Origin: Bacteroidetes bacterium GWF2_43_63
GTDB lineage: Bacteria; Bacteroidota; Bacteroidia; Bacteroidales; DTU049
Direction: 5' to 3'
NCBI GenBank assembly: GCA_001769275.1
Contig: MEOQ01000034.1
Span: forward strand, 1 to 64,000
DNA length: 64,000 nucleotides
Under the pieces are notes generated by a model that was given only the letters and a program-made list of their open reading frames with translations, ran no database searches and was not told the DNA's origin. How positions within the stretch are numbered: the stretch's first letter is position 1; the number at the start of each line of letters is the position of its first letter. The translations under genes were made by a program, and so were the position numbers. This document shows, piece after piece, positions 1-64,000 of this stretch.

Positions 1-495
1 CAACTGGGTTTACACCTACACGGTAGATATGCCCGACTTCACAGCACCCGTTGCAGCAGGCAGCACCGTGAGCTGTCCGTCAGCCACGAACACCGCGCCT
101 ACACTACCGACAGTGACAGATGCCTGCGGCAACACGCTTACTCCTGGCGCTCCGGTAATCAGTGCAGCACTGACCTGCGAAGGCACGAGAACCTACACGT
201 ATCCGTACACGGATTGCGCAGGTAATGTCCATAACTGGGTTTACACCTACACGGTTGAGATGAATGACTTCACGATGCCATCCAACGGAACCAGCACGGT
301 AAGTTGCATAGATGAGACCGATGTAGTTCCAACTGCACCGACTGTACAGGACGCCTGTGGCAACACACTCACTCCTTCAGCACCGACGGTGAACACAATC
401 ACCACCTGCACCGATGACAGGATCTACACGTTCACCTACACCGACTGTGAAGGCAACTCCCACGACTGGACCTACACGTATGTAATCAATAACGC
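1..495 (+). repeat. 231-bp coding tandem repeats in partial T9SS gene
   Basis: The sequence AACTGGGTTTACACCTACAC occurs at position 2 and again at 233, and the encoded block from DFT to TYTV recurs with a period of about 77 residues. At least two full units and a more diverged third edge are visible. The array probably continues upstream of the window. Confidence 0.75.
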
Positions 496-1543
496 CGCCC
501 CGACCATCACGAGTTGTCCGGCCGATCAGACTTTCTGTACCACAACTTCCGGCAGCTACACAATTCCGTTAATAGCAGCCACCGATGACTGTATCGGTAC
601 CCTTGACTACGCCTATTCAATCAGTGGTGCAACGACCAGAACCGGCAACGGCACTGACGCGAGCGGCACATTTGCCGAAGGCGTATCGACCATCGCATGG
701 ACCATCACGGACAACTGCGGCAACGTATCGACCTGCAACACTGTTGTGACCATCGAGCCGCTGCCAGTAGTAAGCTTTACAGCTGATCCACTCGCAGGCT
801 GCGATCCGACCACGATCAATTTTACCGATCAGAGCACCGGCAACATCAACATCTGGGATTGGGAATTCGGCGACGGCGGCATATCCGGATTAGAGAATCC
901 GAGCCACACCTATAGCTCCGGCACCTATTCAGTGACGTTGACGGTTACCACTGCAGCCGGCTGTCAGTCGACGATGACGATGAGTAACTACGTAACCATA
1001 TCTCCGAATCCTGTGGCATCCTTTGCAGCCAGTCCTGCGGTAACGACCGAAGATAATCCGACCATCAATTTCATTAACCAGTCGACCGGAGCATCATCAT
1101 ACGTATGGACATTCGGCGATGGAACAGGTTCGACGGATTATGCTGAAAATCCGCTTTATACCTATGTTGGCAACGGTTCGTTTGTTGTAACACTGTGGGT
1201 GGAAAATGCCGGTGGCTGTAAAGATTCAACCTCATTGGTAGTGGTTGTCAAGCCGACATTTACGTTCTATCTGCCAAATACTTTTACGCCCAATAATGAC
1301 GGCAGAAACGAGTCATTCCGTCCATATGGAACAGGCTGGGATACCGACAGCTACAGCATGCGCATTTACAGCCGCTGGGGTGAACTGCTATTTTATACCA
1401 CTGATGTAAACCATGGCTGGGATGGCATAATGCCAGATGGCGTGACTGAAGCTCAGCAGGATGTGTATTCTGTTACAGTAATGATAAAAGGTCTGGATGG
1501 AGCGGATCATGAATACATCAGAGCTGTAACTGTTGTCAGATAA
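2..1543 (+). CDS. Large T9SS-secreted surface protein, 3' part only
   Basis: The frame is open from the first bases of the window, so the true N-terminus lies upstream; about 513 codons are visible. The first ~150 residues are Cys-rich repeats of about 77 residues (motifs DACGNTLTP, YTDCAGN, WVYTYTV); the matching DNA recurs 231 bp apart. A HYR-like segment follows, then two PKD domains (WDWEFGDGG and YVWTFGDG), then a terminal ~95-residue gliding-motility-associated / T9SS type B sorting domain (FYLPNTFTPNNDGRNE, YSRWGELLF). By family knowledge such a protein crosses the outer membrane through T9SS and is anchored or released at the surface. The sorting and PKD modules closely resemble those of the next two T9SS genes downstream. 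The substrate or ligand is unknown. Confidence 0.88.
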   Translation, partial: NWVYTYTVDMPDFTAPVAAGSTVSCPSATNTAPTLPTVTDACGNTLTPGAPVISAALTCEGTRTYTYPYTDCAGNVHNWVYTYTVEMNDFTMPSNGTSTVSCIDETDVVPTAPTVQDACGNTLTPSAPTVNTITTCTDDRIYTFTYTDCEGNSHDWTYTYVINNAAPTITSCPADQTFCTTTSGSYTIPLIAATDDCIGTLDYAYSISGATTRTGNGTDASGTFAEGVSTIAWTITDNCGNVSTCNTVVTIEPLPVVSFTADPLAGCDPTTINFTDQSTGNINIWDWEFGDGGISGLENPSHTYSSGTYSVTLTVTTAAGCQSTMTMSNYVTISPNPVASFAASPAVTTEDNPTINFINQSTGASSYVWTFGDGTGSTDYAENPLYTYVGNGSFVVTLWVENAGGCKDSTSLVVVVKPTFTFYLPNTFTPNNDGRNESFRPYGTGWDTDSYSMRIYSRWGELLFYTTDVNHGWDGIMPDGVTEAQQDVYSVTVMIKGLDGADHEYIRAVTVVR

Positions 1544-1564
1544 ATAAACTTTTCTCCTTAAGTC

Positions 1565-1598
1565 ACCGGCTGCAAATCACATTGCAGCCGGTTTTTTT
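1565..1598 (+). terminator. Rho-independent terminator after first T9SS gene
   Basis: A perfect 11-bp stem (ACCGGCTGCAA at 1565-1575 with TTGCAGCCGGT at 1582-1592), a 6-nt loop and a run of seven T lie 21 nt after the stop codon. Confidence 0.93.
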
Positions 1599-1890
1599 CT
1601 TACCGGTTTACATTTATAGAGTTGTTCCACACAATCAAATTTATGATGCCATCAAAGAGGCAGTAATGCTTCAACTAAACACTTTGGCCTACACTGTATT
1701 TCGCAGTAGAATAATATGTCTGATAAAAAATGCATTTAAACTATATAATAGTGCTTAATATGATAAAAATGGAAAGCTATAAACAAAAATTCAAACACAT
1801 ATTAAACGTTCAATAATATATTTTGTCTAAACACGGGGTAATATTAGTTAAAACCTGTTATTTTTGAACTGAATTTTAAATTTAAATATT
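1599..1890. other. AT-rich intergenic leader, no gene seen
   Basis: About 290 bp of very AT-rich sequence between the terminator and the CUB-domain gene. No convincing reading frame is present. Its only recognisable element is the promoter -7 box at 1859-1866. Confidence 0.6.
1859..1866 (+). promoter_or_regulatory. -7 box (TATTTTTG) of CUB protein/adhesin operon
   Basis: Perfect match to the Bacteroidota -7 consensus TAnnTTTG, 24 nt before the ATG at 1891. No clear -33 TTTG is seen at the expected spacing. Confidence 0.6.
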
Positions 1891-2598
1891 ATGAGGGGGT
1901 TATTTTCATTTCTGGCATTGGCTGTAATTGCCATACCGATGAATGCTCAATTGGTAAGCATGATCGATGGATCTTTAAACATCTGTAAAGGGATGTTTTT
2001 TGACAGTGGGGGAAAAGAGGAGAATTATGGCTCAGACGAGCAATTTACGCTGACTATTTATCCTGTAAAAGCAGCTATGCTTACAAGCCTTATTTTCTAT
2101 GAGTTTGACTTGGGAGAAGATGCATATTTGGCTGTATATGACGGTAACAGCTCCCAGTCTCCTTCTTTTGGGGTTTTCAATAAAGAAAACCCTGTCCCAA
2201 AATACATTCAGGCTTCAAAAAGTAATCAAACAGGAAGTTTGACATTTATATTTCATTCCTCATCAAAATCTTCTGCAAAAGGATGGATTGCGGATATAAA
2301 CTGCACAGAAAGGCAATCAGGGCAGCTTTCAAACATTCCTTTTGCAATGGAAAGCGTAAACGAGTTTATTGTTTTTGTTTCGGGCATCGTTGACAGCAAT
2401 CATGCAAATGCCATTGATGAATATATTAATTCTACATATGGTGTTTATGATTCCAACACTGATTTTCTCACCGGACGGATCAATATCATTACGGATAATA
2501 CAATCGATCTTGTTAAGATGCGGGAGATTATTCTTGCATCGAAAAACGTTACCGAAAGAACCTTGGAAATCATTTCAACTGATTCAAAAAAACAATGA
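1891..2598 (+). CDS. Secreted CUB-domain-like protein
   Basis: 235 residues. The start is followed by a typical signal peptide ending near AIPMNAQ (residue 20). Residues ~30-140 have the CUB pattern: a Cys, then FDSGGKEENYG, a hydrophobic core, LAVYDG, GSLTFIFHSS and GWIADINC. CUB domains are extracellular beta-sandwiches for protein or glycan binding. The last ~80 residues (from about LSNIPFAME) are a separate small module I do not recognise. No T9SS sorting domain is visible. The stop is one nucleotide before the proposed start of the repeat adhesin, so the two are almost certainly co-transcribed and this protein may assist or accompany the adhesin. The CUB call is by pattern only. Confidence 0.75.
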   Translation: MRGLFSFLALAVIAIPMNAQLVSMIDGSLNICKGMFFDSGGKEENYGSDEQFTLTIYPVKAAMLTSLIFYEFDLGEDAYLAVYDGNSSQSPSFGVFNKENPVPKYIQASKSNQTGSLTFIFHSSSKSSAKGWIADINCTERQSGQLSNIPFAMESVNEFIVFVSGIVDSNHANAIDEYINSTYGVYDSNTDFLTGRINIITDNTIDLVKMREIILASKNVTERTLEIISTDSKKQ

Positions 2599-2599
2599 T

Positions 2600-5500
2600 A
2601 TGAATCGAATGAAAAATATGTTTAATAAATCATCACAGGTTGTACTCAACGCCATATTGCTATTCATGTTTTTTCTTGCATCGGTGAGTCTGAAATCACA
2701 ACCAGCAAATGATGATTGTACCAATGCTACCATTATCACTCCGGGATCCAGTTGTGCATTTAACACATACACAAACCTTGGTGCTACAGCATCTGCCGGA
2801 GCCCCAGCCCCGGGTTGTTCAAGTTATGTTGGTGGCGATGTTTGGTTCCAAACCACTGTTCCTAGTAGCGGGCATCTTACTTTCGATAGTAACACCGGCG
2901 GAATTACTGATGGAGGAATGGCTATTTACTCCGGTACTTGTGGCTCTTTAACGCTAATTGAATGCGACGATGATGACAGCAACAATGGATTAATGCCAAA
3001 AATCGATCGTTCCGGTTTAACCCCGGGTTCAACAATTTATATACGATTTTGGGAGTATGGGGGTGACACCTATGGCTCATTCAGTCTGTGCGTTTACGAT
3101 GATTCGCCTCCTCCTGTAACTAATGATGATTGCTCAGCAGCCATCCCAATTACAATTGGTTCATCTTGTGCATATACAACATACTCCAATGTTGGAGCAA
3201 CCGCATCTTCAGGGGCTCCTGCACCGGGATGCGCAAGTTATTCTTCTGGTGATGTCTGGTTTAGTTGCACAGTTCCAGCATCTGGTTCGCTTAGCTTTGA
3301 TTCTCAAACAGGAACACTCACTGATTGCGGCATGGCTGTTTACTATGGTCCATGTGCCTCTTTATCACTAATTGAATGCGATGATGATGACAGCCCGAAT
3401 GGCCTAATGCCTATGATCAGCAGAACAGGACTTACTCCCGGGGCGACCGTTTTCATCCGCTTTTGGGATTATGGAGGAACTGACTTTGGTAGTTTTGGAT
3501 TATGTGTTTATGAGCCTCCTACGGCACCCCCATGCGTTAGCAATCCGGCTGCAGGCGATTTCTGTTCAACGCCAACGCCTATCTGTAATTTGAATGGTTA
3601 TTGTGGCAGCACAAGTTCTACTTATACCGCTGATATACCTGGTAATCTTGGCTCGATATTCTGCGGAAGCATCGAGAACAATTCGTGGCTTTCCTTTGTA
3701 GCTGATGCAACAACTGCAACATTGAACCTCTTTGTATCGAATTGCACAAATGCCTGGGGGATTCAAATGCAGATTTATAGTGTCACGGGATGCTCTACAT
3801 TCACTTCGGTGTCAAACTGCTATAACCCAGGAACTCCGGTAAACGGGACAGTGACAGCAACCGGTCTTACTATCGGGCAAATATACTATGTCATGATTGA
3901 TGGAAATGCCGGTGATGTTTGTGATTATATCATATCTGCTTCATCCGGGGTATTTACCGCTGATGCAGGTCCTGATGTGACAATTTGTGGTGGTCAAAAC
4001 ACAACTTTAAATGCTTCAGGAGGTTCTGCGTACGCATGGTCCCCAACAACAGGTTTGTCGAATCCAAATATTGCCAATCCAATTGCATCGCCATCAGTTA
4101 CAACCACATATACAGTATCTGTCACAGGGGGCAACCCTCTTTGCCCGGGCACATACACCGACCAGGTAACCGTTTTTGTTTCCGGAATCACTCCTACGGT
4201 CTCAAACAACGGGCCTCTGTGTTCCGGTCAGAATCTCAATCTTACGGCAACTCCTTCTGGTGCAACATCCTATTCCTGGTCAGGCCCCAATGGCTTTGCA
4301 AGCAATTCGCAAAACCCTTCAATATCAGGTGCAACACCTGTTGCATCTGGAACTTATACCGTCACTGTCACAAATGGCGGATGTTCTGGTACAGCATCAA
4401 CAACAGTTAATGTGTCAAACAGTGCCACTGTTACGGCAAGTGCTTCTCCAGCCTCAGTCTGTCTTGGACAAACATCTACGCTAAGCGCCTTGGGTGCAGC
4501 AACCTATGCATGGAGTAGTGGATCAACAACGGTGAATCCGACCGCAACAACAACTTATACAGTGACCGGAACATCAGCTTCCGGCTGCACCGGCACAGCT
4601 ACGGTTACTGTTTCGGTCAATTCAGCGGCTACTTTTACAGCCAGTGCATCTCCAACAGCCATCTGTAATGGTCAGAGTTCGTCCCTGACAGCTTCGGGAG
4701 GTGTTACCTATCTTTGGAACACGGGAGCATCTGGCAGTCCTTACTCTGTGAGTCCGACTACAACGACTACATATACCGTCACCGGAACTACCGCATTGGG
4801 GTGTTCTGGTACGGCAACGGTTTCCGTAACCATCAATCCGTTTCCAACGGTAACTGCAACCGCGGCAGCATCCAGTATTTGTATCGGATCTTCAACTTCT
4901 TTAACAGGAGGAGGAGCCTCCAGTTATGCATGGAGCACAGGTCAATTAATTAATCCAATCACCGTCAGTCCGGCGGCTACATCCACTTACACGGTAACGG
5001 GCACATCTGCTGCTGGTTGTACCGGAACAGCAACTGTCTCCGTCAATATCAGTGCAAATCTCCTGCTGACCGCAACCGCGACACCGGCGTCAATCTGTTT
5101 GAATGGCAGTTCGACAATAGCCGCATCAGGAGCGACAAACTATGCCTGGAGCCCATCGGGCACGGGCGCATCTTTTAGTGCTACTCCAACAGCAACAACA
5201 ACCTACAGCGTTACCGGAACGGATGCATCGGGTTGTACAGGCACAACCACTGTTACACTAACCGTCAATCCATTGCCGACAGTTTCGGCTACTGCCACAC
5301 CGGCCACCATTTGTGCTGGCCAGAGTTCAACGATTGCAGCAAGCGGAGCAAATTCATACACCTGGAGTCCAGGTGGCACCGGAACATCATTTACAGCGAG
5401 CCCGACGTCAACGACAACCTATAACGTAACAGGAACAACTACCGCAGGATGCACCGGCACAACAACTGTGGCACTTACCGTCAATCCACTTCCGACAGTA

Positions 5501-7354
5501 ACAGCAACAGCAACACCCGCAGCGGTTTGTGCTGGCCAGAGTTCAACGATCGCAGTAAGCGGAGCAAATACATATGCCTGGAGTCCAAGTGGCGCAGGAA
5601 CATCTTTTACAGCAACTCCGGCATCAACAACTACATACACAGTGACCGGCACTTCAGGGGCGGGATGCACAGGTACGACAACCGTGACTTTGACTATCAA
5701 TCCGCTACCAACGGTGACAGCGACTGCGACTCCTGCAGCGATTTGTTCAGGACAGAGTTCAACGATTGCAGCAAGCGGAGCTAATTCATATACATGGAGC
5801 CCAAGTGGCACCGGAACATCATTTACAGCGAGCCCAACGTCAACGACTACCTATAATGTAACCGGAACAACTTCTGCAGGCTGTACAGGCACAGCGAATG
5901 TGACATTGACAGTCAATCCGTTGCCAACAGTAACAGCCACCGCAACGCCAACTTCGATTTGCATTGGTGGTAGTTCAACGATTGCTGCAAATGGCGCCAA
6001 TACTTATACATGGAGCCCAAGTGGCAGTGGTGCATCGTTTGCCGCGAGCCCAACCACTACGACCACATATACGGTCACCGGCACTACTGCTGCGGGTTGT
6101 ACAGGTACAGCCACCGCCACTTTGACAGTCAATCCCCTCCCGAATATCACTGCAACAGCGTCTCCGACTACAATTTGCATTGGTTTCAGTTCTACAGTTT
6201 CAGGAAACGGAGGTACATCTTATGCCTGGAACAATGGTCAGAACGCAACTTCATTTACTGAATCACCAACAGCAACAACGACCTACAATGTAACTGGAAC
6301 AGATGCAAACAACTGCAGCAATACAGCAACTGTCACTGTATCGCTAATGCCAGGACTAACAGTGAGTGTTTCACCGAATATAGATGACATTTGTGCAGGA
6401 GGAAGCACTACCCTGATCGCATCATCACCCGGAAGTGGAGTAGGTTACAGCTGGGATACAGGAGCCAATACGGCTTCAATAATAGCAAACCCGACGGCAA
6501 CCACAACATATAGCGTTACCGGCACAGATGTGCAGGGGTGTTCAGGCACTGCAAGCGCAATTGTAAATGTGAATCCGCTGCCTGTAGTCGCTTTTAGCGC
6601 AGACCCACTCACAGGATGCGCTCCGGCCTCGGTAAACTTCAGTGATGCGAGTAGCGGCAACATCAATATTTGGGAATGGGAATTCGGAGATGGGAACATA
6701 TCCGGATTGCAGAATCCCAGTCATACCTACAGCTCTGGCTCCTTTTCAGTCACGCTGACTGTTACGACTACCGCCGGCTGTCAGTCGACGATGACGATGA
6801 GCAACTATGTGATGATTTCCGCGAACCCGGTAGCCGCATTTGCAGCTGATCCTGCCGTAACCACGGAAGATAATCCGACCATTAATTTCATCAACCAATC
6901 AACGGGTGCGACAAACTATACGTGGAATTTTGGAGATGGAACAGGAACTGATTATGCAGAAAACCCGCTGTACACCTATGGCTTAAATGGAGAGTTTACG
7001 GTAACACTTTGGGTAGAAAATGCTGCTGGATGTGCGGATTCAACAACGATGAGGACGCTTGTGAAGCCATCCTACACTTTCTATTTGCCAAATGCTTTTA
7101 GCCCTAATGGCGACGACAGAAATGATTTTCTTCGCCCGTTTGGCACCGGCTGGAACATGGATAGTTACAGCATGCGCGTTTACAGCCGCTGGGGTGAGTT
7201 GGTTTTCTTAACTACGGATATCAACCATGGCTGGGATGGCTTTTTACCGAATGGGGCCGAAGCTCAGCAAGGAGTTTATTCTGTTCTGATTCGGGTAAAA
7301 GGCCTGGATCACAGTGACAATGAGTATTATCTAAGCGTTGGACTTCTACGGTAA
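2600..7354 (+). CDS. Giant repeat adhesin with T9SS type B sorting domain
   Basis: I place the start at 2600 (MNRMKNMF...), where a signal peptide ending near SLKSQ begins; the frame is open further upstream but that part lies inside the previous gene. 1584 residues. Order: two ~130-residue jelly-roll-like domains (each starting NDDC and carrying ECDDDDS), a third Cys-containing beta domain (~320-450), two diverged Ig-like units (~453-610), ten ~72-residue Ig-like units (~610-1325; pattern [21 protein letters not shown], TTTYxVTGT, GCTGT), two PKD domains (~1325-1490) and a T9SS type B sorting domain (~1490-1584: [25 protein letters not shown]). By family it is a cell-surface fibre or adhesin. 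The ligand cannot be predicted. Confidence 0.92.
4430..6580 (+). repeat. Ten 216-bp tandem Ig-like coding repeats
   Basis: Units of 72 codons. The junction motif encoding VNPLP or INPLP recurs at 5261, 5477, 5693 and 5909, exactly 216 bp apart. Units four to eight are the most similar to each other at DNA level, while the first three and last two are more diverged, as expected when central units are exchanged by recombination. Confidence 0.9.
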
Positions 7355-7373
7355 ATAAAAATTATTTCGACAG

Positions 7374-7415
7374 AAACTGGTTGTTGGTTATCTGACAACC
7401 AGTTTTATTTTTTTT
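7374..7415 (+). terminator. Rho-independent terminator after repeat adhesin
   Basis: An 11-bp stem (7374-7384 with 7395-7405, sequence AAACTGGTTGT and its complement) with a 10-nt loop, followed by a T-rich tract to 7415. It lies 20 nt after the stop codon. Confidence 0.9.
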
Positions 7416-7469
7416 GGCCAACATGGAATATTATCGCACTATTATTTTCTGCGTTATTAAACTAATGCC

Positions 7470-8183
7470 GTGTTTACTTATAACATAGTCCAATGTAAAA
7501 ACCAGACTGTTGCTATTGGCTCAGGAATCTCACTCCAGAATCCAAGCAATACTTTCGGATCAGGAACTTATGCTGTATCGTTGACTACAACCACTGCGGC
7601 TGGCTGTCAGTCGATGCTGATGATGAACAATTTCATCACTGTGCTTCCCAATCCGAATGCCGCGTTCACAGCCAATCCTCCTGTAACAACGGAAGATAAT
7701 CCTACAATCCAATTTCTTGATCAATCGACTGATGCTTCATCATTTAGTTGGGAATTTGGCAATGGAGCTGGAAGCACAAGCACAACGCAGAATCCCGTCT
7801 TCACTTATGATTTTGAAGGCACATATACTGTTGTGCTGTGGGTAGAAAACACCGGAGGTTGTATTGATTCTGCATCAATGACAGTCCTGATCAAGCCTTC
7901 GTACACTATTTACATCCCAAACTCATTCAGCCCAAATCATGATGTACACAATGAGATATTTAGTCCATCAGGCACCGGGTGGAATATCGATTTCTACAGC
8001 ATGCGAATTTACAGTCGTTGGGGCGACCTTGTGTATTCCACCACAGATGTAAATTATGGATGGAATGGAAACATGCCTGACGGAAGTGAAGCACCGCAGG
8101 GCGTTTATACAGTGAAAATATTTTTGAGAGGACCGGATGGGAATGACCGCGTTTATTTTGGATCGGTAACTTTACTCAGATAG
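7470..8183 (+). pseudogene. Decapitated T9SS surface-protein paralogue
   Basis: About 237 codons homologous to the C-terminal part of the adhesin: half a PKD domain (homology starts near 7512), one complete PKD domain (FSWEFGNGAG), and a full T9SS type B sorting domain (IYIPNSFSPNHDVHNE, YSRWGDLVY). There is no signal peptide, the only in-frame start is a GTG at 7470, and an in-frame stop lies at 7458. It sits just behind the adhesin's terminator. It therefore looks like the remnant of a third tandem gene that lost its 5' part. Its frame is intact, so it could still be a recombination donor. Without a signal peptide the product could not be exported. Confidence 0.8.
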
Positions 8184-8184
8184 A

Positions 8185-8236
8185 AAAACGCCTTGGAAGG
8201 CAGTGTGCTATGCACTGACTTTTGCTTCCCCGTTTT
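8185..8236. terminator. Possible bidirectional terminator between convergent genes
   Basis: Nested complementary blocks: AAAACG (8185-8190) with CGTTTT (8231-8236), GGAAG (8195-8199) with CTTCC (8225-8229), and CAGTG (8201-8205) with CACTG (8213-8217). The structure is interrupted, so this is a weak call. Confidence 0.4.
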
Positions 8237-8287
8237 ATTTTGAAAAGCATAAATTGAATTGCTGAATTCAAGTCTCAAATGCAAATT

Positions 8288-8950
8288 TTATTCTTCAGCC
8301 GTAGTTTCAGCTGTTTTAGTCTCCTCGTTTTTTTCTTTCGGAAACATGCGTTTCGAAAAAATGAGAATTAAAACGACAGCAATTGAAATGTAGGAATCTG
8401 CCAGATTAAAAACAGGTCTGAAAAAAAGAAATTCCTGCCCGCCTTTAAATGGAATCCATGACGGATAATAACCATGAATCAAAGGAACATAAAACATGTC
8501 CACCACTTTTCCCTGAAGAAATCCGGAATAGCCATCACTGAAAATGGCTGTAGGCGCGGCTCCAGAGCCGTATATGGGGCTGGCCTCGAAAATAATCCCA
8601 TAAAACATGCTGTCGATAATGTTTCCGGTTGCTCCGGCAAAAATGAGTGCAATGGCAAAAATGTAAATCATTGGCTTCTTATCACGAATGATTTTCAGCA
8701 GATACCACATAATGGCTGAAGCTGCAATGATTCTGAAAGTGCTAAGCAGATATTTGCCAATAGCTCCTTTTAAATGTAAGCCAAAAGCCATCCCGTTATT
8801 TTCAACAAAATTGAGCCGGAACCAATGTCCGATGACATTCACTTCCTCGCCAAGGAGAAAGTGCGTCTTAATGTAAATCTTTAATATCTGATCAAGAATA
8901 AGCAGTGTGAAGATGAAAATCAGCACATTGCGAAGAACTTTTCTATTCAT
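8288..8950 (-). CDS. lspA: Lipoprotein signal peptidase (signal peptidase II)
   Basis: 220 residues, with four predicted membrane segments. LspA cleaves the signal peptide of diacylated prolipoproteins at the lipobox Cys in the inner membrane. Visible family motifs: the Asp in LLILDQ (residue 20), VENNGMAFG, TGNIID, and the two catalytic aspartates in GKVVDMFY and FNLADSYI. The ~40-residue insertion between GNIID and VVD is common in Bacteroidota LspA. The acidic tail (NEETKTAETTAEE) is not needed for catalysis. It overlaps the preceding DksA-like gene by 8 nt and forms the end of the ileS operon. Its substrates in this window include the lipobox proteins at 25253, 34252, 54054 and 57923. Confidence 0.95.
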   Translation of the reverse strand: MNRKVLRNVLIFIFTLLILDQILKIYIKTHFLLGEEVNVIGHWFRLNFVENNGMAFGLHLKGAIGKYLLSTFRIIAASAIMWYLLKIIRDKKPMIYIFAIALIFAGATGNIIDSMFYGIIFEASPIYGSGAAPTAIFSDGYSGFLQGKVVDMFYVPLIHGYYPSWIPFKGGQEFLFFRPVFNLADSYISIAVVLILIFSKRMFPKEKNEETKTAETTAEE

Positions 8951-9368
8951 CGGGAGGCAGACTGATGCGGGGTTCCTTTTTAGTCATTTTATTTTTGGCT
9001 TCGATGCTCAAAGTGGCATGAGGAACAGCTTTCAGTCGGTCCTTGGCAATAAGTTTACCTGTAACGCGACAAACGCCATACGTTTTATTCTGAATTCTGA
9101 CTAAAGCTGCTTCCAGATCGCGGATAAACTTCTGCTGACGGGCAGCCAGATGACTGTTTTCTTCCTTCGACAAAACCTGTGAGCCTTCTTCCAGCACTTT
9201 AAATGTAGGACTCGTATCACTGATGTCATTGTCGTTGGTGCCGGTAAAAGCTTCGGTGAGCAGGGCAAGATCGGCTTTGGCCTTGTCCAGTTTTGCAACT
9301 ATAAGCTGACGAAATTCTTCCAGCTCTTCTTCGCTAAAGCGAATTTTTTCTTTTTCTTCTTTTGCCAT
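8943..9368 (-). CDS. TraR/DksA-like protein with degenerate zinc finger
   Basis: 141 residues from the ATG at 9368 (MAKEEKEK); a longer frame upstream overlaps ileS and is rejected. N-terminal ~85 residues form a coiled coil with acidic residues, as in DksA. The C-terminal part reads YGVCRVTGKLIAKDRL then AVPHATLSIEAK. Canonical DksA has four Cys in two CxxC pairs; only one Cys remains here, so zinc binding is probably lost, a state common in the Bacteroidota version of the family. DksA relatives bind the secondary channel of RNA polymerase. It lies 10 nt after ileS and overlaps lspA by 8 nt, so it is in the same transcript. The precise role is unknown. Confidence 0.85.
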   Translation of the reverse strand: MAKEEKEKIRFSEEELEEFRQLIVAKLDKAKADLALLTEAFTGTNDNDISDTSPTFKVLEEGSQVLSKEENSHLAARQQKFIRDLEAALVRIQNKTYGVCRVTGKLIAKDRLKAVPHATLSIEAKNKMTKKEPRISLPPDE

Positions 9369-9378
9369 AATGCAGTTT

Positions 9379-12300
9379 TTACACTTTTTCAACAATAACG
9401 TGAACTGAAATATCATCGGTCAATTCTAATAAAACGGCTTCAGCAGCACCTTTAGTATCCCGAAGTTCAAGCTCAATCGCTAGTATCTCATTGCAAATAT
9501 ATGAATAATTGTTAGCTATTGACTTTTCGACCGATTCTGTCTTTTCAACAAATACCCGGATTTTGTCAGTAACTTCGAAATTCCGCTCCTTGCGCAGGTT
9601 CTGGATGCGGTTGACAAACTCGCGGGCAACGCCTTCCTCCAGCAATGTTTCGGATAATGTCACGTCAAGTGCTACCGAAAGGGTGCCTTCGCTCATCACC
9701 ACCCAGCCCGGAATGTCTTCAGTAACAATTTCCACATCGTCAACCAGAACTTCTACAGATCCTTCACCCAGACTAAGCTCAATGCGTCCTTCGTTTTCCA
9801 GTCGGTTTATCTGGGCTCCGTTCAAAGCAACAATGGCTGCGGCCAGTTCTTTCATCTGTTTGCCAAATCGCGGCCCGAGCTTTTTAAAGTCGGCCTTTAT
9901 TTTTTTCACGAGGAAACTGCCGTCGTCTTTGAAGAACTCCAGCTCTTTCACATTCACTTCGGCCAGAATAATCTTCTGCACACTTTCCACCTGTGCTTTA
10001 ATTTTTTGATCGGTGAGCGGAATCAGTATTTTCTGCAGCGGCTGGCGAACGCGATTTCCGGTTTTCTTGCGTAGCGACAGAATCATAGAAGAAATTTTCT
10101 GCGCCAGCTGCATGCGCTCTTCGAGATCGCGATCGATGAAATTTGTATTGTATGCCGGAAAGTCGCACAAATGAACGCTTTCAGCATTCCTGCGGCCGGT
10201 TACTGAATTCAGATCTGAAAATAATTTATCTGCAAAGAAAGGTGCAATAGGAGAAATCAGCAGCGATAATGTTTCCAGTACATGATACAATGTCTGGTAG
10301 GCCGATAATTTATCTTTCGACATTTCGCCTTTCCAGAAACGGCGACGCGAGAGGCGCACATACCAGTTGCTCAGAAATTCATCGGTGAAATTCTGAATGG
10401 CGCGCCCGGCGCGGGTTGGCTCGTAGTCTGCATAGGATTCGTCAACGAGTTTTATCAGACTGTTCAACTCTGAAAGAATCCAGCGATCAAGCTCAGGCCG
10501 CTCGGCAACGGGAACTTCTGTATCGCTGAAATTGAACTTGTCGATATTCGCATACAGTGAAAAGAACGAATACGTGTTATACAGCGTTCCGAAGAATTTG
10601 CGCTGAACTTCTCCAACGCCTTCGCTGTCGAATTTAAGATTGTCCCAGGGCTGCGAGTTGGTAATCAGGTACCAGCGTGTTGCATCAGGACCATATTTTT
10701 CAATCGTTTCAAATGGATCGACGGCATTGCCAAGTCGCTTCGACATTTTATTGCCGTTTTTATCGAGCACGAGTCCGTTGGAAACAACATTTTTGTAAGC
10801 AACCGAATCGAAGGCCATGGTTGCGATTGCATGCAGTGTGAAGAACCAGCCCCGTGTCTGGTCAACACCTTCTGCAATAAAATCGGCTGGAAAACTTTTC
10901 TCAAAAACATCTTTGTTTTCAAAAGGATAATGCCATTGCGCATAAGGCATGGAGCCGCTGTCGAACCATACGTCGATCAGATCGGGCTCGCGGCGCATCG
11001 GTTTTCCTGAATCGGAAACCAGAATAATCGGATCCACCGATGGCTTATGCATGTCGAATTTTTCGTAATTGGCTTTGCTCATGTCGCCAGTCACAAAATC
11101 TTTCATCGGATTTTCTTTCATGAATCCGGCTTCGATGCTCTTTCCAATTTCTTTCGAAAGTTCTTCGAGCGAGCCGATGCATTTGAATTCATCGCCATCT
11201 TCGCTAAGCCATATAGGAAGGGGAACGCCCCAATAGCGGCTGCGACTCAGGTTCCAGTCAACCAGATTTTCGAGCCAGTTACCAAAGCGGCCTGTACCAG
11301 TCGATTCGGGCTTCCAGTTGATGGTGTTGTTCAGCTCAATCATTCTGTCTCGATATTGTGTGGTTTTGATAAACCATGAATCGAGTGGATAATACAGAAT
11401 CGGTTTGTCAGTCCGCCAGCAGTGCGGATAGCTGTGTTCGTATTTTTCCGCTTTGAATGCTTTATTTTCTTTCTTCAGTTTGATGACAAGTTCGATATCA
11501 ACATTCAATTCTTTTTCCTTGTCAGGCGTGTAATCGGGATGATACTGAGGCTTCACGAATTTCCCGGCGAATTCGCCCATTTCTTCAGTGAATTTTCCTT
11601 GCTTATTCACCAGCGTGAGAGAGCCGAGGTTGTATTTCTTTCCCATACGGAAGTCGTCGGCACCAAAGCTGGGAGCCAGATGTACGATTCCTGTTCCGTC
11701 TTCGGTAGTTACAAAATCGCCGGCCACTACGCGGAAAGGGTCTCCCTCAGCGGGCTGCGCGTATGGTAATAATTGTTCGAAACGAATTTCGGTCAGCTCT
11801 TTTCCTTTGAATGTCCCGAGTACTTTAAATGGAATATTTTTTTGTCCGGGTTCATAACTGTCAATCTCAAGTGCTGCATTCTCGGCCGGGAACCAGCGAT
11901 TGAGCAAGGGAGCACCCACCACAACTGTTTGTGGCTCGAAGGTGTAGGGATTGTAAGTCTGAACAAGATTGTACTCAATATTATCACCAACTGCAAGGCC
12001 GGTATTTGAAGGAAGTGTCCACGGCGTGGTGGTCCATGCAATAATGTATAGATTTCCTTTTACGCCTGGGGTTGTGAACAGAAATTCGCTGCGATCGTTG
12101 CGCACAACTTTAAACTGTGCAACAACGGTATTGTCTTTCACATTTTTGTAACAGCCGGGTTGGTTCAGTTCGTGTGTACTGAGGCCGGTTCCGGCAGCAG
12201 GTGAGTATGGCTGAATGGTGTAGCCTTTATACAGGAGATTTTTATCGTAGAGTTTTTTCAGCAGATACCAGACCGATTCAATGTATTTATTTTCGAAAGT

Positions 12301-12753
12301 GATGTACGGATTTTCAAGGTCAACCCAATAGCCCATGCGGCGTGTGAGCTCGTCCCACTGATCCTTGTATTTCATCACTTCCTGGCGGCATTCGCGATTG
12401 TAATCAACTACTGAAATTGATTTGCCAATATCTTCTTTTGTGATACCGAGTTTTTTCTCAACGCCAATCTCAACGGGCAGTCCGTGCGTATCCCAGCCGG
12501 CTTTGCGTTTTACCTGAAAGCCTTTCAGTGTTTTGTAGCGACAAAAAATGTCTTTGATAGCTCTTGCCATCACGTGGTGAATGCCTGGCATTCCGTTGGC
12601 GCTGGGCGGGCCTTCGAAAAACACGTATTCTGGTTTACCTTCGCGTGTTTCAATGCTCTTGCGGAAGATATCATTGGTGTCCCACCACTGTCTCACATCG
12701 TTAGCCAGTTCTGTCAGTCGTAATTGCTTGTACTCGTTGTATTTGCCGTTCAT
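9379..12753 (-). CDS. ileS: Isoleucyl-tRNA synthetase, type 2, GXHH signature
   Basis: 1124 residues. Charges tRNA-Ile in the cytoplasm. Class I features: the ATP-binding signature reads G57-I58-H59-H60 (encoded at 12574-12585) where class I enzymes normally have HxGH; the second signature KMSKR is near residue 669 (GNKMSKRLGNA). The CP1 editing domain and a C-terminal anticodon-binding region are present. The length and signature fit the eukaryote-like type 2 IleRS found in many Bacteroidota. From established work, type 2 enzymes are intrinsically resistant to mupirocin, and the swapped GXHH form is associated with very strong resistance. First gene of the operon with the DksA-like gene and lspA. 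Confidence 0.97.
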   Translation of the reverse strand: MNGKYNEYKQLRLTELANDVRQWWDTNDIFRKSIETREGKPEYVFFEGPPSANGMPGIHHVMARAIKDIFCRYKTLKGFQVKRKAGWDTHGLPVEIGVEKKLGITKEDIGKSISVVDYNRECRQEVMKYKDQWDELTRRMGYWVDLENPYITFENKYIESVWYLLKKLYDKNLLYKGYTIQPYSPAAGTGLSTHELNQPGCYKNVKDNTVVAQFKVVRNDRSEFLFTTPGVKGNLYIIAWTTTPWTLPSNTGLAVGDNIEYNLVQTYNPYTFEPQTVVVGAPLLNRWFPAENAALEIDSYEPGQKNIPFKVLGTFKGKELTEIRFEQLLPYAQPAEGDPFRVVAGDFVTTEDGTGIVHLAPSFGADDFRMGKKYNLGSLTLVNKQGKFTEEMGEFAGKFVKPQYHPDYTPDKEKELNVDIELVIKLKKENKAFKAEKYEHSYPHCWRTDKPILYYPLDSWFIKTTQYRDRMIELNNTINWKPESTGTGRFGNWLENLVDWNLSRSRYWGVPLPIWLSEDGDEFKCIGSLEELSKEIGKSIEAGFMKENPMKDFVTGDMSKANYEKFDMHKPSVDPIILVSDSGKPMRREPDLIDVWFDSGSMPYAQWHYPFENKDVFEKSFPADFIAEGVDQTRGWFFTLHAIATMAFDSVAYKNVVSNGLVLDKNGNKMSKRLGNAVDPFETIEKYGPDATRWYLITNSQPWDNLKFDSEGVGEVQRKFFGTLYNTYSFFSLYANIDKFNFSDTEVPVAERPELDRWILSELNSLIKLVDESYADYEPTRAGRAIQNFTDEFLSNWYVRLSRRRFWKGEMSKDKLSAYQTLYHVLETLSLLISPIAPFFADKLFSDLNSVTGRRNAESVHLCDFPAYNTNFIDRDLEERMQLAQKISSMILSLRKKTGNRVRQPLQKILIPLTDQKIKAQVESVQKIILAEVNVKELEFFKDDGSFLVKKIKADFKKLGPRFGKQMKELAAAIVALNGAQINRLENEGRIELSLGEGSVEVLVDDVEIVTEDIPGWVVMSEGTLSVALDVTLSETLLEEGVAREFVNRIQNLRKERNFEVTDKIRVFVEKTESVEKSIANNYSYICNEILAIELELRDTKGAAEAVLLELTDDISVHVIVEKV

Positions 12754-12779
12754 TTTCCGGTAGTTTTTAAAAAGAGGTG

Positions 12780-12787
12780 CAAAAGTA
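12780..12787 (-). promoter_or_regulatory. -7 box (TACTTTTG) of ileS operon
   Basis: Perfect TAnnTTTG on the minus strand, 26 nt before the ileS ATG. A TTTT stretch about 20 nt upstream may stand in for the -33 element. Confidence 0.65.
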
Positions 12788-12802
12788 CAATATAATGTGC
12801 AA

Positions 12803-12877
12803 ATTTGAAAATTTATTCACTCACTATATTGCTTTCAAAGGAGCTCATGAGCTCACGATTTCATCGTTCGGTTGAAA
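12803..12877 (-). repeat. Dispersed intergenic repeat A, copy 1 (upstream of ileS)
   Basis: On the minus strand this element begins with 29 nt (12849-12877) identical to 21081-21109 and ends with GTGAATAAATTTTCAAAT. It lies directly upstream of the ileS promoter, in the same orientation as the gene. Copy 2 lies upstream of valS, also in gene orientation. It contains the perfect palindrome GAGCTCATGAGCTC (12841-12854). Confidence 0.8.
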
Positions 12878-13130
12878 GTGTGCTAATTTGAAAATGTGTG
12901 ACTTCGCGTGAATCAGCTTGCTACGTTTTATATGATTTCTAGTTCGTCGAAGTGATAATAGGTGATTCGAAATACAGCAACGATGTTATAAAGTTTGAGC
13001 CGCGTGCGCCATGCACCTTACTTTGTGCACCATGCCTTGTACGTTGAGCACTGCGAAGCTAGCCGCGTGAAGCCTGCCTTATGCCTTTTCAAATTTATTC
13101 GTAACTTGCACATCCTTTATGCTTTAATCT
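12878..13130. other. Intergenic region before the transglycosylase gene
   Basis: No gene seen. It contains short direct-repeat wording such as CCATGCACC/ACCATGCC and GCGAAGC/GCGTGAAGC, of the kind that recurs in several gaps of this window. A near-consensus -7 box (TAACTTGC, around 13102) lies about 25 nt before the ATG at 13131. Confidence 0.5.
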
Positions 13131-14540
13131 ATGTCGGTGAAGCCATTTATTTTATCCATTTTATTCTTTGCCCTTATCGGTGGATTAATGATATACGATA
13201 TGATGGGGGAGCGCACTGCAGTTGCGAAAGATCCTGTTAAGCTCCGCGATTTCGATACAATAATAGTTTCAGACACTCTTCATGTAATTATGGGATACAA
13301 CTCTGTAAATTATTTTGTTTACAAGGGAACGCCCATGGGTTATCAGTACGAGCTGGTGCAGGCTCTTTGCAAAAATTTCGGATTGTTTCTCGATCTGCAG
13401 GTTACCAACGATGTTGAAAAAGCTTTTCAGAAACTTGCTTTTGGTACATGCGACCTCATTGCCATGGACCTCACTGTTGCAGAAAATCGCTATCCACGTA
13501 TAACTTTCACAGAGCCACTGTATAATATGCGATCAATCCTGGTGCAGCGCAAAGACAGTCTGGGCGCGGTGTCTGTAAAAGACTTGAAGCAATTAAACGG
13601 GAAAACAATTTTGATTCCCCGAAAAACAATTTATCGCAGGCAGCTGCTGGAGCTGGAAGACAGCCTGCATATTGATATTAATATTTTGCCGATGGGCGAA
13701 GTTGGCACAGAAGATTTGTGCAATATGGTAGCTGAAGATAAAATTGATTTCACGATCTGTGATGATCACCTGGCGCGGACGCTGTGGGCATACTATCCGG
13801 ATCTCGATTTCAGTTTGATCATTTCCAAACCTTTACCGGTGGCCTGGGTTGTCAATAGTGAATCCGAAAAGTGGCTTGAAAAGCTGAATGCGTGGATATC
13901 AAATTTTAAGAAAAATGGAAATCTTGCTTTCCTTCAGAAAAAATATTTTGATAATCCGATATTGTACATTTTTGGATCGCCTGATGATCACAGCATTTCA
14001 GGAGGAACAATCAGTAAATATGATGATTTAATTAAAAAGTACAGTGCCGAAATCGGTTGGGATTGGCGTCTGGTTGCATCTTTGATTTATCAGGAATCGC
14101 GCTTTACAACTGACTTTCAATCGCCCAGTGGTGCATTTGGCTTAATGCAATTAATGCCGGGAACAGCTCAGCGCATGGGTGTAAATTACAACAGTAATGC
14201 GGAGGAACAGTTGAAAGGAGGATTGAAATTGCTGCATTATATGGACACCGCTTTTACACCATACATGGACAATGTTGCTGAAAGACACAAGGTGGTTATT
14301 GCCGCATACAATCTGGGTATGGCGCATTTTTACGATGCCTTTGAATTGGCAAAAAAGCAGGGAAAAGGGCCACTGACATATGCGATCGTGATTGAATGTT
14401 TGAAATGCAAATCGAAACCGCTGTATTACAACGATCCGGTTGTTAAGTTCGGATATATCAATCCATGGTATGTTGAAAGATTTGTTCGTGAGATTTATGC
14501 ACGCTACAACGCTTACTGCGCCGTTTTTTCGGAGAAATAA
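13131..14540 (+). CDS. Membrane-bound lytic transglycosylase, MltF type
   Basis: 469 residues. A single N-terminal membrane segment or uncleaved signal (residues ~5-24) leads into a family 3 solute-binding-protein domain (~45-290; MGYQYELVQALCKNFGL, CDLIAMDLTVAENR), then an SLT lysozyme-like domain (~300-460). The catalytic Glu is in LIYQESRF (E322), followed by the family motif GLMQLMPGTAQ. MltF proteins cleave peptidoglycan between MurNAc and GlcNAc, forming 1,6-anhydro ends; the N-terminal domain modulates activity by binding muropeptide-like ligands. It stands alone between ileS and ftsX and is transcribed divergently from ileS. Confidence 0.93.
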   Translation: MSVKPFILSILFFALIGGLMIYDMMGERTAVAKDPVKLRDFDTIIVSDTLHVIMGYNSVNYFVYKGTPMGYQYELVQALCKNFGLFLDLQVTNDVEKAFQKLAFGTCDLIAMDLTVAENRYPRITFTEPLYNMRSILVQRKDSLGAVSVKDLKQLNGKTILIPRKTIYRRQLLELEDSLHIDINILPMGEVGTEDLCNMVAEDKIDFTICDDHLARTLWAYYPDLDFSLIISKPLPVAWVVNSESEKWLEKLNAWISNFKKNGNLAFLQKKYFDNPILYIFGSPDDHSISGGTISKYDDLIKKYSAEIGWDWRLVASLIYQESRFTTDFQSPSGAFGLMQLMPGTAQRMGVNYNSNAEEQLKGGLKLLHYMDTAFTPYMDNVAERHKVVIAAYNLGMAHFYDAFELAKKQGKGPLTYAIVIECLKCKSKPLYYNDPVVKFGYINPWYVERFVREIYARYNAYCAVFSEK

Positions 14541-14867
14541 TCATTATTTAGCTCAAGATCGAGGTCAAGAAAAAGGACAAGGTCACGCGTCAGCGTAAAA
14601 CGCTGCAGGCAGGAGACGCGCGCCCAATGCAGTTTTGAGATTATAAAGTTGAAAGGCGCTTTATAGTAATCAGTTGTGAGTAGTCAGTGGTCAGTTTCAA
14701 TGTCACTCATATTCTCACATATGCGAAGCATCACATGAACGAAGTTCCACATTTGCATATTTCCCCGTTCCTTGTTCGGCTTGTTCCGTAAGAATGCACG
14801 GAATGTTCAGTGTTTAAACTTTCTTCACCCTTCACACATCCTTGTTCCTTGTTCAGTGTTCATAGGG
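14541..14867. other. Intergenic region with degenerate short repeats
   Basis: 327 bp between convergent genes, no gene seen. Contains CACGCGTCAGCGTAAAACGCTG with a GCGT/ACGC dyad, and a degenerate array of TTCCTTGTTC-like words (14761-14860). On the opposite strand this array reads as repeated GAACACTGAACAAGG, wording seen again near 32650 and 43740. Confidence 0.5.
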
Positions 14868-15740
14868 TTACACATACAAATAATCCGTATTCATCCGGAT
14901 ATATCTGTTCAGCGCTGACCATGACGAAATCCAGGATATGAGCATTCCGCAGATAATGATGGCGCCAAAAAGTCCATACACCTGTGTCTCGTCCTGAATG
15001 GCCTGCAGATCTGGGATCTGCTGATAGGCCAGCATCATAACACCTTCGAGTAAAACCACTGCGAGCAAGCTACTTACAAGTCCCATCCAGAGCGCCTGCA
15101 GAAGGAATGGTCTGCGGATAAACCCGCGTGTAGCGCCAACCAGAAGCATACTGCGAATCAAAAATCGTTTTGAATATATGGCTAACCGGATGGTGTTGCT
15201 GATCAAACTATACGATATAAGAAAGACCAGAAGCGCGAATCCAAAAAGTATCAGCGACATTTTTCCGGAATTCACATTGATGTCTTCAACCAGATCTTTC
15301 TGATAATACACATTGCCAATAATAGGTTCAGTCTGCACTTTGGCCACAAATGCGTCGATGGCTGCGCTGTTGGCGTAGTCCGATTTCAGCGTAATGTCAA
15401 GCGAAGGTGGGATCGGAATAATGCCGAGAAATTCAACGAACTCTTCGCCGGTATCTTCAGTCATTCGCTTCGCAGCTTCTTCTGAACTGACCATGGAACA
15501 AGTCTGCACTGCAGGATCAAGTTGCATTTTTTTCTGCATGGCAAGCATATCCGCCTCCGGAATGCTGTCTTTGAACATGACAGTGACAACAATATTCTCT
15601 TTCACAAAATTCGCCAGTCGTTGCGAATGAAGCAGAATGAGTCCCGATAAACCGAGAATAAGCAGTACCAGCGATATGCTGATCATCATGGTGACATAAG
15701 AGCCCCCGAGCCGGATGGATGATTTGCGATGTTTTGCCAT
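14868..15740 (-). CDS. ftsX: Cell-division permease FtsX
   Basis: 290 residues from the ATG at 15740 (MAKHRKSS). Topology is that of FtsX: a cytoplasmic N-terminus, a first membrane segment (~17-38), a large periplasmic domain (~40-165) and three closing membrane segments (~170-195, 220-245, 265-285). FtsX with the ATPase FtsE transmits a signal across the inner membrane that activates peptidoglycan hydrolysis at the septum. The periplasmic region is PIPPSLDI-containing, as in the ECD of the family. FtsE is not adjacent, which is usual in Bacteroidota. The ATG lies 4 nt after a perfect -7 box, so the mRNA is probably leaderless. Confidence 0.93.
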   Translation of the reverse strand: MAKHRKSSIRLGGSYVTMMISISLVLLILGLSGLILLHSQRLANFVKENIVVTVMFKDSIPEADMLAMQKKMQLDPAVQTCSMVSSEEAAKRMTEDTGEEFVEFLGIIPIPPSLDITLKSDYANSAAIDAFVAKVQTEPIIGNVYYQKDLVEDINVNSGKMSLILFGFALLVFLISYSLISNTIRLAIYSKRFLIRSMLLVGATRGFIRRPFLLQALWMGLVSSLLAVVLLEGVMMLAYQQIPDLQAIQDETQVYGLFGAIIICGMLISWISSWSALNRYIRMNTDYLYV

Positions 15741-15744
15741 GCGA

Positions 15745-15752
15745 CAAAAATA
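15745..15752 (-). promoter_or_regulatory. -7 box (TATTTTTG) of ftsX
   Basis: Perfect TAnnTTTG on the minus strand, ending 4 nt before the ATG at 15740. The transcription start should fall on or next to the ATG, giving a leaderless message. Confidence 0.65.
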
Positions 15753-16172
15753 GTGATTTCTTTGCGAATGCAGACACCTTGTGAATTTCGGGTTGTATCT
15801 TTTTTGAAATGTTGAAATCAAATGAAAATACACAAAGTTTTTTACAGAAAAGCAGAGAAATCCTTTGAGTTTCCGGTCACCAAATGCAAAACAGCATCTG
15901 CGGCCTTTGCCGGGATCTCACCGAAAACCTGCCCGGCTCTTTCTCTGTTTCTTCCCGACGATTCCACGTCAGCAATGCTGCCAAGTCAACATTTTCTTGC
16001 TAACGGTAGAATGTCGGGAAGGACCCAACATTCTGTCGTCCGCCTGACAATGATTTGAGAAAAAGAGCGCACACGGAATCGTTGGGGCCTTAGATACTTC
16101 AAAATTTTTGAAGAAGATGTCGTTTGAGACATCCTCAAATACTACGTTTTATGAAGCTCGCTTTGATGTAGT
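15753..16172. other. Intergenic region with several dyads, unexplained
   Basis: 420 bp between two minus-strand genes. It is less AT-rich than other gaps and contains TTCCCGAC (15952-15959) complementary to GTCGGGAA (16013-16020), AGAATGT (16008-16014) complementary to ACATTCT (16028-16034), a CTTCAAAA/TTTTGAAG dyad (16098-16114), and GATGTC/GACATC (16116-16132). The last two may act downstream of the OmpA-family gene. A frame with an ATG at 15822 shows no recognisable protein. It may be a structured RNA or a decayed insertion. Confidence 0.4.
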
Positions 16173-16946
16173 TTATTTCTTCACTACTCTTATCTCAACC
16201 CTTCTGTTCATCTGCCTTTCGGCCTCCGTTCTTTCTTCATTTAAGGGTCGCGTGTGACCAAATCCCTGGTACGACATTCGGTTTGCTGCAATGCCTTTTC
16301 GGATCAGGTAATTGTAAACAACTTGTGCGCGTTCGCCCGAGAGATTGGAGAAATCATCACTAATGCAACATATATGACCTTCAATGGCAATCTCGAGTGT
16401 CGGCTGCGATTCCATGATTGAATAAAGTTCATTTATCACCGGCTCGGATTCAGGCCGAAGGGTGCTGGTGTTATTGTAAAATGTGATATTATCCAGCCGG
16501 ATGACTTCGCCCACTGTGGCCTGCGTGATTTTGTCCTCCAGTGCAGAAACCTTTTTCTCCGCTGGTTTGAATGTGACTACATCTACACGTCGGTTCCGGA
16601 AAAACGCATTGTCATTGAATTCCAGCGTTTCGTTTTTTCCAACTATCTGTGTATTTTTAAGTTCAATTCCTTTTTGAGCAAACACTGATTTTACAGCATT
16701 GGCGCGCTTTTCAGACAGCAACTGGTTGTTTTCTGAAGTTCCTACTGAATCGCAATAGCCCGAAATGCTCTTTATCACTGCGTTTTCAGCTTTACAGTAT
16801 TTTGCCACAGAATCCAATGTCTTTATTGCTTTTGCATCTGGCTGAAAAACAGCTGTGTTGAAATAAACGCTGTGCGTCTTTGTTTCCTGCGCACCAACCA
16901 GTACACACAGTAGAAACGTCCAAATGAACAGAATTGTGGATTTCAT
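16173..16946 (-). CDS. Secreted protein with two OmpA-like domains
   Basis: 257 residues. The signal peptide ends near VLVGAQ (residue 20). Two OmpA/MotB-type peptidoglycan-binding modules follow: one at ~25-125 (VYFNTAVFQPDA, then SGYCDSVGTSENNQLLSEKRANAV, split here as SGYCDSVGTS...LSEKRA) and a second at ~145-257 (ITFYNNTSTLRPES, IEGHICCISDD, LSGERAQVVYNYL, NRRVEIRV). The second domain has Cys-Cys where the family usually has TD in the GHTD loop, a change at the diaminopimelate-binding site that may weaken peptidoglycan binding. It has no membrane barrel, so it is periplasmic or loosely attached. A near -7 box (TACATTG) lies just before the ATG. Confidence 0.85.
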   Translation of the reverse strand: MKSTILFIWTFLLCVLVGAQETKTHSVYFNTAVFQPDAKAIKTLDSVAKYCKAENAVIKSISGYCDSVGTSENNQLLSEKRANAVKSVFAQKGIELKNTQIVGKNETLEFNDNAFFRNRRVDVVTFKPAEKKVSALEDKITQATVGEVIRLDNITFYNNTSTLRPESEPVINELYSIMESQPTLEIAIEGHICCISDDFSNLSGERAQVVYNYLIRKGIAANRMSYQGFGHTRPLNEERTEAERQMNRRVEIRVVKK

Positions 16947-17064
16947 AGTGCAATGTAATTAGTGAAATATTAACGCTTGATAATTTTAAATATTGCCTTA
17001 TGGAAATCCAATTTGATAAGGGTAAGCAAACGAAAGTTTCGGATTAGCATTAATGCCAACGTGA

Positions 17065-18015
17065 TTAAAAAGCCAGCAAATAAGACACTTTGCTGGGATA
17101 TATCTTTTGTGCCGGGCAAGGCAGATGATAATAATTTAAAATGCGTTTTTTGCTGTTGAAAAGTTTGCAATTTTTAATATTGATGTTGCTCAAATCAATT
17201 CCAAGCCCTAAAAAAACCTCGCTTTTACCAGCTTCTTGTCCATCGAGTCCAACTGCACTTAAACCAATATCGAAACTTAAAAAGCCAGGAATATATCGGC
17301 CCCATGACTTAGGAGTAACTCCCTTTATATTGGTGCAAAGCCAATATGTATGCCGGTCATAATCATCCATAAAACTTTTGTTTTCGTGACCGGGCATTGA
17401 TTTATAATACGATTTATGAAAAAAATCGTAACTCCATTTAAACGTAAAATTGTTGAAGAACGGGTGATATTCCTGTAGTACAGGATAAAAAGCACCAAGA
17501 ATATTCGCACTCATGTCCATTAAACTAAATCCCCACCATGGAGCCATGCCATCTTTCACTTCTACTATCCCAGATGTCAGAACCGCAAATCCGGCTCCAA
17601 ACCATTTGGCTGATTTTCTTTTTACACCTGCCCACATCAGCATTTCTCCGAAGGCAGTAGAAGTAATTTGCGAGGACCAAAAGTGGCCGCATTTATCTAA
17701 ACACAAAGCGTATTTTAATTCCTTGGAATCATCAAAATGGAATTTCGGTTTTGGAAGACCATGAGCCTCCAATGTATCATTCCACCAGGCATTCTGAAAA
17801 TACAAAAACACCCCGGTAGTTAAAATCGGGACCGAACTTGCAACAACTGCCAGGCGAAATTTATTTGGTTTTTTTGTTGTATCAGTTAATGAGGTATCTC
17901 CAAAAGGCCCCTGTTCTGAAATGATTTCGATTTTTTCTGTGATATACAAACTATCTGAAAAGCAGAAAGTGGGTACTGCAAGAATAAAAAACAAAAGTAT
18001 GCTGAATTGTTTCAT
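17065..18015 (-). CDS. DUF2279 family protein
   Basis: 316 residues with a signal peptide ending near FCFSDS (residue 20). Residues ~70-200 carry the DUF2279 pattern: AWWNDTLEAHGLPK, FHFDDSKELKYA, LDKCGHFWSSQ, GAGFAVLTSGIVEVKDG, WWGFSLMDMSANILGA. This family is related to the small YfiM lipoproteins and is likely periplasmic or outer-membrane. Function is not established. The C-terminal ~110 residues may form additional outer-membrane strands (FLGLGIDLSNI). It lies 118 bp upstream of the OmpA-family gene on the same strand, so the two may share a transcript. Confidence 0.85.
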   Translation of the reverse strand: MKQFSILLFFILAVPTFCFSDSLYITEKIEIISEQGPFGDTSLTDTTKKPNKFRLAVVASSVPILTTGVFLYFQNAWWNDTLEAHGLPKPKFHFDDSKELKYALCLDKCGHFWSSQITSTAFGEMLMWAGVKRKSAKWFGAGFAVLTSGIVEVKDGMAPWWGFSLMDMSANILGAFYPVLQEYHPFFNNFTFKWSYDFFHKSYYKSMPGHENKSFMDDYDRHTYWLCTNIKGVTPKSWGRYIPGFLSFDIGLSAVGLDGQEAGKSEVFLGLGIDLSNINIKNCKLFNSKKRILNYYHLPCPAQKIYPSKVSYLLAF

Positions 18016-18142
18016 CGGAATTTATAGCCAATAATTTTGGTGCTAAATTAAATAAAACTTTGCTTGGCAAATACTCTTTTTTTTTAAAACGGGAAAACGC
18101 TCAATCCGAATGCATATACAGCTGCATCCGATTTCCACATTC

Positions 18143-18330
18143 TCTAAAGACAAAAGATAAAAATATAAAGACAAAAGTGTAAATTGAAACGTGATCATCT
18201 AATATTCCCACATACGCCGCAGGCGCCACATCTGCGATTGCGTCACGTTTCACGTGAAGCAGCACATTTCCGCATTATCGCATCAAATTTCGCCTTTCGT
18301 ATTTCTGATTTCTTCCGCTGCGGCGGATTC
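18143..18330 (+). repeat. Dispersed intergenic repeat B, copy 1
   Basis: Contains AAGACAAAAGATAAAA (18147-18162), identical to 61543-61558. The same order of further words follows in both copies: AAAAGTG, GATCATCT, TTCCC, CACATTT, CATTATC and TTTCGTATTT. Both copies lie upstream of a plus-strand gene. It also contains TCACGTTTCACGTGA (18243-18257), the exact reverse complement of a palindromic block at 43958-43972. Confidence 0.65.
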
Positions 18331-18398
18331 AGAGTTCATGATTCGATGTTCCCTTCACCCTTCAGATCTAAAATCTAAAATCTGATTTCTCAAATCAC

Positions 18399-18406
18399 TA
18401 CCTTTG
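18399..18406 (+). promoter_or_regulatory. -7 box (TACCTTTG) of pseudouridine synthase gene
   Basis: Perfect TAnnTTTG ending 4 nt before the ATG at 18411. A leaderless transcript is expected. Confidence 0.65.
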
Positions 18407-18410
18407 CCCC

Positions 18411-19103
18411 ATGCAACCTCTCATTCTCTGGCAGGACGAATACGCGCTCGCAGTGAACAAGCCCAACAACGTGCTGGTTCATCATTCCGATTATTCCGGT
18501 ATTGAAGGAGAAAAATCGTTGCTAGAACTTTTAAAGGATTTGGGAATCCCCCGCGTATATCCGCTCCACCGGCTCGATAGAAAGACATCTGGTATTGTAT
18601 TGCTTGCAAAAAATCGAAGCGATGTTGCTTCATTTCAGAAATTATTTGATGAACAGAAAATCCGGAAAACCTATCTGGCTCTGCTTCGCGGACATGTCGA
18701 TCCGGCGGGGATTGTCGATACACCCGTGCGGAACGATCGCGGAAATTATCGCGAAGCACTGACGCACTATCGCTGCATTGATCATTACGAGCTGAATGTA
18801 GCCGTTGAACCTTACGAAACATCCCGCTACAGTCTGGTCGAAATGGAACCCAAAACCGGACGATTACATCAGTTGCGTGTGCACGCCAATAAAATTGCAC
18901 ATCCGATCATTGGCGATCATAAACACGGAAACCGGCATCACAACCGCCTTTTCGCCGAACAATTTTTACTGCCGGATTTATTTCTGCATGCAAATGAATT
19001 GCAATTTCTACATCCTTTTACGAATGAAGAAATAATCATCAATGCTCCACTTCCGGCTTTCTGGGCTCGCTTCGATGAAATCAGAAAAGAACTGAGCATC
19101 TAA
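18411..19103 (+). CDS. RNA pseudouridine synthase, RluA/TruC family
   Basis: 230 residues, the short form of the family without an S4 domain. Converts a uridine in tRNA or rRNA to pseudouridine in the cytoplasm. The catalytic Asp is in HRLDRKTSG (about residue 55), followed by LLAKNRSDVASF and the substrate-site motif GRLHQLRVHANKIAHPIIGD. Length and the start (LILWQDEYALAVNKPNNVLVH) best fit TruC, the tRNA-Ile/Asp U65 enzyme, but I cannot separate it from short RluA types by eye. Single gene, divergent from DUF2279 and followed by a large palindromic element. Confidence 0.9.
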   Translation: MQPLILWQDEYALAVNKPNNVLVHHSDYSGIEGEKSLLELLKDLGIPRVYPLHRLDRKTSGIVLLAKNRSDVASFQKLFDEQKIRKTYLALLRGHVDPAGIVDTPVRNDRGNYREALTHYRCIDHYELNVAVEPYETSRYSLVEMEPKTGRLHQLRVHANKIAHPIIGDHKHGNRHHNRLFAEQFLLPDLFLHANELQFLHPFTNEEIIINAPLPAFWARFDEIRKELSI

Positions 19104-19126
19104 AACAACGTTAAGTTAGTCCACAG

Positions 19127-19343
19127 TTACACAGAGTTACTCAGAGGTCTCACAGAGTTCCACCGAGTGTAAATTAAGCAAAAGCCGTTTTTAAAAACAC
19201 AACGTAGTTGTGTTGATCAATTACATCAAAGCGAATTTGAAAGCGAGCTTTCAGAATTCGACATGTTGTAATTGATCCCGGCTTTTGCAAAGTTAAATTT
19301 ACTCTGTGTGACTCTGTGCGCACTCGGAGATACTCTGTGTTAC
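19127..19343. repeat. 217-bp nested imperfect palindrome (MITE-like)
   Basis: Outer arms 19127-19187 and 19279-19343 are imperfect inverted repeats of ~62 nt containing repeated CACAGAGT / ACTCTGTG words and sharing GCAAAAGCCG at their inner ends. Inside are: a perfect 8-bp hairpin AACACAAC-GTA-GTTGTGTT (19196-19214); a perfect 11-bp pair GATCAATTACA (19215-19225) with TGTAATTGATC (19267-19277); and a central 13-bp stem with one bulge (19232-19244 with 19247-19260). The whole can fold into one long branched hairpin. No coding frame is present. It lies between the stop of the pseudouridine synthase and the cyclophilin promoter. Confidence 0.85.
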
Positions 19344-19426
19344 TACAATTCCGGCTGTTTCCAGTTGAGTTAAATGCGTTGCCCCATTGTCTAAGTGGCA
19401 GTTCTCATAGATGTTCAATTAATTCG

Positions 19427-19434
19427 TATTTTTG
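19427..19434 (+). promoter_or_regulatory. -7 box (TATTTTTG) of cyclophilin gene
   Basis: Perfect TAnnTTTG, 21 nt before the ATG at 19456. Confidence 0.6.
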
Positions 19435-19455
19435 CAAATCAAAATCAATCCAAAA

Positions 19456-19890
19456 ATGAAAGCACTGATCAATACCGTGAAGGGCACCATGAAAGTAGAA
19501 TTCTACGAAAACGACGCGCCCAATACCGTTGCCAACTTCGTTAAGCTCGCCAAAAGCGGCTTCTACGATGGCCTGAATTTTCACCGTGTTCTTCCCGATT
19601 TCGTTATCCAGGGCGGTTGCCCAAACGGAACAGGCGCCGGCGGTCCGGGTTACAGCATTAAATGCGAAACCAGCGGCGGCAATCAGTATCACGATCGCGG
19701 TGTTCTTTCCATGGCGCATGCCGGAAAAGATACCGGTGGCTCACAGTTTTTTATCTGTCATAGCCGCACCAATACATCACATCTCGACCGTCATCACACT
19801 TGCTTCGGCAAAGTAGTCGAAGGTCTCGATGTCCTCGACGCCATCCGTCAGGGCGATGAGATTGAGAGTATAAAAATTATTGAAGAATAG
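19456..19890 (+). CDS. Cyclophilin-type peptidyl-prolyl cis-trans isomerase
   Basis: 144 residues from the ATG at 19456; a TTG 24 nt upstream lies inside the promoter -7 box and is not a credible start. Catalyses proline isomerisation in protein folding. No signal peptide, so cytoplasmic. Family motifs: [48 protein letters not shown] and [15 protein letters not shown]. The catalytic Arg is in FHRV. The usual Trp of the cyclosporin-binding site is His here (HLDRHHT), as in many bacterial cyclophilins of low cyclosporin affinity. Single gene. Confidence 0.95.
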
Positions 19891-19899
19891 GGCGTAGCA

Positions 19900-20122
19900 T
19901 TGCTTTCAGTCTGAGAGTTCCGCTCACGAACTGAGTGTCTTCTTTGAGTAATTGGCGTTTGAGCCAACGGCAGTAGTTTCCGGCTTTTGTGTAATCGGTC
20001 TACTGATTCAAAATGCCGACAACATCAACAACACTAAACCACCATCGGGCGTTTTGCTCGTCCCAGACAGCCCGCACTTCGCGGTCATCGAAAAAACGTA
20101 TGGATATTTTTGACGGATTCAT
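19900..20122 (-). pseudogene. Bro-N family gene remnant (phage antirepressor-like)
   Basis: Reading the minus strand from the ATG at 20122 gives MNPSKISIRFFDDREVRAVW then DEQNARWWFSVVDVVGILNQ, an in-frame TAG at codon 41 (about 20000-20002), and then in the same frame TDYTKAGNYCRWLKRQLLKE and DTQFVSGTLRLK. This matches the start of Bro-N proteins, the DNA-binding domain of phage antirepressors and related mobile genes, which normally continues for at least another 50-100 residues. Homology ends near the cyclophilin stop. The gene is broken by the stop codon and by loss of its 3' part. It marks past insertion of mobile DNA here. Confidence 0.7.
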
Positions 20123-20431
20123 AATACCGGCTTCACCTATCCTTTCACGTTGTTAATATCAGTGTAAAGTTATGCTGATTCCGTTTTGAAATTGAGGTCT
20201 GCTCTATAGCGTTACAACGAACACGAATGCCTAAGCTCTTTAAAAAAGTTAAAAATACAAAATAATTTGAATAAAGGAAAATACTGAAACAGCCGTAATC
20301 GTATGAAATGTGTCTGATCAATGGGAGAGGCGCTCCGGTGGACTTAACGGCTCACCGGCCGTCTACTCGATTAGCGTTAGTGCTTAATTATTTTATTTGA
20401 GTCTAAAAATAGGTCTGCGTATCAAAGGAAA
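20123..20431. other. Intergenic region next to Bro-N remnant
   Basis: 309 bp with no gene recognised. It contains a CCGGTG/CACCGG dyad (20335-20358). It may be flanking DNA brought in with the Bro-N remnant. Confidence 0.45.
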
Positions 20432-20818
20432 TCAAATATATGATAATAAGTAAAATATCAATAAGATGCCGCCGATTATGATTATGAGCGTTATTAATAG
20501 TGACAACATTGAGGAGGAAACAAAGTAATTATTTTTTAGTTGTTTTTCATTTTTTTTGTATTGTAAGAAAGCCAAGATTGCAATTATTACCCCTATTGCA
20601 ACCATAACTACTCCAACAATTGAAGAATATCCTTTTGATGGTAGGTCCCTTGTTTCTAAAAGCAATGAGAGTTGTTTTAAAAACAAAGAAAACTTTACAA
20701 TTACAAAGCCGAAACCCATTAATGCAATACTTGTTCGTATCCAAGCAAGAAAAGTTCTCTCGTTAGCTAGATGTTCTCTTGATCTTTCAATTGAGTTTTT
20801 TTCTTCTAAGTTCGCCAT
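20432..20818 (-). CDS. DUF202 (YidH-type) inner-membrane protein
   Basis: 128 residues. The N-terminal family motif is clear (LANERTFLAWIRTSIALMGF), followed by three predicted membrane segments (~22-45, 65-88, 100-126). DUF202 proteins are small inner-membrane proteins of uncertain function; some relatives are the membrane part of VTC-like proteins. It lies alone, in a region that also holds the Bro-N remnant and long repeat-rich gaps, and its AT content is higher than that of its neighbours, so recent acquisition is possible. Confidence 0.88.
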   Translation of the reverse strand: MANLEEKNSIERSREHLANERTFLAWIRTSIALMGFGFVIVKFSLFLKQLSLLLETRDLPSKGYSSIVGVVMVAIGVIIAILAFLQYKKNEKQLKNNYFVSSSMLSLLITLIIIIGGILLIFYLLSYI

Positions 20819-21460
20819 ATCATTTTTGAATATGTTTTCTTGATGTATGTGAATTTCAGCATTAACGCCAACTCGTTTATATATACACCCAAAGTCTCCA
20901 AAAAGTGCATATATTCACCCAAATCGGAATGTATTGTACACTTTTTGTCATTTTTCAGGTGCATATTATTTTCAAAGATATAATTTTTTTGAGTTTCAAA
21001 TCATCAGCACATCATTTCAAGATAAAAGACAAAAGTGTAATGACAAAAGTGAACGAAGAAGCTTTTTCAAATTGCCGAATTTTCAACCGAACGATGAAAT
21101 CGTGAGCTCGACTTGTCATGTTCTACGTGATGAACCCCTTTGAAAAAAATATCATGGGTGAATAAATTTTCAAATCAACACACTTTCAAATCATCAAATT
21201 TTCAAATCATTTCGTATTTCTGATCTCGTATTTATCTACGTATTTTCAAAGGTGCTTCGCGTGTTCTTTGTCCCTGAGGCTATCGCCCAAGGCTAATATT
21301 GTTCGATCAGCGTCCGCCGATCGCTTCAAAGGAACCAACTATGGTAATTTTTGGGGTAAACGTTTTTATGAACACAAACTCCTCACGCCTTACGCCTGAT
21401 GACTTACGCCTTATGCCTATCTCGTATTTCTGATTTCGTATTTCGTATCTCGTATTTTCG
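20819..21460. other. Long repeat-rich gap upstream of valS
   Basis: About 640 bp without a gene. It contains AAAAAGTG (20900-20907) facing CACTTTTT (20939-20946); two CACCCAAA words; a GACAAAAGTG array (21018-21050) related to repeat B; repeat A copy 2 (21081-21176); a TTACGCC-type degenerate array (21389-21418); and a TCGTATTTC-type array (21421-21459) that runs into the valS -7 box. Confidence 0.6.
21081..21176 (+). repeat. Dispersed intergenic repeat A, copy 2 (upstream of valS)
   Basis: Positions 21081-21109 are the exact reverse complement of 12849-12877. After a ~20-nt insertion the similarity continues (CCTTTGAAA, then GTGAATAAATTTTCAAAT). A third, shorter copy is at 57863-57912. It is in the same orientation relative to valS as copy 1 is to ileS. 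Confidence 0.85.
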
Positions 21461-21468
21461 TACTTTTG
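21461..21468 (+). promoter_or_regulatory. -7 box (TACTTTTG) of valS
   Basis: Perfect TAnnTTTG, 18 nt before the ATG at 21487. It closes a degenerate array of TCGTATTTC words, several of which are themselves one or two changes from a -7 box. Confidence 0.65.
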
Positions 21469-21486
21469 CACCTCAATTTTTCAACC

Positions 21487-24108
21487 ATGGAAATTCCTGC
21501 TAAATATGACCCGACTCAAAGCGAAGACAAGTGGTATGCCTACTGGATGAACAACGGCTTCTTCCGCTCTGTTCCTGATGAACGTACCCCATACACCATC
21601 GTAATTCCGCCGCCCAACGTGACTGGAGTCCTGCATATGGGACACATGCTCAACAATACGCTGCAGGATGTTCTGATTCGTCGTGCCCGCATGACTGGAT
21701 TCAATGCATGCTGGGTGCCCGGAACTGATCATGCTTCGATTGCAACCGAAGCCAAGGTGGTGGCTAAACTCAGAGCCGAAGGCATTGATAAGAAATCGCT
21801 GTCGCGTGATGAGTTTCTCAAACATGCCTGGGTGTGGAAAGAAAAACATGGCGGAATTATTCTCGACCAACTTAAAAAGCTTGGCGCATCCTGTGATTGG
21901 GACCGCACGGCCTTTACCATGGATCAGAATCTGTATGATTCTGTAATAAAAGTTTTTGTCGATCTCTACGGAAAAGGTCTCATCTATAAAGGGCACCGCA
22001 TGGTGAACTGGGACCCAAGCGCGCTCACAGCCGTCAGCGACGAGGAAGTGATTTATAAAGAGCAGAACGCGAAACTCTATTATCTCAGATATTATCTCGA
22101 AAACAGCAAGGATTATCTGGTAATCGCAACCACGCGTCCTGAGACGATTCTGGCTGATACTGCGGTTTGCGTGAATCCAAACGATGAGCGTTTCAAACAT
22201 CTGCACGGAAAGAAAGTGCTTGTACCGCTCATCAATCGCGTGATTCCGGTAATCACCGACGAGTATGTGGATATAGAATTTGGAACGGGCTGTCTGAAAA
22301 TTACGCCTGCACACGATATCAACGACTACACCATTGGACAGAAATTCGGTCTCGAGGTGATTGACATTCTGACTCCTGACGGAAAACTGAATGAAAAAGC
22401 GCAATTGCTGATTGGCGAAGACCGCTTTATTGCCAGAAAAAAAATCATGAAAATGCTCGAAGAATCGGGCAATGTTGAAAAGATTGAAGACTACGTAAAC
22501 AAAGTCGGATACAGCGAACGCACCGATGTTGCCATTGAACCGAGACTCAGCGAACAATGGTTTATGAAAATGAGCGACATCGCAAAACCCGCTCTGGATG
22601 CAGTAATGAGCGATAAAGTTCAGTTTCATCCGGCCAAATTCAAAAACACCTATCGCCATTGGATGGAAAATGTGCGCGATTGGTGTGTGTCGCGTCAGTT
22701 GTGGTGGGGACAGCGCATTCCCGCATGGTATCTGCCCGACGGGAGTATTGTGGTTGCTTTGAATGAAAAAGACGCGCTTGAAAAAGCAAAAAAAATCAAT
22801 CCTGAAATAAAATTATCCGATCTGAAACAGGACGAGGATGTGCTCGATACCTGGTTCAGCAGCTGGCTCTGGCCGATCAGCGTTTTCAACGGCGTAATGG
22901 AACCAGACAACAAGGACATAAAATATTATTACCCCACCAACGATTTGATCACGGCTCCCGAAATCATGTTTTTCTGGGTGGCACGCATGGTGATGGCCGG
23001 ACTCGAATATCGAAAGGAAATTCCGTTCAGCAATGTGTATTTCACCGGCATCGTGCGCGACAAGCAGGGACGCAAGATGAGCAAATCGCTGGGCAACAGT
23101 CCCGACCCGATTGAGCTGATGAAGAAATTCGGTGCAGATGGCGTTCGTGTAGGCATGATGTTCAGCTCACCTGCAGGAAACGACTTGCTTTATGACGATT
23201 CGTTGTGTGAGCAGGGACGAAATTTCGCCAATAAAATCTGGAACGCATTCCGGTTGATCAGTGGCTGGCAGGTAGATGAAAAATTGCCGCAACCAGCGTA
23301 CGCATCGCTCTCCACCGAATGGTTCGGAAACCGTCTTCGCCAGACATCGAAACAGATTGATGAACAGTTCAAAGATTTCCGTTTGTCGGATGCTTTGATG
23401 TCGGTGTATAAACTCGTTTGGGATGACTTCTGTTCGTGGTATCTCGAGTTTATCAAACCCGCATATGGTCAGCCAATCGATGGAAAGACCTTTGCAGAAA
23501 CGATGGAATATTTCGATCAGCTAATGCGCATGTTGCATCCATTCATGCCATTCCTGACCGAAGAAATCTGGCAGACCCTGAAGCCCCGTGCAGAAAAAGA
23601 ATCCATCATGATTTCTTCCATGCCCGCCGATTTCAAATGTGATGAAAAATTGATTTCAGATTTTGAATTGGTGCAGGAAACCATCATGGCCATTCGCGCC
23701 TACAGAAGCGACAAGGGAATCGGCATGCGCGATCTGCTCGATGTGTTTTTCACGCCGGTTCAGCATGAAGATACAATGAGAAGTTATGCTCCGGTGATAA
23801 TGAAACTCGGCAACCTGAGTTGCTTTGAGAAGCTCAGCGAAAAACCGGAGAAATCATTCACAGTTTTGGTGCGAACCGAAGAGCTTACATTTCCGGTGAG
23901 TGCAGAGCTTGACACCGCAGCAGAAAAGGAAAAGCTGCAGAAGGAGCTCGATTACACCAAAGGATTTCTTGATAGTGTCCGCAAAAAGCTGTCGAATGAA
24001 AAATTCGTCAGTGGCGCACCAGCTCAGGTAATCGACAACGAACGCAAAAAAGAACAGGATGCTTTGTCGAGGATTGCGGTTCTTGAAAAAACGATAGCAG
24101 AACTCTGA
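21487..24108 (+). CDS. valS: Valyl-tRNA synthetase
   Basis: 873 residues from the ATG at 21487; a TTG seven codons upstream lies within the promoter and is rejected. Charges tRNA-Val in the cytoplasm. Class I signatures: HMGH at about residue 50 ([14 protein letters not shown]) and KMSKS at about residue 530 ([18 protein letters not shown]). Between them is the CP1 editing domain ([32 protein letters not shown]). The anticodon-binding region follows, and the last ~65 residues form the coiled-coil tRNA-binding arm typical of ValRS. In contrast to ileS in this window, the HxGH signature is canonical. Followed 33 nt later by the exchanger gene on the same strand. Confidence 0.98.
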
Positions 24109-24141
24109 GCTGGCTTTTATAGCATTATTAATTAACTGCAT

Positions 24142-25092
24142 ATGCTGATCGATGTCGCATTTATTATTGCATCGCTTGCGCTGTTGTACATTGGTGCTCG
24201 CTGGCTTGTAACAGGAAGCTCAAAGCTGGCTTCAATGTTTGGAATTTCCGACTTGGTGGTTGGATTGACAATTGTGGCATTCGGCACGAGTTCACCTGAG
24301 TTGATTGTTTCGATTACAGCATCAGCACAGGGGCAAACTGGGATTGCAATTGGGAATGTTGTTGGGTCAAATATCTTGAATATTTTACTCATCCTGGGTC
24401 TAACTTCACTCATCAATCCAGTATTTCTTGATAAACGTATTATTCGCTCCGACATTCCCTTGTTGATCGTGATTTCCGGAGTTTTCACGTGGGCTCTCTT
24501 CACTCTCGAACTCAAATGGTGGGAAGGAATAGTGTTATTGTCGGGGTTTGTATTTTATGCCATTTGGATGATTCATCTTGCCAGAAAGGACATTAGGATT
24601 CAAAAATCAAAAACCAGAGTTATTGATAGACAAACCTTCACAAATAGTAAAATAGGATTATTTGTTCTGATGATTATTGCCGGATTTGGCTTGCTTGCTG
24701 CCGGATCGCAATTGATGGTTGAGGGCGCTGTAAATATTGCCCGAACGCTGGATGTGAGCGAAGCTATAATTGGTTTGACAGTTGTTAGCGTTGGAACAAG
24801 TCTGCCTGAACTGGCCACTTCGGTTGTTGCTGCGTTGAAAAAGAGACCTGGACTGGCGGTTGGGAATCTGGTGGGTTCAAACATTTTCAACATACTGGTT
24901 ATAGCAGGTTTTTCAATAAGTATATATCCTTCTCTACACAATGTTGTTAGCATTACGGATATTTTATTCATGATGGGATCCGCGCTGGTAATTTTTCCAA
25001 TGGCTATTTCCGGCTCTGTTATTCGAAGGATTGAAGGAGCGCTTTTATTGGGTCTTTATGTCCTTTATATTTTTCTCATCTGGCCAAAATGA
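24142..25092 (+). CDS. Calcium/sodium antiporter, CaCA (YrbG) family
   Basis: 316 residues with about ten membrane segments in two inverted halves. Each half has the ion-binding alpha repeat: FGTSSPELIVS near residue 50 and VGTSLPELATS near residue 215, each followed by GNVVGSN or GNLVGSN. The acidic residues in these motifs bind the exchanged cations. The protein exports Ca2+ across the inner membrane in exchange for Na+ or H+. The cytoplasmic loop (~150-172) is basic. It lies 33 nt after valS and could be read from the same transcript. Confidence 0.94.
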   Translation: MLIDVAFIIASLALLYIGARWLVTGSSKLASMFGISDLVVGLTIVAFGTSSPELIVSITASAQGQTGIAIGNVVGSNILNILLILGLTSLINPVFLDKRIIRSDIPLLIVISGVFTWALFTLELKWWEGIVLLSGFVFYAIWMIHLARKDIRIQKSKTRVIDRQTFTNSKIGLFVLMIIAGFGLLAAGSQLMVEGAVNIARTLDVSEAIIGLTVVSVGTSLPELATSVVAALKKRPGLAVGNLVGSNIFNILVIAGFSISIYPSLHNVVSITDILFMMGSALVIFPMAISGSVIRRIEGALLLGLYVLYIFLIWPK

Positions 25093-25239
25093 TAAGTTTG
25101 AATAATCCAACAGATTTTGTTTCACATCCCATTTCAGTTTTTCGGTATAATTGCAGCAGAACAACGTCAGAATTATTCGGTTTTTTCACCAGATCATACA
25201 ATTGTTTAATGCAAATGCCGTTTATTCACTGATTTTTAT

Positions 25240-25247
25240 TAATTTTG
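25240..25247 (+). promoter_or_regulatory. -7 box (TAATTTTG) of bamD operon
   Basis: Perfect TAnnTTTG ending 5 nt before the ATG at 25253, predicting a leaderless or nearly leaderless mRNA for the whole bamD-rpoZ-coaBC-porD operon. Confidence 0.65.
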
Positions 25248-25252
25248 CACTC

Positions 25253-26050
25253 ATGAAATTTTGGCGGAATTTTGTTCTTATTGTTCTCATTCTCACGGGG
25301 GTATCCTGCAGCGAGTATGACAAACTGCTCCGGGAAGGCACACCACAGGCCCGTTTGGAAGCAGCAAATGACTATTACAGCAAAGGCAATTACTTTAAAG
25401 CTTTGCAATTGTACGATCAGTTGATTGTTGAACTTCGCGGTCTGCCGCAGTTCGAAGAAGCGTATTACAAGTATTGCTGGAGCAACTATCAGCAGGAACA
25501 GTACCTTGCCGCTGCCTATTATTTCAAAAATCTCGCTAAGACGCTGCCCAACAGCAAATACGCCGAAGAATCGCTTTACATGTCGGCCTATTGTCAATAT
25601 CTGGAGTCGGCCGATACGCCGCTTGACCAGTCTTCAACCTCTGATGCGCTGACAGAATTGCAGCTGTTCGTCAATAAATATCCAAAAAGCGAAAAAGTTC
25701 AGCAATGCAATGAGTTGATGGATGAACTGCGCTTTAAACTCGAGACGAAGGACTATAATACGGCCATGTTGTATTATAAAATTGAAGAATACAAAGCTGC
25801 CGTGGTTGCCTTTTCAAATCTGCTGAAAGAATATCCGGCCACGAAATACAAAGAACAGGCTCTGTTCTACATTCTGAAGTCTGAGTATTACTATGCTGCA
25901 GGAAGTATTGATTCGAAAAAGAAAGAACGCTTCGAACACGCCACAAAAGCATACACAACACTGATGCTAATGTTCCCCACATCTTCTTATCAGAAGGACG
26001 CGGAAATCATCAATGAAAAAATAAAAACGCAAATCAGTAAACTGAATTAA
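25253..26050 (+). CDS. bamD: Outer-membrane assembly lipoprotein BamD
   Basis: 265 residues from the ATG at 25253; the frame extends upstream but through the promoter, so that extension is rejected. Signal peptide with lipobox LTGVSC, Cys at residue 19. Five TPR-type helical repeats follow (ANDYYSKGNYFKALQLYDQL, EQYLAAAYYFKNLAKTLPNS, KYPKS, EEYKAAVVAFSNLLKEYPATK). BamD is the essential partner of BamA in inserting beta-barrel proteins, anchored on the periplasmic face of the outer membrane. The TonB receptors and barrel proteins of this window are expected clients. First gene of a conserved Bacteroidota operon with rpoZ, coaBC and porD. Confidence 0.95.
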   Translation: MKFWRNFVLIVLILTGVSCSEYDKLLREGTPQARLEAANDYYSKGNYFKALQLYDQLIVELRGLPQFEEAYYKYCWSNYQQEQYLAAAYYFKNLAKTLPNSKYAEESLYMSAYCQYLESADTPLDQSSTSDALTELQLFVNKYPKSEKVQQCNELMDELRFKLETKDYNTAMLYYKIEEYKAAVVAFSNLLKEYPATKYKEQALFYILKSEYYYAAGSIDSKKKERFEHATKAYTTLMLMFPTSSYQKDAEIINEKIKTQISKLN

Positions 26051-26053
26051 CAT

Positions 26054-26377
26054 ATGGATTACAAGAAACTGAAAATTGAGACCAATGCTGTAACACGCAA
26101 TCTGTTTGAACTTGAGAATGAAACTGGCAGTATTTACGAAAGCATCATGATCATTTCCAAGAGAGCTAACCAGATTTCGATGGTTATCAAGGAAGATCTG
26201 CAGCATGAGTCGGAGCAGTTTGTTTCAACCATGGACAATCTGGAGGAAGTTTTCGAAAATCGCGAACAGATAGAATTGGCAAAGTTGTACGAAGCTCTTC
26301 CAAAACCTACACTGATCGCTCTTCACGAGTTCCAGCAGCGAAAAGTGTATCACCGTCGCGGTACACAGGAAAACTAA
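26054..26377 (+). CDS. rpoZ: RNA polymerase omega subunit (Bacteroidota type)
   Basis: 107 residues, 3 nt after bamD. The sequence (SIYESIMIISKRANQISMVI, then ALPKPTLIALHEFQQRKVYH) matches the Rpb6/omega-like protein found at this operon position in Bacteroidota. Omega helps fold and assemble the beta' subunit of RNA polymerase. It is diverged from proteobacterial RpoZ, and identification rests partly on the conserved gene order bamD-rpoZ-coaBC-porD. Confidence 0.88.
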   Translation: MDYKKLKIETNAVTRNLFELENETGSIYESIMIISKRANQISMVIKEDLQHESEQFVSTMDNLEEVFENREQIELAKLYEALPKPTLIALHEFQQRKVYHRRGTQEN

Positions 26378-26383
26378 TTCTGT

Positions 26384-27586
26384 TTGAAAAACTGCAGGGT
26401 CATACTCGGCATCTCGGGCGGAATTGCAGCTTATAAAGCTCCGTTTATCATCCGCCTGCTGAAGCAAAAAGGTGCTTCTGTGCAAGTAGTTTGTACCCGC
26501 AATGCACTCGAATTCGTTACGCTGCCTGTTCTGGAAACCCTTTCCGAAAACCCTGTTTACATCGATGTTTTCCCCAAAGAACGGCAGTATTCAACTGAGC
26601 ATATTTCAATTACCGACAACGCCGATATCTTGATTGTTGCTCCGGCTACCGGAAACATTATCGGCAAATTTGCTTCTGGCATTGCCGACGACGCACTTTC
26701 CACAACTTTTATGGCATTCGAGGGTCCGGTTTTTATCGCCCCGGCCATGAATACTAAAATGTGGAATTCGCCTGTAGTGCAGAAAAACATTGCTTATCTA
26801 AAATCGCTCGGCCATAAATTTATTGGCCCTGGTGAAGGTGACCTGGCTTGTGGTTATCAGGGTGCTGGCCGTATGTCGGAGCCGCAGGAAATTGTTGATG
26901 CTGTGTTGAGTGAAAAAAATACTGAATCATTAGCTGGAAAGAAAATACTGATCACCGCTGGTCCGACCTTTGAACGAATTGATCCGGTGCGCTATATCGG
27001 AAATTTCAGCACGGGCAAAATGGGCTACGCCATTGCTTCGGCGCTTGCAGAGCGGGGCGCAGATGTAACACTGGTCTCAGGCCCGGTAAGCATTCATGCC
27101 GATCCGCGTGTAAAACTGATTCAGGTTGAAAGTGGTCAGCAAATGCACGATGTCTGTGTGAAAGCATTTTCAAAATGCCACGCCGCTATAATGGCTGCTG
27201 CTGTTGCCGATTTCAGACCAGTGAAAGTGGCGGATAAAAAAATTAAAAAAGAAAACACAGATCTTTCAACAATTGATTTAAAGCCAAACCCTGATATTCT
27301 GGCTACACTTGGCAAAAGCAAAAAGTCTGGACAGATTGTGATCGGATTTGCGCTTGAGACCGACAATGAAATTGCCAACGCGCAAAAAAAACTGAACAAT
27401 AAAAAGGCCGATGTCATCGTTTTAAACTCTCTCAGCGACAAAGGCAGCGGCTTTGGTCATGATACGAATAAAATCACATTGATCCGGAAAGCCGGAAAGC
27501 CGCAATCCTGGCCGCTCATGAGCAAAACCGATGCTGCAGCGGTCATTGCAGATGAACTGGAAAAACTTTTATTAAGAAAGAAATGA
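26384..27586 (+). CDS. coaBC: Bifunctional phosphopantothenoylcysteine decarboxylase / ligase
   Basis: 400 residues. Two steps of coenzyme A synthesis: CoaB joins phosphopantothenate with cysteine, CoaC (FMN-dependent) decarboxylates the product. CoaC half (~1-180): GISGGIAAYKAPF, active-site His in STEHISI, PAMNTKMW, and the lid Cys in ACGYQGAGRM. CoaB half (~185-400): ITAGPTFERIDPVRYIGN, FSTGKMGYAIA, AAVADFRP, and the Lys-rich KIKKE loop. The start is a TTG at 26384, 6 nt after rpoZ; no ATG or GTG fits the start of the Rossmann fold. The 3' end overlaps porD by 4 nt (ATGA). Confidence 0.96.
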   Translation: MKNCRVILGISGGIAAYKAPFIIRLLKQKGASVQVVCTRNALEFVTLPVLETLSENPVYIDVFPKERQYSTEHISITDNADILIVAPATGNIIGKFASGIADDALSTTFMAFEGPVFIAPAMNTKMWNSPVVQKNIAYLKSLGHKFIGPGEGDLACGYQGAGRMSEPQEIVDAVLSEKNTESLAGKKILITAGPTFERIDPVRYIGNFSTGKMGYAIASALAERGADVTLVSGPVSIHADPRVKLIQVESGQQMHDVCVKAFSKCHAAIMAAAVADFRPVKVADKKIKKENTDLSTIDLKPNPDILATLGKSKKSGQIVIGFALETDNEIANAQKKLNNKKADVIVLNSLSDKGSGFGHDTNKITLIRKAGKPQSWPLMSKTDAAAVIADELEKLLLRKK

Positions 27587-28482
27587 GAGCGATTATTATA
27601 TTGAGTTTCCTTCTGATTTTTTCATCTGTCAGTGCACAGGAAATTTTGTGCAATGTGCAGGTGAATTCCAGTCAGGTTCAGTCGAGCGATAAAACTGTGT
27701 TTGAGAATTTGCAGACCTCGGTTTATGAATTTATGAATAACCGTCGCTGGAGTAATTATGAATTCAGAATGGAAGAGAAAATTGAATGTTCCATTTTGCT
27801 GACCATTAGCTCGTGGGATAACATTGAATCATTCACCGGTACTATTCAGGTTCAGGCGCGCAGGCCCGTGTACGGCTCATCCTACAGCACCCCGCTTTTC
27901 AACTATCTCGATAAGGATTTTTCCTTCAAATATATTTCTGGTCAGCCACTCGATTACATCGAAAACACCTATACGTCCAATCTGACCTCTGTTCTTGCAT
28001 TCTATGCCTATCTGGTACTTGGTTTCGATTTCGATTCATTTGAGGAGCTCGGAGGCACTCCTTTTTTCGAAAAAGCGCAGGGTGTTGTGAATGCAGCACA
28101 GAGCGCTCCTGACAAAGGTTGGCGTGCTGCCGAAAGTCAGAAAAACAGATATTGGATTATTGAGAACATCCTCAATAACTCCTATGCCGATTTCAGGAGA
28201 GGCAACTTTCATTATCATTTGAATGGCATGGATATGTTTTCGTCTGATGCGGTGAAAGCCCGCTCTGGTGTTACAGAAGGTGTAACCCTTATCCAGAAAG
28301 CATATCGCCAGAAGCCGGGGCTTTTTATTATTAGTTTGTTCATGTTAGCCAAATCAGATGAGCTTGTGAGTATTTTCACTCCTGCTCCAATGGTCGAAAA
28401 AACAAAAGTGGTCAACATGCTGAAAAGCATCGACCCGGTCAATTCCACCAAGTATAATCAGGTTCTGACTACAAACCCCTAA
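27583..28482 (+). CDS. porD: T9SS-associated protein PorD (DUF4835)
   Basis: 299 residues with a signal peptide ending near SSVSAQ (residue 19). Characteristic DUF4835 stretches: NRRWSNYEFRMEEKIECSI, TGTIQVQARRPVYGSSYSTP, LAFYAYLVLGFDFDSFEELG, and RYWIIENILNNSYADFR. The family is annotated as PorD, a periplasmic or outer-membrane component linked to type IX secretion in Porphyromonas and relatives; its molecular role is unclear. The gene overlaps coaBC by 4 nt and follows the usual Bacteroidota order. It is the only T9SS machinery gene in this window, which also holds several T9SS cargo genes. Confidence 0.9.
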   Translation: MRAIIILSFLLIFSSVSAQEILCNVQVNSSQVQSSDKTVFENLQTSVYEFMNNRRWSNYEFRMEEKIECSILLTISSWDNIESFTGTIQVQARRPVYGSSYSTPLFNYLDKDFSFKYISGQPLDYIENTYTSNLTSVLAFYAYLVLGFDFDSFEELGGTPFFEKAQGVVNAAQSAPDKGWRAAESQKNRYWIIENILNNSYADFRRGNFHYHLNGMDMFSSDAVKARSGVTEGVTLIQKAYRQKPGLFIISLFMLAKSDELVSIFTPAPMVEKTKVVNMLKSIDPVNSTKYNQVLTTNP

Positions 28483-28486
28483 AGTC

Positions 28487-28696
28487 ATGAACGAGCCCGA
28501 TGAGCAGATTTTTGAAAAAGAAATCAGATATTTTGTTGATTTGGATCTTGCCACCAACGCTATTTGCAGATGGAGTTTCGATCTCCGCGAAAAGCTGGCG
28601 AAAGAAAAACTAAAACCCGGTTATCATCGCATTTTTATTACAAAAGGGCAGTACAATAAGCTTGTACAAAAAGCTTCTGAAATCAGAAAGAAATAA
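28487..28696 (+). CDS. Small protein of unknown function, porD operon
   Basis: 69 residues, 4 nt after porD, so probably the last gene of the operon. Charged, no signal peptide or membrane segment. Pattern: acidic N-terminus, DLDLATNAICRWSFDLREKL, KPGYHRIFITKGQYNKL, basic C-terminus. I do not recognise the family. The position usually held by recN in Bacteroidota is occupied by this gene here. Reading frame and base composition resemble its neighbours, so it is likely real. Confidence 0.7.
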   Translation: MNEPDEQIFEKEIRYFVDLDLATNAICRWSFDLREKLAKEKLKPGYHRIFITKGQYNKLVQKASEIRKK

Positions 28697-28706
28697 TTTA
28701 CTGCTT

Positions 28707-28738
28707 CGTTACAGCCGTTACTCGTTACAGCCGTTACA
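28707..28738 (+). repeat. Two 16-bp tandem copies of CGTTACAGCCGTTAC(T/A)
   Basis: 28707-28722 and 28723-28738 differ only in the last base; a partial third CGTTACGCG follows. The array lies just after the porD operon in a gap between convergent genes. Confidence 0.8.
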
Positions 28739-28822
28739 ATCGTTACGCGTGGAATTTATACGGATGTCCGCCGCGGCGGAGCGTTAGACGTTACTCGTCA
28801 CATGTTGTATTCTTCGCCGCAT

Positions 28823-28838
28823 GCTGCATGCCGCATGC
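28823..28838 (-). repeat. 16-nt element shared by sufD and purF-like 3' ends, copy 1
   Basis: GCTGCATGCCGCATGC here is the exact reverse complement of 57738-57753. On its own strand it lies 6 nt after the sufD stop codon; the other copy lies 5 nt after the stop of the PurF-like gene. It is made of two GCATGC palindromes and may fold as an RNA hairpin. Confidence 0.6.
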
Positions 28839-28844
28839 CTCAAG

Positions 28845-30236
28845 CTAGATTTTTGTAACATCAATATCAAACTGAATCGGATTTTTATTTCCGCAATGCA
28901 GCATGCACTGATCGCACACACTAAGCTCTCCTTTCAGGCGCCGCGACACCATTTCAGCCGTCTGATGATACAACGAATCCACCGTTATTTTCCGGACAAC
29001 TTCATCAGCAAAAGCGTACATGAGCAACATTTTCGCATTGCGTTCGCAAATGCCACGTTGCTTCAGATAGAACATTGCGTTTTCGTCGAGCTGCCCGACA
29101 GTGGCTCCATGAGAGCATTTTACGTCATCGGCGTAAATTTCGAGAAATGGTTTTGTGAATATCTGTGCAGTGTCGGTCAGCAAAATATTTTTGTTGCTTT
29201 GAAATGCATTTGTTTTCTGCGCGCCGGGTTGCACAATAATATGACCGTTGAATGCAACACTGGCTTCGTCGTCAAGGATGCCTTTAAATAATTCATGCGA
29301 AGTACAATTAGGCGCGTTATGCCGCACCAGCACCTGGTTATCGACGTGTTGTTTTCGATCGACCAGATACAGTCCCATCACATCTGCCTCGGCGCCTTCG
29401 CCGTCAAGATTAACGATCGACTCGTTGCGTATGGTGCCGCCATTGAAAGTGATTGTATTGGTGGTGAGCTTTGCATCGCGCTGCAGACCAAAGAAAGACG
29501 TGTTTATCATCACTGCGCTGTCGTCTTTGTTTTGCAGTTTGTAATGATCGAGAATGGCTCCGTCAGCGAGATGGAACTCATTCACAATATTCAGAAAACT
29601 ATTTTTATCATTGATACTATCGTCGCATTGCAGAAACTGCAGCCTACTGTTTTTGCCTAATACAATCAGATTACGAATCTGCAAAAAAGGATTGACTTCG
29701 GTGTTCACCAGATTGACCAGCTGAACCGGTTTATCAACAGTAATATTGTCGGGAATATAGATGAAAAAACCGGCTGTGGCCAATGCTGAATTTAAGCTAA
29801 CAAGCCCATTCAGCGTGTTTTCTGTGAGCTTATTCAGATACTTGCCAACCAATTCGGGAAACTGATGCCAGGCCTGGCGCAGGCTTCCGGCAATCACACC
29901 GTTTTCCATCACAGTAAGCGGAGCAGTGTTATACACATAAGAGCCGTTTAACAGCGTGAATAATGCTGTTTCAAAATTTTGAATGGTGCATTGAAAAACA
30001 TCGTTGATATCTAAATTCGAGACAGGATCTGTGTTTTCAATGTATGTGTAGTTTGCATTCAGATACTCGCTCAAATCGGTGTTACGCCATTTTTCCATTT
30101 TTTTATGCGGAAATCCTGCTGACAAAAATGTGTGAAACGCATTGTCGCGTCCTTCCCACAATCCATCGTTGCTGCTAATGTTTTCTGCAGCTTTTTTCAG
30201 AGACTCCGCTACAGGATATTGTTGTAATGCAGTCAT
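28845..30236 (-). CDS. sufD: Fe-S cluster scaffold subunit SufD
   Basis: 463 residues. With SufB and SufC it forms the SufBC2D scaffold that builds Fe-S clusters in the cytoplasm. The C-terminal beta-helix core is recognisable: YLVDRKQHVDNQVLVRHNAP, SHELFKGILDDEASVAFNGH, AQKTNAFQSNKNILL, and the DDVKCSHGATVGQLDE stretch with the conserved Cys-His pair, then YLKQRGI. The N-terminal helical region is diverged, as usual for SufD. The start overlaps the end of sufC by 4 nt. No sufS or sufE follows; the next genes are convergent, so the desulfurase must be encoded elsewhere. Confidence 0.95.
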   Translation of the reverse strand: MTALQQYPVAESLKKAAENISSNDGLWEGRDNAFHTFLSAGFPHKKMEKWRNTDLSEYLNANYTYIENTDPVSNLDINDVFQCTIQNFETALFTLLNGSYVYNTAPLTVMENGVIAGSLRQAWHQFPELVGKYLNKLTENTLNGLVSLNSALATAGFFIYIPDNITVDKPVQLVNLVNTEVNPFLQIRNLIVLGKNSRLQFLQCDDSINDKNSFLNIVNEFHLADGAILDHYKLQNKDDSAVMINTSFFGLQRDAKLTTNTITFNGGTIRNESIVNLDGEGAEADVMGLYLVDRKQHVDNQVLVRHNAPNCTSHELFKGILDDEASVAFNGHIIVQPGAQKTNAFQSNKNILLTDTAQIFTKPFLEIYADDVKCSHGATVGQLDENAMFYLKQRGICERNAKMLLMYAFADEVVRKITVDSLYHQTAEMVSRRLKGELSVCDQCMLHCGNKNPIQFDIDVTKI

Positions 30237-30994
30237 GATTTTTCGCTTAATTCGAATTCTTTCTTAATCCAGTCGTAGCCCTGTTTTTCAAGTTCCATCG
30301 CAAGCATTTTATCGCCCGATTTTACAATTCGACCACCATATAAAATGTGAACAAAATCCGGAACAATAAAGTCCAGAAGTCTCTGATAGTGCGTGATTAC
30401 AACGGTTGCGTTTTCCGGTTTTTTCAAGCGGGTAACACCCGTTGCAACAACACGAAGTGCATCAATGTCAAGCCCTGAGTCGGTTTCATCGAGTATGGCG
30501 AGTTTTGGTTCAAGCATGGCCATCTGAAAAATCTCGTTACGCTTTTTTTCTCCACCCGAAAAACCCTCATTTACACTGCGTTTCATGAGGTCGTTCGGAA
30601 TTTCGACCATCTTTTTCTTTTCTTCAACCATCTTCAGAAAGTCGCCCGCACTCATCGGCTCCTGGCCATGAAACTTGCGTTTCTCGTTGACGGCTGTCTT
30701 TAGAAAATTCATGATGGACACGCCCGGAATTTCAACCGGATACTGGAAACCCAGGAAAATCCCTGCGCGCGCGCGGTCTTCTACGGCCATGTCGAAGATG
30801 TTTTTTCCTTCGAAAATAATTTCTCCGGAAACTTCATATCCTTCGCGTCCCGCGATAACATTGGCCAGCGTGCTCTTTCCGGTTCCGTTCGGCCCCATGA
30901 TGGCATGCACTTCGCCAGGTTTAACATCCAGATTGACGCCCTTCAAAATCTCGCGTCCGTTTATTGATACGTGTAAGTCTTTTATGTGTAACAT
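30233..30994 (-). CDS. sufC: Fe-S cluster assembly ATPase SufC
   Basis: 253 residues, an ABC-type ATPase without membrane domain. Walker A is GPNGTGKST (~residue 34), the ABC signature is SGGEKKR (~143), and Walker B with its catalytic Glu is LAILDETDSGLD (~165); the following H-loop His is in VVITHYQRL. SufC dimerises on ATP binding and changes the SufB-SufD interface to expose cluster ligands. Typical SufC insertions (NEGFSGGEKKRNE, FVHILYGGRIVKSGDK) are present. It overlaps sufD by 4 nt and is separated from sufB by 83 nt containing a strong hairpin. Confidence 0.97.
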   Translation of the reverse strand: MLHIKDLHVSINGREILKGVNLDVKPGEVHAIMGPNGTGKSTLANVIAGREGYEVSGEIIFEGKNIFDMAVEDRARAGIFLGFQYPVEIPGVSIMNFLKTAVNEKRKFHGQEPMSAGDFLKMVEEKKKMVEIPNDLMKRSVNEGFSGGEKKRNEIFQMAMLEPKLAILDETDSGLDIDALRVVATGVTRLKKPENATVVITHYQRLLDFIVPDFVHILYGGRIVKSGDKMLAMELEKQGYDWIKKEFELSEKS

Positions 30995-31040
30995 TGTCTT
31001 CGTTTGTTTTAAATTTTTTCAGGTTGGAGAATTATTCATT

Positions 31041-31068
31041 GTTGAGACGTAACCTGTTACGTCTCAAC
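31041..31068. promoter_or_regulatory. Perfect 13-bp hairpin between sufB and sufC
   Basis: GTTGAGACGTAAC (31041-31053) and GTTACGTCTCAAC (31056-31068) are perfect complements with a 2-nt spacer. The hairpin lies 9 nt after the sufB stop and 46 nt before the sufC start. It has no T tract on either strand, so it is not a standard terminator. It could stabilise the sufB mRNA end, partly separate sufB from sufCD expression, bind a protein, or be a small mobile palindrome. Confidence 0.75.
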
Positions 31069-31077
31069 TTATATTTA

Positions 31078-32526
31078 TCATCCAACCGATCCTTCAAGAG
31101 AAATTGCAAGCAATTTCTGAGCTTCGACCGCAAATTCCATTGGCAATTTATTTAATACTTCTTTTGCATAGCCATTCACAATCAGACTGATGGCCGATTC
31201 GCTGTCAAGGCCGCGCTGCTGGCAGTAAAACAACTGGTCGTCCGAAATTTTCGATGTGGTTGCTTCGTGTTCAACGATCGAACTTTTGTTGTGCACGTTG
31301 ATATAGGGCCATGTGTGTGCGCCGCATTTATCGCCGAGCAACAGACTGTCGCATTGGGTGAAATTGCGAGAATTCTCAGCTTTCTTCATCACTTTCACAA
31401 GCCCGCGATAACTGTTCTGGCTGCGGCCTGCAGAGATTCCTTTGGAAATGATTGTACTCTTTGTATTCTTTCCGAGATGAATCATTTTGCTTCCGGTGTC
31501 GGCCTGCTGAAAATTGTTGGTCACGGCAACCGAATAAAATTCGCCGATGCTGTTGTCGCCCAATAAAATGCAGCTCGGATATTTCCAGGTTATGGCTGAG
31601 CCGGTCTCCACCTGCGTCCACGATATTTTGCTGTTGGCGCCTTTACACAAACCACGCTTGGTAACGAAATTATAAATGCCGCCTTTGCCTTCCTTGTTGC
31701 CGGGATACCAGTTCTGGACTGTGCTGTATTTCACTTCGGCACTGTCCATGGTGATGATTTCAACGACTGCGGCATGCAGCTGATTTTCATCGCGCATTGG
31801 TGCGGTGCAGCCTTCGAGATAACTGACATAGGATCCTTCGTCGGCAACAATCAGTGTGCGTTCGAATTGTCCGGTATCTTTTGCGTTGATGCGAAAATAA
31901 GTCGATAATTCAACCGGACAGCGCACACCCTTCGGGATGAAAACAAAAGAACCATCGCTGAAAACAGCGGAGTTCAATGCTGTGAAATAATTGTCGGAAA
32001 CCGGCACCGACATTCCGAGATATTGCTTCACCAGATCGGGGTGCTGATGCACGGCTTCGCTGATGGGCATGAAAATGATACCGAGTTCTTTGAGTTTATC
32101 CTGCATGGTGGTTTTTACCGAAACGCTATCGAAAACCGCATCAACAGCCACTCCCGCAAGGGCCATTCGTTCTTCGAGTGGAATGCCGAGTTTATTGAAG
32201 GTGTCAATCAATTCCGGATCCACCTCATCCATGCTTTTCTTTTCGTTCTTTTTAGGCGCCGCATAATAGCTGATGTCCTGAAAATCGATTGGCGGAATGT
32301 TAAGGTGCGCCCAGTCGGGCATGGTCATTTCCTTCCATTTGCGATAGGCCGCCAGTCGAAATTCAAGCATGAATTCGGGCTCGTTTTTTTTCTTCGAAAT
32401 AACGCGAACCACTTCTTCACTCAGCCCTTTCGGAATGGTGTCCATCTCAATTAGCGTCTCAAAGCCGTATTTGTATTCACCGCCGGTTACTTCGTTCAGT
32501 GCGTCCTGGCTTTCATCTTCTTTCAT
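31078..32526 (-). CDS. sufB: Fe-S cluster scaffold subunit SufB
   Basis: 482 residues, full length for the family. Key stretches: [65 protein letters not shown], and [20 protein letters not shown], which contains the Glu and neighbouring residues needed for cluster formation. SufB carries the primary scaffold site and accepts sulfur from the SufS/SufE system. First gene of the sufBCD operon, with a well-formed promoter (32580-32609) and a 53-nt leader. Confidence 0.97.
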
Positions 32527-32579
32527 ACACTTTTGTTTTACACAATCCGTCCCTTGTTTTTAGTGACCGGATTACAGCA

Positions 32580-32609
32580 CAAATATACAAAATGCCACTA
32601 AGCCCCAAA
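32580..32609 (-). promoter_or_regulatory. Promoter of suf operon (-33 TTTG, -7 TATATTTG)
   Basis: On the minus strand TTTG (32606-32609) precedes TATATTTG (32580-32587) by 18 nt, the best two-box Bacteroidota promoter in the window. It leaves a leader of about 50 nt before sufB. Confidence 0.7.
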
Positions 32610-32736
32610 CGGATTATTGGAAGGGGATTGGTGATAATTGTCAGGAGTGTGCGAACACTGAACGCTCAACATGGAAGTGAGAATATCGAAGGAATCTAAC
32701 CTCAAACATATTTCACACTACAAAAGTATCGGGGGA

Positions 32737-34167
32737 TTACACTACACTCACCTTAATCGTATTTGCCCGGCCGCGCTGCGCAATGGGCATGCTGGCGGTG
32801 TGAATGATGGTGTCACCTTCGCTTACGAGATTGTGTAATTTCAGTGTTGCAATCGTGTCACAGATGCTTTGGTCTGTGCTCTGAAAATCGTCGTAGTAAA
32901 AACCGCGCAAGCCCCATGCAAGCATAAGAGTACGCAATAGTTTATGGTCGTTGCTGAAAACAAAAATGTGGCTTTTTGGTCTGAACGATGACATGCGAAC
33001 AGCCGAAGTCCCTGTAGCAGTCATTACCACAATCCCTTTGGCATTCATGAATTTCGCCATACGCGAAGCCATAAAACTGATCTCGTATGCTGTCGAAACC
33101 TCATCTTCGCTCTTGGGCATGGCGCCTTTGGTGTAGGGGCGTGAATCGCGCTCTACATCGATAATAATGCGATGCATGGTAGCAACGGTTTCAACAGGAA
33201 ACATTCCAACACTGGTTTCACCGCTGAGCATTACAGCCGAAGCACCGTCGGTAACGGCATTGGCAACGTCGTTCACTTCGGCGCGGCTGGGCATGGTGCT
33301 CGTCATCATGCTTTCCATCATCTGTGTGGCAACAATAACCGGCTTTGCAGCGGTGATGGTTTTCTGAATAATATTTTTCTGAAGAATTGGAACTTCCTGT
33401 AACGGCAGTTCGATACCAAGATCGCCGCGTGCAATCATGATGGCGTCTGCTGCTTCGATTATTTCATCAATGTGTTCAATTGCTTCGGGCTTTTCAATTT
33501 TGGCAATTACACGTGCTGTTTTTCCTGAATCAGCAATGCGTTTTTTCAATTCAATCACATCTTCAGGTCTTCTGACAAAAGAAATGGCGACCCAGTCAAC
33601 ATCTGCGCTGAGAGCGAATTCCAGATCCTTCAAGTCTTTTTCAGTGAGTGCAGGCAGACTCACATTGCTGCCCGGAAGATTGAATCCTTTATTTGATTTC
33701 AGTATTCCTGCGCGAATCACTTTTGCTTCAACTTCTTTTTCATTGAGCACGCGCGTGATATGCACTTCCATTTTTCCGTCGTCGAGCAGAATTCTTTCGC
33801 CGGGCTTCAGATCGCGTGAAAGCATGGGATAGCGCAGGGTGAAACGCTCTGCACTGCCTTCGCATTCTTCGCTGGTGATGATGACCAATTCATTGGTTTT
33901 CAGTTCTGCACCATCGCAGCCCATATTTCCGACACGCAGCTTAGGTCCTTGAAGATCGGCCATGAGCGCTACCGGGAATAGTGTTTCACTATTTATTGTT
34001 TTTATTTCTTCAATGATTTCAGTCGCTTTTGCATACTCCATATGCGAAAAGTTGAGACGGCAAACATTCATTCCTGCATCGACGAGTGCGCGCAGCATTT
34101 CGGGTGAGGCACTTGCAGGTCCTATGGTTGCTATGATTTTTGTGTGATTCAGCGTAATTTCTGACAT
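32737..34167 (-). CDS. pyk: Pyruvate kinase
   Basis: 476 residues. Last glycolytic step: phosphoenolpyruvate and ADP to pyruvate and ATP, in the cytoplasm. Motifs: KIIATIGPASAS at the N-terminus, NVCRLNFSHMEY, LLDDGKMEVHI, the active-site Lys in VIAKIEKPEAIEHIDEI, the signature MIARGDLGIELP, and ATQMMESM. The B domain is present (~70-170). The C-terminal domain is the usual regulatory domain. The adjacent suf operon has its own promoter. A near-consensus -7 box (TAGCTTTA, 34184-34191 on the minus strand) overlaps the terminator of the preceding gene. Confidence 0.97.
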   Translation of the reverse strand: MSEITLNHTKIIATIGPASASPEMLRALVDAGMNVCRLNFSHMEYAKATEIIEEIKTINSETLFPVALMADLQGPKLRVGNMGCDGAELKTNELVIITSEECEGSAERFTLRYPMLSRDLKPGERILLDDGKMEVHITRVLNEKEVEAKVIRAGILKSNKGFNLPGSNVSLPALTEKDLKDLEFALSADVDWVAISFVRRPEDVIELKKRIADSGKTARVIAKIEKPEAIEHIDEIIEAADAIMIARGDLGIELPLQEVPILQKNIIQKTITAAKPVIVATQMMESMMTSTMPSRAEVNDVANAVTDGASAVMLSGETSVGMFPVETVATMHRIIIDVERDSRPYTKGAMPKSEDEVSTAYEISFMASRMAKFMNAKGIVVMTATGTSAVRMSSFRPKSHIFVFSNDHKLLRTLMLAWGLRGFYYDDFQSTDQSICDTIATLKLHNLVSEGDTIIHTASMPIAQRGRANTIKVSVV

Positions 34168-34191
34168 GTGAAAGTTTTATTTGTAAAGCTA

Positions 34192-34229
34192 CAAAAAATG
34201 TCGCGCCTTTCCGCAGAAAGGCACGACAT
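34192..34229 (-). terminator. Rho-independent terminator after DUF5689 gene
   Basis: A 14-bp stem with one wobble (34198-34211 with 34216-34229), a 4-nt loop, and a run of T on the minus strand (34192-34197). Confidence 0.92.
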
Positions 34230-34251
34230 TAATGATTAATTAATTCAGCGG

Positions 34252-35526
34252 TTATTTCTCGATAATGAAATCATCTATTTTCCACGCGCTGTAGTTACCG
34301 GATGTAATACCCGAGCTGCGATAGCGGAATGAGATGTAAATGGTCTGGCCTGAATATGAACTGAGGCTGATGTCTCCACTTGGTGTGAAGATCGCGCTGT
34401 TTGCAGGCGCCCATGTGGGAGAGAGCGGTGTCCATGTGGCTAAAGTCGGGTCGCCACTGCCAGAATAATTAGTTGAAATCAGTACTTCAATGGGAGTAGT
34501 CATTCCCGCATCGGTATAATTGGTCCATGAGCTGAAGCTGAGAACAGGATTAGCAACTCCACTCAGGCTGATGGCGGGTGTGATCAGGTAATCATCACAA
34601 GCTACATCAGATCCGCTGGCTGTAACAGCCATGTCTTTGTAACCGGAATTGAAATACCAGTCTTTGCTGCCTGCAGCGCTGTAAATAGTCCATCCTGAAT
34701 TGACAAGAGGATCAATATTGAACGGGTCGTAAATAACACTGTTTGCATTTGGATCGTACCAGTTAACGATGTCGTTCAGGTCGCGTAAATAAAGCTGATA
34801 ATCACCGTTGAAAATACTGAGAATTCCACGGATGCTTCCGGAGCCGGCTGGTATAATGTCTGCTGCAAAACTGGCGTAATTGCTGGTGCGCAGGAGGATT
34901 TGATTTCCATTTGCATCTTCGACGGTGCGGTTGGTGGTTCCTGTTGTTTCAGAATAAGCAAGGCCAGGCTCGGTGAAATGAACATTGTCGAGCTGAATGA
35001 CTGTACTCAGGTTGGCAGGCGTGATGGTCGGAATTGTAACAACAGCTGCTGCAGGAGGTGTTCCTGGAAGACTATCGCGGAATACATGGTCGTCGATTAA
35101 AATATCAGGAATACGGCCAATGGCTCCATTGTAAATATAGCCAATCTGAACAAGTCCGCCGTAGTCGCCCAGGAAAAGTCCCTGACATTCAACAAATACG
35201 CGCTGTCCGACTTTGAACGAAGTGTACATGTCGTAACGGTCAAGCTTGAGTTCAATACCACCAGTGGCATCCTGAATAACAATGGTTTTGTAGAAGTTTC
35301 CACTCTCATCGTTGGCAACAACAACACCTTCAATGATGGTGGTTGTTTCAATGCTGTCGACAAGGCCCGGATATGTGGCTTTCAGGTCCGCAATGGTTGT
35401 GTTGCTGGAGCCTTCATATTCCGGAATAATTACATCGGGTTTGTCAAAGTCTTCATTCACACACGAAGTGAAGACAACAGCCATGAGGGCTGTAACAAAA
35501 AACAATTTTTTCATATACTGTTTCAT
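34252..35526 (-). CDS. DUF5689 / choice-of-anchor lipoprotein
   Basis: 424 residues. Lipoprotein signal with lipobox VFTSC (Cys ~22). Residues ~40-260 match DUF5689, a beta-rich region with OB-like stretches (GVVVANDESGNFYKTIVIQD, GQRVFVECQGLFLGDYGG). Residues ~270-424 form a jelly-roll 'choice-of-anchor J' module (CDDYLITPAISLSG, LSFSSWTNY, YISFRYRSSG, SAWKIDDFII). It lies 18 nt after the TonB-dependent receptor and shares its transcript, so it is probably the surface lipoprotein partner of that receptor. In Bacteroidota such pairs are often near secreted EEP phosphodiesterases; one lies about 4.5 kb away at 42698. The ligand is unknown. Confidence 0.88.
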   Translation of the reverse strand: MKQYMKKLFFVTALMAVVFTSCVNEDFDKPDVIIPEYEGSSNTTIADLKATYPGLVDSIETTTIIEGVVVANDESGNFYKTIVIQDATGGIELKLDRYDMYTSFKVGQRVFVECQGLFLGDYGGLVQIGYIYNGAIGRIPDILIDDHVFRDSLPGTPPAAAVVTIPTITPANLSTVIQLDNVHFTEPGLAYSETTGTTNRTVEDANGNQILLRTSNYASFAADIIPAGSGSIRGILSIFNGDYQLYLRDLNDIVNWYDPNANSVIYDPFNIDPLVNSGWTIYSAAGSKDWYFNSGYKDMAVTASGSDVACDDYLITPAISLSGVANPVLSFSSWTNYTDAGMTTPIEVLISTNYSGSGDPTLATWTPLSPTWAPANSAIFTPSGDISLSSYSGQTIYISFRYRSSGITSGNYSAWKIDDFIIEK

Positions 35527-35544
35527 TTTTTTCTCTTTTAACTG

Positions 35545-38229
35545 TTAGAAATTGAAAGACACCATGGCCAGGAAATTTCTTCCGTAAGCATAGTAATATT
35601 TGGGTGGAAATTTTCCGACATTCTGGGTGGTGAAGTCGAAACGAGACTGCTCATATCCGCCGGTTATCAGTTCTCGGTTGTTGAGAACATTGCTGACCAT
35701 GAAATTGAATGCCAATGTTTTCCCCTTGATTCTCCACGATTTCCCAATAGATGCATCTACCGTGTAGCCTGCAGGTAATTTTTCCTGAGCAGTGATTACA
35801 TCAATCTTCGGGTCGCCAGGTCCTAAGTTTGCAATCGCAAGCTGTGTGCGGCGTTCCGGGTTGAAATCGAGATAAATCTTATCGAAGTAATTAAAGTTTA
35901 CATTGAAAAACCAATACTTCGGATGATTGTATTTGATTCCTACTGAAGATGCAATCTGAGGTGTGCCGGGCACATAGAAGTATTTGCAGTAAATTAGTTC
36001 TGTGGTATCCGGTTTCGACAGGTTGTCAAACGAAATATGTGCAGTAGGACGCGAGATGTAGCGGTAGTTTCCGAAGTTTCCGGCTGCCTGAACACTGATG
36101 GTTTTGCTTGCTTTAACATCCAGTCCGAATTCAACCCCCTGATAAACGCGATTGATTCCGGTCAGATTCATATAAACAAAAGTCTGGTATTCGTCATGAT
36201 AGAAACTAAGCAGATCCACTTCGTTGAATGTGTTGGTCTGGAAAGCCGTGATGCGTCCTGAGAGGAATTCCCCCTTCTTAATGTAAGAAACATCGCCTGA
36301 AAAAACAACACTGCTTTGAAGATTGGGCACATAGCGGTTGCTGATATTTGGCGACAGGAAAGAATTGACGGTAGAAGGTGCATTGCTCAGCAAAGCAGTA
36401 TTAATAGTGAAGTAATGTTTGCCTGAGTATTTGTAAGTCACGCCTGCTTTCACTCCGCCATCGAGGAATGTTTTGGCTTCTGATTTTCCAAGTGAGTTTT
36501 CCGGATATCTTCCATTGCGGTAAATGCCGTCACGATACAGCTGTGTTCCGCTCACAAAGCCGGCTACATAGAAATCAGACTTGGGATAGTAGAATCGGCT
36601 CATTCCCCACAATTTGGCTGTATTTGTGTGCATTTTGTAGTTGTAGCCAAATTCATCGCCTACATTAATAACCCGGTCAGGGTTGTCCAGATCGTTTTGC
36701 AGCATGTCGGGTTTCCCTGGAAAATCGCGTTCAGCAAATTGATCAATGTCTTTCCAAAATTCACCACCTAGAAGATCAGTCAATTCCTTAAAATAATGGG
36801 TTGTCTGAAAGTTGGCTTCCAGTCCGCCGCTCAAATGAATATTTTCATTCAGTTTGTAAAGCAGATATGAATTAAGTGCTTTACGAACTTCATCTTTGCG
36901 GGCTTCTTCCAGAATATAATTGGCTTGAGTTCCACTCGCATTCGCGCTGTAATTGACCTGGTAAATATCATCCCAATTTATTTGACGGGCTTCGACATTG
37001 TTAAGCCAGTATTCCGTTGCAAGCCCTCCAATGAAAGGATCGAGCTGGTAACTGGGAAGATAGCGATAATAGTCGGGGCGTGGATCGGGAGCACTATACC
37101 AGTTTAATCTGGTGGTCCCGAAACGTCCTTTTGAAAAACCTGCCGAGGTGTATAGTTTCGCTTTGTCGTTTATTTTGAAAGTATGGTTAAATATCGCGTA
37201 CGGCTGATGCACTTTACGAACACGCGCATTGCGCACTTCCCCATTTTGCAAACCCCAGTTTGGATTATAATATACATCACCGGCAAGATCGTATGCTTCC
37301 TGACTGGATGCGGCCTGCATAGCTCTACGGAATGGTGAGCCAAATACGGTCAGACCGATCATATGCTTGTCGTTGATCTTACGCTCTACTGAACCAAAAT
37401 ATGCCCACGCATCGTACCATGTTCCTGGTACATAGCCGTCGAGCGCCCAGCGGTGCGAACCTGAAAAGGCAAAAGCCCACCCGTTAGTCTGCATGCCGGT
37501 TGCGTAGGTGTATAACAATCGATTGTTGTATGAGCGATTTGCCATACCATAGCTGAGCTGGTTCTGTTTGCGGATCTGCGAAGCAGTGGCCTGAATATTT
37601 GATGTTCCGCCAACGCCTCCAAAAGAGAAGGGCCCTGGGACCAAACCGTCGTATGATTCGCGATAACGCATCACACGATTCAGCCCGCCGTAGTCGGAAT
37701 AGGACTGAAAGCCGGTTTCAAGGTCATTCATCGGAAACCCGTTCAGGTAGGTTTGCTCCGAACTTGACTCGTAGCCACGGCTACGGAATCGCATGGGACC
37801 CCAGCTGAAGGATGCGAAATTTTCAAATACATCGCTTCCTGAATGAAGCAGACTGTTGACACTCTGACCGGAACCGCCTTGCGACAGCTCACTGTCGTCG
37901 AGCTGAATCTCCGATACACCGCCATTTTCGTCAAGTACCGTACGGTTCAGCTGAATATTCAGATTCACCGGGGCGGAGTTGATTATTACGGATTCGGTGT
38001 AAACCTGAAACAAATCAGCTTCAATTATAAGTTTATAGGTTCCGTTTGGGAGGGTTATGGTAAAATTTCCGGTTACATCGGTCTTTAGTACCTGATTGTT
38101 GATTTTCACTGTAGCGTCCGGAACCCCCTCCAGAGTGATTTTATCCTTAACGGATCCGCTCAGTGTCCCTTCCTGCGCCATCATATAAACTGGCAACAGT
38201 AAAAGCATTAAATAGCAGAGTATTCTCAT
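35545..38229 (-). CDS. TonB-dependent receptor with carboxypeptidase-like domain
   Basis: 894 residues from the ATG at 38229 (MRILCYLM), preceded by a perfect -7 box; the longer upstream frame is rejected. Signal peptide ends near YMMAQ. An N-terminal carboxypeptidase-regulatory-like beta domain (~20-105; [21 protein letters not shown]) is followed by a plug (~130-240; [20 protein letters not shown]) and a 22-strand barrel ending in the aromatic FLAMVSFNF. It imports a substrate across the outer membrane with energy from TonB. No SusD is adjacent, and the partner is the DUF5689 lipoprotein, so this is not a typical glycan-uptake pair. The substrate cannot be inferred. Confidence 0.93.
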
Positions 38230-38247
38230 ACAAAAAAGTTTAGCCGA

Positions 38248-38255
38248 CAAATTTA
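38248..38255 (-). promoter_or_regulatory. -7 box (TAAATTTG) of TonB receptor/DUF5689 operon
   Basis: Perfect TAnnTTTG on the minus strand, 18 nt before the ATG at 38229. A TTGA lies about 18 nt upstream of it. Confidence 0.6.
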
Positions 38256-38368
38256 AGGAATAATTCGTTGCAGTCAATATTAAATGCATGAAACTATCTG
38301 ATTTTAAAATATGAAATCCACTGTAAATAAGACGGGGCAGGCACTTTTTACAACGTAAAGCTCCGGAA

Positions 38369-39151
38369 TCAGTATGTATGAACGCTGTTTTGCGCTGCTG
38401 GCAAATATTGTATTCCCAACCATGTAATCATTAGGAAAACAAAGGCAAATATCAGAATCCAGGACACTACTTTCTCGTTTCCCGGCTGTCGCAGTCTTAA
38501 ATGAATGTAAATGAGATAGGTCATCCATGTTATAAAAGCCCAGGTCTCTTTTGGATCCCAGGTCCAGTAATGTCCCCAGGCTGCTTTGGCCCACAGTGCG
38601 CCGAAAATAATGCCGACCGTCAGAAATGCAATACCAAAATAAACCGTGTTGTCAGTATAGTCCATGCTGAGCTTAATCTCTTTTCCAAAGAGTGGCAGAA
38701 TTAATCGGATAGCTGCAGCCAGCGCCGAAACCCCGAGCAAGGCATAGCCAATGATGTAAACTACTACATGGGGTACAAACCAGACACTTTGAAGGGCGGG
38801 CATCAATGTCTGATCGAGCGCTGCAGGATTCAACAGGTCAATCGTTATAAAAACGGTCGCGGTCACATTGGCATAGATGAAGAGCCAGACATACTTCCAT
38901 CGAAACCAAAGTAGAACCCCCAGCAACGAAAGAAAGAATCCGTACCAGAGGCGGGTTTCGCCCAAGGTTCGTAGCGGCGGTCGATGAAGTTCAATCCACA
39001 GATTCACTATGTAGAACGTCAATACAAGAACCGCCAGTGATGAAATCAGCACAGCCACTTTTCTTGTCCTGCGGAAAACCATAAGAATGATAGCCAGCAC
39101 CAGCAGGACGATAGAAGTGATTCCGATAAACTGAAAACTGATTTCCGTCAT
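38369..39151 (-). CDS. ccsA: System II cytochrome c maturation protein CcsA
   Basis: 260 residues from the ATG at 39151, overlapping the end of resB by 4 nt. About eight membrane segments. The haem-binding WWD domain is clear: [15 protein letters not shown] around residues 192-206, with flanking His at WFVPH (~128) and IYIHLRL (~217). With ResB/CcsB it moves haem to the periplasm and attaches it to CxxCH motifs of apocytochromes. As the last gene of nrfH-nrfA-resB-ccsA it most likely serves the nine haem sites of NrfH and NrfA, including the unusual CxxCK site. Confidence 0.94.
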
Positions 39152-40359
39152 TCTGTTTTTCTTTTTGCTGTTACCCCTGTTATAAAAATGAAAATGGCGC
39201 CGCAAAGCAGCATGCAAAGTCCTGTGTATATCGCAGGAAGCCATGGATCGCGCACCAGCTCAAACACACTGGAAGTGCTCCATTGCCCCATGCTTTCATC
39301 GTAACCAAACTGATATATTTTCCACCCGTCAATACTCACAGGTTTATTAACGGTAACCGGCGACGAAATTTCTTTTCCGTCTTTGGTGTAAACGGTCACA
39401 TCCGATTGATACAAACGCGCTTTGGGCGGCTTCATCACCAATTCATAATCATCGCCGAATGTCATTGAAAATGGCTGTTGGAGCGATGATGCGGAGCAAA
39501 TCCAACTACATTGTTTCACGGATTTATTTTCACTGATGCAAACTTGTGCAGCATGAACAGCGCCCGGAATCGGCGCTTCGCGAAAAGTATCGCCCATCAG
39601 CCAGGCATTTTGCAGAACTTGTTTTATTTCAAATTCAAATTGATTCCATATGAAAACTGTATCAGCAGAAGTCAGGTTGAATGATGGGGTTTTTAGCAGT
39701 TTTTCTTCCGAAACGCTCCATACGCCTGCCTGTGGCGGATAATAATCAACTTTGAAATCCTCAAGAAAAATGGCGACAGGCAACTCATGCAATTGATTTT
39801 TCCGATCGATTCCAATCCATTCAACAGTTCCTTTTTCTACGCGCATGGTGTAACGCTCAATGTCGCCTGAACCGAAAGCTGCGCCGGCAAGGACAATCCA
39901 AAGTCCGAGATGATTCAGCATAAAGCCGGCATTTTTCAGACGAAGTGAAAACCTTCGGATAGCAGTCAACCCCAGGGTTGTAAGAATATAAACCTGCGCC
40001 AGCAAATACATCCAGCTGTGTTTTATATTGAGAAACAACAGGGTGGCCGGCGCATTTTCATCCTGCCGGATCAACCCCATTAGAATGGCAAGAAACGTTA
40101 GAAGAAGTATAGCCGAAATGGAAGCAGGAACAGATGAAAGCCAGATTACAAGCGGATTTCGCTTGCCTCGTAGCTGAATGAAAATCAACAATGCAACAAA
40201 CAAAGGAAGGGCGACCAGGTTGAACGGCTGCGCGGGCAGCGGGATATAGCTCGATGTGGCAAATTGTATGGCAGCCCCAGCTACTAAAAGTCCAGATGCA
40301 ATGAAGAATCCCTCAATATAGCTCCACGGAAATTTCCAGACAGGTCTGTTCGATGTCAT
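39148..40359 (-). CDS. resB: System II cytochrome c maturation protein ResB/CcsB
   Basis: 403 residues. Four membrane segments (~15-35, 47-65, 75-95, 370-390) and a large periplasmic domain between the third and fourth (~165-360), the ResB topology. Motifs: SYIEGFFIASGLLVAG, IKHSWMYLLAQVYILTTLG, MLNHLGLWIVLAGAAFGSGD, and the closing DGWKIYQFGYDESMG then WLPAIYTGLCMLLCGAIFIF. ResB holds apocytochrome or haem next to CcsA. It starts 5 nt after nrfA and overlaps ccsA by 4 nt. In epsilonproteobacteria a fused CcsBA protein (NrfI) in the nrf operon has this job; here it is split in two genes. Confidence 0.92.
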   Translation of the reverse strand: MTSNRPVWKFPWSYIEGFFIASGLLVAGAAIQFATSSYIPLPAQPFNLVALPLFVALLIFIQLRGKRNPLVIWLSSVPASISAILLLTFLAILMGLIRQDENAPATLLFLNIKHSWMYLLAQVYILTTLGLTAIRRFSLRLKNAGFMLNHLGLWIVLAGAAFGSGDIERYTMRVEKGTVEWIGIDRKNQLHELPVAIFLEDFKVDYYPPQAGVWSVSEEKLLKTPSFNLTSADTVFIWNQFEFEIKQVLQNAWLMGDTFREAPIPGAVHAAQVCISENKSVKQCSWICSASSLQQPFSMTFGDDYELVMKPPKARLYQSDVTVYTKDGKEISSPVTVNKPVSIDGWKIYQFGYDESMGQWSTSSVFELVRDPWLPAIYTGLCMLLCGAIFIFITGVTAKRKTE

Positions 40360-40364
40360 GCAGA

Positions 40365-41888
40365 TTATTCCGTATTGAGCGATTTTACGATGTATTTCTT
40401 TTCACGCTCTTTGGCTTTGGTTGCCCACTTGGGAATCTCTTTGCTGATGAATTCCTTCTTTTCTTTTTCGAGCGTGGGCATATCAAGGCCAATCAATTTT
40501 TGAGCTTTTGCTTTTGTGTCGATGTCCGGATACGGCACTCCGTCTTTTACTCCAAGCAACAACAGAATTCGCTGCAACTGCATTCTCGCTTCACGGGCTC
40601 TGTCCAGACCATGACTGATAATGCGTGAAACTTCAAGCGGTGCATGGAAGGAACTTCCGTGACTGGCTGCAACATAGTCCCAGCGCCATTGTGCCTGACG
40701 AATAAGTTTTAAAACCGGTTTCATTTGTTCTTCGGTAGCGCCATTATCCCAGGCGGCTTTCGCCTCGAAATGAGCCCATACAAGCTGAACCTCAAGCTGG
40801 TCGCGGATTTCCTTAATCTTATCCTGACGAGTATAAACGTCATCAATCAGGTCTTCGGTTTCTTCCCTGTGGCAAACCATGCACGATGAAGAAATATTGT
40901 TCAGCGGACTCTGTATGTGATGGTCGGAAAACTTCTGACCGCCTTCGTTTTTATATGGCATGTGACAATCTGCACAGGCAACGCCTCGTTTGTAATGCAC
41001 GCCGCTCATGAACAATTCATAATCCGGATGCTGCGCTTTGAGCATGGGTGTTCGCGAAACTCCATGGACCCAGTCAGCAAATTCAATATTGTCGTAATAG
41101 CTTTCGATTTTTTCGACAGAAAATCCTGAATCCCATGGGAAAGTGAGATAAGCAGCGCCTTCGTATTTCTTTTTATCGAAATAATATTCAACGTGGCATT
41201 GAGCGCAAACCAGCGTTCTCATTTCCTGATGCGTCGATTTGTTTACATCTATGCCTCTGCGTTCAAACGCTTCGATAAGTCCGGGGCGGGTGATGGTCAG
41301 ATTCATGGTCTTCGGGTCATGACAATCGAGACAGCCAATGGGGTTTACAATTTCCGCTCCCAGCGATTCCCAGGTGCCGGTATAAAATTCCTTCACACCT
41401 TTTTCTTTCATTACTCTCACTACGTCCGGGCTTTTGCATGTCCAGCATGTACTTGGCTGCGGGCCGGGAACGCCATCTTTCGGTGCGCCGGTTCGAAGCG
41501 TATTATTCACATCATCAATAGCGTGAAAATGCCCCCGGGCTTGTTTAAAATCTTTCGAAAAAGCGTACCCGGCAAACAGAACAACAATTCTTGGATCTTC
41601 GGCCAGAATATCGCGTGTAGCCGATCCTCCGTGCTTGCTTTTGAAACTGGTGTCGGCTGTTTGCAACCAGCTGTCGTATTCGCGTGGAAAATTCTGACCC
41701 CAGATTTCGCTGCGTGGCTCGGTTTCACCAAAAGTCACATCGGGTTTGTAGGTAAATTCCGATTCGGCCCGGCGTTCAATGATCGAAGCTGCAAGCAGTC
41801 CGAGCAAAAACACAATGAGAACGGTTCCCAGAAAAAGAACCCAACCCAGCCAGGGCTTTTTTGATACCATTTCAGTGATGGATTTCAT
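40365..41888 (-). CDS. nrfA: Ammonia-forming cytochrome c nitrite reductase, catalytic subunit
   Basis: 507 residues. Reduces nitrite to ammonium with six electrons in the periplasm. Five haem sites are visible: the catalytic CWTCK with Lys as ligand (~residue 146), then CLDCH, CAQCH, CADCH and CMVCH. The N-terminal hydrophobic segment (~15-38) is retained as an anchor or signal. Other NrfA features: QARGHFHAIDDV, CHVEYYFDKKKYEG, and FSDHHIQSPLNN with conserved His. It lies 3 nt after its electron donor nrfH and 5 nt before resB, in one operon. The same enzyme can also reduce nitric oxide, hydroxylamine and sulfite. Confidence 0.98.
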   Translation of the reverse strand: MKSITEMVSKKPWLGWVLFLGTVLIVFLLGLLAASIIERRAESEFTYKPDVTFGETEPRSEIWGQNFPREYDSWLQTADTSFKSKHGGSATRDILAEDPRIVVLFAGYAFSKDFKQARGHFHAIDDVNNTLRTGAPKDGVPGPQPSTCWTCKSPDVVRVMKEKGVKEFYTGTWESLGAEIVNPIGCLDCHDPKTMNLTITRPGLIEAFERRGIDVNKSTHQEMRTLVCAQCHVEYYFDKKKYEGAAYLTFPWDSGFSVEKIESYYDNIEFADWVHGVSRTPMLKAQHPDYELFMSGVHYKRGVACADCHMPYKNEGGQKFSDHHIQSPLNNISSSCMVCHREETEDLIDDVYTRQDKIKEIRDQLEVQLVWAHFEAKAAWDNGATEEQMKPVLKLIRQAQWRWDYVAASHGSSFHAPLEVSRIISHGLDRAREARMQLQRILLLLGVKDGVPYPDIDTKAKAQKLIGLDMPTLEKEKKEFISKEIPKWATKAKEREKKYIVKSLNTE

Positions 41889-41891
41889 ATT

Positions 41892-42479
41892 TTATTTGTT
41901 TTTATTCATCATCTTGTGAAGCCAGCCGGGGACTGCTGTTCCGGGCTTCGGTACTCGTGCATTGGGAACACTGTTCAGACTGTTCACCCGGCCATGAGGA
42001 ACTTCGCGGTGACACTCCCAGCAGTGGCGCTCTTCGCGGAAGTCATCGTACTGCGAAGTGTACATTTTTGTGTTACCACTGTTCAGAAGGTCTCCGTGAC
42101 AACGAATGCAGTTTTGCTGAACCACTTTCTGTCCGGCTTCTTTTATAAAAATTACCTGTGGCTCAGCGCGTAATGTAAAGATGGTTGCATGCCGCATTCC
42201 GTCTCTTGCTTTAAAATAATAGTGGTTTAAAAAATTATTGTGCGGTACATGACAATCGTTGCACACGGCCCTTTCTCTGTGTGAACTGTGCAGCCATGTG
42301 CTGTACTGAGGAGCCATAATATGGCAGTTCATGCAGGTTGCCGGATCGTCACTCAGATAGGTATGCGCTTTCGATACATAAAACAGAAATGCTCCCAGCC
42401 CGAGAATAATCCCTGATAAAAATATCAGTGGAATTCTCCATTTGGGGGGTGGCAATAGTTTCTGTATGAACTTAATCAT
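41892..42479 (-). CDS. nrfH: Cytochrome c nitrite reductase small subunit (quinol oxidase)
   Basis: 195 residues, NapC/NirT family. One N-terminal membrane anchor (~17-36) then four haem-binding sites: CMNCH, CNDCH, CIRCH and CWECH. Takes electrons from menaquinol at the outer face of the inner membrane and passes them to NrfA, with which it forms a stable complex. The C-terminus is Pro/Lys rich (RVPKPGTAVPGW). First gene of the nrfH-nrfA-resB-ccsA operon, with a perfect -7 box 35 nt upstream. Confidence 0.97.
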   Translation of the reverse strand: MIKFIQKLLPPPKWRIPLIFLSGIILGLGAFLFYVSKAHTYLSDDPATCMNCHIMAPQYSTWLHSSHRERAVCNDCHVPHNNFLNHYYFKARDGMRHATIFTLRAEPQVIFIKEAGQKVVQQNCIRCHGDLLNSGNTKMYTSQYDDFREERHCWECHREVPHGRVNSLNSVPNARVPKPGTAVPGWLHKMMNKNK

Positions 42480-42514
42480 GAAAACAGGTAATTCAATATT
42501 GAAATTCTTGTAGG

Positions 42515-42522
42515 CAAATATA
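42515..42522 (-). promoter_or_regulatory. -7 box (TATATTTG) of nrf operon
   Basis: Perfect TAnnTTTG on the minus strand, 35 nt before the nrfH ATG, in the 218-bp divergent region shared with the EEP gene. I see no clear operator dyad that would reveal nitrite or oxygen control. Confidence 0.6.
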
Positions 42523-42697
42523 CACTACAGGATTGAATCGGACAACACTTTTTGCGCTTTTGAAGATTATTTTTTCATTTTTATTGATAATTAACAAGTT
42601 AGAAACATATGCTTTTCTTCGTGCAGGTTGCTTTGGTAAACCTGAAAAATGCCTGCTTATTGAAAAATTCCCGATATTTGCAATCCAATTCTCTGTT

Positions 42698-43735
42698 ATG
42701 AAAAATATTATTCTGACTTTCATTTTAGTCGCTGTCTTTTTCGGAGCACAAGCTCAGGAGAAGTCCTACAATGTGACTTGCATTGCTTTTTACAACCTTG
42801 AAAATCTGTTTGACACCATCAACGATCCGAACATTAATGATGAAGAGTTTCTTCCAGAAGGTTCTAATCGTTGGACCGGTGACAAATACCTTGAGAAGCT
42901 TGGCCATATGGCCGATGTAATTACTCAGATTGGTGATGAACATATTAAAGGCGGACCGGTTTGTATTGGTGTTTCTGAAGTGGAAAATATTTCAGCGCTG
43001 ACCGATCTGGCTAATCAGCCAAAAATGAAAGCATCGGGTTATGTGCCCATACTTATCGAAGGCCCTGACAGACGCGGCGTCGATGTCGGTTTTTTGTACA
43101 GAAAAGATCTTTTTACATTGGTCAATGCTACATCTCATCGCCTGGTAGTTGCTGATCAGCCCAATTTCAGAACCCGTGACCAGCTGCTGGTGAAAGGAAT
43201 TATTTTAGGCGATACTGTCCATTTTATTGTCAACCATTGGCCATCGCGCAGTGGCGGCGAAAAACGCAGTGCCCCTATGCGGGCCGCAACAGCACAGCTC
43301 GCTCGTACTACCGTTGATTCCATTATGGCTGTGAATCCAAATGCCAAAATATTCATCATGGGCGACCTCAATGATAATCCAACCAATGCAAGTGTATACA
43401 AAGTACTGAAAGCTGCACGTGATAAGGAAACAGCAATAAACATTACCGGCTTATACAACCCCATGTATAACATGTTTAAAGTGCAGGGAATCGGCTCCAA
43501 TGCTTATCGCGACAGCTGGAGTCTCTTCGATCAGATTATTGTTTCAAAAGGACTGTTAGGTGATGACAAATCAACGCTGAAATTGTATAAAACACTTATT
43601 TTTAATCGCAACTTTTTGAAGCAAACTGAAGGAGCTTTTGCCGGATATCCCTTCCGTACTTATGTTGGGGGCCAGTATCAGGGAGGCTATTCCGACCACT
43701 TCCCGGCGTATATGTTTTTGATTAAGGAAAAGTAA
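42698..43735 (+). CDS. Secreted endonuclease/exonuclease/phosphatase-family protein
   Basis: 345 residues from the ATG at 42698, which starts a clean signal peptide (KNIILTFILVAVFFGAQAQ); the frame reaches 165 nt further upstream but without a signal-like start there. EEP fold motifs in order: FYNLENLFDT (metal-binding Asn/Glu), GVSEVENI (catalytic Glu), RRGVDVGFLYRK, VNHWPSRSGGE (His), MGDLNDNP (Asp/Asn), and GYSDHFP (final Asp-His). These metal-dependent enzymes cleave phosphodiester or phosphoester bonds. A periplasmic or secreted form suggests scavenging of nucleic acid or phosphate. It is divergent from nrfH. A near -7 box (GATATTTG, 42673-42680) lies 17 nt before the start. Confidence 0.9.
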   Translation: MKNIILTFILVAVFFGAQAQEKSYNVTCIAFYNLENLFDTINDPNINDEEFLPEGSNRWTGDKYLEKLGHMADVITQIGDEHIKGGPVCIGVSEVENISALTDLANQPKMKASGYVPILIEGPDRRGVDVGFLYRKDLFTLVNATSHRLVVADQPNFRTRDQLLVKGIILGDTVHFIVNHWPSRSGGEKRSAPMRAATAQLARTTVDSIMAVNPNAKIFIMGDLNDNPTNASVYKVLKAARDKETAINITGLYNPMYNMFKVQGIGSNAYRDSWSLFDQIIVSKGLLGDDKSTLKLYKTLIFNRNFLKQTEGAFAGYPFRTYVGGQYQGGYSDHFPAYMFLIKEK

Positions 43736-44124
43736 ATGAACACCGAACATGGAATCCGCCGCGACTGACGAACAAAGAATGACGAAGTGAATACAAAAGC
43801 TGAATCAAGAACAAAAAATATCGAATAATTAATTGCAGCTTGATGTGAATTTTTCTAATCACAAAATATTCCCCAATTTTGACCTGGGCACGCGTCTCCA
43901 GACGCGTGACCCTTCACCTTTTTGGGTGCTGCGCGCGTTTTACCCGAGGCCTTGCCATCACGTGAAACGTGATAAATCGGCTAATGTATTTTGCACCTTC
44001 AGTGCATCTGCTGAACTTCGTAGCTTTTTTTCTGCCTTCACGTGGCACGTGACACGGTCGGCTCCTTAACCTTGACCTCTAACGTTGCCTTTCAAACTTT
44101 CAACTTTACAAACTTTCCACTACC
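43736..44124. other. Intergenic region with three clustered palindromes
   Basis: 389 bp without a gene. It contains repeat words also seen elsewhere (GAACACCGAACATGGAA at the start; TTGACCT; CTTTCAAACTTTCAACTTTAC near the end) and the three palindromes listed separately. No clear -7 box precedes the nitroreductase gene at 44125. Confidence 0.55.
43889..44052. repeat. Cluster of three CACGTG/ACGCGT palindromes
   Basis: CACGCGTCT-CC-AGACGCGTG (43889-43908), ATCACGT-GAA-ACGTGAT (43957-43973) and TCACGTG-G-CACGTGA (44038-44052). The 15-mer TCACGTGAAACGTGA (43958-43972) occurs as exact reverse complement at 18243-18257. They may form hairpins or bind a dimeric regulator, or be parts of a dispersed repeat. 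Confidence 0.75.
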
Positions 44125-44880
44125 ATGACAGCCCTCGAAACCCTTCTACAGCACCGCAGCATTCGCAAATACAAACAGGATCCGGTTCCTGAAAACATAC
44201 TCAAATCTATTCTCGGAGCCGGCTCACGTGCCGCTACTACCGGCAATATGCAGGTGTACAGCATTGTTGTGACCCGCGATCAGGAAATCAAAAATCAATT
44301 GCTGCCACTGCATTTCGGACAAAAAATGATTGCCGAAGCGCCTGTGGTGCTTACATTCTGTGCCGATTTTAACCGATTCAATCAATGGTGCGATCAGCGC
44401 AATGCAGAGCCTGGCTACGATAATTTTCTTTCTTTCATGACCGCTTCCATTGATGCATTGCTGGTGGCACAGAACTGTGTGGTGGCTGCCGAACATTTCG
44501 GACTCGGCACTGTATATCTCGGAACAACCACCTACATGGCCGACAAAATCATCGACGTGCTGAAACTTCCGAAAGGCGTTGTACCGATTACTACGGTTAC
44601 TATTGGCTATCCGGCCGAAACACCGGGCCTCACAGATCGGCTCCCTATGCGGGCTGTAGTACATTACGAAACCTACAACGAATTTGATGCAGCTACCATC
44701 GACGCACTGTATGCGGAAAAAGAAAATTCGGATGAATATAAAAAATTTGTGACCGATAGTCAGGTTGACAATCTGGCTCAGGTATTCACGCAGAAACGCT
44801 ATTCGAAAAAAGACAATGTTGCTTTCTCAAAATCATTGCTCGCAGTTTTGCAGAAGCAGGGTTTTATGAATAATGATTAA
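44125..44880 (+). CDS. NADPH-dependent nitroreductase-family flavoprotein
   Basis: 251 residues. FMN-binding oxidoreductase of the nitroreductase superfamily, NfsA/FRP-like branch. Motifs: LLQHRSIRKYKQDPVPE (FMN phosphate-binding Arg/Ser), GAGSRAATTGNMQVYS, ASIDALLVAQNCVVAAEHFGL split as DALLVAQNC and AEHFGLGTVYLG, and VPITTVTIGYPAE. The C-terminal ~50 residues (from EYKKFV) form the helical extension of this branch. Such enzymes reduce nitroaromatics, quinones or free flavin with NADPH; the natural substrate is usually unknown. Only 2 nt separate it from mnmA, so they are co-transcribed. Confidence 0.92.
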   Translation: MTALETLLQHRSIRKYKQDPVPENILKSILGAGSRAATTGNMQVYSIVVTRDQEIKNQLLPLHFGQKMIAEAPVVLTFCADFNRFNQWCDQRNAEPGYDNFLSFMTASIDALLVAQNCVVAAEHFGLGTVYLGTTTYMADKIIDVLKLPKGVVPITTVTIGYPAETPGLTDRLPMRAVVHYETYNEFDAATIDALYAEKENSDEYKKFVTDSQVDNLAQVFTQKRYSKKDNVAFSKSLLAVLQKQGFMNND

Positions 44881-44882
44881 TC

Positions 44883-45962
44883 ATGACCCCAAATCCTTCA
44901 ACGGCATTATTGATTTCAGGCGGCGTCGATAGTTCGGTGGCCGCGCAGATGCTGATGGAGCAGGGCATAAGGCCCGATCTGTATTATATCGCTATTGGTC
45001 CTGATCAGGATTTCAAAGGCTTCGACTGCAAAATGGAGGAGGATATTGATTTGTGCAAACTGGTGGCGCGCCGCTTCAATCTTGCGTTTGACGTGGTTCC
45101 ACTGCATAACCAATATTGGGACATGGTCGTACAGTATCACATCGAAACGCTGAAAGTGGGACGCACTCCCAATCCCGACTTGTTGTGCAATCAGCTGATT
45201 AAATTCGGCGCGTTCGAAGATAAAGTCGGCTACAAATACGATCGTCTTGCAACAGGCCACTACGCATGGATTCAGGACACCGATGCCGGAAGATTTTTAC
45301 ACACTGCAAAAGACAAACACAAGGATCAGACTTATTTTCTGGCGCAGCTGAGTGCAAAACAGATTTCGCGCTTGATGTTTCCGATCGGACAACTCACCAA
45401 ATCCGAAGTGCGCAAAATCGCATCAGAACTCGATTTTCCGAATGCCACACGAAAAGACAGTCAGGGAATTTGTTTCATCGGACGCAGTCACTACAAGGAT
45501 TTTGTTGAACATTTGCTGGGCAAAAAGACAGGCGATTTCATTGAATTCTCCACAGGTAAAAAACTTGGCGAGCATCACGGACACTGGTTTTTCACTGTAG
45601 GGCAGCGCAAAGGTCTCGGTCTTGCCGGCGGCCCTTGGTTCGTTGTAAAAAAAGATGCTGAAACCAACATCGTCTACATCGCATGCGGCTACGAGCCCGA
45701 TGAAGTTTATGGCCGCGATATTTATATCAACCAGCCGCATTTTCTTTTTCCGTTCGAAATAAAAGAAAACGAAGAAGCGGAGGTAACGGTGAAAATCCGC
45801 CACACGCCTACGTTCTCAAAGGCCATCATCCGCAGAACCATGCAAGGTTTTCACATTATCACCGACGAATTACAACACGGAATCGCGCCCGGCCAGTTCG
45901 CCGTGGTATACGATCGGAACAAAGAATTCGTGCTGCTTTCGGGCGAGATGGAGGTGGCTTGA
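44883..45962 (+). CDS. mnmA: tRNA-specific 2-thiouridylase MnmA
   Basis: 359 residues. Places sulfur on U34 of tRNA-Lys, -Glu and -Gln. PP-loop for ATP: LISGGVDSSVAAQML. Catalytic cysteines: the one in GRTPNPDLLCNQLIKF and its partner in SQGICFIG. tRNA-binding and C-terminal beta domains follow (GLGLAGGPWFVVKKD, APGQFAVVYD). The N-terminal region replaces the usual CKxxDW segment with a Bacteroidota variant (IGPDQDFKGFDCKMEEDIDL). Transcribed with the nitroreductase gene. Confidence 0.96.
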   Translation: MTPNPSTALLISGGVDSSVAAQMLMEQGIRPDLYYIAIGPDQDFKGFDCKMEEDIDLCKLVARRFNLAFDVVPLHNQYWDMVVQYHIETLKVGRTPNPDLLCNQLIKFGAFEDKVGYKYDRLATGHYAWIQDTDAGRFLHTAKDKHKDQTYFLAQLSAKQISRLMFPIGQLTKSEVRKIASELDFPNATRKDSQGICFIGRSHYKDFVEHLLGKKTGDFIEFSTGKKLGEHHGHWFFTVGQRKGLGLAGGPWFVVKKDAETNIVYIACGYEPDEVYGRDIYINQPHFLFPFEIKENEEAEVTVKIRHTPTFSKAIIRRTMQGFHIITDELQHGIAPGQFAVVYDRNKEFVLLSGEMEVA

Positions 45963-45971
45963 AATGGAGCT

Positions 45972-46442
45972 TTAGTCCATGTTTTCAGGAGGTCCGGCCG
46001 TTCTTTCGAATTCCAGAATTTCATTCTTTACATTAATGCCTTCTGATGAATATTTTTTCTGAAATTTAATTTTCAAAAACTCCTTGCTTAAATTTTCGAT
46101 AGAAAAAACCAAAAGAAAACTTTTATCGCAGGTGTTTTTAAAAACAATCATCGGTGTTTCAAATTCCGCATCAGCTTCATAAATTCTGAATGCCAGACTA
46201 AGTTCCTCTTCATCCCCATTTTTATCGATTAAAGAAAAACATGCAGTAAATTCGTCACTGCTGAAATAAATCCGATCAAAATATGAACTCTTATCATTGA
46301 ATGTGAGTTCATACTTTTGCTTTTCCAAAATTTGCCAATTCCCAACAATTAAATGAGGCTTTGCAACATATTGAAACGAGGTCAAGCTAAACAGCAGAAT
46401 AGCTATCAAAAGTGAACCAGGTACTGCTTTGAGGTTTTTCAT
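45972..46442 (-). CDS. Secreted protein of unknown function downstream of prfC
   Basis: 156 residues from the ATG at 46442 (MKNLKAVPG), 16 nt after the prfC stop; the frame continues upstream into prfC but without a signal. N-terminal hydrophobic signal (~7-25). The remaining ~130 residues are beta-rich with HLIVGNWQILEKQKYELTF at the start, which resembles the opening GxW strand of lipocalin-like domains, but I cannot confirm that family. Two Cys (FTACFS and NTCDKS) could form a disulfide. No sorting domain. Function unknown. Confidence 0.7.
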   Translation of the reverse strand: MKNLKAVPGSLLIAILLFSLTSFQYVAKPHLIVGNWQILEKQKYELTFNDKSSYFDRIYFSSDEFTACFSLIDKNGDEEELSLAFRIYEADAEFETPMIVFKNTCDKSFLLVFSIENLSKEFLKIKFQKKYSSEGINVKNEILEFERTAGPPENMD

Positions 46443-46458
46443 TTTTCGATTGTTCTGA

Positions 46459-48069
46459 TCAATACGTTTTATGTTGCTGTTCAGTTTTAAATTCCGAAGT
46501 GAAATGAAATTCAATTTGCGGATAATCCTCACGGGCCATTTTCAACATCCACTCGCTCTCTGCCATAAATACTGCGCGATCGTCCTTGTCATAGGCGATG
46601 TATTGGCTTTTTCTTGCAATAAACCTGGTCATTATTTCTTTGTCGGTCGATGTCAGCCAACAAGCTTTATAATAGTTTAGATGAGTAAAAGAGCATGATG
46701 CACCATATTCGTGCAACAATCGGAATTGAATGACTTCGAATTGCAATTCGCCAACGGTGCCGACAATTTTTCTATTGCCTGGCTGCTTTATAAAAAGCTG
46801 CGCAACACCTTCATCGGTCAACTGCCGTATTCCTTTTTCCAATTGCTTGGCTTTGAAAGGATCTTTGTTTACCAGTTCTTTGAAAATTTCAGGCGAAAAA
46901 CTTGGAATTCCTTTAAAAAAAAGTGCTTCACCTTCCGATAAAGTATCGCCAATTTTAAAAACGCCTGTATCGTATAACCCAACAACATCCCCGGGAAAGG
47001 CCTCCTCGATAATATTTTTTTCGTTGGCCATAAATCCAACAGGATTCGTGAAACGAAGTTTTTTATCAAGCCGGGTGTGATAGTAAAATTTATTACGTTC
47101 AAATTTGCCGGACACGATTCTGCAAAAAGCAATTCTGTCGCGGTGATTTGGATCGAGGTTGGCGTGAATTTTAAAAACAAAGCCCGAGAAGTTTTTCTCT
47201 CCTGGCTGAATTTCCCTGATGTTTGTTGGCCGTGGAAGCGGCGAAGGAGCGATATGAACAAAAGTTTCGAGCAATTCTTTTATCCCAAAATTATTGACGG
47301 CACTTCCGAAAAATACCGGAGCTAAATAGCCCTCGCTGTACAGTTCCTGATTGAATGGCTCATAAATGCCTTCTATCAATTCCACATCTTCGCGCAATTT
47401 ATTTGCAGCAGTGCTTCCTATGTGATTATCGAGTTTCTCTGATTCCAGATTTTCTATATCACAAATATCCTCGGACATTTTTGTGTTGTTGGGTGAGAAA
47501 AACTGCAGTTTTTTTTCAAACAAATCATAGACGCCTTTAAAGGTGCTGCCAATGCCAATGGGCCATGTGAGCGGGCGGGTGTGAATGTTCAGTTCCTGCT
47601 CAATCTCTTCCAGCAAATGATAGGGGTCTTGCCCCTCGCGGTCTAATTTGTTTATAAAAATGATGATAGGGGTATGTCGCATCCTGCAAACCTCAGTTAA
47701 TTTGCGGGTTTGCTCCTCAACACCCTTCACGCAATCAATTACAAGAATTACACTATCAACAGCAGTCAATGTGCGGTAGGTGTCTTCTGCAAAATCTTTA
47801 TGGCCTGGAGTATCAAGAATATTTATTTTGTATCCTTTATATTCGAAGCCCATTACAGAGGTGGCAACGGAAATGCCGCGCTGCTTCTCAATTTCCATAA
47901 AATCGGAAGTAGCCGTTTTCGTTATTTTGTTGTTCTTGACTGCGCCCGCAGTTTGTATGGCGCCTCCAAACAACAGCAGCTTTTCTGTCAATGTAGTTTT
48001 GCCTGCATCAGGGTGGCTGATAATGCCAAACGTTCTTCTTTTATGTATTTCTTCCTGTTTCACTGTCAA
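46459..48069 (-). CDS. prfC: Peptide chain release factor 3
   Basis: 536 residues. A translational GTPase that removes RF1/RF2 from the ribosome after termination. GTPase motifs: G1 [14 protein letters not shown], switch residues near [12 protein letters not shown]3 DTPGHKDF, G4 INKLDRE. RF3-specific C-terminal domains follow ([36 protein letters not shown]). The first 12 residues are followed directly by the G domain, so the start is well placed. Followed after 16 nt by a secreted unknown protein on the same strand. Confidence 0.97.
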
Positions 48070-48310
48070 TAATTAATGGGTAGGGCTCCTGTAAGAGCGA
48101 CTGGTTTAAAACGAAAAATTAATGTGCTGTACGCGGCCTGAGCTGATTGCAAGGAAGAGTACATCAAGGTGGGGTGGAGCGAATATGTTTGAAAAACCTT
48201 GACATTATTGGGATGCAAAGATAAGCATTCTTTCAAAAGCTTGGACAAAAACCGACAGCGTGTCCGTCCACTGGCGGAATTCCAAATTCTATCCACATGT
48301 ATGATTATTG

Positions 48311-48338
48311 AAAAAAAGCCACCCCGAAGGATGGCTTT
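48311..48338 (-). terminator. Rho-independent terminator with UUCG tetraloop
   Basis: On the minus strand: a 10-bp stem with one wobble (48329-48338 with 48315-48324), a C(UUCG)G tetraloop, and seven T at 48311-48317. It lies about 20 nt after the stop of the T9SS type A gene at 48358. Confidence 0.95.
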
Positions 48339-48357
48339 ACAGAAATGTCAAAAATAT

Positions 48358-49257
48358 TTATTCAACAATAAACTGGCTTACGCTTACTTCGTTTCCAATG
48401 CAACGGATAATATAATTTCCGCTGCTCAGGTTGCTGATATCGAGCGAAGCATTATTGCTCTGAAACTGGCCTGACATAATTGTCTGACCGGTCACATTCA
48501 TGATTTCATAACGATTGCTTTCCTGACCGGTAACGGTGATTACATCATTGGCAGGATTAGGATAAATGCTTATTGCATTGTTGTTTTCTTCAATTGAAGT
48601 TGTGTTGATTGCAAATGAGAAATTATCAATGTAATATCCTGGTTGCAGATCTTCAGCTGCTCCAAAGAAATCCATAGCTGCAAGTTTCACAGATGTTCCC
48701 GTTCCAAGGGTTCCCTTGCTGAATTTCCAGCTGGCAGTCTGAGTGCCGTTAACAAACATAAAAGCGGTGTCGTTATCCAAATCAATAGTGTATGCGATTT
48801 CATGCCAGGTGTCAAAGGCGCATGCAACTGAGTCTTCGACATTGTTGGCGGTCCATGAAAGAAATCCCGAAGAGCGAACATACACATCGGTTGCCCAAAG
48901 GTAGGTGCCGCCTGTAAAACTGTTCATAATGTTGAAGTAGGCCATTTTGCCATTTTCAACAAACAGGTCAAAACTGATGTCATAAACTCCGGTGGTTACA
49001 TCGCCAAGTAGAACCACAAAGTCTGTCGAGGTCGTTCCGATATAAGCAGAATTGGGGGCACTTGAAGATTGGGTTGCTGAAACGACAGCATCTTCAGCTC
49101 CGCCGGGAGCAAGGCTCCATGTGGTCCAGGGTGCGCCAATGCAGTCAGCAGCAAAGCCACCTGCTGTGCAAGTGTCGAAATCCTGTGTGATGTTTTGTGC
49201 ATTTGTGGTGATTGCTAAGGCAACAATCATGCTTGTAAAAAGTAATAGTTTTTTCAT
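48358..49257 (-). CDS. Secreted protein with T9SS type A sorting domain
   Basis: 299 residues from the ATG at 49257 (MKKLLLFTS), with a signal peptide ending near TTNAQ. Residues ~25-215 look like a lectin- or laminin-G-like beta-sandwich (DFDTCTAGGF, NSAYIGTTSTDFVVLLGD, DTWHEIAYTIDLDNDTAFM, GYYIDNFSFAI). The last ~75 residues are a T9SS type A sorting domain: ISIYPNPANDVITV, then YEIMNVTGQTIMSG, then LSSGNYIIRC. It is exported by T9SS and then processed at the surface. It ends at a strong terminator. No catalytic motif is visible, so it may be a binding protein. Confidence 0.9.
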   Translation of the reverse strand: MKKLLLFTSMIVALAITTNAQNITQDFDTCTAGGFAADCIGAPWTTWSLAPGGAEDAVVSATQSSSAPNSAYIGTTSTDFVVLLGDVTTGVYDISFDLFVENGKMAYFNIMNSFTGGTYLWATDVYVRSSGFLSWTANNVEDSVACAFDTWHEIAYTIDLDNDTAFMFVNGTQTASWKFSKGTLGTGTSVKLAAMDFFGAAEDLQPGYYIDNFSFAINTTSIEENNNAISIYPNPANDVITVTGQESNRYEIMNVTGQTIMSGQFQSNNASLDISNLSSGNYIIRCIGNEVSVSQFIVE

Positions 49258-49349
49258 GGTATTGGTTTTGGTTTTTAACGTGTAAATGTACATAAAAAAA
49301 CAATAAACTGCTGCCATTTTATAAAAAAGTAAAACTTACCGATGCTTTT

Positions 49350-50459
49350 TCAATGATTTTTCAACCGATATCGCTTTCCCGGTAGTGCTGCAACAACGCC
49401 CTGAAATTCAAGGTCAAGTAAAATCATCGCTGCAGAATTTATACTTATTCCCAAATCATTGCAAATGCAATCAATACTTTTCTCGCCTTTTTCAAACAAA
49501 AAATCATAAACCGATTGAGCGCCGGCATCGAGAAGGACTTCCATGCGCACCTGCCGGTATTCCTTATTCTCGGCCTGGGTCCAGTTCATAAAATATTTCA
49601 AATGATCGGCCGATTCAATAAGCGTTGCACGCTGGGTTCTGATGAGCCAGTTGCAGCCGCGCGATTTTTGATCGTCGACACGTCCTGGGAATGTGAAAAT
49701 CTCACGTGAATATGATCCGGCAATTTCGGCTGTAATCAGCGCACCGCCTTTGCTTTGGGCTTCGACCACCACAACGGCGTCGGCCATGCCAGCTATGATC
49801 CTGTTGCGAATAGGAAAATTCTGCTTTTCGGGCAGTTCGTCTGAAAGAAATTCAGTCAACAGCCCACCATTTTTGAGCATTTGAGTCGCCAGCTTTCTGT
49901 TTTCTTCTGGATACAAATGCCTGAAGCCATGACCCATCACTCCAATGGTTGGGATTCCACAGTCAACAGCGGTTTGATGTGCCGTTGTATCTATTCCATA
50001 TGCCAGCCCGCTTACGATAGTCATCCCTTTCAGATTGAGCCCTGAAACAAGCTGCTCAGTCATCTTCCGGCCATAAACCGTTGACTTTCGGGTGCCTACG
50101 ACCGCAGTCATAAATGCGGATTCTACCGGTGCCGATCCGCGGTAAAAAAGAAAAAGCGGGGCATCGAGGCAGTGTTTGAGCCTCGAAGGATAATCATCAT
50201 CGTAAGAACTCAAACATTGTATTTTGTGCTTCTCAATGAATTCGATTTCGGTTTCAGCCCTTTTCAAAGCAGCATTCCGGTTTTCTTTAATCATCCGGAT
50301 TGTTTTGGGTGTCAATCCGGGTATTTGAGCAATTTTTTCCTCCGTCATTGTGAAAACAGACGATGCTTCTCCGGTGGTGTCAATTAACCTTCGGGCAACA
50401 ATATCGCCTACCTGAGGAATGCACTTTAATGCAATGAGATATAAAAGATTGTTATTCAA
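49350..50459 (-). CDS. dprA: DNA-processing protein DprA
   Basis: 369 residues if it starts at the TTG at 50459 (NNNLLYLIALKCIPQVGD), where DprA homologues normally begin; a TTG at 50525 would add 22 residues with no match. DprA loads RecA on single-stranded DNA taken up by transformation. A SAM/HhH-like N-terminal region is followed by the Rossmann core: AVVGTRKSTVYG, TIVSGLAYGIDTTAH, GVMGHGFRHLYPEENRKLA, NFPIRNRIIAG, VVEAQSKGGALITAE, FPGRV. A C-terminal winged helix follows (~305-369). Divergent from the TonB receptor at 50563. Confidence 0.93.
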   Translation of the reverse strand: MNNNLLYLIALKCIPQVGDIVARRLIDTTGEASSVFTMTEEKIAQIPGLTPKTIRMIKENRNAALKRAETEIEFIEKHKIQCLSSYDDDYPSRLKHCLDAPLFLFYRGSAPVESAFMTAVVGTRKSTVYGRKMTEQLVSGLNLKGMTIVSGLAYGIDTTAHQTAVDCGIPTIGVMGHGFRHLYPEENRKLATQMLKNGGLLTEFLSDELPEKQNFPIRNRIIAGMADAVVVVEAQSKGGALITAEIAGSYSREIFTFPGRVDDQKSRGCNWLIRTQRATLIESADHLKYFMNWTQAENKEYRQVRMEVLLDAGAQSVYDFLFEKGEKSIDCICNDLGISINSAAMILLDLEFQGVVAALPGKRYRLKNH

Positions 50460-50562
50460 ACTGCAGTTAGAAAAATTAGTTACATTTGACAATTCAAAAC
50501 CCTTTGAAAAGGGCTCTTGAAGCAATAGGGAAACAAAGTTAATTTAAAAATTTAATTTGCCT

Positions 50563-52905
50563 ATGAAATTTTTTACGACCTTAATTTTATCCATTCTGCT
50601 CTTTCCGGTTCTGACTTTTTCTCAGCAGACAATTCTGAAAGGAACCGTTACCGAAGCCGGAACGGGACAAACTCTGCCAGGTGTAAATGTTGTTGTGAAT
50701 AAGACTACTGGGACAGCAACTGATGCTGATGGGAAATATGTTCTACCTCTTGATAAAGGGACATATTCAGTGGCTTTCAGATTTGTAGGATTCAATGAAG
50801 AAACCCGTATTGTGAGCCTCAGAGAAGGAGAAACACAGGAGCTTGATGTAGTGTTGTCAACCGAATCGCGTGTACTTGATGCAGTAGTTGTTAGCGCTGG
50901 AAAATTCGAGCAGAAACTCTCTGACGTCACGGTTTCGATGGAAGTTATTAAGGCGGATTTCATAAGAAATGCCAATGTTAGTTCGCTGGAAGAAGGGTTA
51001 CAGAAAATTCCGGGATTGAATATCATGGATAAGCAGCCATCAATACGCGGAGGGAGTGGTTATAGCTATGGTGCGGGTAGCCGCGTGCTTTTTCTGGTCG
51101 ATGATATGCCGATGATAACAGGTGCATCGGGTGAAGCCCGCTGGGATTTTGCACCCATCGAAAATGTGCAGCAAGTCGAGGTGATTAAGGGAGCCAGCTC
51201 GGCACTCTATGGTTCTTCGGCTTTGAATGGTGTTATAAATTACCGGACTTCGTATCCGGGACTGGTCCCAAAAACATATATTACAACGATATTCGGACAA
51301 TACGCCAAGCCGGAAAGAGAAGAAATTGCATGGTGGGGAAACAATGCGCCTATTTTCAGCAGTACCCGCTTCCTGCATAGCCGTCAGGCCGGGAATTTTG
51401 ATGTGACTTTTGGGGGATTTATCTCCTCAAACAATGGCTATCGAACCAACAACGAAGAAGAACGCTACCGACTCAATGCTTCAGTTCGCTACCGCGATAA
51501 AAAAGTAAAGGGACTTTCATATGAACTTGCAACCAACTATATGCGCCGCATCGGCGATATATTTCTGTTGTGGGCCGATGGCGACAGTGGTGTGTATAAA
51601 TGCAACGATTCATTCCTGCAGGAAATAAACAACACGTACCTCAATCTCTATCCGTCTGTGATCTGGTTTAAAAACGACAGCACCAAACACAGTCTGAAAG
51701 GTAGGTTTTTTCAGGTTCACAACACCAACAATACCGGACAGGATAATTTCGATGACATGTATTATGCCGAGTACAATTTCCATAAAGGATTCCCCTCAAA
51801 ATCACTCAACTGGACTAATGGCCTGTGTGCCAATTATAATGAAAGTGTTGCTCAGATTTATGGCGACATTCGGCATTTCGGCTCCAGTGTTGGGCTTTTC
51901 ACTCAGGCTGATAAAAAGTTCAATCGTCTGAATGTCTCAGTGGGTGCGCGAATCGAAGGATATCAAATTGATGACGACGAGATGAAATTTAAGCCGGTTT
52001 TTCGTTCCGGCCTCAATTATTCGTTATCTGAACAATCGTTTCTGCGCGCATCTTTTGGAATGGGATATCGTTATCCGACCATTGCTGAGCGATATACCGC
52101 AACCAGTACGGGCGACCTGAGTGTTTTTCCAAATCCGGAATTGCAGCCTGAAACCGGCTATAGCAGCGAAATTGGTTTTAAAAAAGGTTTTCGTCTGTGG
52201 GGATGGAACGGTTACGCAGATATTGCAGGGTTTTATACGCGCTATCAAAACATGATAGAATTTATGTTCGGTTATCACAATCCTGACAGCGTTATTCTGA
52301 CGCCATTTCCGCCAACAGCTCCCGGATATTTTCTTAATTGGGTTGGGTTTAAAGCTGAGAATGTACGTAATGCAGAAATCTCGGGTTTTGAATTTGTTGT
52401 AACTGGTGAAGGTAAATTTCTTGGTCTTCCGGCCTCATTATTATTGGGCTACACCTATACTAACCCGATCGACCTTGACGCATCAGCAGACTCTATGAAA
52501 TCGACCAAAGACAATATTCTGAAGTATCGTTTTTATCACAGTGCGAAAACAGACTTTTCTGTTGAATTTAAAAAACTTACCCTTGGTGCCAATTTCGAAT
52601 ATCAAAGCCATATCATCAATATCGATAAAGCATTTGAAGATACAGTCCGCGGCCCTGACGGAATTACGCCATTGTTTAATCCTGCCACCGGTGAATACGC
52701 CATGATTCTGCCCGGCCTGAAAGAATACAGGGAAAAGCACAACAAGGGCTTCGTTGTTTTCGATGTCAGAGTGGGCTGGAACATCAACGAAATGATTCAT
52801 GTGAATTTCACTGCAAAAAATATTTTCAATAAGGAGTACATGATGCGCCCGGGCGATGTTCAACCTCCGCGCACATTCATCATTCAGCTGTCATTAAAAG
52901 TGTAG
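50563..52905 (+). CDS. TonB-dependent receptor, siderophore/vitamin-like
   Basis: 780 residues from the ATG at 50563, with a signal peptide ending near LTFSQ. An N-terminal carboxypeptidase-regulatory-like domain (~22-105; LKGTVTEAGTGQTLPGVNVV) precedes the plug (~110-230; LQKIPGLNIMDKQPSIRGG, FLVDDMPMITG, VEVIKGASSALYGSSALNGV) and a 22-strand barrel ending RTFIIQLSLKV. The TonB-box region is near LDAVVVSAG. The compact size resembles metal-chelate or vitamin receptors rather than SusC. A 7-of-8 -7 box (TTAATTTG, 50552-50559) ends only 3 nt before the ATG. The glycosyltransferase gene follows after 2 nt. The substrate is unknown. Confidence 0.93.
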   Translation: MKFFTTLILSILLFPVLTFSQQTILKGTVTEAGTGQTLPGVNVVVNKTTGTATDADGKYVLPLDKGTYSVAFRFVGFNEETRIVSLREGETQELDVVLSTESRVLDAVVVSAGKFEQKLSDVTVSMEVIKADFIRNANVSSLEEGLQKIPGLNIMDKQPSIRGGSGYSYGAGSRVLFLVDDMPMITGASGEARWDFAPIENVQQVEVIKGASSALYGSSALNGVINYRTSYPGLVPKTYITTIFGQYAKPEREEIAWWGNNAPIFSSTRFLHSRQAGNFDVTFGGFISSNNGYRTNNEEERYRLNASVRYRDKKVKGLSYELATNYMRRIGDIFLLWADGDSGVYKCNDSFLQEINNTYLNLYPSVIWFKNDSTKHSLKGRFFQVHNTNNTGQDNFDDMYYAEYNFHKGFPSKSLNWTNGLCANYNESVAQIYGDIRHFGSSVGLFTQADKKFNRLNVSVGARIEGYQIDDDEMKFKPVFRSGLNYSLSEQSFLRASFGMGYRYPTIAERYTATSTGDLSVFPNPELQPETGYSSEIGFKKGFRLWGWNGYADIAGFYTRYQNMIEFMFGYHNPDSVILTPFPPTAPGYFLNWVGFKAENVRNAEISGFEFVVTGEGKFLGLPASLLLGYTYTNPIDLDASADSMKSTKDNILKYRFYHSAKTDFSVEFKKLTLGANFEYQSHIINIDKAFEDTVRGPDGITPLFNPATGEYAMILPGLKEYREKHNKGFVVFDVRVGWNINEMIHVNFTAKNIFNKEYMMRPGDVQPPRTFIIQLSLKV

Positions 52906-52907
52906 CA

Positions 52908-53951
52908 TTGTCAGAAAACCGCAACAATATTTTATTATCTCCGCTTGACTGGGGACTTGGCCACGCGGCCCGCTGTATTCCTTTGATAGAGCGGTTTCTT
53001 GGCGAAGGCAGCAAGGTGACTGTATTTGCATCTCTTGGTATTTGCGCGTTTTTAATGGAAAGATTTCCCGAACTTCAATACATTGAAGATAAAACTAAAC
53101 CGGTGAGCTACGGCTTAAATGGAACCGGGGTTTTTAAGCTGGCAGCCGTTGCAATGAGAATAAAAAAACAAAGCAGAGTCGATAATAATAAGTGCAAGGA
53201 CTTATGCGAGACCGGCCATTACAATCTGGTCGTTTCTGATAATCGATATGGTTTTAGGGGCGAAGGGGTGAAATCAGTTTTAATTACTCATCAGCTGATG
53301 CCAATAACTCCTGTATGGTTGCGCATCGGAATGCCTGTTTTGCGGCGGTTTCTCAAAAAAGCATATGCGTCTTTTTCTGAAGTCTGGATACCGGATTTCC
53401 CTGAGTTTCCGGGACTGGCAGGACTGCTCAGCCATCCTTCGATCAAGGTGCCCAATGCAAAATTTATTGGACCTTTAAGCCGGTTTGAAAGCGACAGGAC
53501 TGATACCGTCGAACGCAATAAAAAATCAGTGTTGATAATCACTTCAGGCCCTGAAGAACATCGCAGGCAGATGGCATTTGAATTGTCCGGAATGTTTGCT
53601 GATTTATCATTGCAAATATTTATTGCTGGTGCCAGTCTGGACAATTGTCCTGAAAACGTAAAATGTATTTTGTCACCGTCTGATGAGTTGATGAAAAAAT
53701 TAATTCTCGAATCAGGCTTTATTATCACCCACTCAGGCTACAGCACGTTGATGGATCTATATGCTTGCGGTCGCTCAGCTGTGATTGTACCAACGCGGGG
53801 ACAAACGGAGCAAAAATATCTGGCTCAGATTCATCATGACAGCTTTTTGGTCTTACACGAATTTGCTGATTTAAAAAAATATCAGATCGATTTCAGTCAG
53901 CTGTCTGAGGTTTTATCGAAAAAAGAAAAAAATACTTCAGTTTCGTTTTAA
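52908..53951 (+). CDS. GT-B glycosyltransferase, MurG/UGT-like
   Basis: 347 residues starting at a TTG at 52908, 2 nt after the TonB receptor stop; no ATG fits. N-terminal Rossmann half begins LLSPLDWGLGHAARCIPLIE, the usual acceptor-side glycine/His loop. The C-terminal half has the donor nucleotide site: VLIITSGPEEHRRQ, then THSGYSTLMDLYACGRSAVI and VPTRGQTEQKYLA, the MurG/UDP-glucuronosyltransferase pattern. No membrane segment. It likely transfers a sugar from a UDP-sugar to a lipid or small molecule. Translational coupling to the receptor suggests, but does not show, a shared role. Confidence 0.82.
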   Translation: MSENRNNILLSPLDWGLGHAARCIPLIERFLGEGSKVTVFASLGICAFLMERFPELQYIEDKTKPVSYGLNGTGVFKLAAVAMRIKKQSRVDNNKCKDLCETGHYNLVVSDNRYGFRGEGVKSVLITHQLMPITPVWLRIGMPVLRRFLKKAYASFSEVWIPDFPEFPGLAGLLSHPSIKVPNAKFIGPLSRFESDRTDTVERNKKSVLIITSGPEEHRRQMAFELSGMFADLSLQIFIAGASLDNCPENVKCILSPSDELMKKLILESGFIITHSGYSTLMDLYACGRSAVIVPTRGQTEQKYLAQIHHDSFLVLHEFADLKKYQIDFSQLSEVLSKKEKNTSVSF

Positions 53952-54021
53952 GGTAAATTGATAAATTCTGCATAAAAAGTAAAATTATCGTAGGTTCAAC
54001 TACTAAATTGAAAAGAAATTG

Positions 54022-54029
54022 TATTTTTG
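54022..54029 (+). promoter_or_regulatory. -7 box (TATTTTTG) of lipoprotein gene 54054
   Basis: Perfect TAnnTTTG, 24 nt before the ATG at 54054. Confidence 0.6.
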
Positions 54030-54053
54030 TCTTAATAAAAAAACATCTAACCT

Positions 54054-54605
54054 ATGAAAATTTTGAAATTCGTCGCCGTTGCATTTTTGGCATTCTTGAT
54101 AAGCAGCTGTCTTACAGTTGAGAAGAAAAAATACAAATTTGAAATTACCGGCAAGAACTCAGGCAAACTGACCATCACCTATGTAAACATCTTCAGCCAG
54201 ATGGATGATTCCACCGATGTTTCGGAACAGGATTTTGATGAACTCATCAATGATTACATCAATGGAGAAAAATTGAAAGAAAGCTTCCCAATGGCCAGCG
54301 AAGTCCAGCAAAGACTATATGAAGAAAACGGACAACTCAATGGTGAAGTGACTATGAACTTTGCTTCTCTCGAAGCAGTTCGTCTTTATCAGATGAATAA
54401 GAAAAGTCCTGTTTGTTTTAACGTTGGTCAAACAATCGACAGCGAGTCATTTGAGTCAACAAACGGAACCTACGGCAACAGCGACTACATGAATGTTGTG
54501 TTCTGGAGCCCAAAAACAAAGGTGTTCGAACTCACCACCACCGTTAATGAATTTAGCGATGAGGATTGTGTGAGCCTTGTGAAGCAATATCGCAGGTGGA
54601 AATAA
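54054..54605 (+). CDS. Lipoprotein of unknown function
   Basis: 183 residues. Lipoprotein signal with lipobox LISSC (Cys at ~19). The mature part is beta-rich at the start (YKFEITGKNSGKLTITYVNI), with an acidic helix (DVSEQDFDELINDYINGE) and a beta-rich end. No known domain recognised; the opening resembles other small Bacteroidota lipoproteins placed at the inner leaflet of the outer membrane. It has its own promoter and a strong terminator, so it is monocistronic and probably well expressed. Confidence 0.8.
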   Translation: MKILKFVAVAFLAFLISSCLTVEKKKYKFEITGKNSGKLTITYVNIFSQMDDSTDVSEQDFDELINDYINGEKLKESFPMASEVQQRLYEENGQLNGEVTMNFASLEAVRLYQMNKKSPVCFNVGQTIDSESFESTNGTYGNSDYMNVVFWSPKTKVFELTTTVNEFSDEDCVSLVKQYRRWK

Positions 54606-54627
54606 CCTCTACGAAAAAACTCCAAAG

Positions 54628-54659
54628 TGCAGCATCAACCAGGTGCTGCATTTTTTTTT
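54628..54659 (+). terminator. Rho-independent terminator after lipoprotein gene
   Basis: A 9-bp stem with one wobble (54628-54636 with 54642-54650), a 5-nt loop AACCA, and nine T (54651-54659). Confidence 0.94.
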
Positions 54660-54753
54660 GATGGTCATTTCAATTTGCAAACGGCAAATAAAAACACTGT
54701 GCTGAAATCCAAAGCTCATCTGAAAAGTTTTGTAATTTCGTTTCATTATTTCT

Positions 54754-56196
54754 ATGAAAAACATTTTTCGCAACACGCATTTACCTTTTTTTCTGCTTGC
54801 TTTCGCGGCAATGATTGCACTCACCTTGCCTGTGCTCATTCAGGATGGAATGTTCATGGATGCAGTGCTCTACACAAGCGTTTCTCATAATCTGAGTCAG
54901 GGCATCGGCTCGTTTTGGTTTCCTCAGTTCAGTCCGCGCAACCTGGCCATTGACGGCGTTAATGGTTTTCTTGAACAACCGCCGCTTGGATACTGGATTC
55001 AATCACTTTTCTTCAGAGCATTTGGCGACAGCATGTATGTTGAGCGCTTTTATACTTTTCTGACAATGTGCGTTTCAGCTTCATTGATTGTTATAATATG
55101 GCGCACTGTTTTTAAAGCAAATGAAACTTTTAAACGATTGGGATGGCTACCCCTGATTCTCTGGATCACAATTCCTGTCTGCTTCTGGAGCTTTTCAAAC
55201 AACATGCTCGAAAACACAATGGGCATATTTATTCTCGGGGCTGTTCTTTTTGCATATAAGTCCTGTTGCGAAAAAACAAACATATTCCTTTTATTTGTTG
55301 CGGGTATATTTGTGTTTCTGGCAACACTAACCAAAGGGATTCCCGGATTTTTCCCGATTGCTGTACCGGCGCTCTGGTGGCTCATTACACGAAAGTCAAC
55401 TTTACCCGACGCATTGCGTCAGACAGGCATTATCATTCTTGTTCCGGTCATGTTTTATGGTGTTTTGTTTCTAATTCCTGAAAGCAGCGAAAGCTTGTCG
55501 CAATATCTTTTCAAACGCGCTTTTCAACGAATCGGAGAGGCCCCAAATGTTGGAAGTCATTTCTATATTCTTGTTCGTTTGGTAAGCGAGCTGTTGCCTG
55601 CGCTGATTCTGGTTGTTATCGTATTTTTAATCGGAGGAATAAAAAACGTACGATCGAAAATTTCGGAGAGCTTCAGGCTGAGTATATTTTTTATTTGTGT
55701 TGGCCTTTCCGGCTCTCTGCCACTTATGCTTACACGTATTCAAAAAGGTTTTTATTTCGTTCCTTCGTTGCCATTTTTCGCCATTGGCTTTGCACTCCTT
55801 GTTTCACCATACTTTTCAATATGGATTTCAAAAATCGGAACAGGAGGAAAACTGCATAAATCCTTTGTAGCATCAGGATTTGTATTGGTGCTTGTTGCAT
55901 TGATTTTTTCATTCATGCAAATCGGTAAAACCAGCCGCAATAAAGAAATGCTGAACGATGTGTACGTAATTGGTCAGGTTGTGCCCTCGCACACAACAGT
56001 GTCAGTCCCTGATTTCGAAACATGGAATCAATGGGATTTACAAAGCTATTTCATGCGGTATTTCAACATCAGTCTCGATGATAAAACACGGAATAAATTT
56101 ATTATCGCCGATCGGCATATATTTAGTGATTCACTTCCAGCCTATTCGCGTTTGAATATCCAAACATACAGATATGATTTGTATGTCAGACGATGA
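54754..56196 (+). CDS. GT39/ArnT-like membrane glycosyltransferase
   Basis: 480 residues with about 11 membrane segments. Polyprenyl-phosphate-sugar-dependent glycosyltransferase of the PMT/ArnT superfamily. The first periplasmic loop has the catalytic-type acidic motif (DGMFMDAVLYTSVSHNL) and the family motif FLEQPPLGYWIQSLFF. ATLTKGIPGFFPIAVPALWW is the usual central motif. The small soluble C-terminal domain (~410-480) is shorter than in ArnT. It would transfer a sugar from a lipid carrier to lipid A or protein in the periplasm. A 7-of-8 -7 box (TAATTTCG, 54733-54740) precedes it. The acceptor is unknown. Confidence 0.88.
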   Translation: MKNIFRNTHLPFFLLAFAAMIALTLPVLIQDGMFMDAVLYTSVSHNLSQGIGSFWFPQFSPRNLAIDGVNGFLEQPPLGYWIQSLFFRAFGDSMYVERFYTFLTMCVSASLIVIIWRTVFKANETFKRLGWLPLILWITIPVCFWSFSNNMLENTMGIFILGAVLFAYKSCCEKTNIFLLFVAGIFVFLATLTKGIPGFFPIAVPALWWLITRKSTLPDALRQTGIIILVPVMFYGVLFLIPESSESLSQYLFKRAFQRIGEAPNVGSHFYILVRLVSELLPALILVVIVFLIGGIKNVRSKISESFRLSIFFICVGLSGSLPLMLTRIQKGFYFVPSLPFFAIGFALLVSPYFSIWISKIGTGGKLHKSFVASGFVLVLVALIFSFMQIGKTSRNKEMLNDVYVIGQVVPSHTTVSVPDFETWNQWDLQSYFMRYFNISLDDKTRNKFIIADRHIFSDSLPAYSRLNIQTYRYDLYVRR

Positions 56197-56325
56197 TTGA
56201 TCTTCTGAAAGCGGCACTGAATCTTCGATTTAAGTGCAAAAAATACTTATGAACTGATTATCAACATCAGGGTAATGAACTTATTCTTTTTGTTTCTTTG
56301 CACTTTCAATTTAACCCCCCCACAA

Positions 56326-57732
56326 ATGAGCGGATTTTTCGGAAGCGTTTCTCTTGGCGATTGTGTGAATGATGTTTTTTACGGCACTGATTATCATTCG
56401 CATCTTGGAACCAAACGTGCCGGCCTGGCTTTTTACTCGAAGGAAGCGGGCTTTCAGCGCGCGATTCACAGTATTGAGAATGGATATTTCCGAAATAAAT
56501 TCGAAGACGAAGTCGCCGATTTCAAAGGCCACATTGGAATTGGAGTGATCAGTGATACCGAAGCGCAACCGGTTGTAATGACTTCGCATCTGGGTCGCTT
56601 TGCCGTTGCCAGCGTTTCGAAAATTGCCAACATTCAGGAACTGGAAAATCGTTGCATCGAAAAGCAGTTGGTGTATTCCGAAATGAGTATGGGACGCATA
56701 AATCCGACCGAGCTGGTAGCCAAACTGATTGCGGAGGAGACCGATTTTGTGTCGGGCATCCGCAATGTGCAGGAACTGATAAAGGGCTCCTGTTCTTTGA
56801 TGGTGATGACGCCAGATGGTATTTATGTTGGCCGCGACAAGCTGGGCCGCACACCCATTGTGATTGGCAAAAAGGGCGGTGCTTTTGCAGCGACTTTCGA
56901 AACCTGCGCATTTCCAAATCTGGGCTACGAAACATTCCGCTATCTCGGCCCTGGTGAAATCGGGAAAATTACAGCCGATGGCTACACGATGCTGAAAGAG
57001 CCCAACGATAAAATGCAGGTTTGTGCTTTTCTTTGGGTTTATTATGGCTTTCCGACATCGTCTTATGAGGGTATTAATGTTGACGAGTGCCGCCATCGCT
57101 GTGGTGCAGCCCTTGCAAAAAATGATGATGTGGAGGTTGATTTTGTTGCAGGAATCCCTGATTCGGGAGTTGGACATGCAACCGGTTATTCCAATTTTGC
57201 ACATATTCCATATAAAAGACCGTATTCCAAATATACGCCTACCTGGCCACGTAGTTTCATGCCTCAAAGTCAGGCGCAGCGCGATTTGGTAGCAACAATG
57301 AAACTGATTCCGAACACCGCTGTCATCAAAGATCAATCAGGAGTTTTTCTCGATGACTCCATTGTGCGCGGCACACAGCTCAAAGACAATGTAAAAGACT
57401 TGCGCAAGGCGGGTATCAAACAAGTTCATATGCGCATCGCATGTCCGCCTCTGACATATCCATGTCTGTTCCTTAATTTCAGTCGTTCGCGCTCTAATAT
57501 GGATCTGGCTACCTACATTGCCATGAATGAACTCGAGGGAAAAGAAGAACGGGATATGGCAGCTTATTCAAATCCGGATTCCGAAGAATACAAACAAATG
57601 GTAGATCGCATCCGCATCAGATTGGGCCTCGATTCGCTTAAATTTCAACGCCTCGAAGATTTGATTGATGCTATTGGATTACCGAAAGAAAAAGTCTGTA
57701 CGCATTGCTTTAATGGTTCAAGCTATTTCTGA
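56326..57732 (+). CDS. PurF-like amidophosphoribosyltransferase lacking Cys nucleophile
   Basis: 468 residues from the ATG at 56326 (MSGFFGSVSLGDC); a frame 51 nt upstream is rejected because the class II glutaminase domain must begin at its second residue. In PurF that residue is the catalytic Cys (MCG...); here it is Ser2. The rest of the glutaminase fold is kept (GTKRAGLAFY, GSCSLMVMTPDGIYVGRDKL, FETCAF). The phosphoribosyltransferase half has the PRPP loop FLDDSIVRGTQLK. CPPLTYPC and the terminal CTHC resemble Fe-S ligands of Bacillus-type PurF. Bacteroidota often have a second PurF homologue of this type. It may use free ammonia, use Ser, or have another role. Confidence 0.88.
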   Translation: MSGFFGSVSLGDCVNDVFYGTDYHSHLGTKRAGLAFYSKEAGFQRAIHSIENGYFRNKFEDEVADFKGHIGIGVISDTEAQPVVMTSHLGRFAVASVSKIANIQELENRCIEKQLVYSEMSMGRINPTELVAKLIAEETDFVSGIRNVQELIKGSCSLMVMTPDGIYVGRDKLGRTPIVIGKKGGAFAATFETCAFPNLGYETFRYLGPGEIGKITADGYTMLKEPNDKMQVCAFLWVYYGFPTSSYEGINVDECRHRCGAALAKNDDVEVDFVAGIPDSGVGHATGYSNFAHIPYKRPYSKYTPTWPRSFMPQSQAQRDLVATMKLIPNTAVIKDQSGVFLDDSIVRGTQLKDNVKDLRKAGIKQVHMRIACPPLTYPCLFLNFSRSRSNMDLATYIAMNELEGKEERDMAAYSNPDSEEYKQMVDRIRIRLGLDSLKFQRLEDLIDAIGLPKEKVCTHCFNGSSYF

Positions 57733-57737
57733 GAAAT

Positions 57738-57753
57738 GCATGCGGCATGCAGC
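57738..57753 (+). repeat. 16-nt element shared by sufD and purF-like 3' ends, copy 2
   Basis: GCATGCGGCATGCAGC, 5 nt after the stop of the PurF-like gene, exact reverse complement of 28823-28838. Confidence 0.6.
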
Positions 57754-57862
57754 CCAATGGCAATCGCCTGATGCCTGACGACTGTTGCCTTTTTGTCATA
57801 ATTTTGATTTCTACAAAACCATTATAGCGTTGTAGTACCTTTACAACCGAGACACGCAGTGG

Positions 57863-57912
57863 CGAGCTCATGAACACTTTTGAAAATAATTTAATGGGTG
57901 AATAAACTTTCA
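57863..57912 (+). repeat. Dispersed intergenic repeat A, copy 3
   Basis: CGAGCTCATGAACAC, TTTTGAAAATAAT and TGGGTGAATAAACTTTCAA follow one another as in copy 2 (21105-21173). This copy lies in a tail-to-tail gap between the PurF-like gene and a lipoprotein gene, so the element is not restricted to tRNA-synthetase leaders. Confidence 0.75.
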
Positions 57913-57922
57913 ACCTCTCCAA

Positions 57923-58657
57923 TCACATGGCATTGAGCGTATCAATATCGGCCTGATCGAATCCGTTATTGTCAGTGATATCCCAAAGAATAGACTGAAT
58001 GGTTCCGAAGTCATTGGGATCAATGGTAGGCTTTGCATCCAGAATATTGCACACGGTGATAAGGTCTGGATGAACTGTAATGACACCGATTTTGTAAGGA
58101 TCAGTGGCCGTTGCTATCCCATTATGAGCATTTACACAGAAAAGTTTCAGGTGAACATCTGTTGTATCGTGTGCGGGGACGCTGAAACTAACTGATTTCA
58201 CCAGCAATCCATGTTGGTTCGACGGAGTATGATTGGCTTCGTAGCAAATTGTGCCTTTGGGGATGGTAACAGATTTCGAAGCTGTTGTATTGTTATAAAC
58301 AGAGAAGTACAGATTAACAAGTGAACCATATCCAAGAGATATGTAATTAACCTTTGGATCCGGATCGCCGGGAATACCGCCAGGATTTTTGAATTTGTCA
58401 AAAACCGGAGCAAGCATAACTGCAGGCGAGTTTCCATGAACATACCCAACGATTTCTATTCCGGCCGGAAATGAATACAATGGCCCGGCAGGAAGTCCCG
58501 GATTCTCTCCCAGCCCTGCGTTGTAATAGGCGCTGGTGTGCGAAGCCTGATTGTCAACGGGCTCAAACGGGGTGTATTCCGTTTTATCGTCTTTGCAGGA
58601 CGAAAGTGCAACAACTAAGATGGCGACTAAAAGAGATATATACTTTCTCATAACCAT
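57923..58657 (-). CDS. Lipoprotein of unknown function
   Basis: 244 residues (or 242 from the second Met). Lipoprotein signal with lipobox ALSSC (Cys ~21). The mature protein contains SFPAGIEIVGYVHGNSPAVM, a jelly-roll-like stretch (VNLYFSVYNNTTASKSVTIP, TICYEANHTPSNQ) and a C-terminal NFxTIQSILWDITDNNGFD-type segment that recalls Ca-binding or thioester-like domains of surface proteins (ILWDITDNNG). I do not recognise the family. It stands alone, convergent with the PurF-like gene. Likely outer-membrane attached. Confidence 0.78.
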   Translation of the reverse strand: MVMRKYISLLVAILVVALSSCKDDKTEYTPFEPVDNQASHTSAYYNAGLGENPGLPAGPLYSFPAGIEIVGYVHGNSPAVMLAPVFDKFKNPGGIPGDPDPKVNYISLGYGSLVNLYFSVYNNTTASKSVTIPKGTICYEANHTPSNQHGLLVKSVSFSVPAHDTTDVHLKLFCVNAHNGIATATDPYKIGVITVHPDLITVCNILDAKPTIDPNDFGTIQSILWDITDNNGFDQADIDTLNAM

Positions 58658-58924
58658 TGAATTTTGTGCAATATACGATTAAAAATGTTTTTTTCGACGA
58701 ATGGTAGATTTTTTTGTAAAATAGTTTATCAAATCCCGGATGAATGATGAATATGGCACAAGGGAGTGATTATCACGGAGTTTAAAATTGAACTGGCTGA
58801 TCCGCGGCAGCGGTCTGTCTGTCACAATCCATAATCGCAACCAATAACCATTACCCAATAACCATTAACAGATAACCTTCAACCATTAACCATTACCCGC
58901 TACCCGGGCCTTCTTTATTTTAAT
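58658..58924. other. Divergent gap with AACCATTA array
   Basis: No gene seen. 58839-58905 is a degenerate tandem array of AACCATTA/AATAACC words that ends shortly before the -7 box at 58925. On the lipoprotein side a TATATTGC sequence may act as its -7 box. Confidence 0.55.
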
Positions 58925-58932
58925 TAATTTTG
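58925..58932 (+). promoter_or_regulatory. -7 box (TAATTTTG) of outer-membrane barrel gene
   Basis: Perfect TAnnTTTG, 18 nt before an ATG at 58951 and 54 nt before the preferred ATG at 58987. Confidence 0.6.
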
Positions 58933-58986
58933 CACATCCGCGCAAGAATCATGCGCACGCATTGTCTAATTGTCAAATTTTGTTTT

Positions 58987-61458
58987 ATGTTCCGCTTTTC
59001 GATATTTTTTCAAGCACTGCTTACGATTATTCTTCCAACCGTTCTTAATGCCCAGCCCGGCAACATGCCGGAAGTTAACTTTCAGATTACAGGAACAGTT
59101 CTCGATTCTGTAAGTGGTAAACCTGTTGAATACGCTACCATAGCCCTTATTTCAATGCGTGATTCCAGCATTGCCGGTGGAGGCATAACCGATGCCGCCG
59201 GTCGTTTCAGCTTTACCTCGAAAACTCCTGGGCGATTCATGCTTCGCGTAAATTTTATGGGTTATTCTATAAAAAACGTGGGGCCAATGCAGATGAAACC
59301 TGGCTCCGGTCCTTTGTTTGATCAAGGCAAGATTTTAATTTCCCAATCATCGCAAGCGCTTTCCGGAGTTGACATCGTTGCTGAAAAACCAATGATCGAG
59401 CTGAGTATCGACAAGAAAGTTGTGAATGTAGCGCAGAACATGAGCATGACTGGTGGTACGGCTCTTGATGTGCTAAAAGAAGTGCCGAGCGTTGAAGTAG
59501 ATCAGGACGGAAACGTAAGTTTGCGTGGAAGCGAGAATGTGACAATCCTCATCGACGGGCGCCCCAGCACAATGACCGGTGCCGACCGTCGTGCAGCTAT
59601 GGAACAGATTCCGGCCAGTAGTATTGAATCGGTTGAACTTATTACAAATCCTTCGGCTAAGTACAGCCCTGAAGGCATGACAGGAATCATCAATATTATT
59701 CTGAAAAAGAAAAAAGGAACGGGACTGAATACCCTTCTGACATTGAATGCAGGCACTAAAAACAAATACAGTGGCTCATTTTCATCAAGCTATTCAACCG
59801 ATAAGTGGACGCTGTTTGGCAATTACAATTATCAGAATCGTCAGCGGAGCGGCACTGGAGAAAGCGAACGCACTACCTATGATTTGATTGACAGCTATTA
59901 CCTTCATCAGAGTTTCGACGAGATGCATGCCAACGAATCGCACAATATTAAAATTGGTGGAGAATACTATTTCACTCCCAAATTTATTGTGGCAGCCACA
60001 GCATCTACTTTGTTTTTCAGTGATACTGAGGATGAGGATGTGATGAACTACACCATGAATCCCGATGATATTTACACCCTGATTTATCGGAACAGCGCAC
60101 TCGAAGAAGCATCCATGCGTAACTGGGATGCCAGTTTGAATGTGAAAAAACGCTTTGCCAAACCCAAGCATGAATTAACATTGGATTTTGCCATGAGCAA
60201 TGGCAACCGAAAGGATAGCTCGTTTAACCGCATTACTTATCTCGAAGACGATTTTGAAACTTTCAGCGATGAGACTCCCGAATGGGCAAAAACTGTTTCA
60301 CCAAATATCAATGCGGTGAAAACGCTGAAACTCGATTATGTGTACCCATTCAACGACAGCACAAAAATTGAAGCCGGATTCGACGGCTCCATGCGATCTA
60401 TCGATGCTGACAGCCGTTATTATAATTATGATTTTGCCGGTCAGGAATTTGTTTTCAACGACACAACGTCAAATCATTTTTTATTCAACGAAAATATTGG
60501 GGCACTCTATGCCAATTATTCAACTAAAATTAAGAAATGGGGACTTTCACTTGGGAGCCGCATAGAATCTGCATCTACCAATGCACGTCAAGCTGACTCA
60601 ACAGATAACAAAAAGACCTATTACAGCTGGTTTCCCACCGCTGCATTAAGTTATAAACTTTCAAAAATTCAGGAAATTCAACTTACATACAGCCGACGTA
60701 TCAACCGGCCCAGCTTCAGGGATCTTAATCCATATATTGATTACAGCGCTTATCCTAATCTTCGCGGAGGGAATCCCTTTCTGGATCCTGAGTACGTCAA
60801 TGCACTCGAGTTGAGTTATGCATGGTATTCGAAAAAGGGGACCCTTATGCCGACTGTTTTTTACAGAAGAATAACAGATGTTATCTCGCGCTACAGAATG
60901 AATATCAATGATTCAGTTTATCTGATGACGATGGAGAATTACACTTCGGCAACCTCTTATGGGTTTGAAATGATTTATACCTACAAGCCGCTCAAATGGT
61001 GGAATACAACGGTTAGTGGTTCCTGGTATCGTCACGTAGTAGACGGAAGCAACGTTGAGACAAGCATAACTGCGGCAGCATATGGCTGGCAATTGCGCAA
61101 CAGTAATTCTTTCCGTTTTAAAAATTCATGGGAAGGCAGTCTTTCGTTTTTCTTCAATTCGCCAAGAGTAACAGGGCAGGGAACACGCGCTGCCATGATC
61201 TTTTCGGATGCAGCCATTAAAAAGGGTTTCTTTAAAGATCGGCTTGCATTGTCACTGAATGTCCGAGATCTTCTCGGCACAGGCCGTTTTAAAATGTCGT
61301 TCAAGGAAGATGATTATGAAATGGTGATGAATCGTCAATGGGAAGGCCGTGTTTTTATGCTTGGTCTTACCTGGAAAATGTCCGGCGATTATAAATCGAA
61401 AGAGCGCCGCAACGGCAACGGCAATGGCGGCGGCGAAGTTGATGATGGCGGCTATTGA
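58987..61458 (+). CDS. TonB-receptor-like outer-membrane beta-barrel protein
   Basis: 823 residues from the ATG at 58987, which begins the best signal peptide (FRFSIFFQALLTIILPTVLN); the ATG at 58951 would add 12 residues. N-terminal carboxypeptidase-regulatory-like domain (~30-115; GTVLDSVSGKPVEYATIALI), a plug-like domain (~125-235; VLKEVPSVEVDQDGNVSLRG, EGMTGIINIILKKKKG) and a 14-22-strand barrel of the 'outer membrane beta-barrel family' (TonB_dep_Rec_3). The last barrel strand (VFMLGLTWKM) is followed by a hydrophilic Lys/Asn/Gly tail (NGNGNGGGEVDDGGY), not the usual aromatic end. The role is unknown; transport or surface assembly is likely. Confidence 0.9.
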   Translation: MFRFSIFFQALLTIILPTVLNAQPGNMPEVNFQITGTVLDSVSGKPVEYATIALISMRDSSIAGGGITDAAGRFSFTSKTPGRFMLRVNFMGYSIKNVGPMQMKPGSGPLFDQGKILISQSSQALSGVDIVAEKPMIELSIDKKVVNVAQNMSMTGGTALDVLKEVPSVEVDQDGNVSLRGSENVTILIDGRPSTMTGADRRAAMEQIPASSIESVELITNPSAKYSPEGMTGIINIILKKKKGTGLNTLLTLNAGTKNKYSGSFSSSYSTDKWTLFGNYNYQNRQRSGTGESERTTYDLIDSYYLHQSFDEMHANESHNIKIGGEYYFTPKFIVAATASTLFFSDTEDEDVMNYTMNPDDIYTLIYRNSALEEASMRNWDASLNVKKRFAKPKHELTLDFAMSNGNRKDSSFNRITYLEDDFETFSDETPEWAKTVSPNINAVKTLKLDYVYPFNDSTKIEAGFDGSMRSIDADSRYYNYDFAGQEFVFNDTTSNHFLFNENIGALYANYSTKIKKWGLSLGSRIESASTNARQADSTDNKKTYYSWFPTAALSYKLSKIQEIQLTYSRRINRPSFRDLNPYIDYSAYPNLRGGNPFLDPEYVNALELSYAWYSKKGTLMPTVFYRRITDVISRYRMNINDSVYLMTMENYTSATSYGFEMIYTYKPLKWWNTTVSGSWYRHVVDGSNVETSITAAAYGWQLRNSNSFRFKNSWEGSLSFFFNSPRVTGQGTRAAMIFSDAAIKKGFFKDRLALSLNVRDLLGTGRFKMSFKEDDYEMVMNRQWEGRVFMLGLTWKMSGDYKSKERRNGNGNGGGEVDDGGY

Positions 61459-61539
61459 TATATTAGTTCAGGCGTTAGACAACAGGCGTTAGGCGTCAGT
61501 TGCAATCCGATGCCGCGGAGCCGCACATCTTCACATCCT

Positions 61540-61718
61540 CTTAAGACAAAAGATAAAAGTAGAAAGATAAAAGTAGAAAGATAAAAGTAGAAAGCTCTGT
61601 CCTGAGCCTGTCGAAGGGATAAAAGTGATCATCTCGTGTTCCCTCATCCGATCGCTATCGGATTTCACATGTGCATAGCACCACATTTTCACATTATCTC
61701 GTATTTCGTATTTTTCGT
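61540..61718 (+). repeat. Dispersed intergenic repeat B, copy 2
   Basis: Shares AAGACAAAAGATAAAA (61543-61558) and the following order of words with 18143-18330. An internal AAAGATAAAAGTAG unit is tandemly repeated three times. It ends in TCGTATTTCGTATTTTTCG, which leads into the -7 box of the TauE/SafE gene. Confidence 0.65.
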
Positions 61719-61725
61719 ATGTTTG
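61718..61725 (+). promoter_or_regulatory. -7 box (TATGTTTG) of TauE/SafE gene
   Basis: Perfect TAnnTTTG, 15 nt before the ATG at 61741, at the end of a TCGTATTT-type array like the one upstream of valS. Confidence 0.6.
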
Positions 61726-61740
61726 ACATCAAATTGATCT

Positions 61741-62490
61741 ATGCTCTGGTGGTATTTCCCTTTGTTGTTTGTAACCGGGCTCATTGTTGGGTTTGTCAAC
61801 ACCATTGCGGGCAGTGGCTCGTTTCTTTCATTGCCAGTGCTGATTTTCACAGGGATGCCAGCCAATGTGGCCAATGGAACAAACAGGATTTCAATATTGG
61901 CGAGTTCATTAACCGGTGTACTTTCTTTTAATCGGAAAAATTATTTTGACATCCGCAATGCTGCAATACTGGCTGCTTTTGCTATACCCGGAGCCATTGC
62001 CGGTTCGTTTTTTGTCATTGAAATTTCTGATCAGATTGTTGAAAAAATCATTGGTTATGTAATGTTGGCATTTGCCGTGCTGACATTGTGGAGGCCAATG
62101 TCCTTTAATCGGAAACCCACTCCGGGCGCGGTGTTTAAAATAAAATGGTTTCACGGAATTCTGTTTATTCTGATCGGATTTTATGGTGGTTTTATTCAGG
62201 CAGGTGTTGGAATTTTTATGTTGTTTGCACTGGTGCTTTCGGTTGGCTATGATCTGGTAAATGCAAATTCAATCAAGCTGGCTCTAACTCTTGTGTTCAC
62301 ACCATTTTCTCTCGCAGTGTTTATTATGAACGATCAGGTGGAATGGATTCCGGGATTGGTACTCGCTGCCGGAAGTATTCTGGGCGCGTTGCTTGGTGCC
62401 CGCATCGCCATTCGCAAAGGAATTGGCTTCATGAAGCTGGTTTTATTTGCAGTTTTGCTGTTATCAGCGGCGAAACTTATTTTTTCATAG
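61741..62490 (+). CDS. TauE/SafE-family membrane transporter
   Basis: 249 residues with eight predicted membrane segments in two inverted halves, the TauE/SafE (DUF81) topology. Family stretches: GLIVGFVNTIAGSGSFLSLP at the start of the first half and FYGGFIQAGVGIFMLFAL at the start of the second. Members export sulfite, sulfoacetate or other small anions, using the proton gradient. No sulfur-metabolism gene is adjacent, so the substrate is unknown. Single gene with its own promoter. Confidence 0.92.
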   Translation: MLWWYFPLLFVTGLIVGFVNTIAGSGSFLSLPVLIFTGMPANVANGTNRISILASSLTGVLSFNRKNYFDIRNAAILAAFAIPGAIAGSFFVIEISDQIVEKIIGYVMLAFAVLTLWRPMSFNRKPTPGAVFKIKWFHGILFILIGFYGGFIQAGVGIFMLFALVLSVGYDLVNANSIKLALTLVFTPFSLAVFIMNDQVEWIPGLVLAAGSILGALLGARIAIRKGIGFMKLVLFAVLLLSAAKLIFS

Positions 62491-62497
62491 AAATTTC

Positions 62498-62505
62498 TAT
62501 ATTTG
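62498..62505 (+). promoter_or_regulatory. -7 box (TATATTTG) of M43 protease gene
   Basis: Perfect TAnnTTTG, 8 nt before an ATG at 62514 and 17 nt before the preferred ATG at 62523. Confidence 0.6.
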
Positions 62506-62522
62506 CTAAAAAAATGGGGGTT

Positions 62523-64000
62523 ATGAAAAAACTATTATTGTTTTCTCTTGGGGTTATTATGGCTTTTGCCATAAATGCCCAGAATGGCGTTCTTTATCCG
62601 GCCGATGATGTTTTACTGAAAAAGGCGGTTACAGAGGACCCAAAATTAATTGATCGTTACATGGCATACGAAGCGAATTTCGATTTGCTCATGAACAATT
62701 CAAAAACTGATACGCTTATTAATGGAAAAAGAGTGATTCCGGTCGTTTTTCACATTATTCACATGTATGGAGCTGAGAACATCAGCGACGATCAGGTGTA
62801 TGATGCCATTGAAAAGATGAATATCGATTACAATCTGCAAAATTCAGATACAGCCGATATTTTTCCTTTGTTCAAATCGCGTGCAGCTGATTGCCAGATC
62901 GAATTCAGACTCGCGAGAATTGATACCAGCGGAAACTGCACTTCCGGCATCATTCATCACTTTGATCCGCAAACAAATTATGGCTACTTCAGCACCATGG
63001 CAAAATACTGCTGGGCTCCAAACAAGTACATGAATATTTTTGCTGTTAATTTCATTTATCCTGAAGGCATGAGTTTGCCCGACGGAGCTTTTATCGGAGG
63101 TATGTCTCCGTTTCCGCCCAGCAACACACTTACACAAGCGCTCACTGGCGGCGACACTTTGATGGATGGAGTCCTGATTCGTCAGGATTGCATTGGAACC
63201 ATAGGTACAGCGACCAATATGGCCGGAATGGGACTCAATCTTGCCAATCGCACATTTACCCATGAAACCGGACATTATTTCAACCTGTATCATCCTTTCC
63301 AGTCGTTGTACGCTGCTTTAGGTGTTGACGGTTGTGGCATGCCGCCTCTCATCGAAGCCGGTGATGAAGTAGATGATACTCCTCCGGTTGCGGTTGCTTC
63401 TCAAAATACTTCGCTGTCTTGCTTCACTCCGGGCAGCAGAAATTCCTGCAATACTGACAGTCCAGATGAACCAGACATGATCGAAAACTACATGGATTAT
63501 CAGTGGGGATATTGCACCAATATGTTTTCTATCGGCCAGCTTGACCGCATCAATACTACATTGATGAGCGACCGCAGAAATCTCTGGTCTTATGAAAACC
63601 TGGTCGCTACCGGTGTTCTCGACACCAATACAATTCTTTGCGAGCCCGTTGCTGATTTCCATTCCAATGCGCAAACCGTTTGTGCCGGAAGCTCGGTAAC
63701 TTTCTATGATGTTTCCTATAACGGAACAGTAGCAACCCGTTCCTGGACTTTTGCAGGAGGAACTCCTGCTACTTCAGGCGACCCGGCTCCGAATATTACT
63801 TATAACACCCCGGGCACTTATGCGGTTACATTGAAAGTTTACAATGCTACCGGCGATGATTCTCTGACGCTCAATTCATTCGTAACCGTGATGGATCCGA
63901 CATTGGCTACAGTTGCCCCATTGGTGGAGTCATTCGAGACAATCAGCTTTATCAATGATCTTATAATCCACAATGACACAGGTGCCGCATGGGAACAATC
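62523..64000 (+). CDS. M43-family zinc metalloprotease with PKD domain, 5' part
   Basis: 492 codons are visible and the frame is still open at the window end. Start at 62523 (MKKLLLFSLGV; an in-frame ATG at 62514 adds three residues). Signal peptide ends near FAINAQ. Residues ~70-365 are a pappalysin/cytophagalysin-type M43 catalytic domain: IPVVFHIIH, the zinc-binding HETGHYFNLYH at residues 247-257 (63261 onward) with Glu248 as catalytic base, and the Met-turn ENYMDYQ. A PKD domain follows from about residue 372 (CEPVADFHSN, RSWTFAGG). A T9SS sorting domain is expected beyond the window. It is a secreted protease, probably for nutrient acquisition. Confidence 0.93.
   Translation, partial: MKKLLLFSLGVIMAFAINAQNGVLYPADDVLLKKAVTEDPKLIDRYMAYEANFDLLMNNSKTDTLINGKRVIPVVFHIIHMYGAENISDDQVYDAIEKMNIDYNLQNSDTADIFPLFKSRAADCQIEFRLARIDTSGNCTSGIIHHFDPQTNYGYFSTMAKYCWAPNKYMNIFAVNFIYPEGMSLPDGAFIGGMSPFPPSNTLTQALTGGDTLMDGVLIRQDCIGTIGTATNMAGMGLNLANRTFTHETGHYFNLYHPFQSLYAALGVDGCGMPPLIEAGDEVDDTPPVAVASQNTSLSCFTPGSRNSCNTDSPDEPDMIENYMDYQWGYCTNMFSIGQLDRINTTLMSDRRNLWSYENLVATGVLDTNTILCEPVADFHSNAQTVCAGSSVTFYDVSYNGTVATRSWTFAGGTPATSGDPAPNITYNTPGTYAVTLKVYNATGDDSLTLNSFVTVMDPTLATVAPLVESFETISFINDLIIHNDTGAAWEQ

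Follow-up and report, generated by a model that had tools for sequence, protein, structure and literature searches.

A palindrome with a three-way-junction core in Bacteroidetes bacterium GWF2_43_63 is probably a decayed MITE copy

The closest described relative, in style, of the intergenic palindrome analyzed here appears to be BrickBuilt (MITEPgRS) of Porphyromonas gingivalis, a Bacteroidetes MITE in which interior direct repeats are predicted to form long stem-loops (PMC4596501). BrickBuilt is built from 23-nt tandem repeats and keeps both terminal repeats in only 4 of 19 copies (PMC4596501), whereas the present element has 10–11-bp words in inverted arms, 10-bp target duplications and a covarying junction core. 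As with bacterial MITEs in general, the element is short, ORF-less, bounded by terminal inverted repeats and target duplications, multi-copy and intergenic, but its interior, in place of a shortened transposase gene, has a conserved three-way-junction core set between word arms, and a parental insertion sequence (IS) was not found in its genome. REP, REPIN and BIME elements are likewise dispersed intergenic palindromes, sometimes mosaic; REPs are palindromes of 20–40 bp linked to a Y1 transposase (PMC3733652, PMC3116915), while the unit here measures ~283–415 bp, its ends are of the DDE type and different sequences flank the local Y1 genes. Inverted CACAGAG/CGCAGAG-type word arms are also shared with the loci of two ORF families, GxxExxY (PF13366) and the four-helix-bundle 23S rRNA intervening-sequence protein (PF05635), although the element described here contains no ORF.

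The window, a stretch of 64,000 nucleotides at the start of contig MEOQ01000034.1 (assembly GCA_001769275.1), carries the element between an RluA-type pseudouridine synthase gene (18411–19103) and a cyclophilin gene (~19456–19890), both assigned through Pfam. A first-pass annotation made from the sequence had described a nested palindrome at 19127–19343 that encodes no protein. The palindrome is present there, with a predicted RNA fold for 19110–19360 of -98 kcal/mol, where shuffled sequences average -54.7 (z -9.5; matched by 0/200 shuffles), and a DNA fold for 19105–19387 with a z of -10.5 that no shuffle equalled; no ORF occurs at this copy. Those coordinates delimit the palindrome and fall short of the full element, which spans about 19105–19387 on the forward strand, as judged by folding and by alignment of terminal repeats to other copies, and which begins 2 bp past the pseudouridine synthase stop codon. 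All of the parts named in the first-pass annotation were recovered: the inverted word arms (CACAGAGT/ACTCTGTG), a perfect 8-bp hairpin (AACACAAC-GTA-GTTGTGTT), an 11-bp pair (GATCAATTACA/TGTAATTGATC) and an apical stem (GAATTTGAAAGC/GCTTTCAGAATTC). The left arm (19130–19167, forward strand) reads CACAGAG, CTCAGAG, CACAGAG, CACCGAG at ~10-bp spacing and the right arm (19301–19343, forward strand) repeats ACTCTGTG at 10–11-bp spacing. Between them, folding added a 10-bp closing stem that had not been named, GCAAAAGCCG/CGGCTTTTGC, which turns the centre into a three-way junction. This core (19178–19289, forward strand; 104 bits under the covariance model) is composed of P1, the closing stem (19178–19187 with 19279–19288), P2, the 8-bp hairpin (19196–19214), and P3 (19215–19277).

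The ends of the window copy are unequal. The right terminal inverted repeat (19370–19387) was found on the minus strand as ATGGGGCAACGCATTTAA in a pattern search allowing ≤2 mismatches, while the left exists only as a degenerate ACAACGTTAAG (19105–19115, forward strand) that pairs with the right repeat in the DNA fold, in a flank weakly similar to the ends of other copies; no clear target duplication is visible at this copy. The subterminal segment at 19344–19387 (minus strand) aligns locally with the left end found in other copies, scoring 91 against the left end of copy C12 and 72 against its right end, where 95% of shuffles score <29. The segment is closer to the left than to the right end, implying that the palindrome is flipped relative to it. 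The window copy is decayed, with a core inverted relative to its better-preserved end.

A BLAST search with 19127–19343, the comparison proposed by the first-pass annotation, returned 36 matches at ~20 places in the element's own genome (3.98 Mb, 51 contigs), and most of these relatives sit in a larger transposon-like unit of ~350–415 bp with terminal inverted repeats of 18–20 bp (CAGGGTCAACGCATTWAA-type). Comparison of flanks identified ends common to the copies, CAGGGTCRACGCATTAAAC... on the left and ...TTTAAATGCGTTGRCCCTG on the right, which form an inverted pair, and a search with this end pattern yielded 15 matches in each of the forward and reverse senses, where a reversed-pattern control gave 2 and 2. 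Both ends are kept, 346–414 bp apart, in six copies (C12, C14, C26, C28, C38 and C45); terminal repeats are not clear in several divergent copies (C40b, C6, the C31 pair and C18). The six copies are bordered by target duplications, perfect over 10 bp in C26 (CAGTAGCCAG, 10/10) and C38 (CTAATCAATT, 10/10), imperfect at exactly 10 bp in C14 (9/10), C28 (8/10) and C45 (8/10), and matching at 12/13 in C12. Terminal repeats combined with 10-bp duplications are the typical footprint of a DDE transposase. On its terminal repeats, duplications, size and missing ORF the unit would be classed as a MITE, one of the options raised in the first-pass annotation, and it is quite probable that the feature in the window is a decayed copy of such a non-autonomous DNA transposon. 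An autonomous partner with CAGGGTCAACGCATT-type ends was not apparent, as the 51 contigs of the assembly contained no IS-length end pair. The DDE transposase search covered PF13808, and an ISAs1-type mover was set aside as the genome encodes no PF13808 protein. A comparison through the cyclophilin gene yielded no orthologous empty site: G003 keeps the cyclophilin orthologue (88% identity) and the valS side, with a different upstream neighbour and no adjoining pseudouridine synthase gene.

In several copies (L018, L022, L016, L026 and L147) one arm holds an additional small hairpin of GGAATTTAATCCGC..GCGGATC type, which makes the elements mosaics of palindromes. Separately, at least five copies have an apparent IS within their word arms (L015 in C43, L021 in C29, L026 in C22, L063 in C9 and L075 at the end of C26). 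Its three left junctions directly follow a CTCTGTG-type word (ACTCTGTG, ACTCAGTG or ACTTTGTG) and its two right junctions fall two bases ahead of ACTCTGTG; this IS, the body of which is missing from the assembly, apparently targets the words of the arms.

A covariance model built from 21 core sequences matched ~24 cores in the element's own genome and, within the same genus, ~9 in G001 (Bacteroidetes bacterium HGW-Bacteroidetes-6; core-bearing contig PHDB01000016.1) and 1 in G002; G003, G004 and G005 gave no match. The flanks of the G001 and G002 cores differ from those in the element's own genome. Broader searches added little: a strict scan of 295 genomes of the order, scoring 12 candidates per genome, matched G000 alone, a deeper scan of 34 family and order genomes gave one weak AT-rich match in G028 that was judged to be chance, and an exact pattern, run over ~85,000 species genomes, matched solely the HGW-Bacteroidetes-6 locus. 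Viral matches were discarded as chance, the core being missing. Within the searches made, the largest of which was of limited sensitivity, the predicted core was found only in its own genus.

The core comprises ~112 nt enclosed by CACAGAG/CTCTGTG arms. An alignment of 30 copies from three genomes had 93.8% of paired cells intact against a shuffled mean of 79.8%, double-sided compensatory change in 28 of 40 pairs (shuffled mean 16.4) and 146 cells with double changes (shuffled mean 38.4), values reached by 0/500 shuffles. Fitting of the alignment to the structure and relatedness among the copies tilt these figures in its favour, and the shuffle counts overstate significance for the latter reason. 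Sliding one strand by a single column drops pairing to ~42%, and this collapse, together with the copies in G001 and G002, makes the three-way-junction structure of the core secure. The palindrome is multi-copy and strongly covarying, and not the accidental, single-copy sequence without covariation that the first-pass annotation had allowed for. Sequence is almost invariant in P1 (AAAAGCC/GGCTTTT), P2 (ACACAAC/GTTGTGT) and the P3 apex (AAGC/GCTT), whereas the P3 stem varies freely in sequence and keeps its pairing. Selection on an RNA strand should tolerate G-U far more than A-C. Among the non-Watson-Crick cells, G-U (36) and A-C (26) are similarly frequent (p=0.25; pair columns 21 against 19) in what is a low-power test, and conservation therefore looks to act on DNA and not on a transcript. 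What is maintained is most likely the shape of the core as folded DNA, either a cruciform or a hairpin on single-stranded DNA at replication.

These observations bear on the other options of the first-pass annotation, an untranslated structured RNA or a terminator-like element. A transposon-borne structured RNA, where the core is transcribed and acts as a regulatory or other RNA and the ends merely spread it, would account for the compensatory change, the almost invariant junction and apex motifs and the stable fold. The option is weakened by the lack of a clear G-U excess, by the core matching no Rfam family at a threshold as loose as E<10 and by the varied orientation of the copies relative to adjoining genes, and it is judged unlikely. 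A role as terminator, or as another 3'-end structure, for the pseudouridine synthase gene would suit the start of the element just beyond that stop codon, and yet the genomic placement of the other copies speaks against it. All 14 mapped copies are intergenic, with no ORF ≥90 aa interrupted or overlapping, and they lie between divergent genes in 8 cases, tandem genes in 6 and convergent genes in none; the 8-to-0 division has a two-sided probability of 0.008 by our own arithmetic if both arrangements were equally likely, a value tempered by the usually greater length of divergent spacers. With no convergent copies and 8 of 14 between divergent genes, where neither gene ends, a terminator role is very improbable. 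Bacteroidetes-type promoter motifs were not present within the copies at consistent positions. Slighter still is the prospect of a REP/RAYT system in which a Y1 (HUH) transposase moves the palindrome. The genome has three Y1_Tnp genes and the element is both palindromic and intergenic, but the flanks of those genes contain other hairpins in place of the core and CACAGAG arms, and 10-bp target duplications with terminal repeats are not known as features of IS200/RAYT. Two of the Y1 genes (L038 and L039) are flanked by hairpins of their own (e.g., CCCGACCGTAGGTCGGG) and probably belong to a separate REP system.

A further alternative concerns the origin of the interior and so overlaps with the MITE explanation, which concerns the present unit. 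Here the interior would be a word-palindrome element of the GxxExxY kind, a PD-(D/E)XK-like nuclease, that has lost its ORF; spread of the element would normally come from the nuclease acting on its arms or its core, with the CAGGG ends as a secondary host. Across 18 core loci, all left word matches are forward (CACAGAG, CACAAAG, CGCAGAG or similar) and all right word matches reverse (CTCTGTG, CTTTGTG, CTCTGCG or similar), with some loci lacking a word match on one side, and several G001 loci have CGCAGAG/CTCTGCG arms. It is within such CGCAGAG arms that two same-orientation G001 cores bracket a GxxExxY ORF (C89:32763-33116), and a second GxxExxY ORF (C112) lies ~160 bp from a core; for three GxxExxY ORFs and ~7 core loci spread over 4 Mb, our own post hoc arithmetic puts the probability of two such neighbours by chance at the order of 1e-5. 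Moreover, in the order the sequences on the two sides of a GxxExxY ORF often show more mutual complementarity than mismatched flanks do (median score 30 compared with 21, 25 loci), with p<0.01 at about half of the loci. Against this origin, no GxxExxY ORF lies within or next to the window copy or the other copies in its genome, whose two GxxExxY ORFs both lack an adjoining core, and the amplified copies have DDE-type ends and duplications. Nor are complementary flanks specific to GxxExxY, as they also occur at four-helix-bundle ORFs (35 against 20 for mismatched flanks at nine loci of the same genome, six of the nine above the 95% level of mismatched flanks). Taken together, the GxxExxY origin is a tentative and rather doubtful proposal, even if the arms-plus-core may be an ORF-less derivative of GxxExxY-type elements, a direction of descent that we infer. 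More speculative, and improbable at present, is the extension in which GxxExxY nucleases run a new type of mobile element and have the core and word arms as their DNA substrate. The enzyme would recognize the core when folded, in single-stranded or cruciform DNA, and ORF-less copies such as that in the window would be non-autonomous relatives later hitched to a DDE transposon.

Under the favoured explanation of a decayed MITE copy, a DDE transposase acting in trans would recognize the terminal repeats, move the unit and duplicate 10 bp of target, and would now be missing from this genome or from its assembly. The interior cargo would be the long palindrome, with CACAGAG/CTCTGTG arms closing on the three-way-junction core, and the likely basis for upkeep of the core would be protein recognition of the folded DNA along with replication-linked repair in which one arm serves as template for the other. 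The arms-plus-core are probably older than their capture by the terminal repeats, because in sister species they occur in different contexts, among them one that surrounds a GxxExxY ORF. This would be a MITE interior kept across sister species as a branched, folded DNA shape, with double-sided compensatory change and no clear RNA-type wobble, and it would link GxxExxY ORFs, which form a common family lacking a clear function, with that shape. It also suggests that many GxxExxY and 23S-intervening-sequence-type four-helix-bundle ORFs sit within locus-specific inverted word repeats, and gives both groups of proteins a concrete candidate DNA substrate. No published account of palindromic flanks at GxxExxY ORFs was found in the literature searched, which lay mostly outside subscription papers.

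Word palindromes look like a wider phenomenon in which the window element is one amplified, ORF-less case. CACAGAG-word palindromes without the junction core are present in other genomes of the order, G021 (L043, L045, L048 and L051) and G033 (L046 and L047), with 10–11-bp spacing and short, simple centres, and some of those in G021 seemingly lie within inverted repeats beginning TAGTGTTAGAAAGAAAAC. The four-helix-bundle ORFs were considered as a coding form of the element and rejected, with CACAGAG arms around the ORF at 0/9 loci. Several of these loci (L029–L035) instead have inverted repeats of short words that are specific to each locus (GGCGTAAGGC, GATGTGCTGATATG, GACAAAAGATAAAAGG and GAACACCGAACATGG, among others). 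Short word repeats resembling those around four-helix-bundle ORFs also occur in the window itself, upstream of the pseudouridine synthase gene, at 18140–18185 (AAAGACAAAAGATAAAAATATAAAGACAAAAG) and 18362–18395 (ATCTAAAATCTAAAATCTG).
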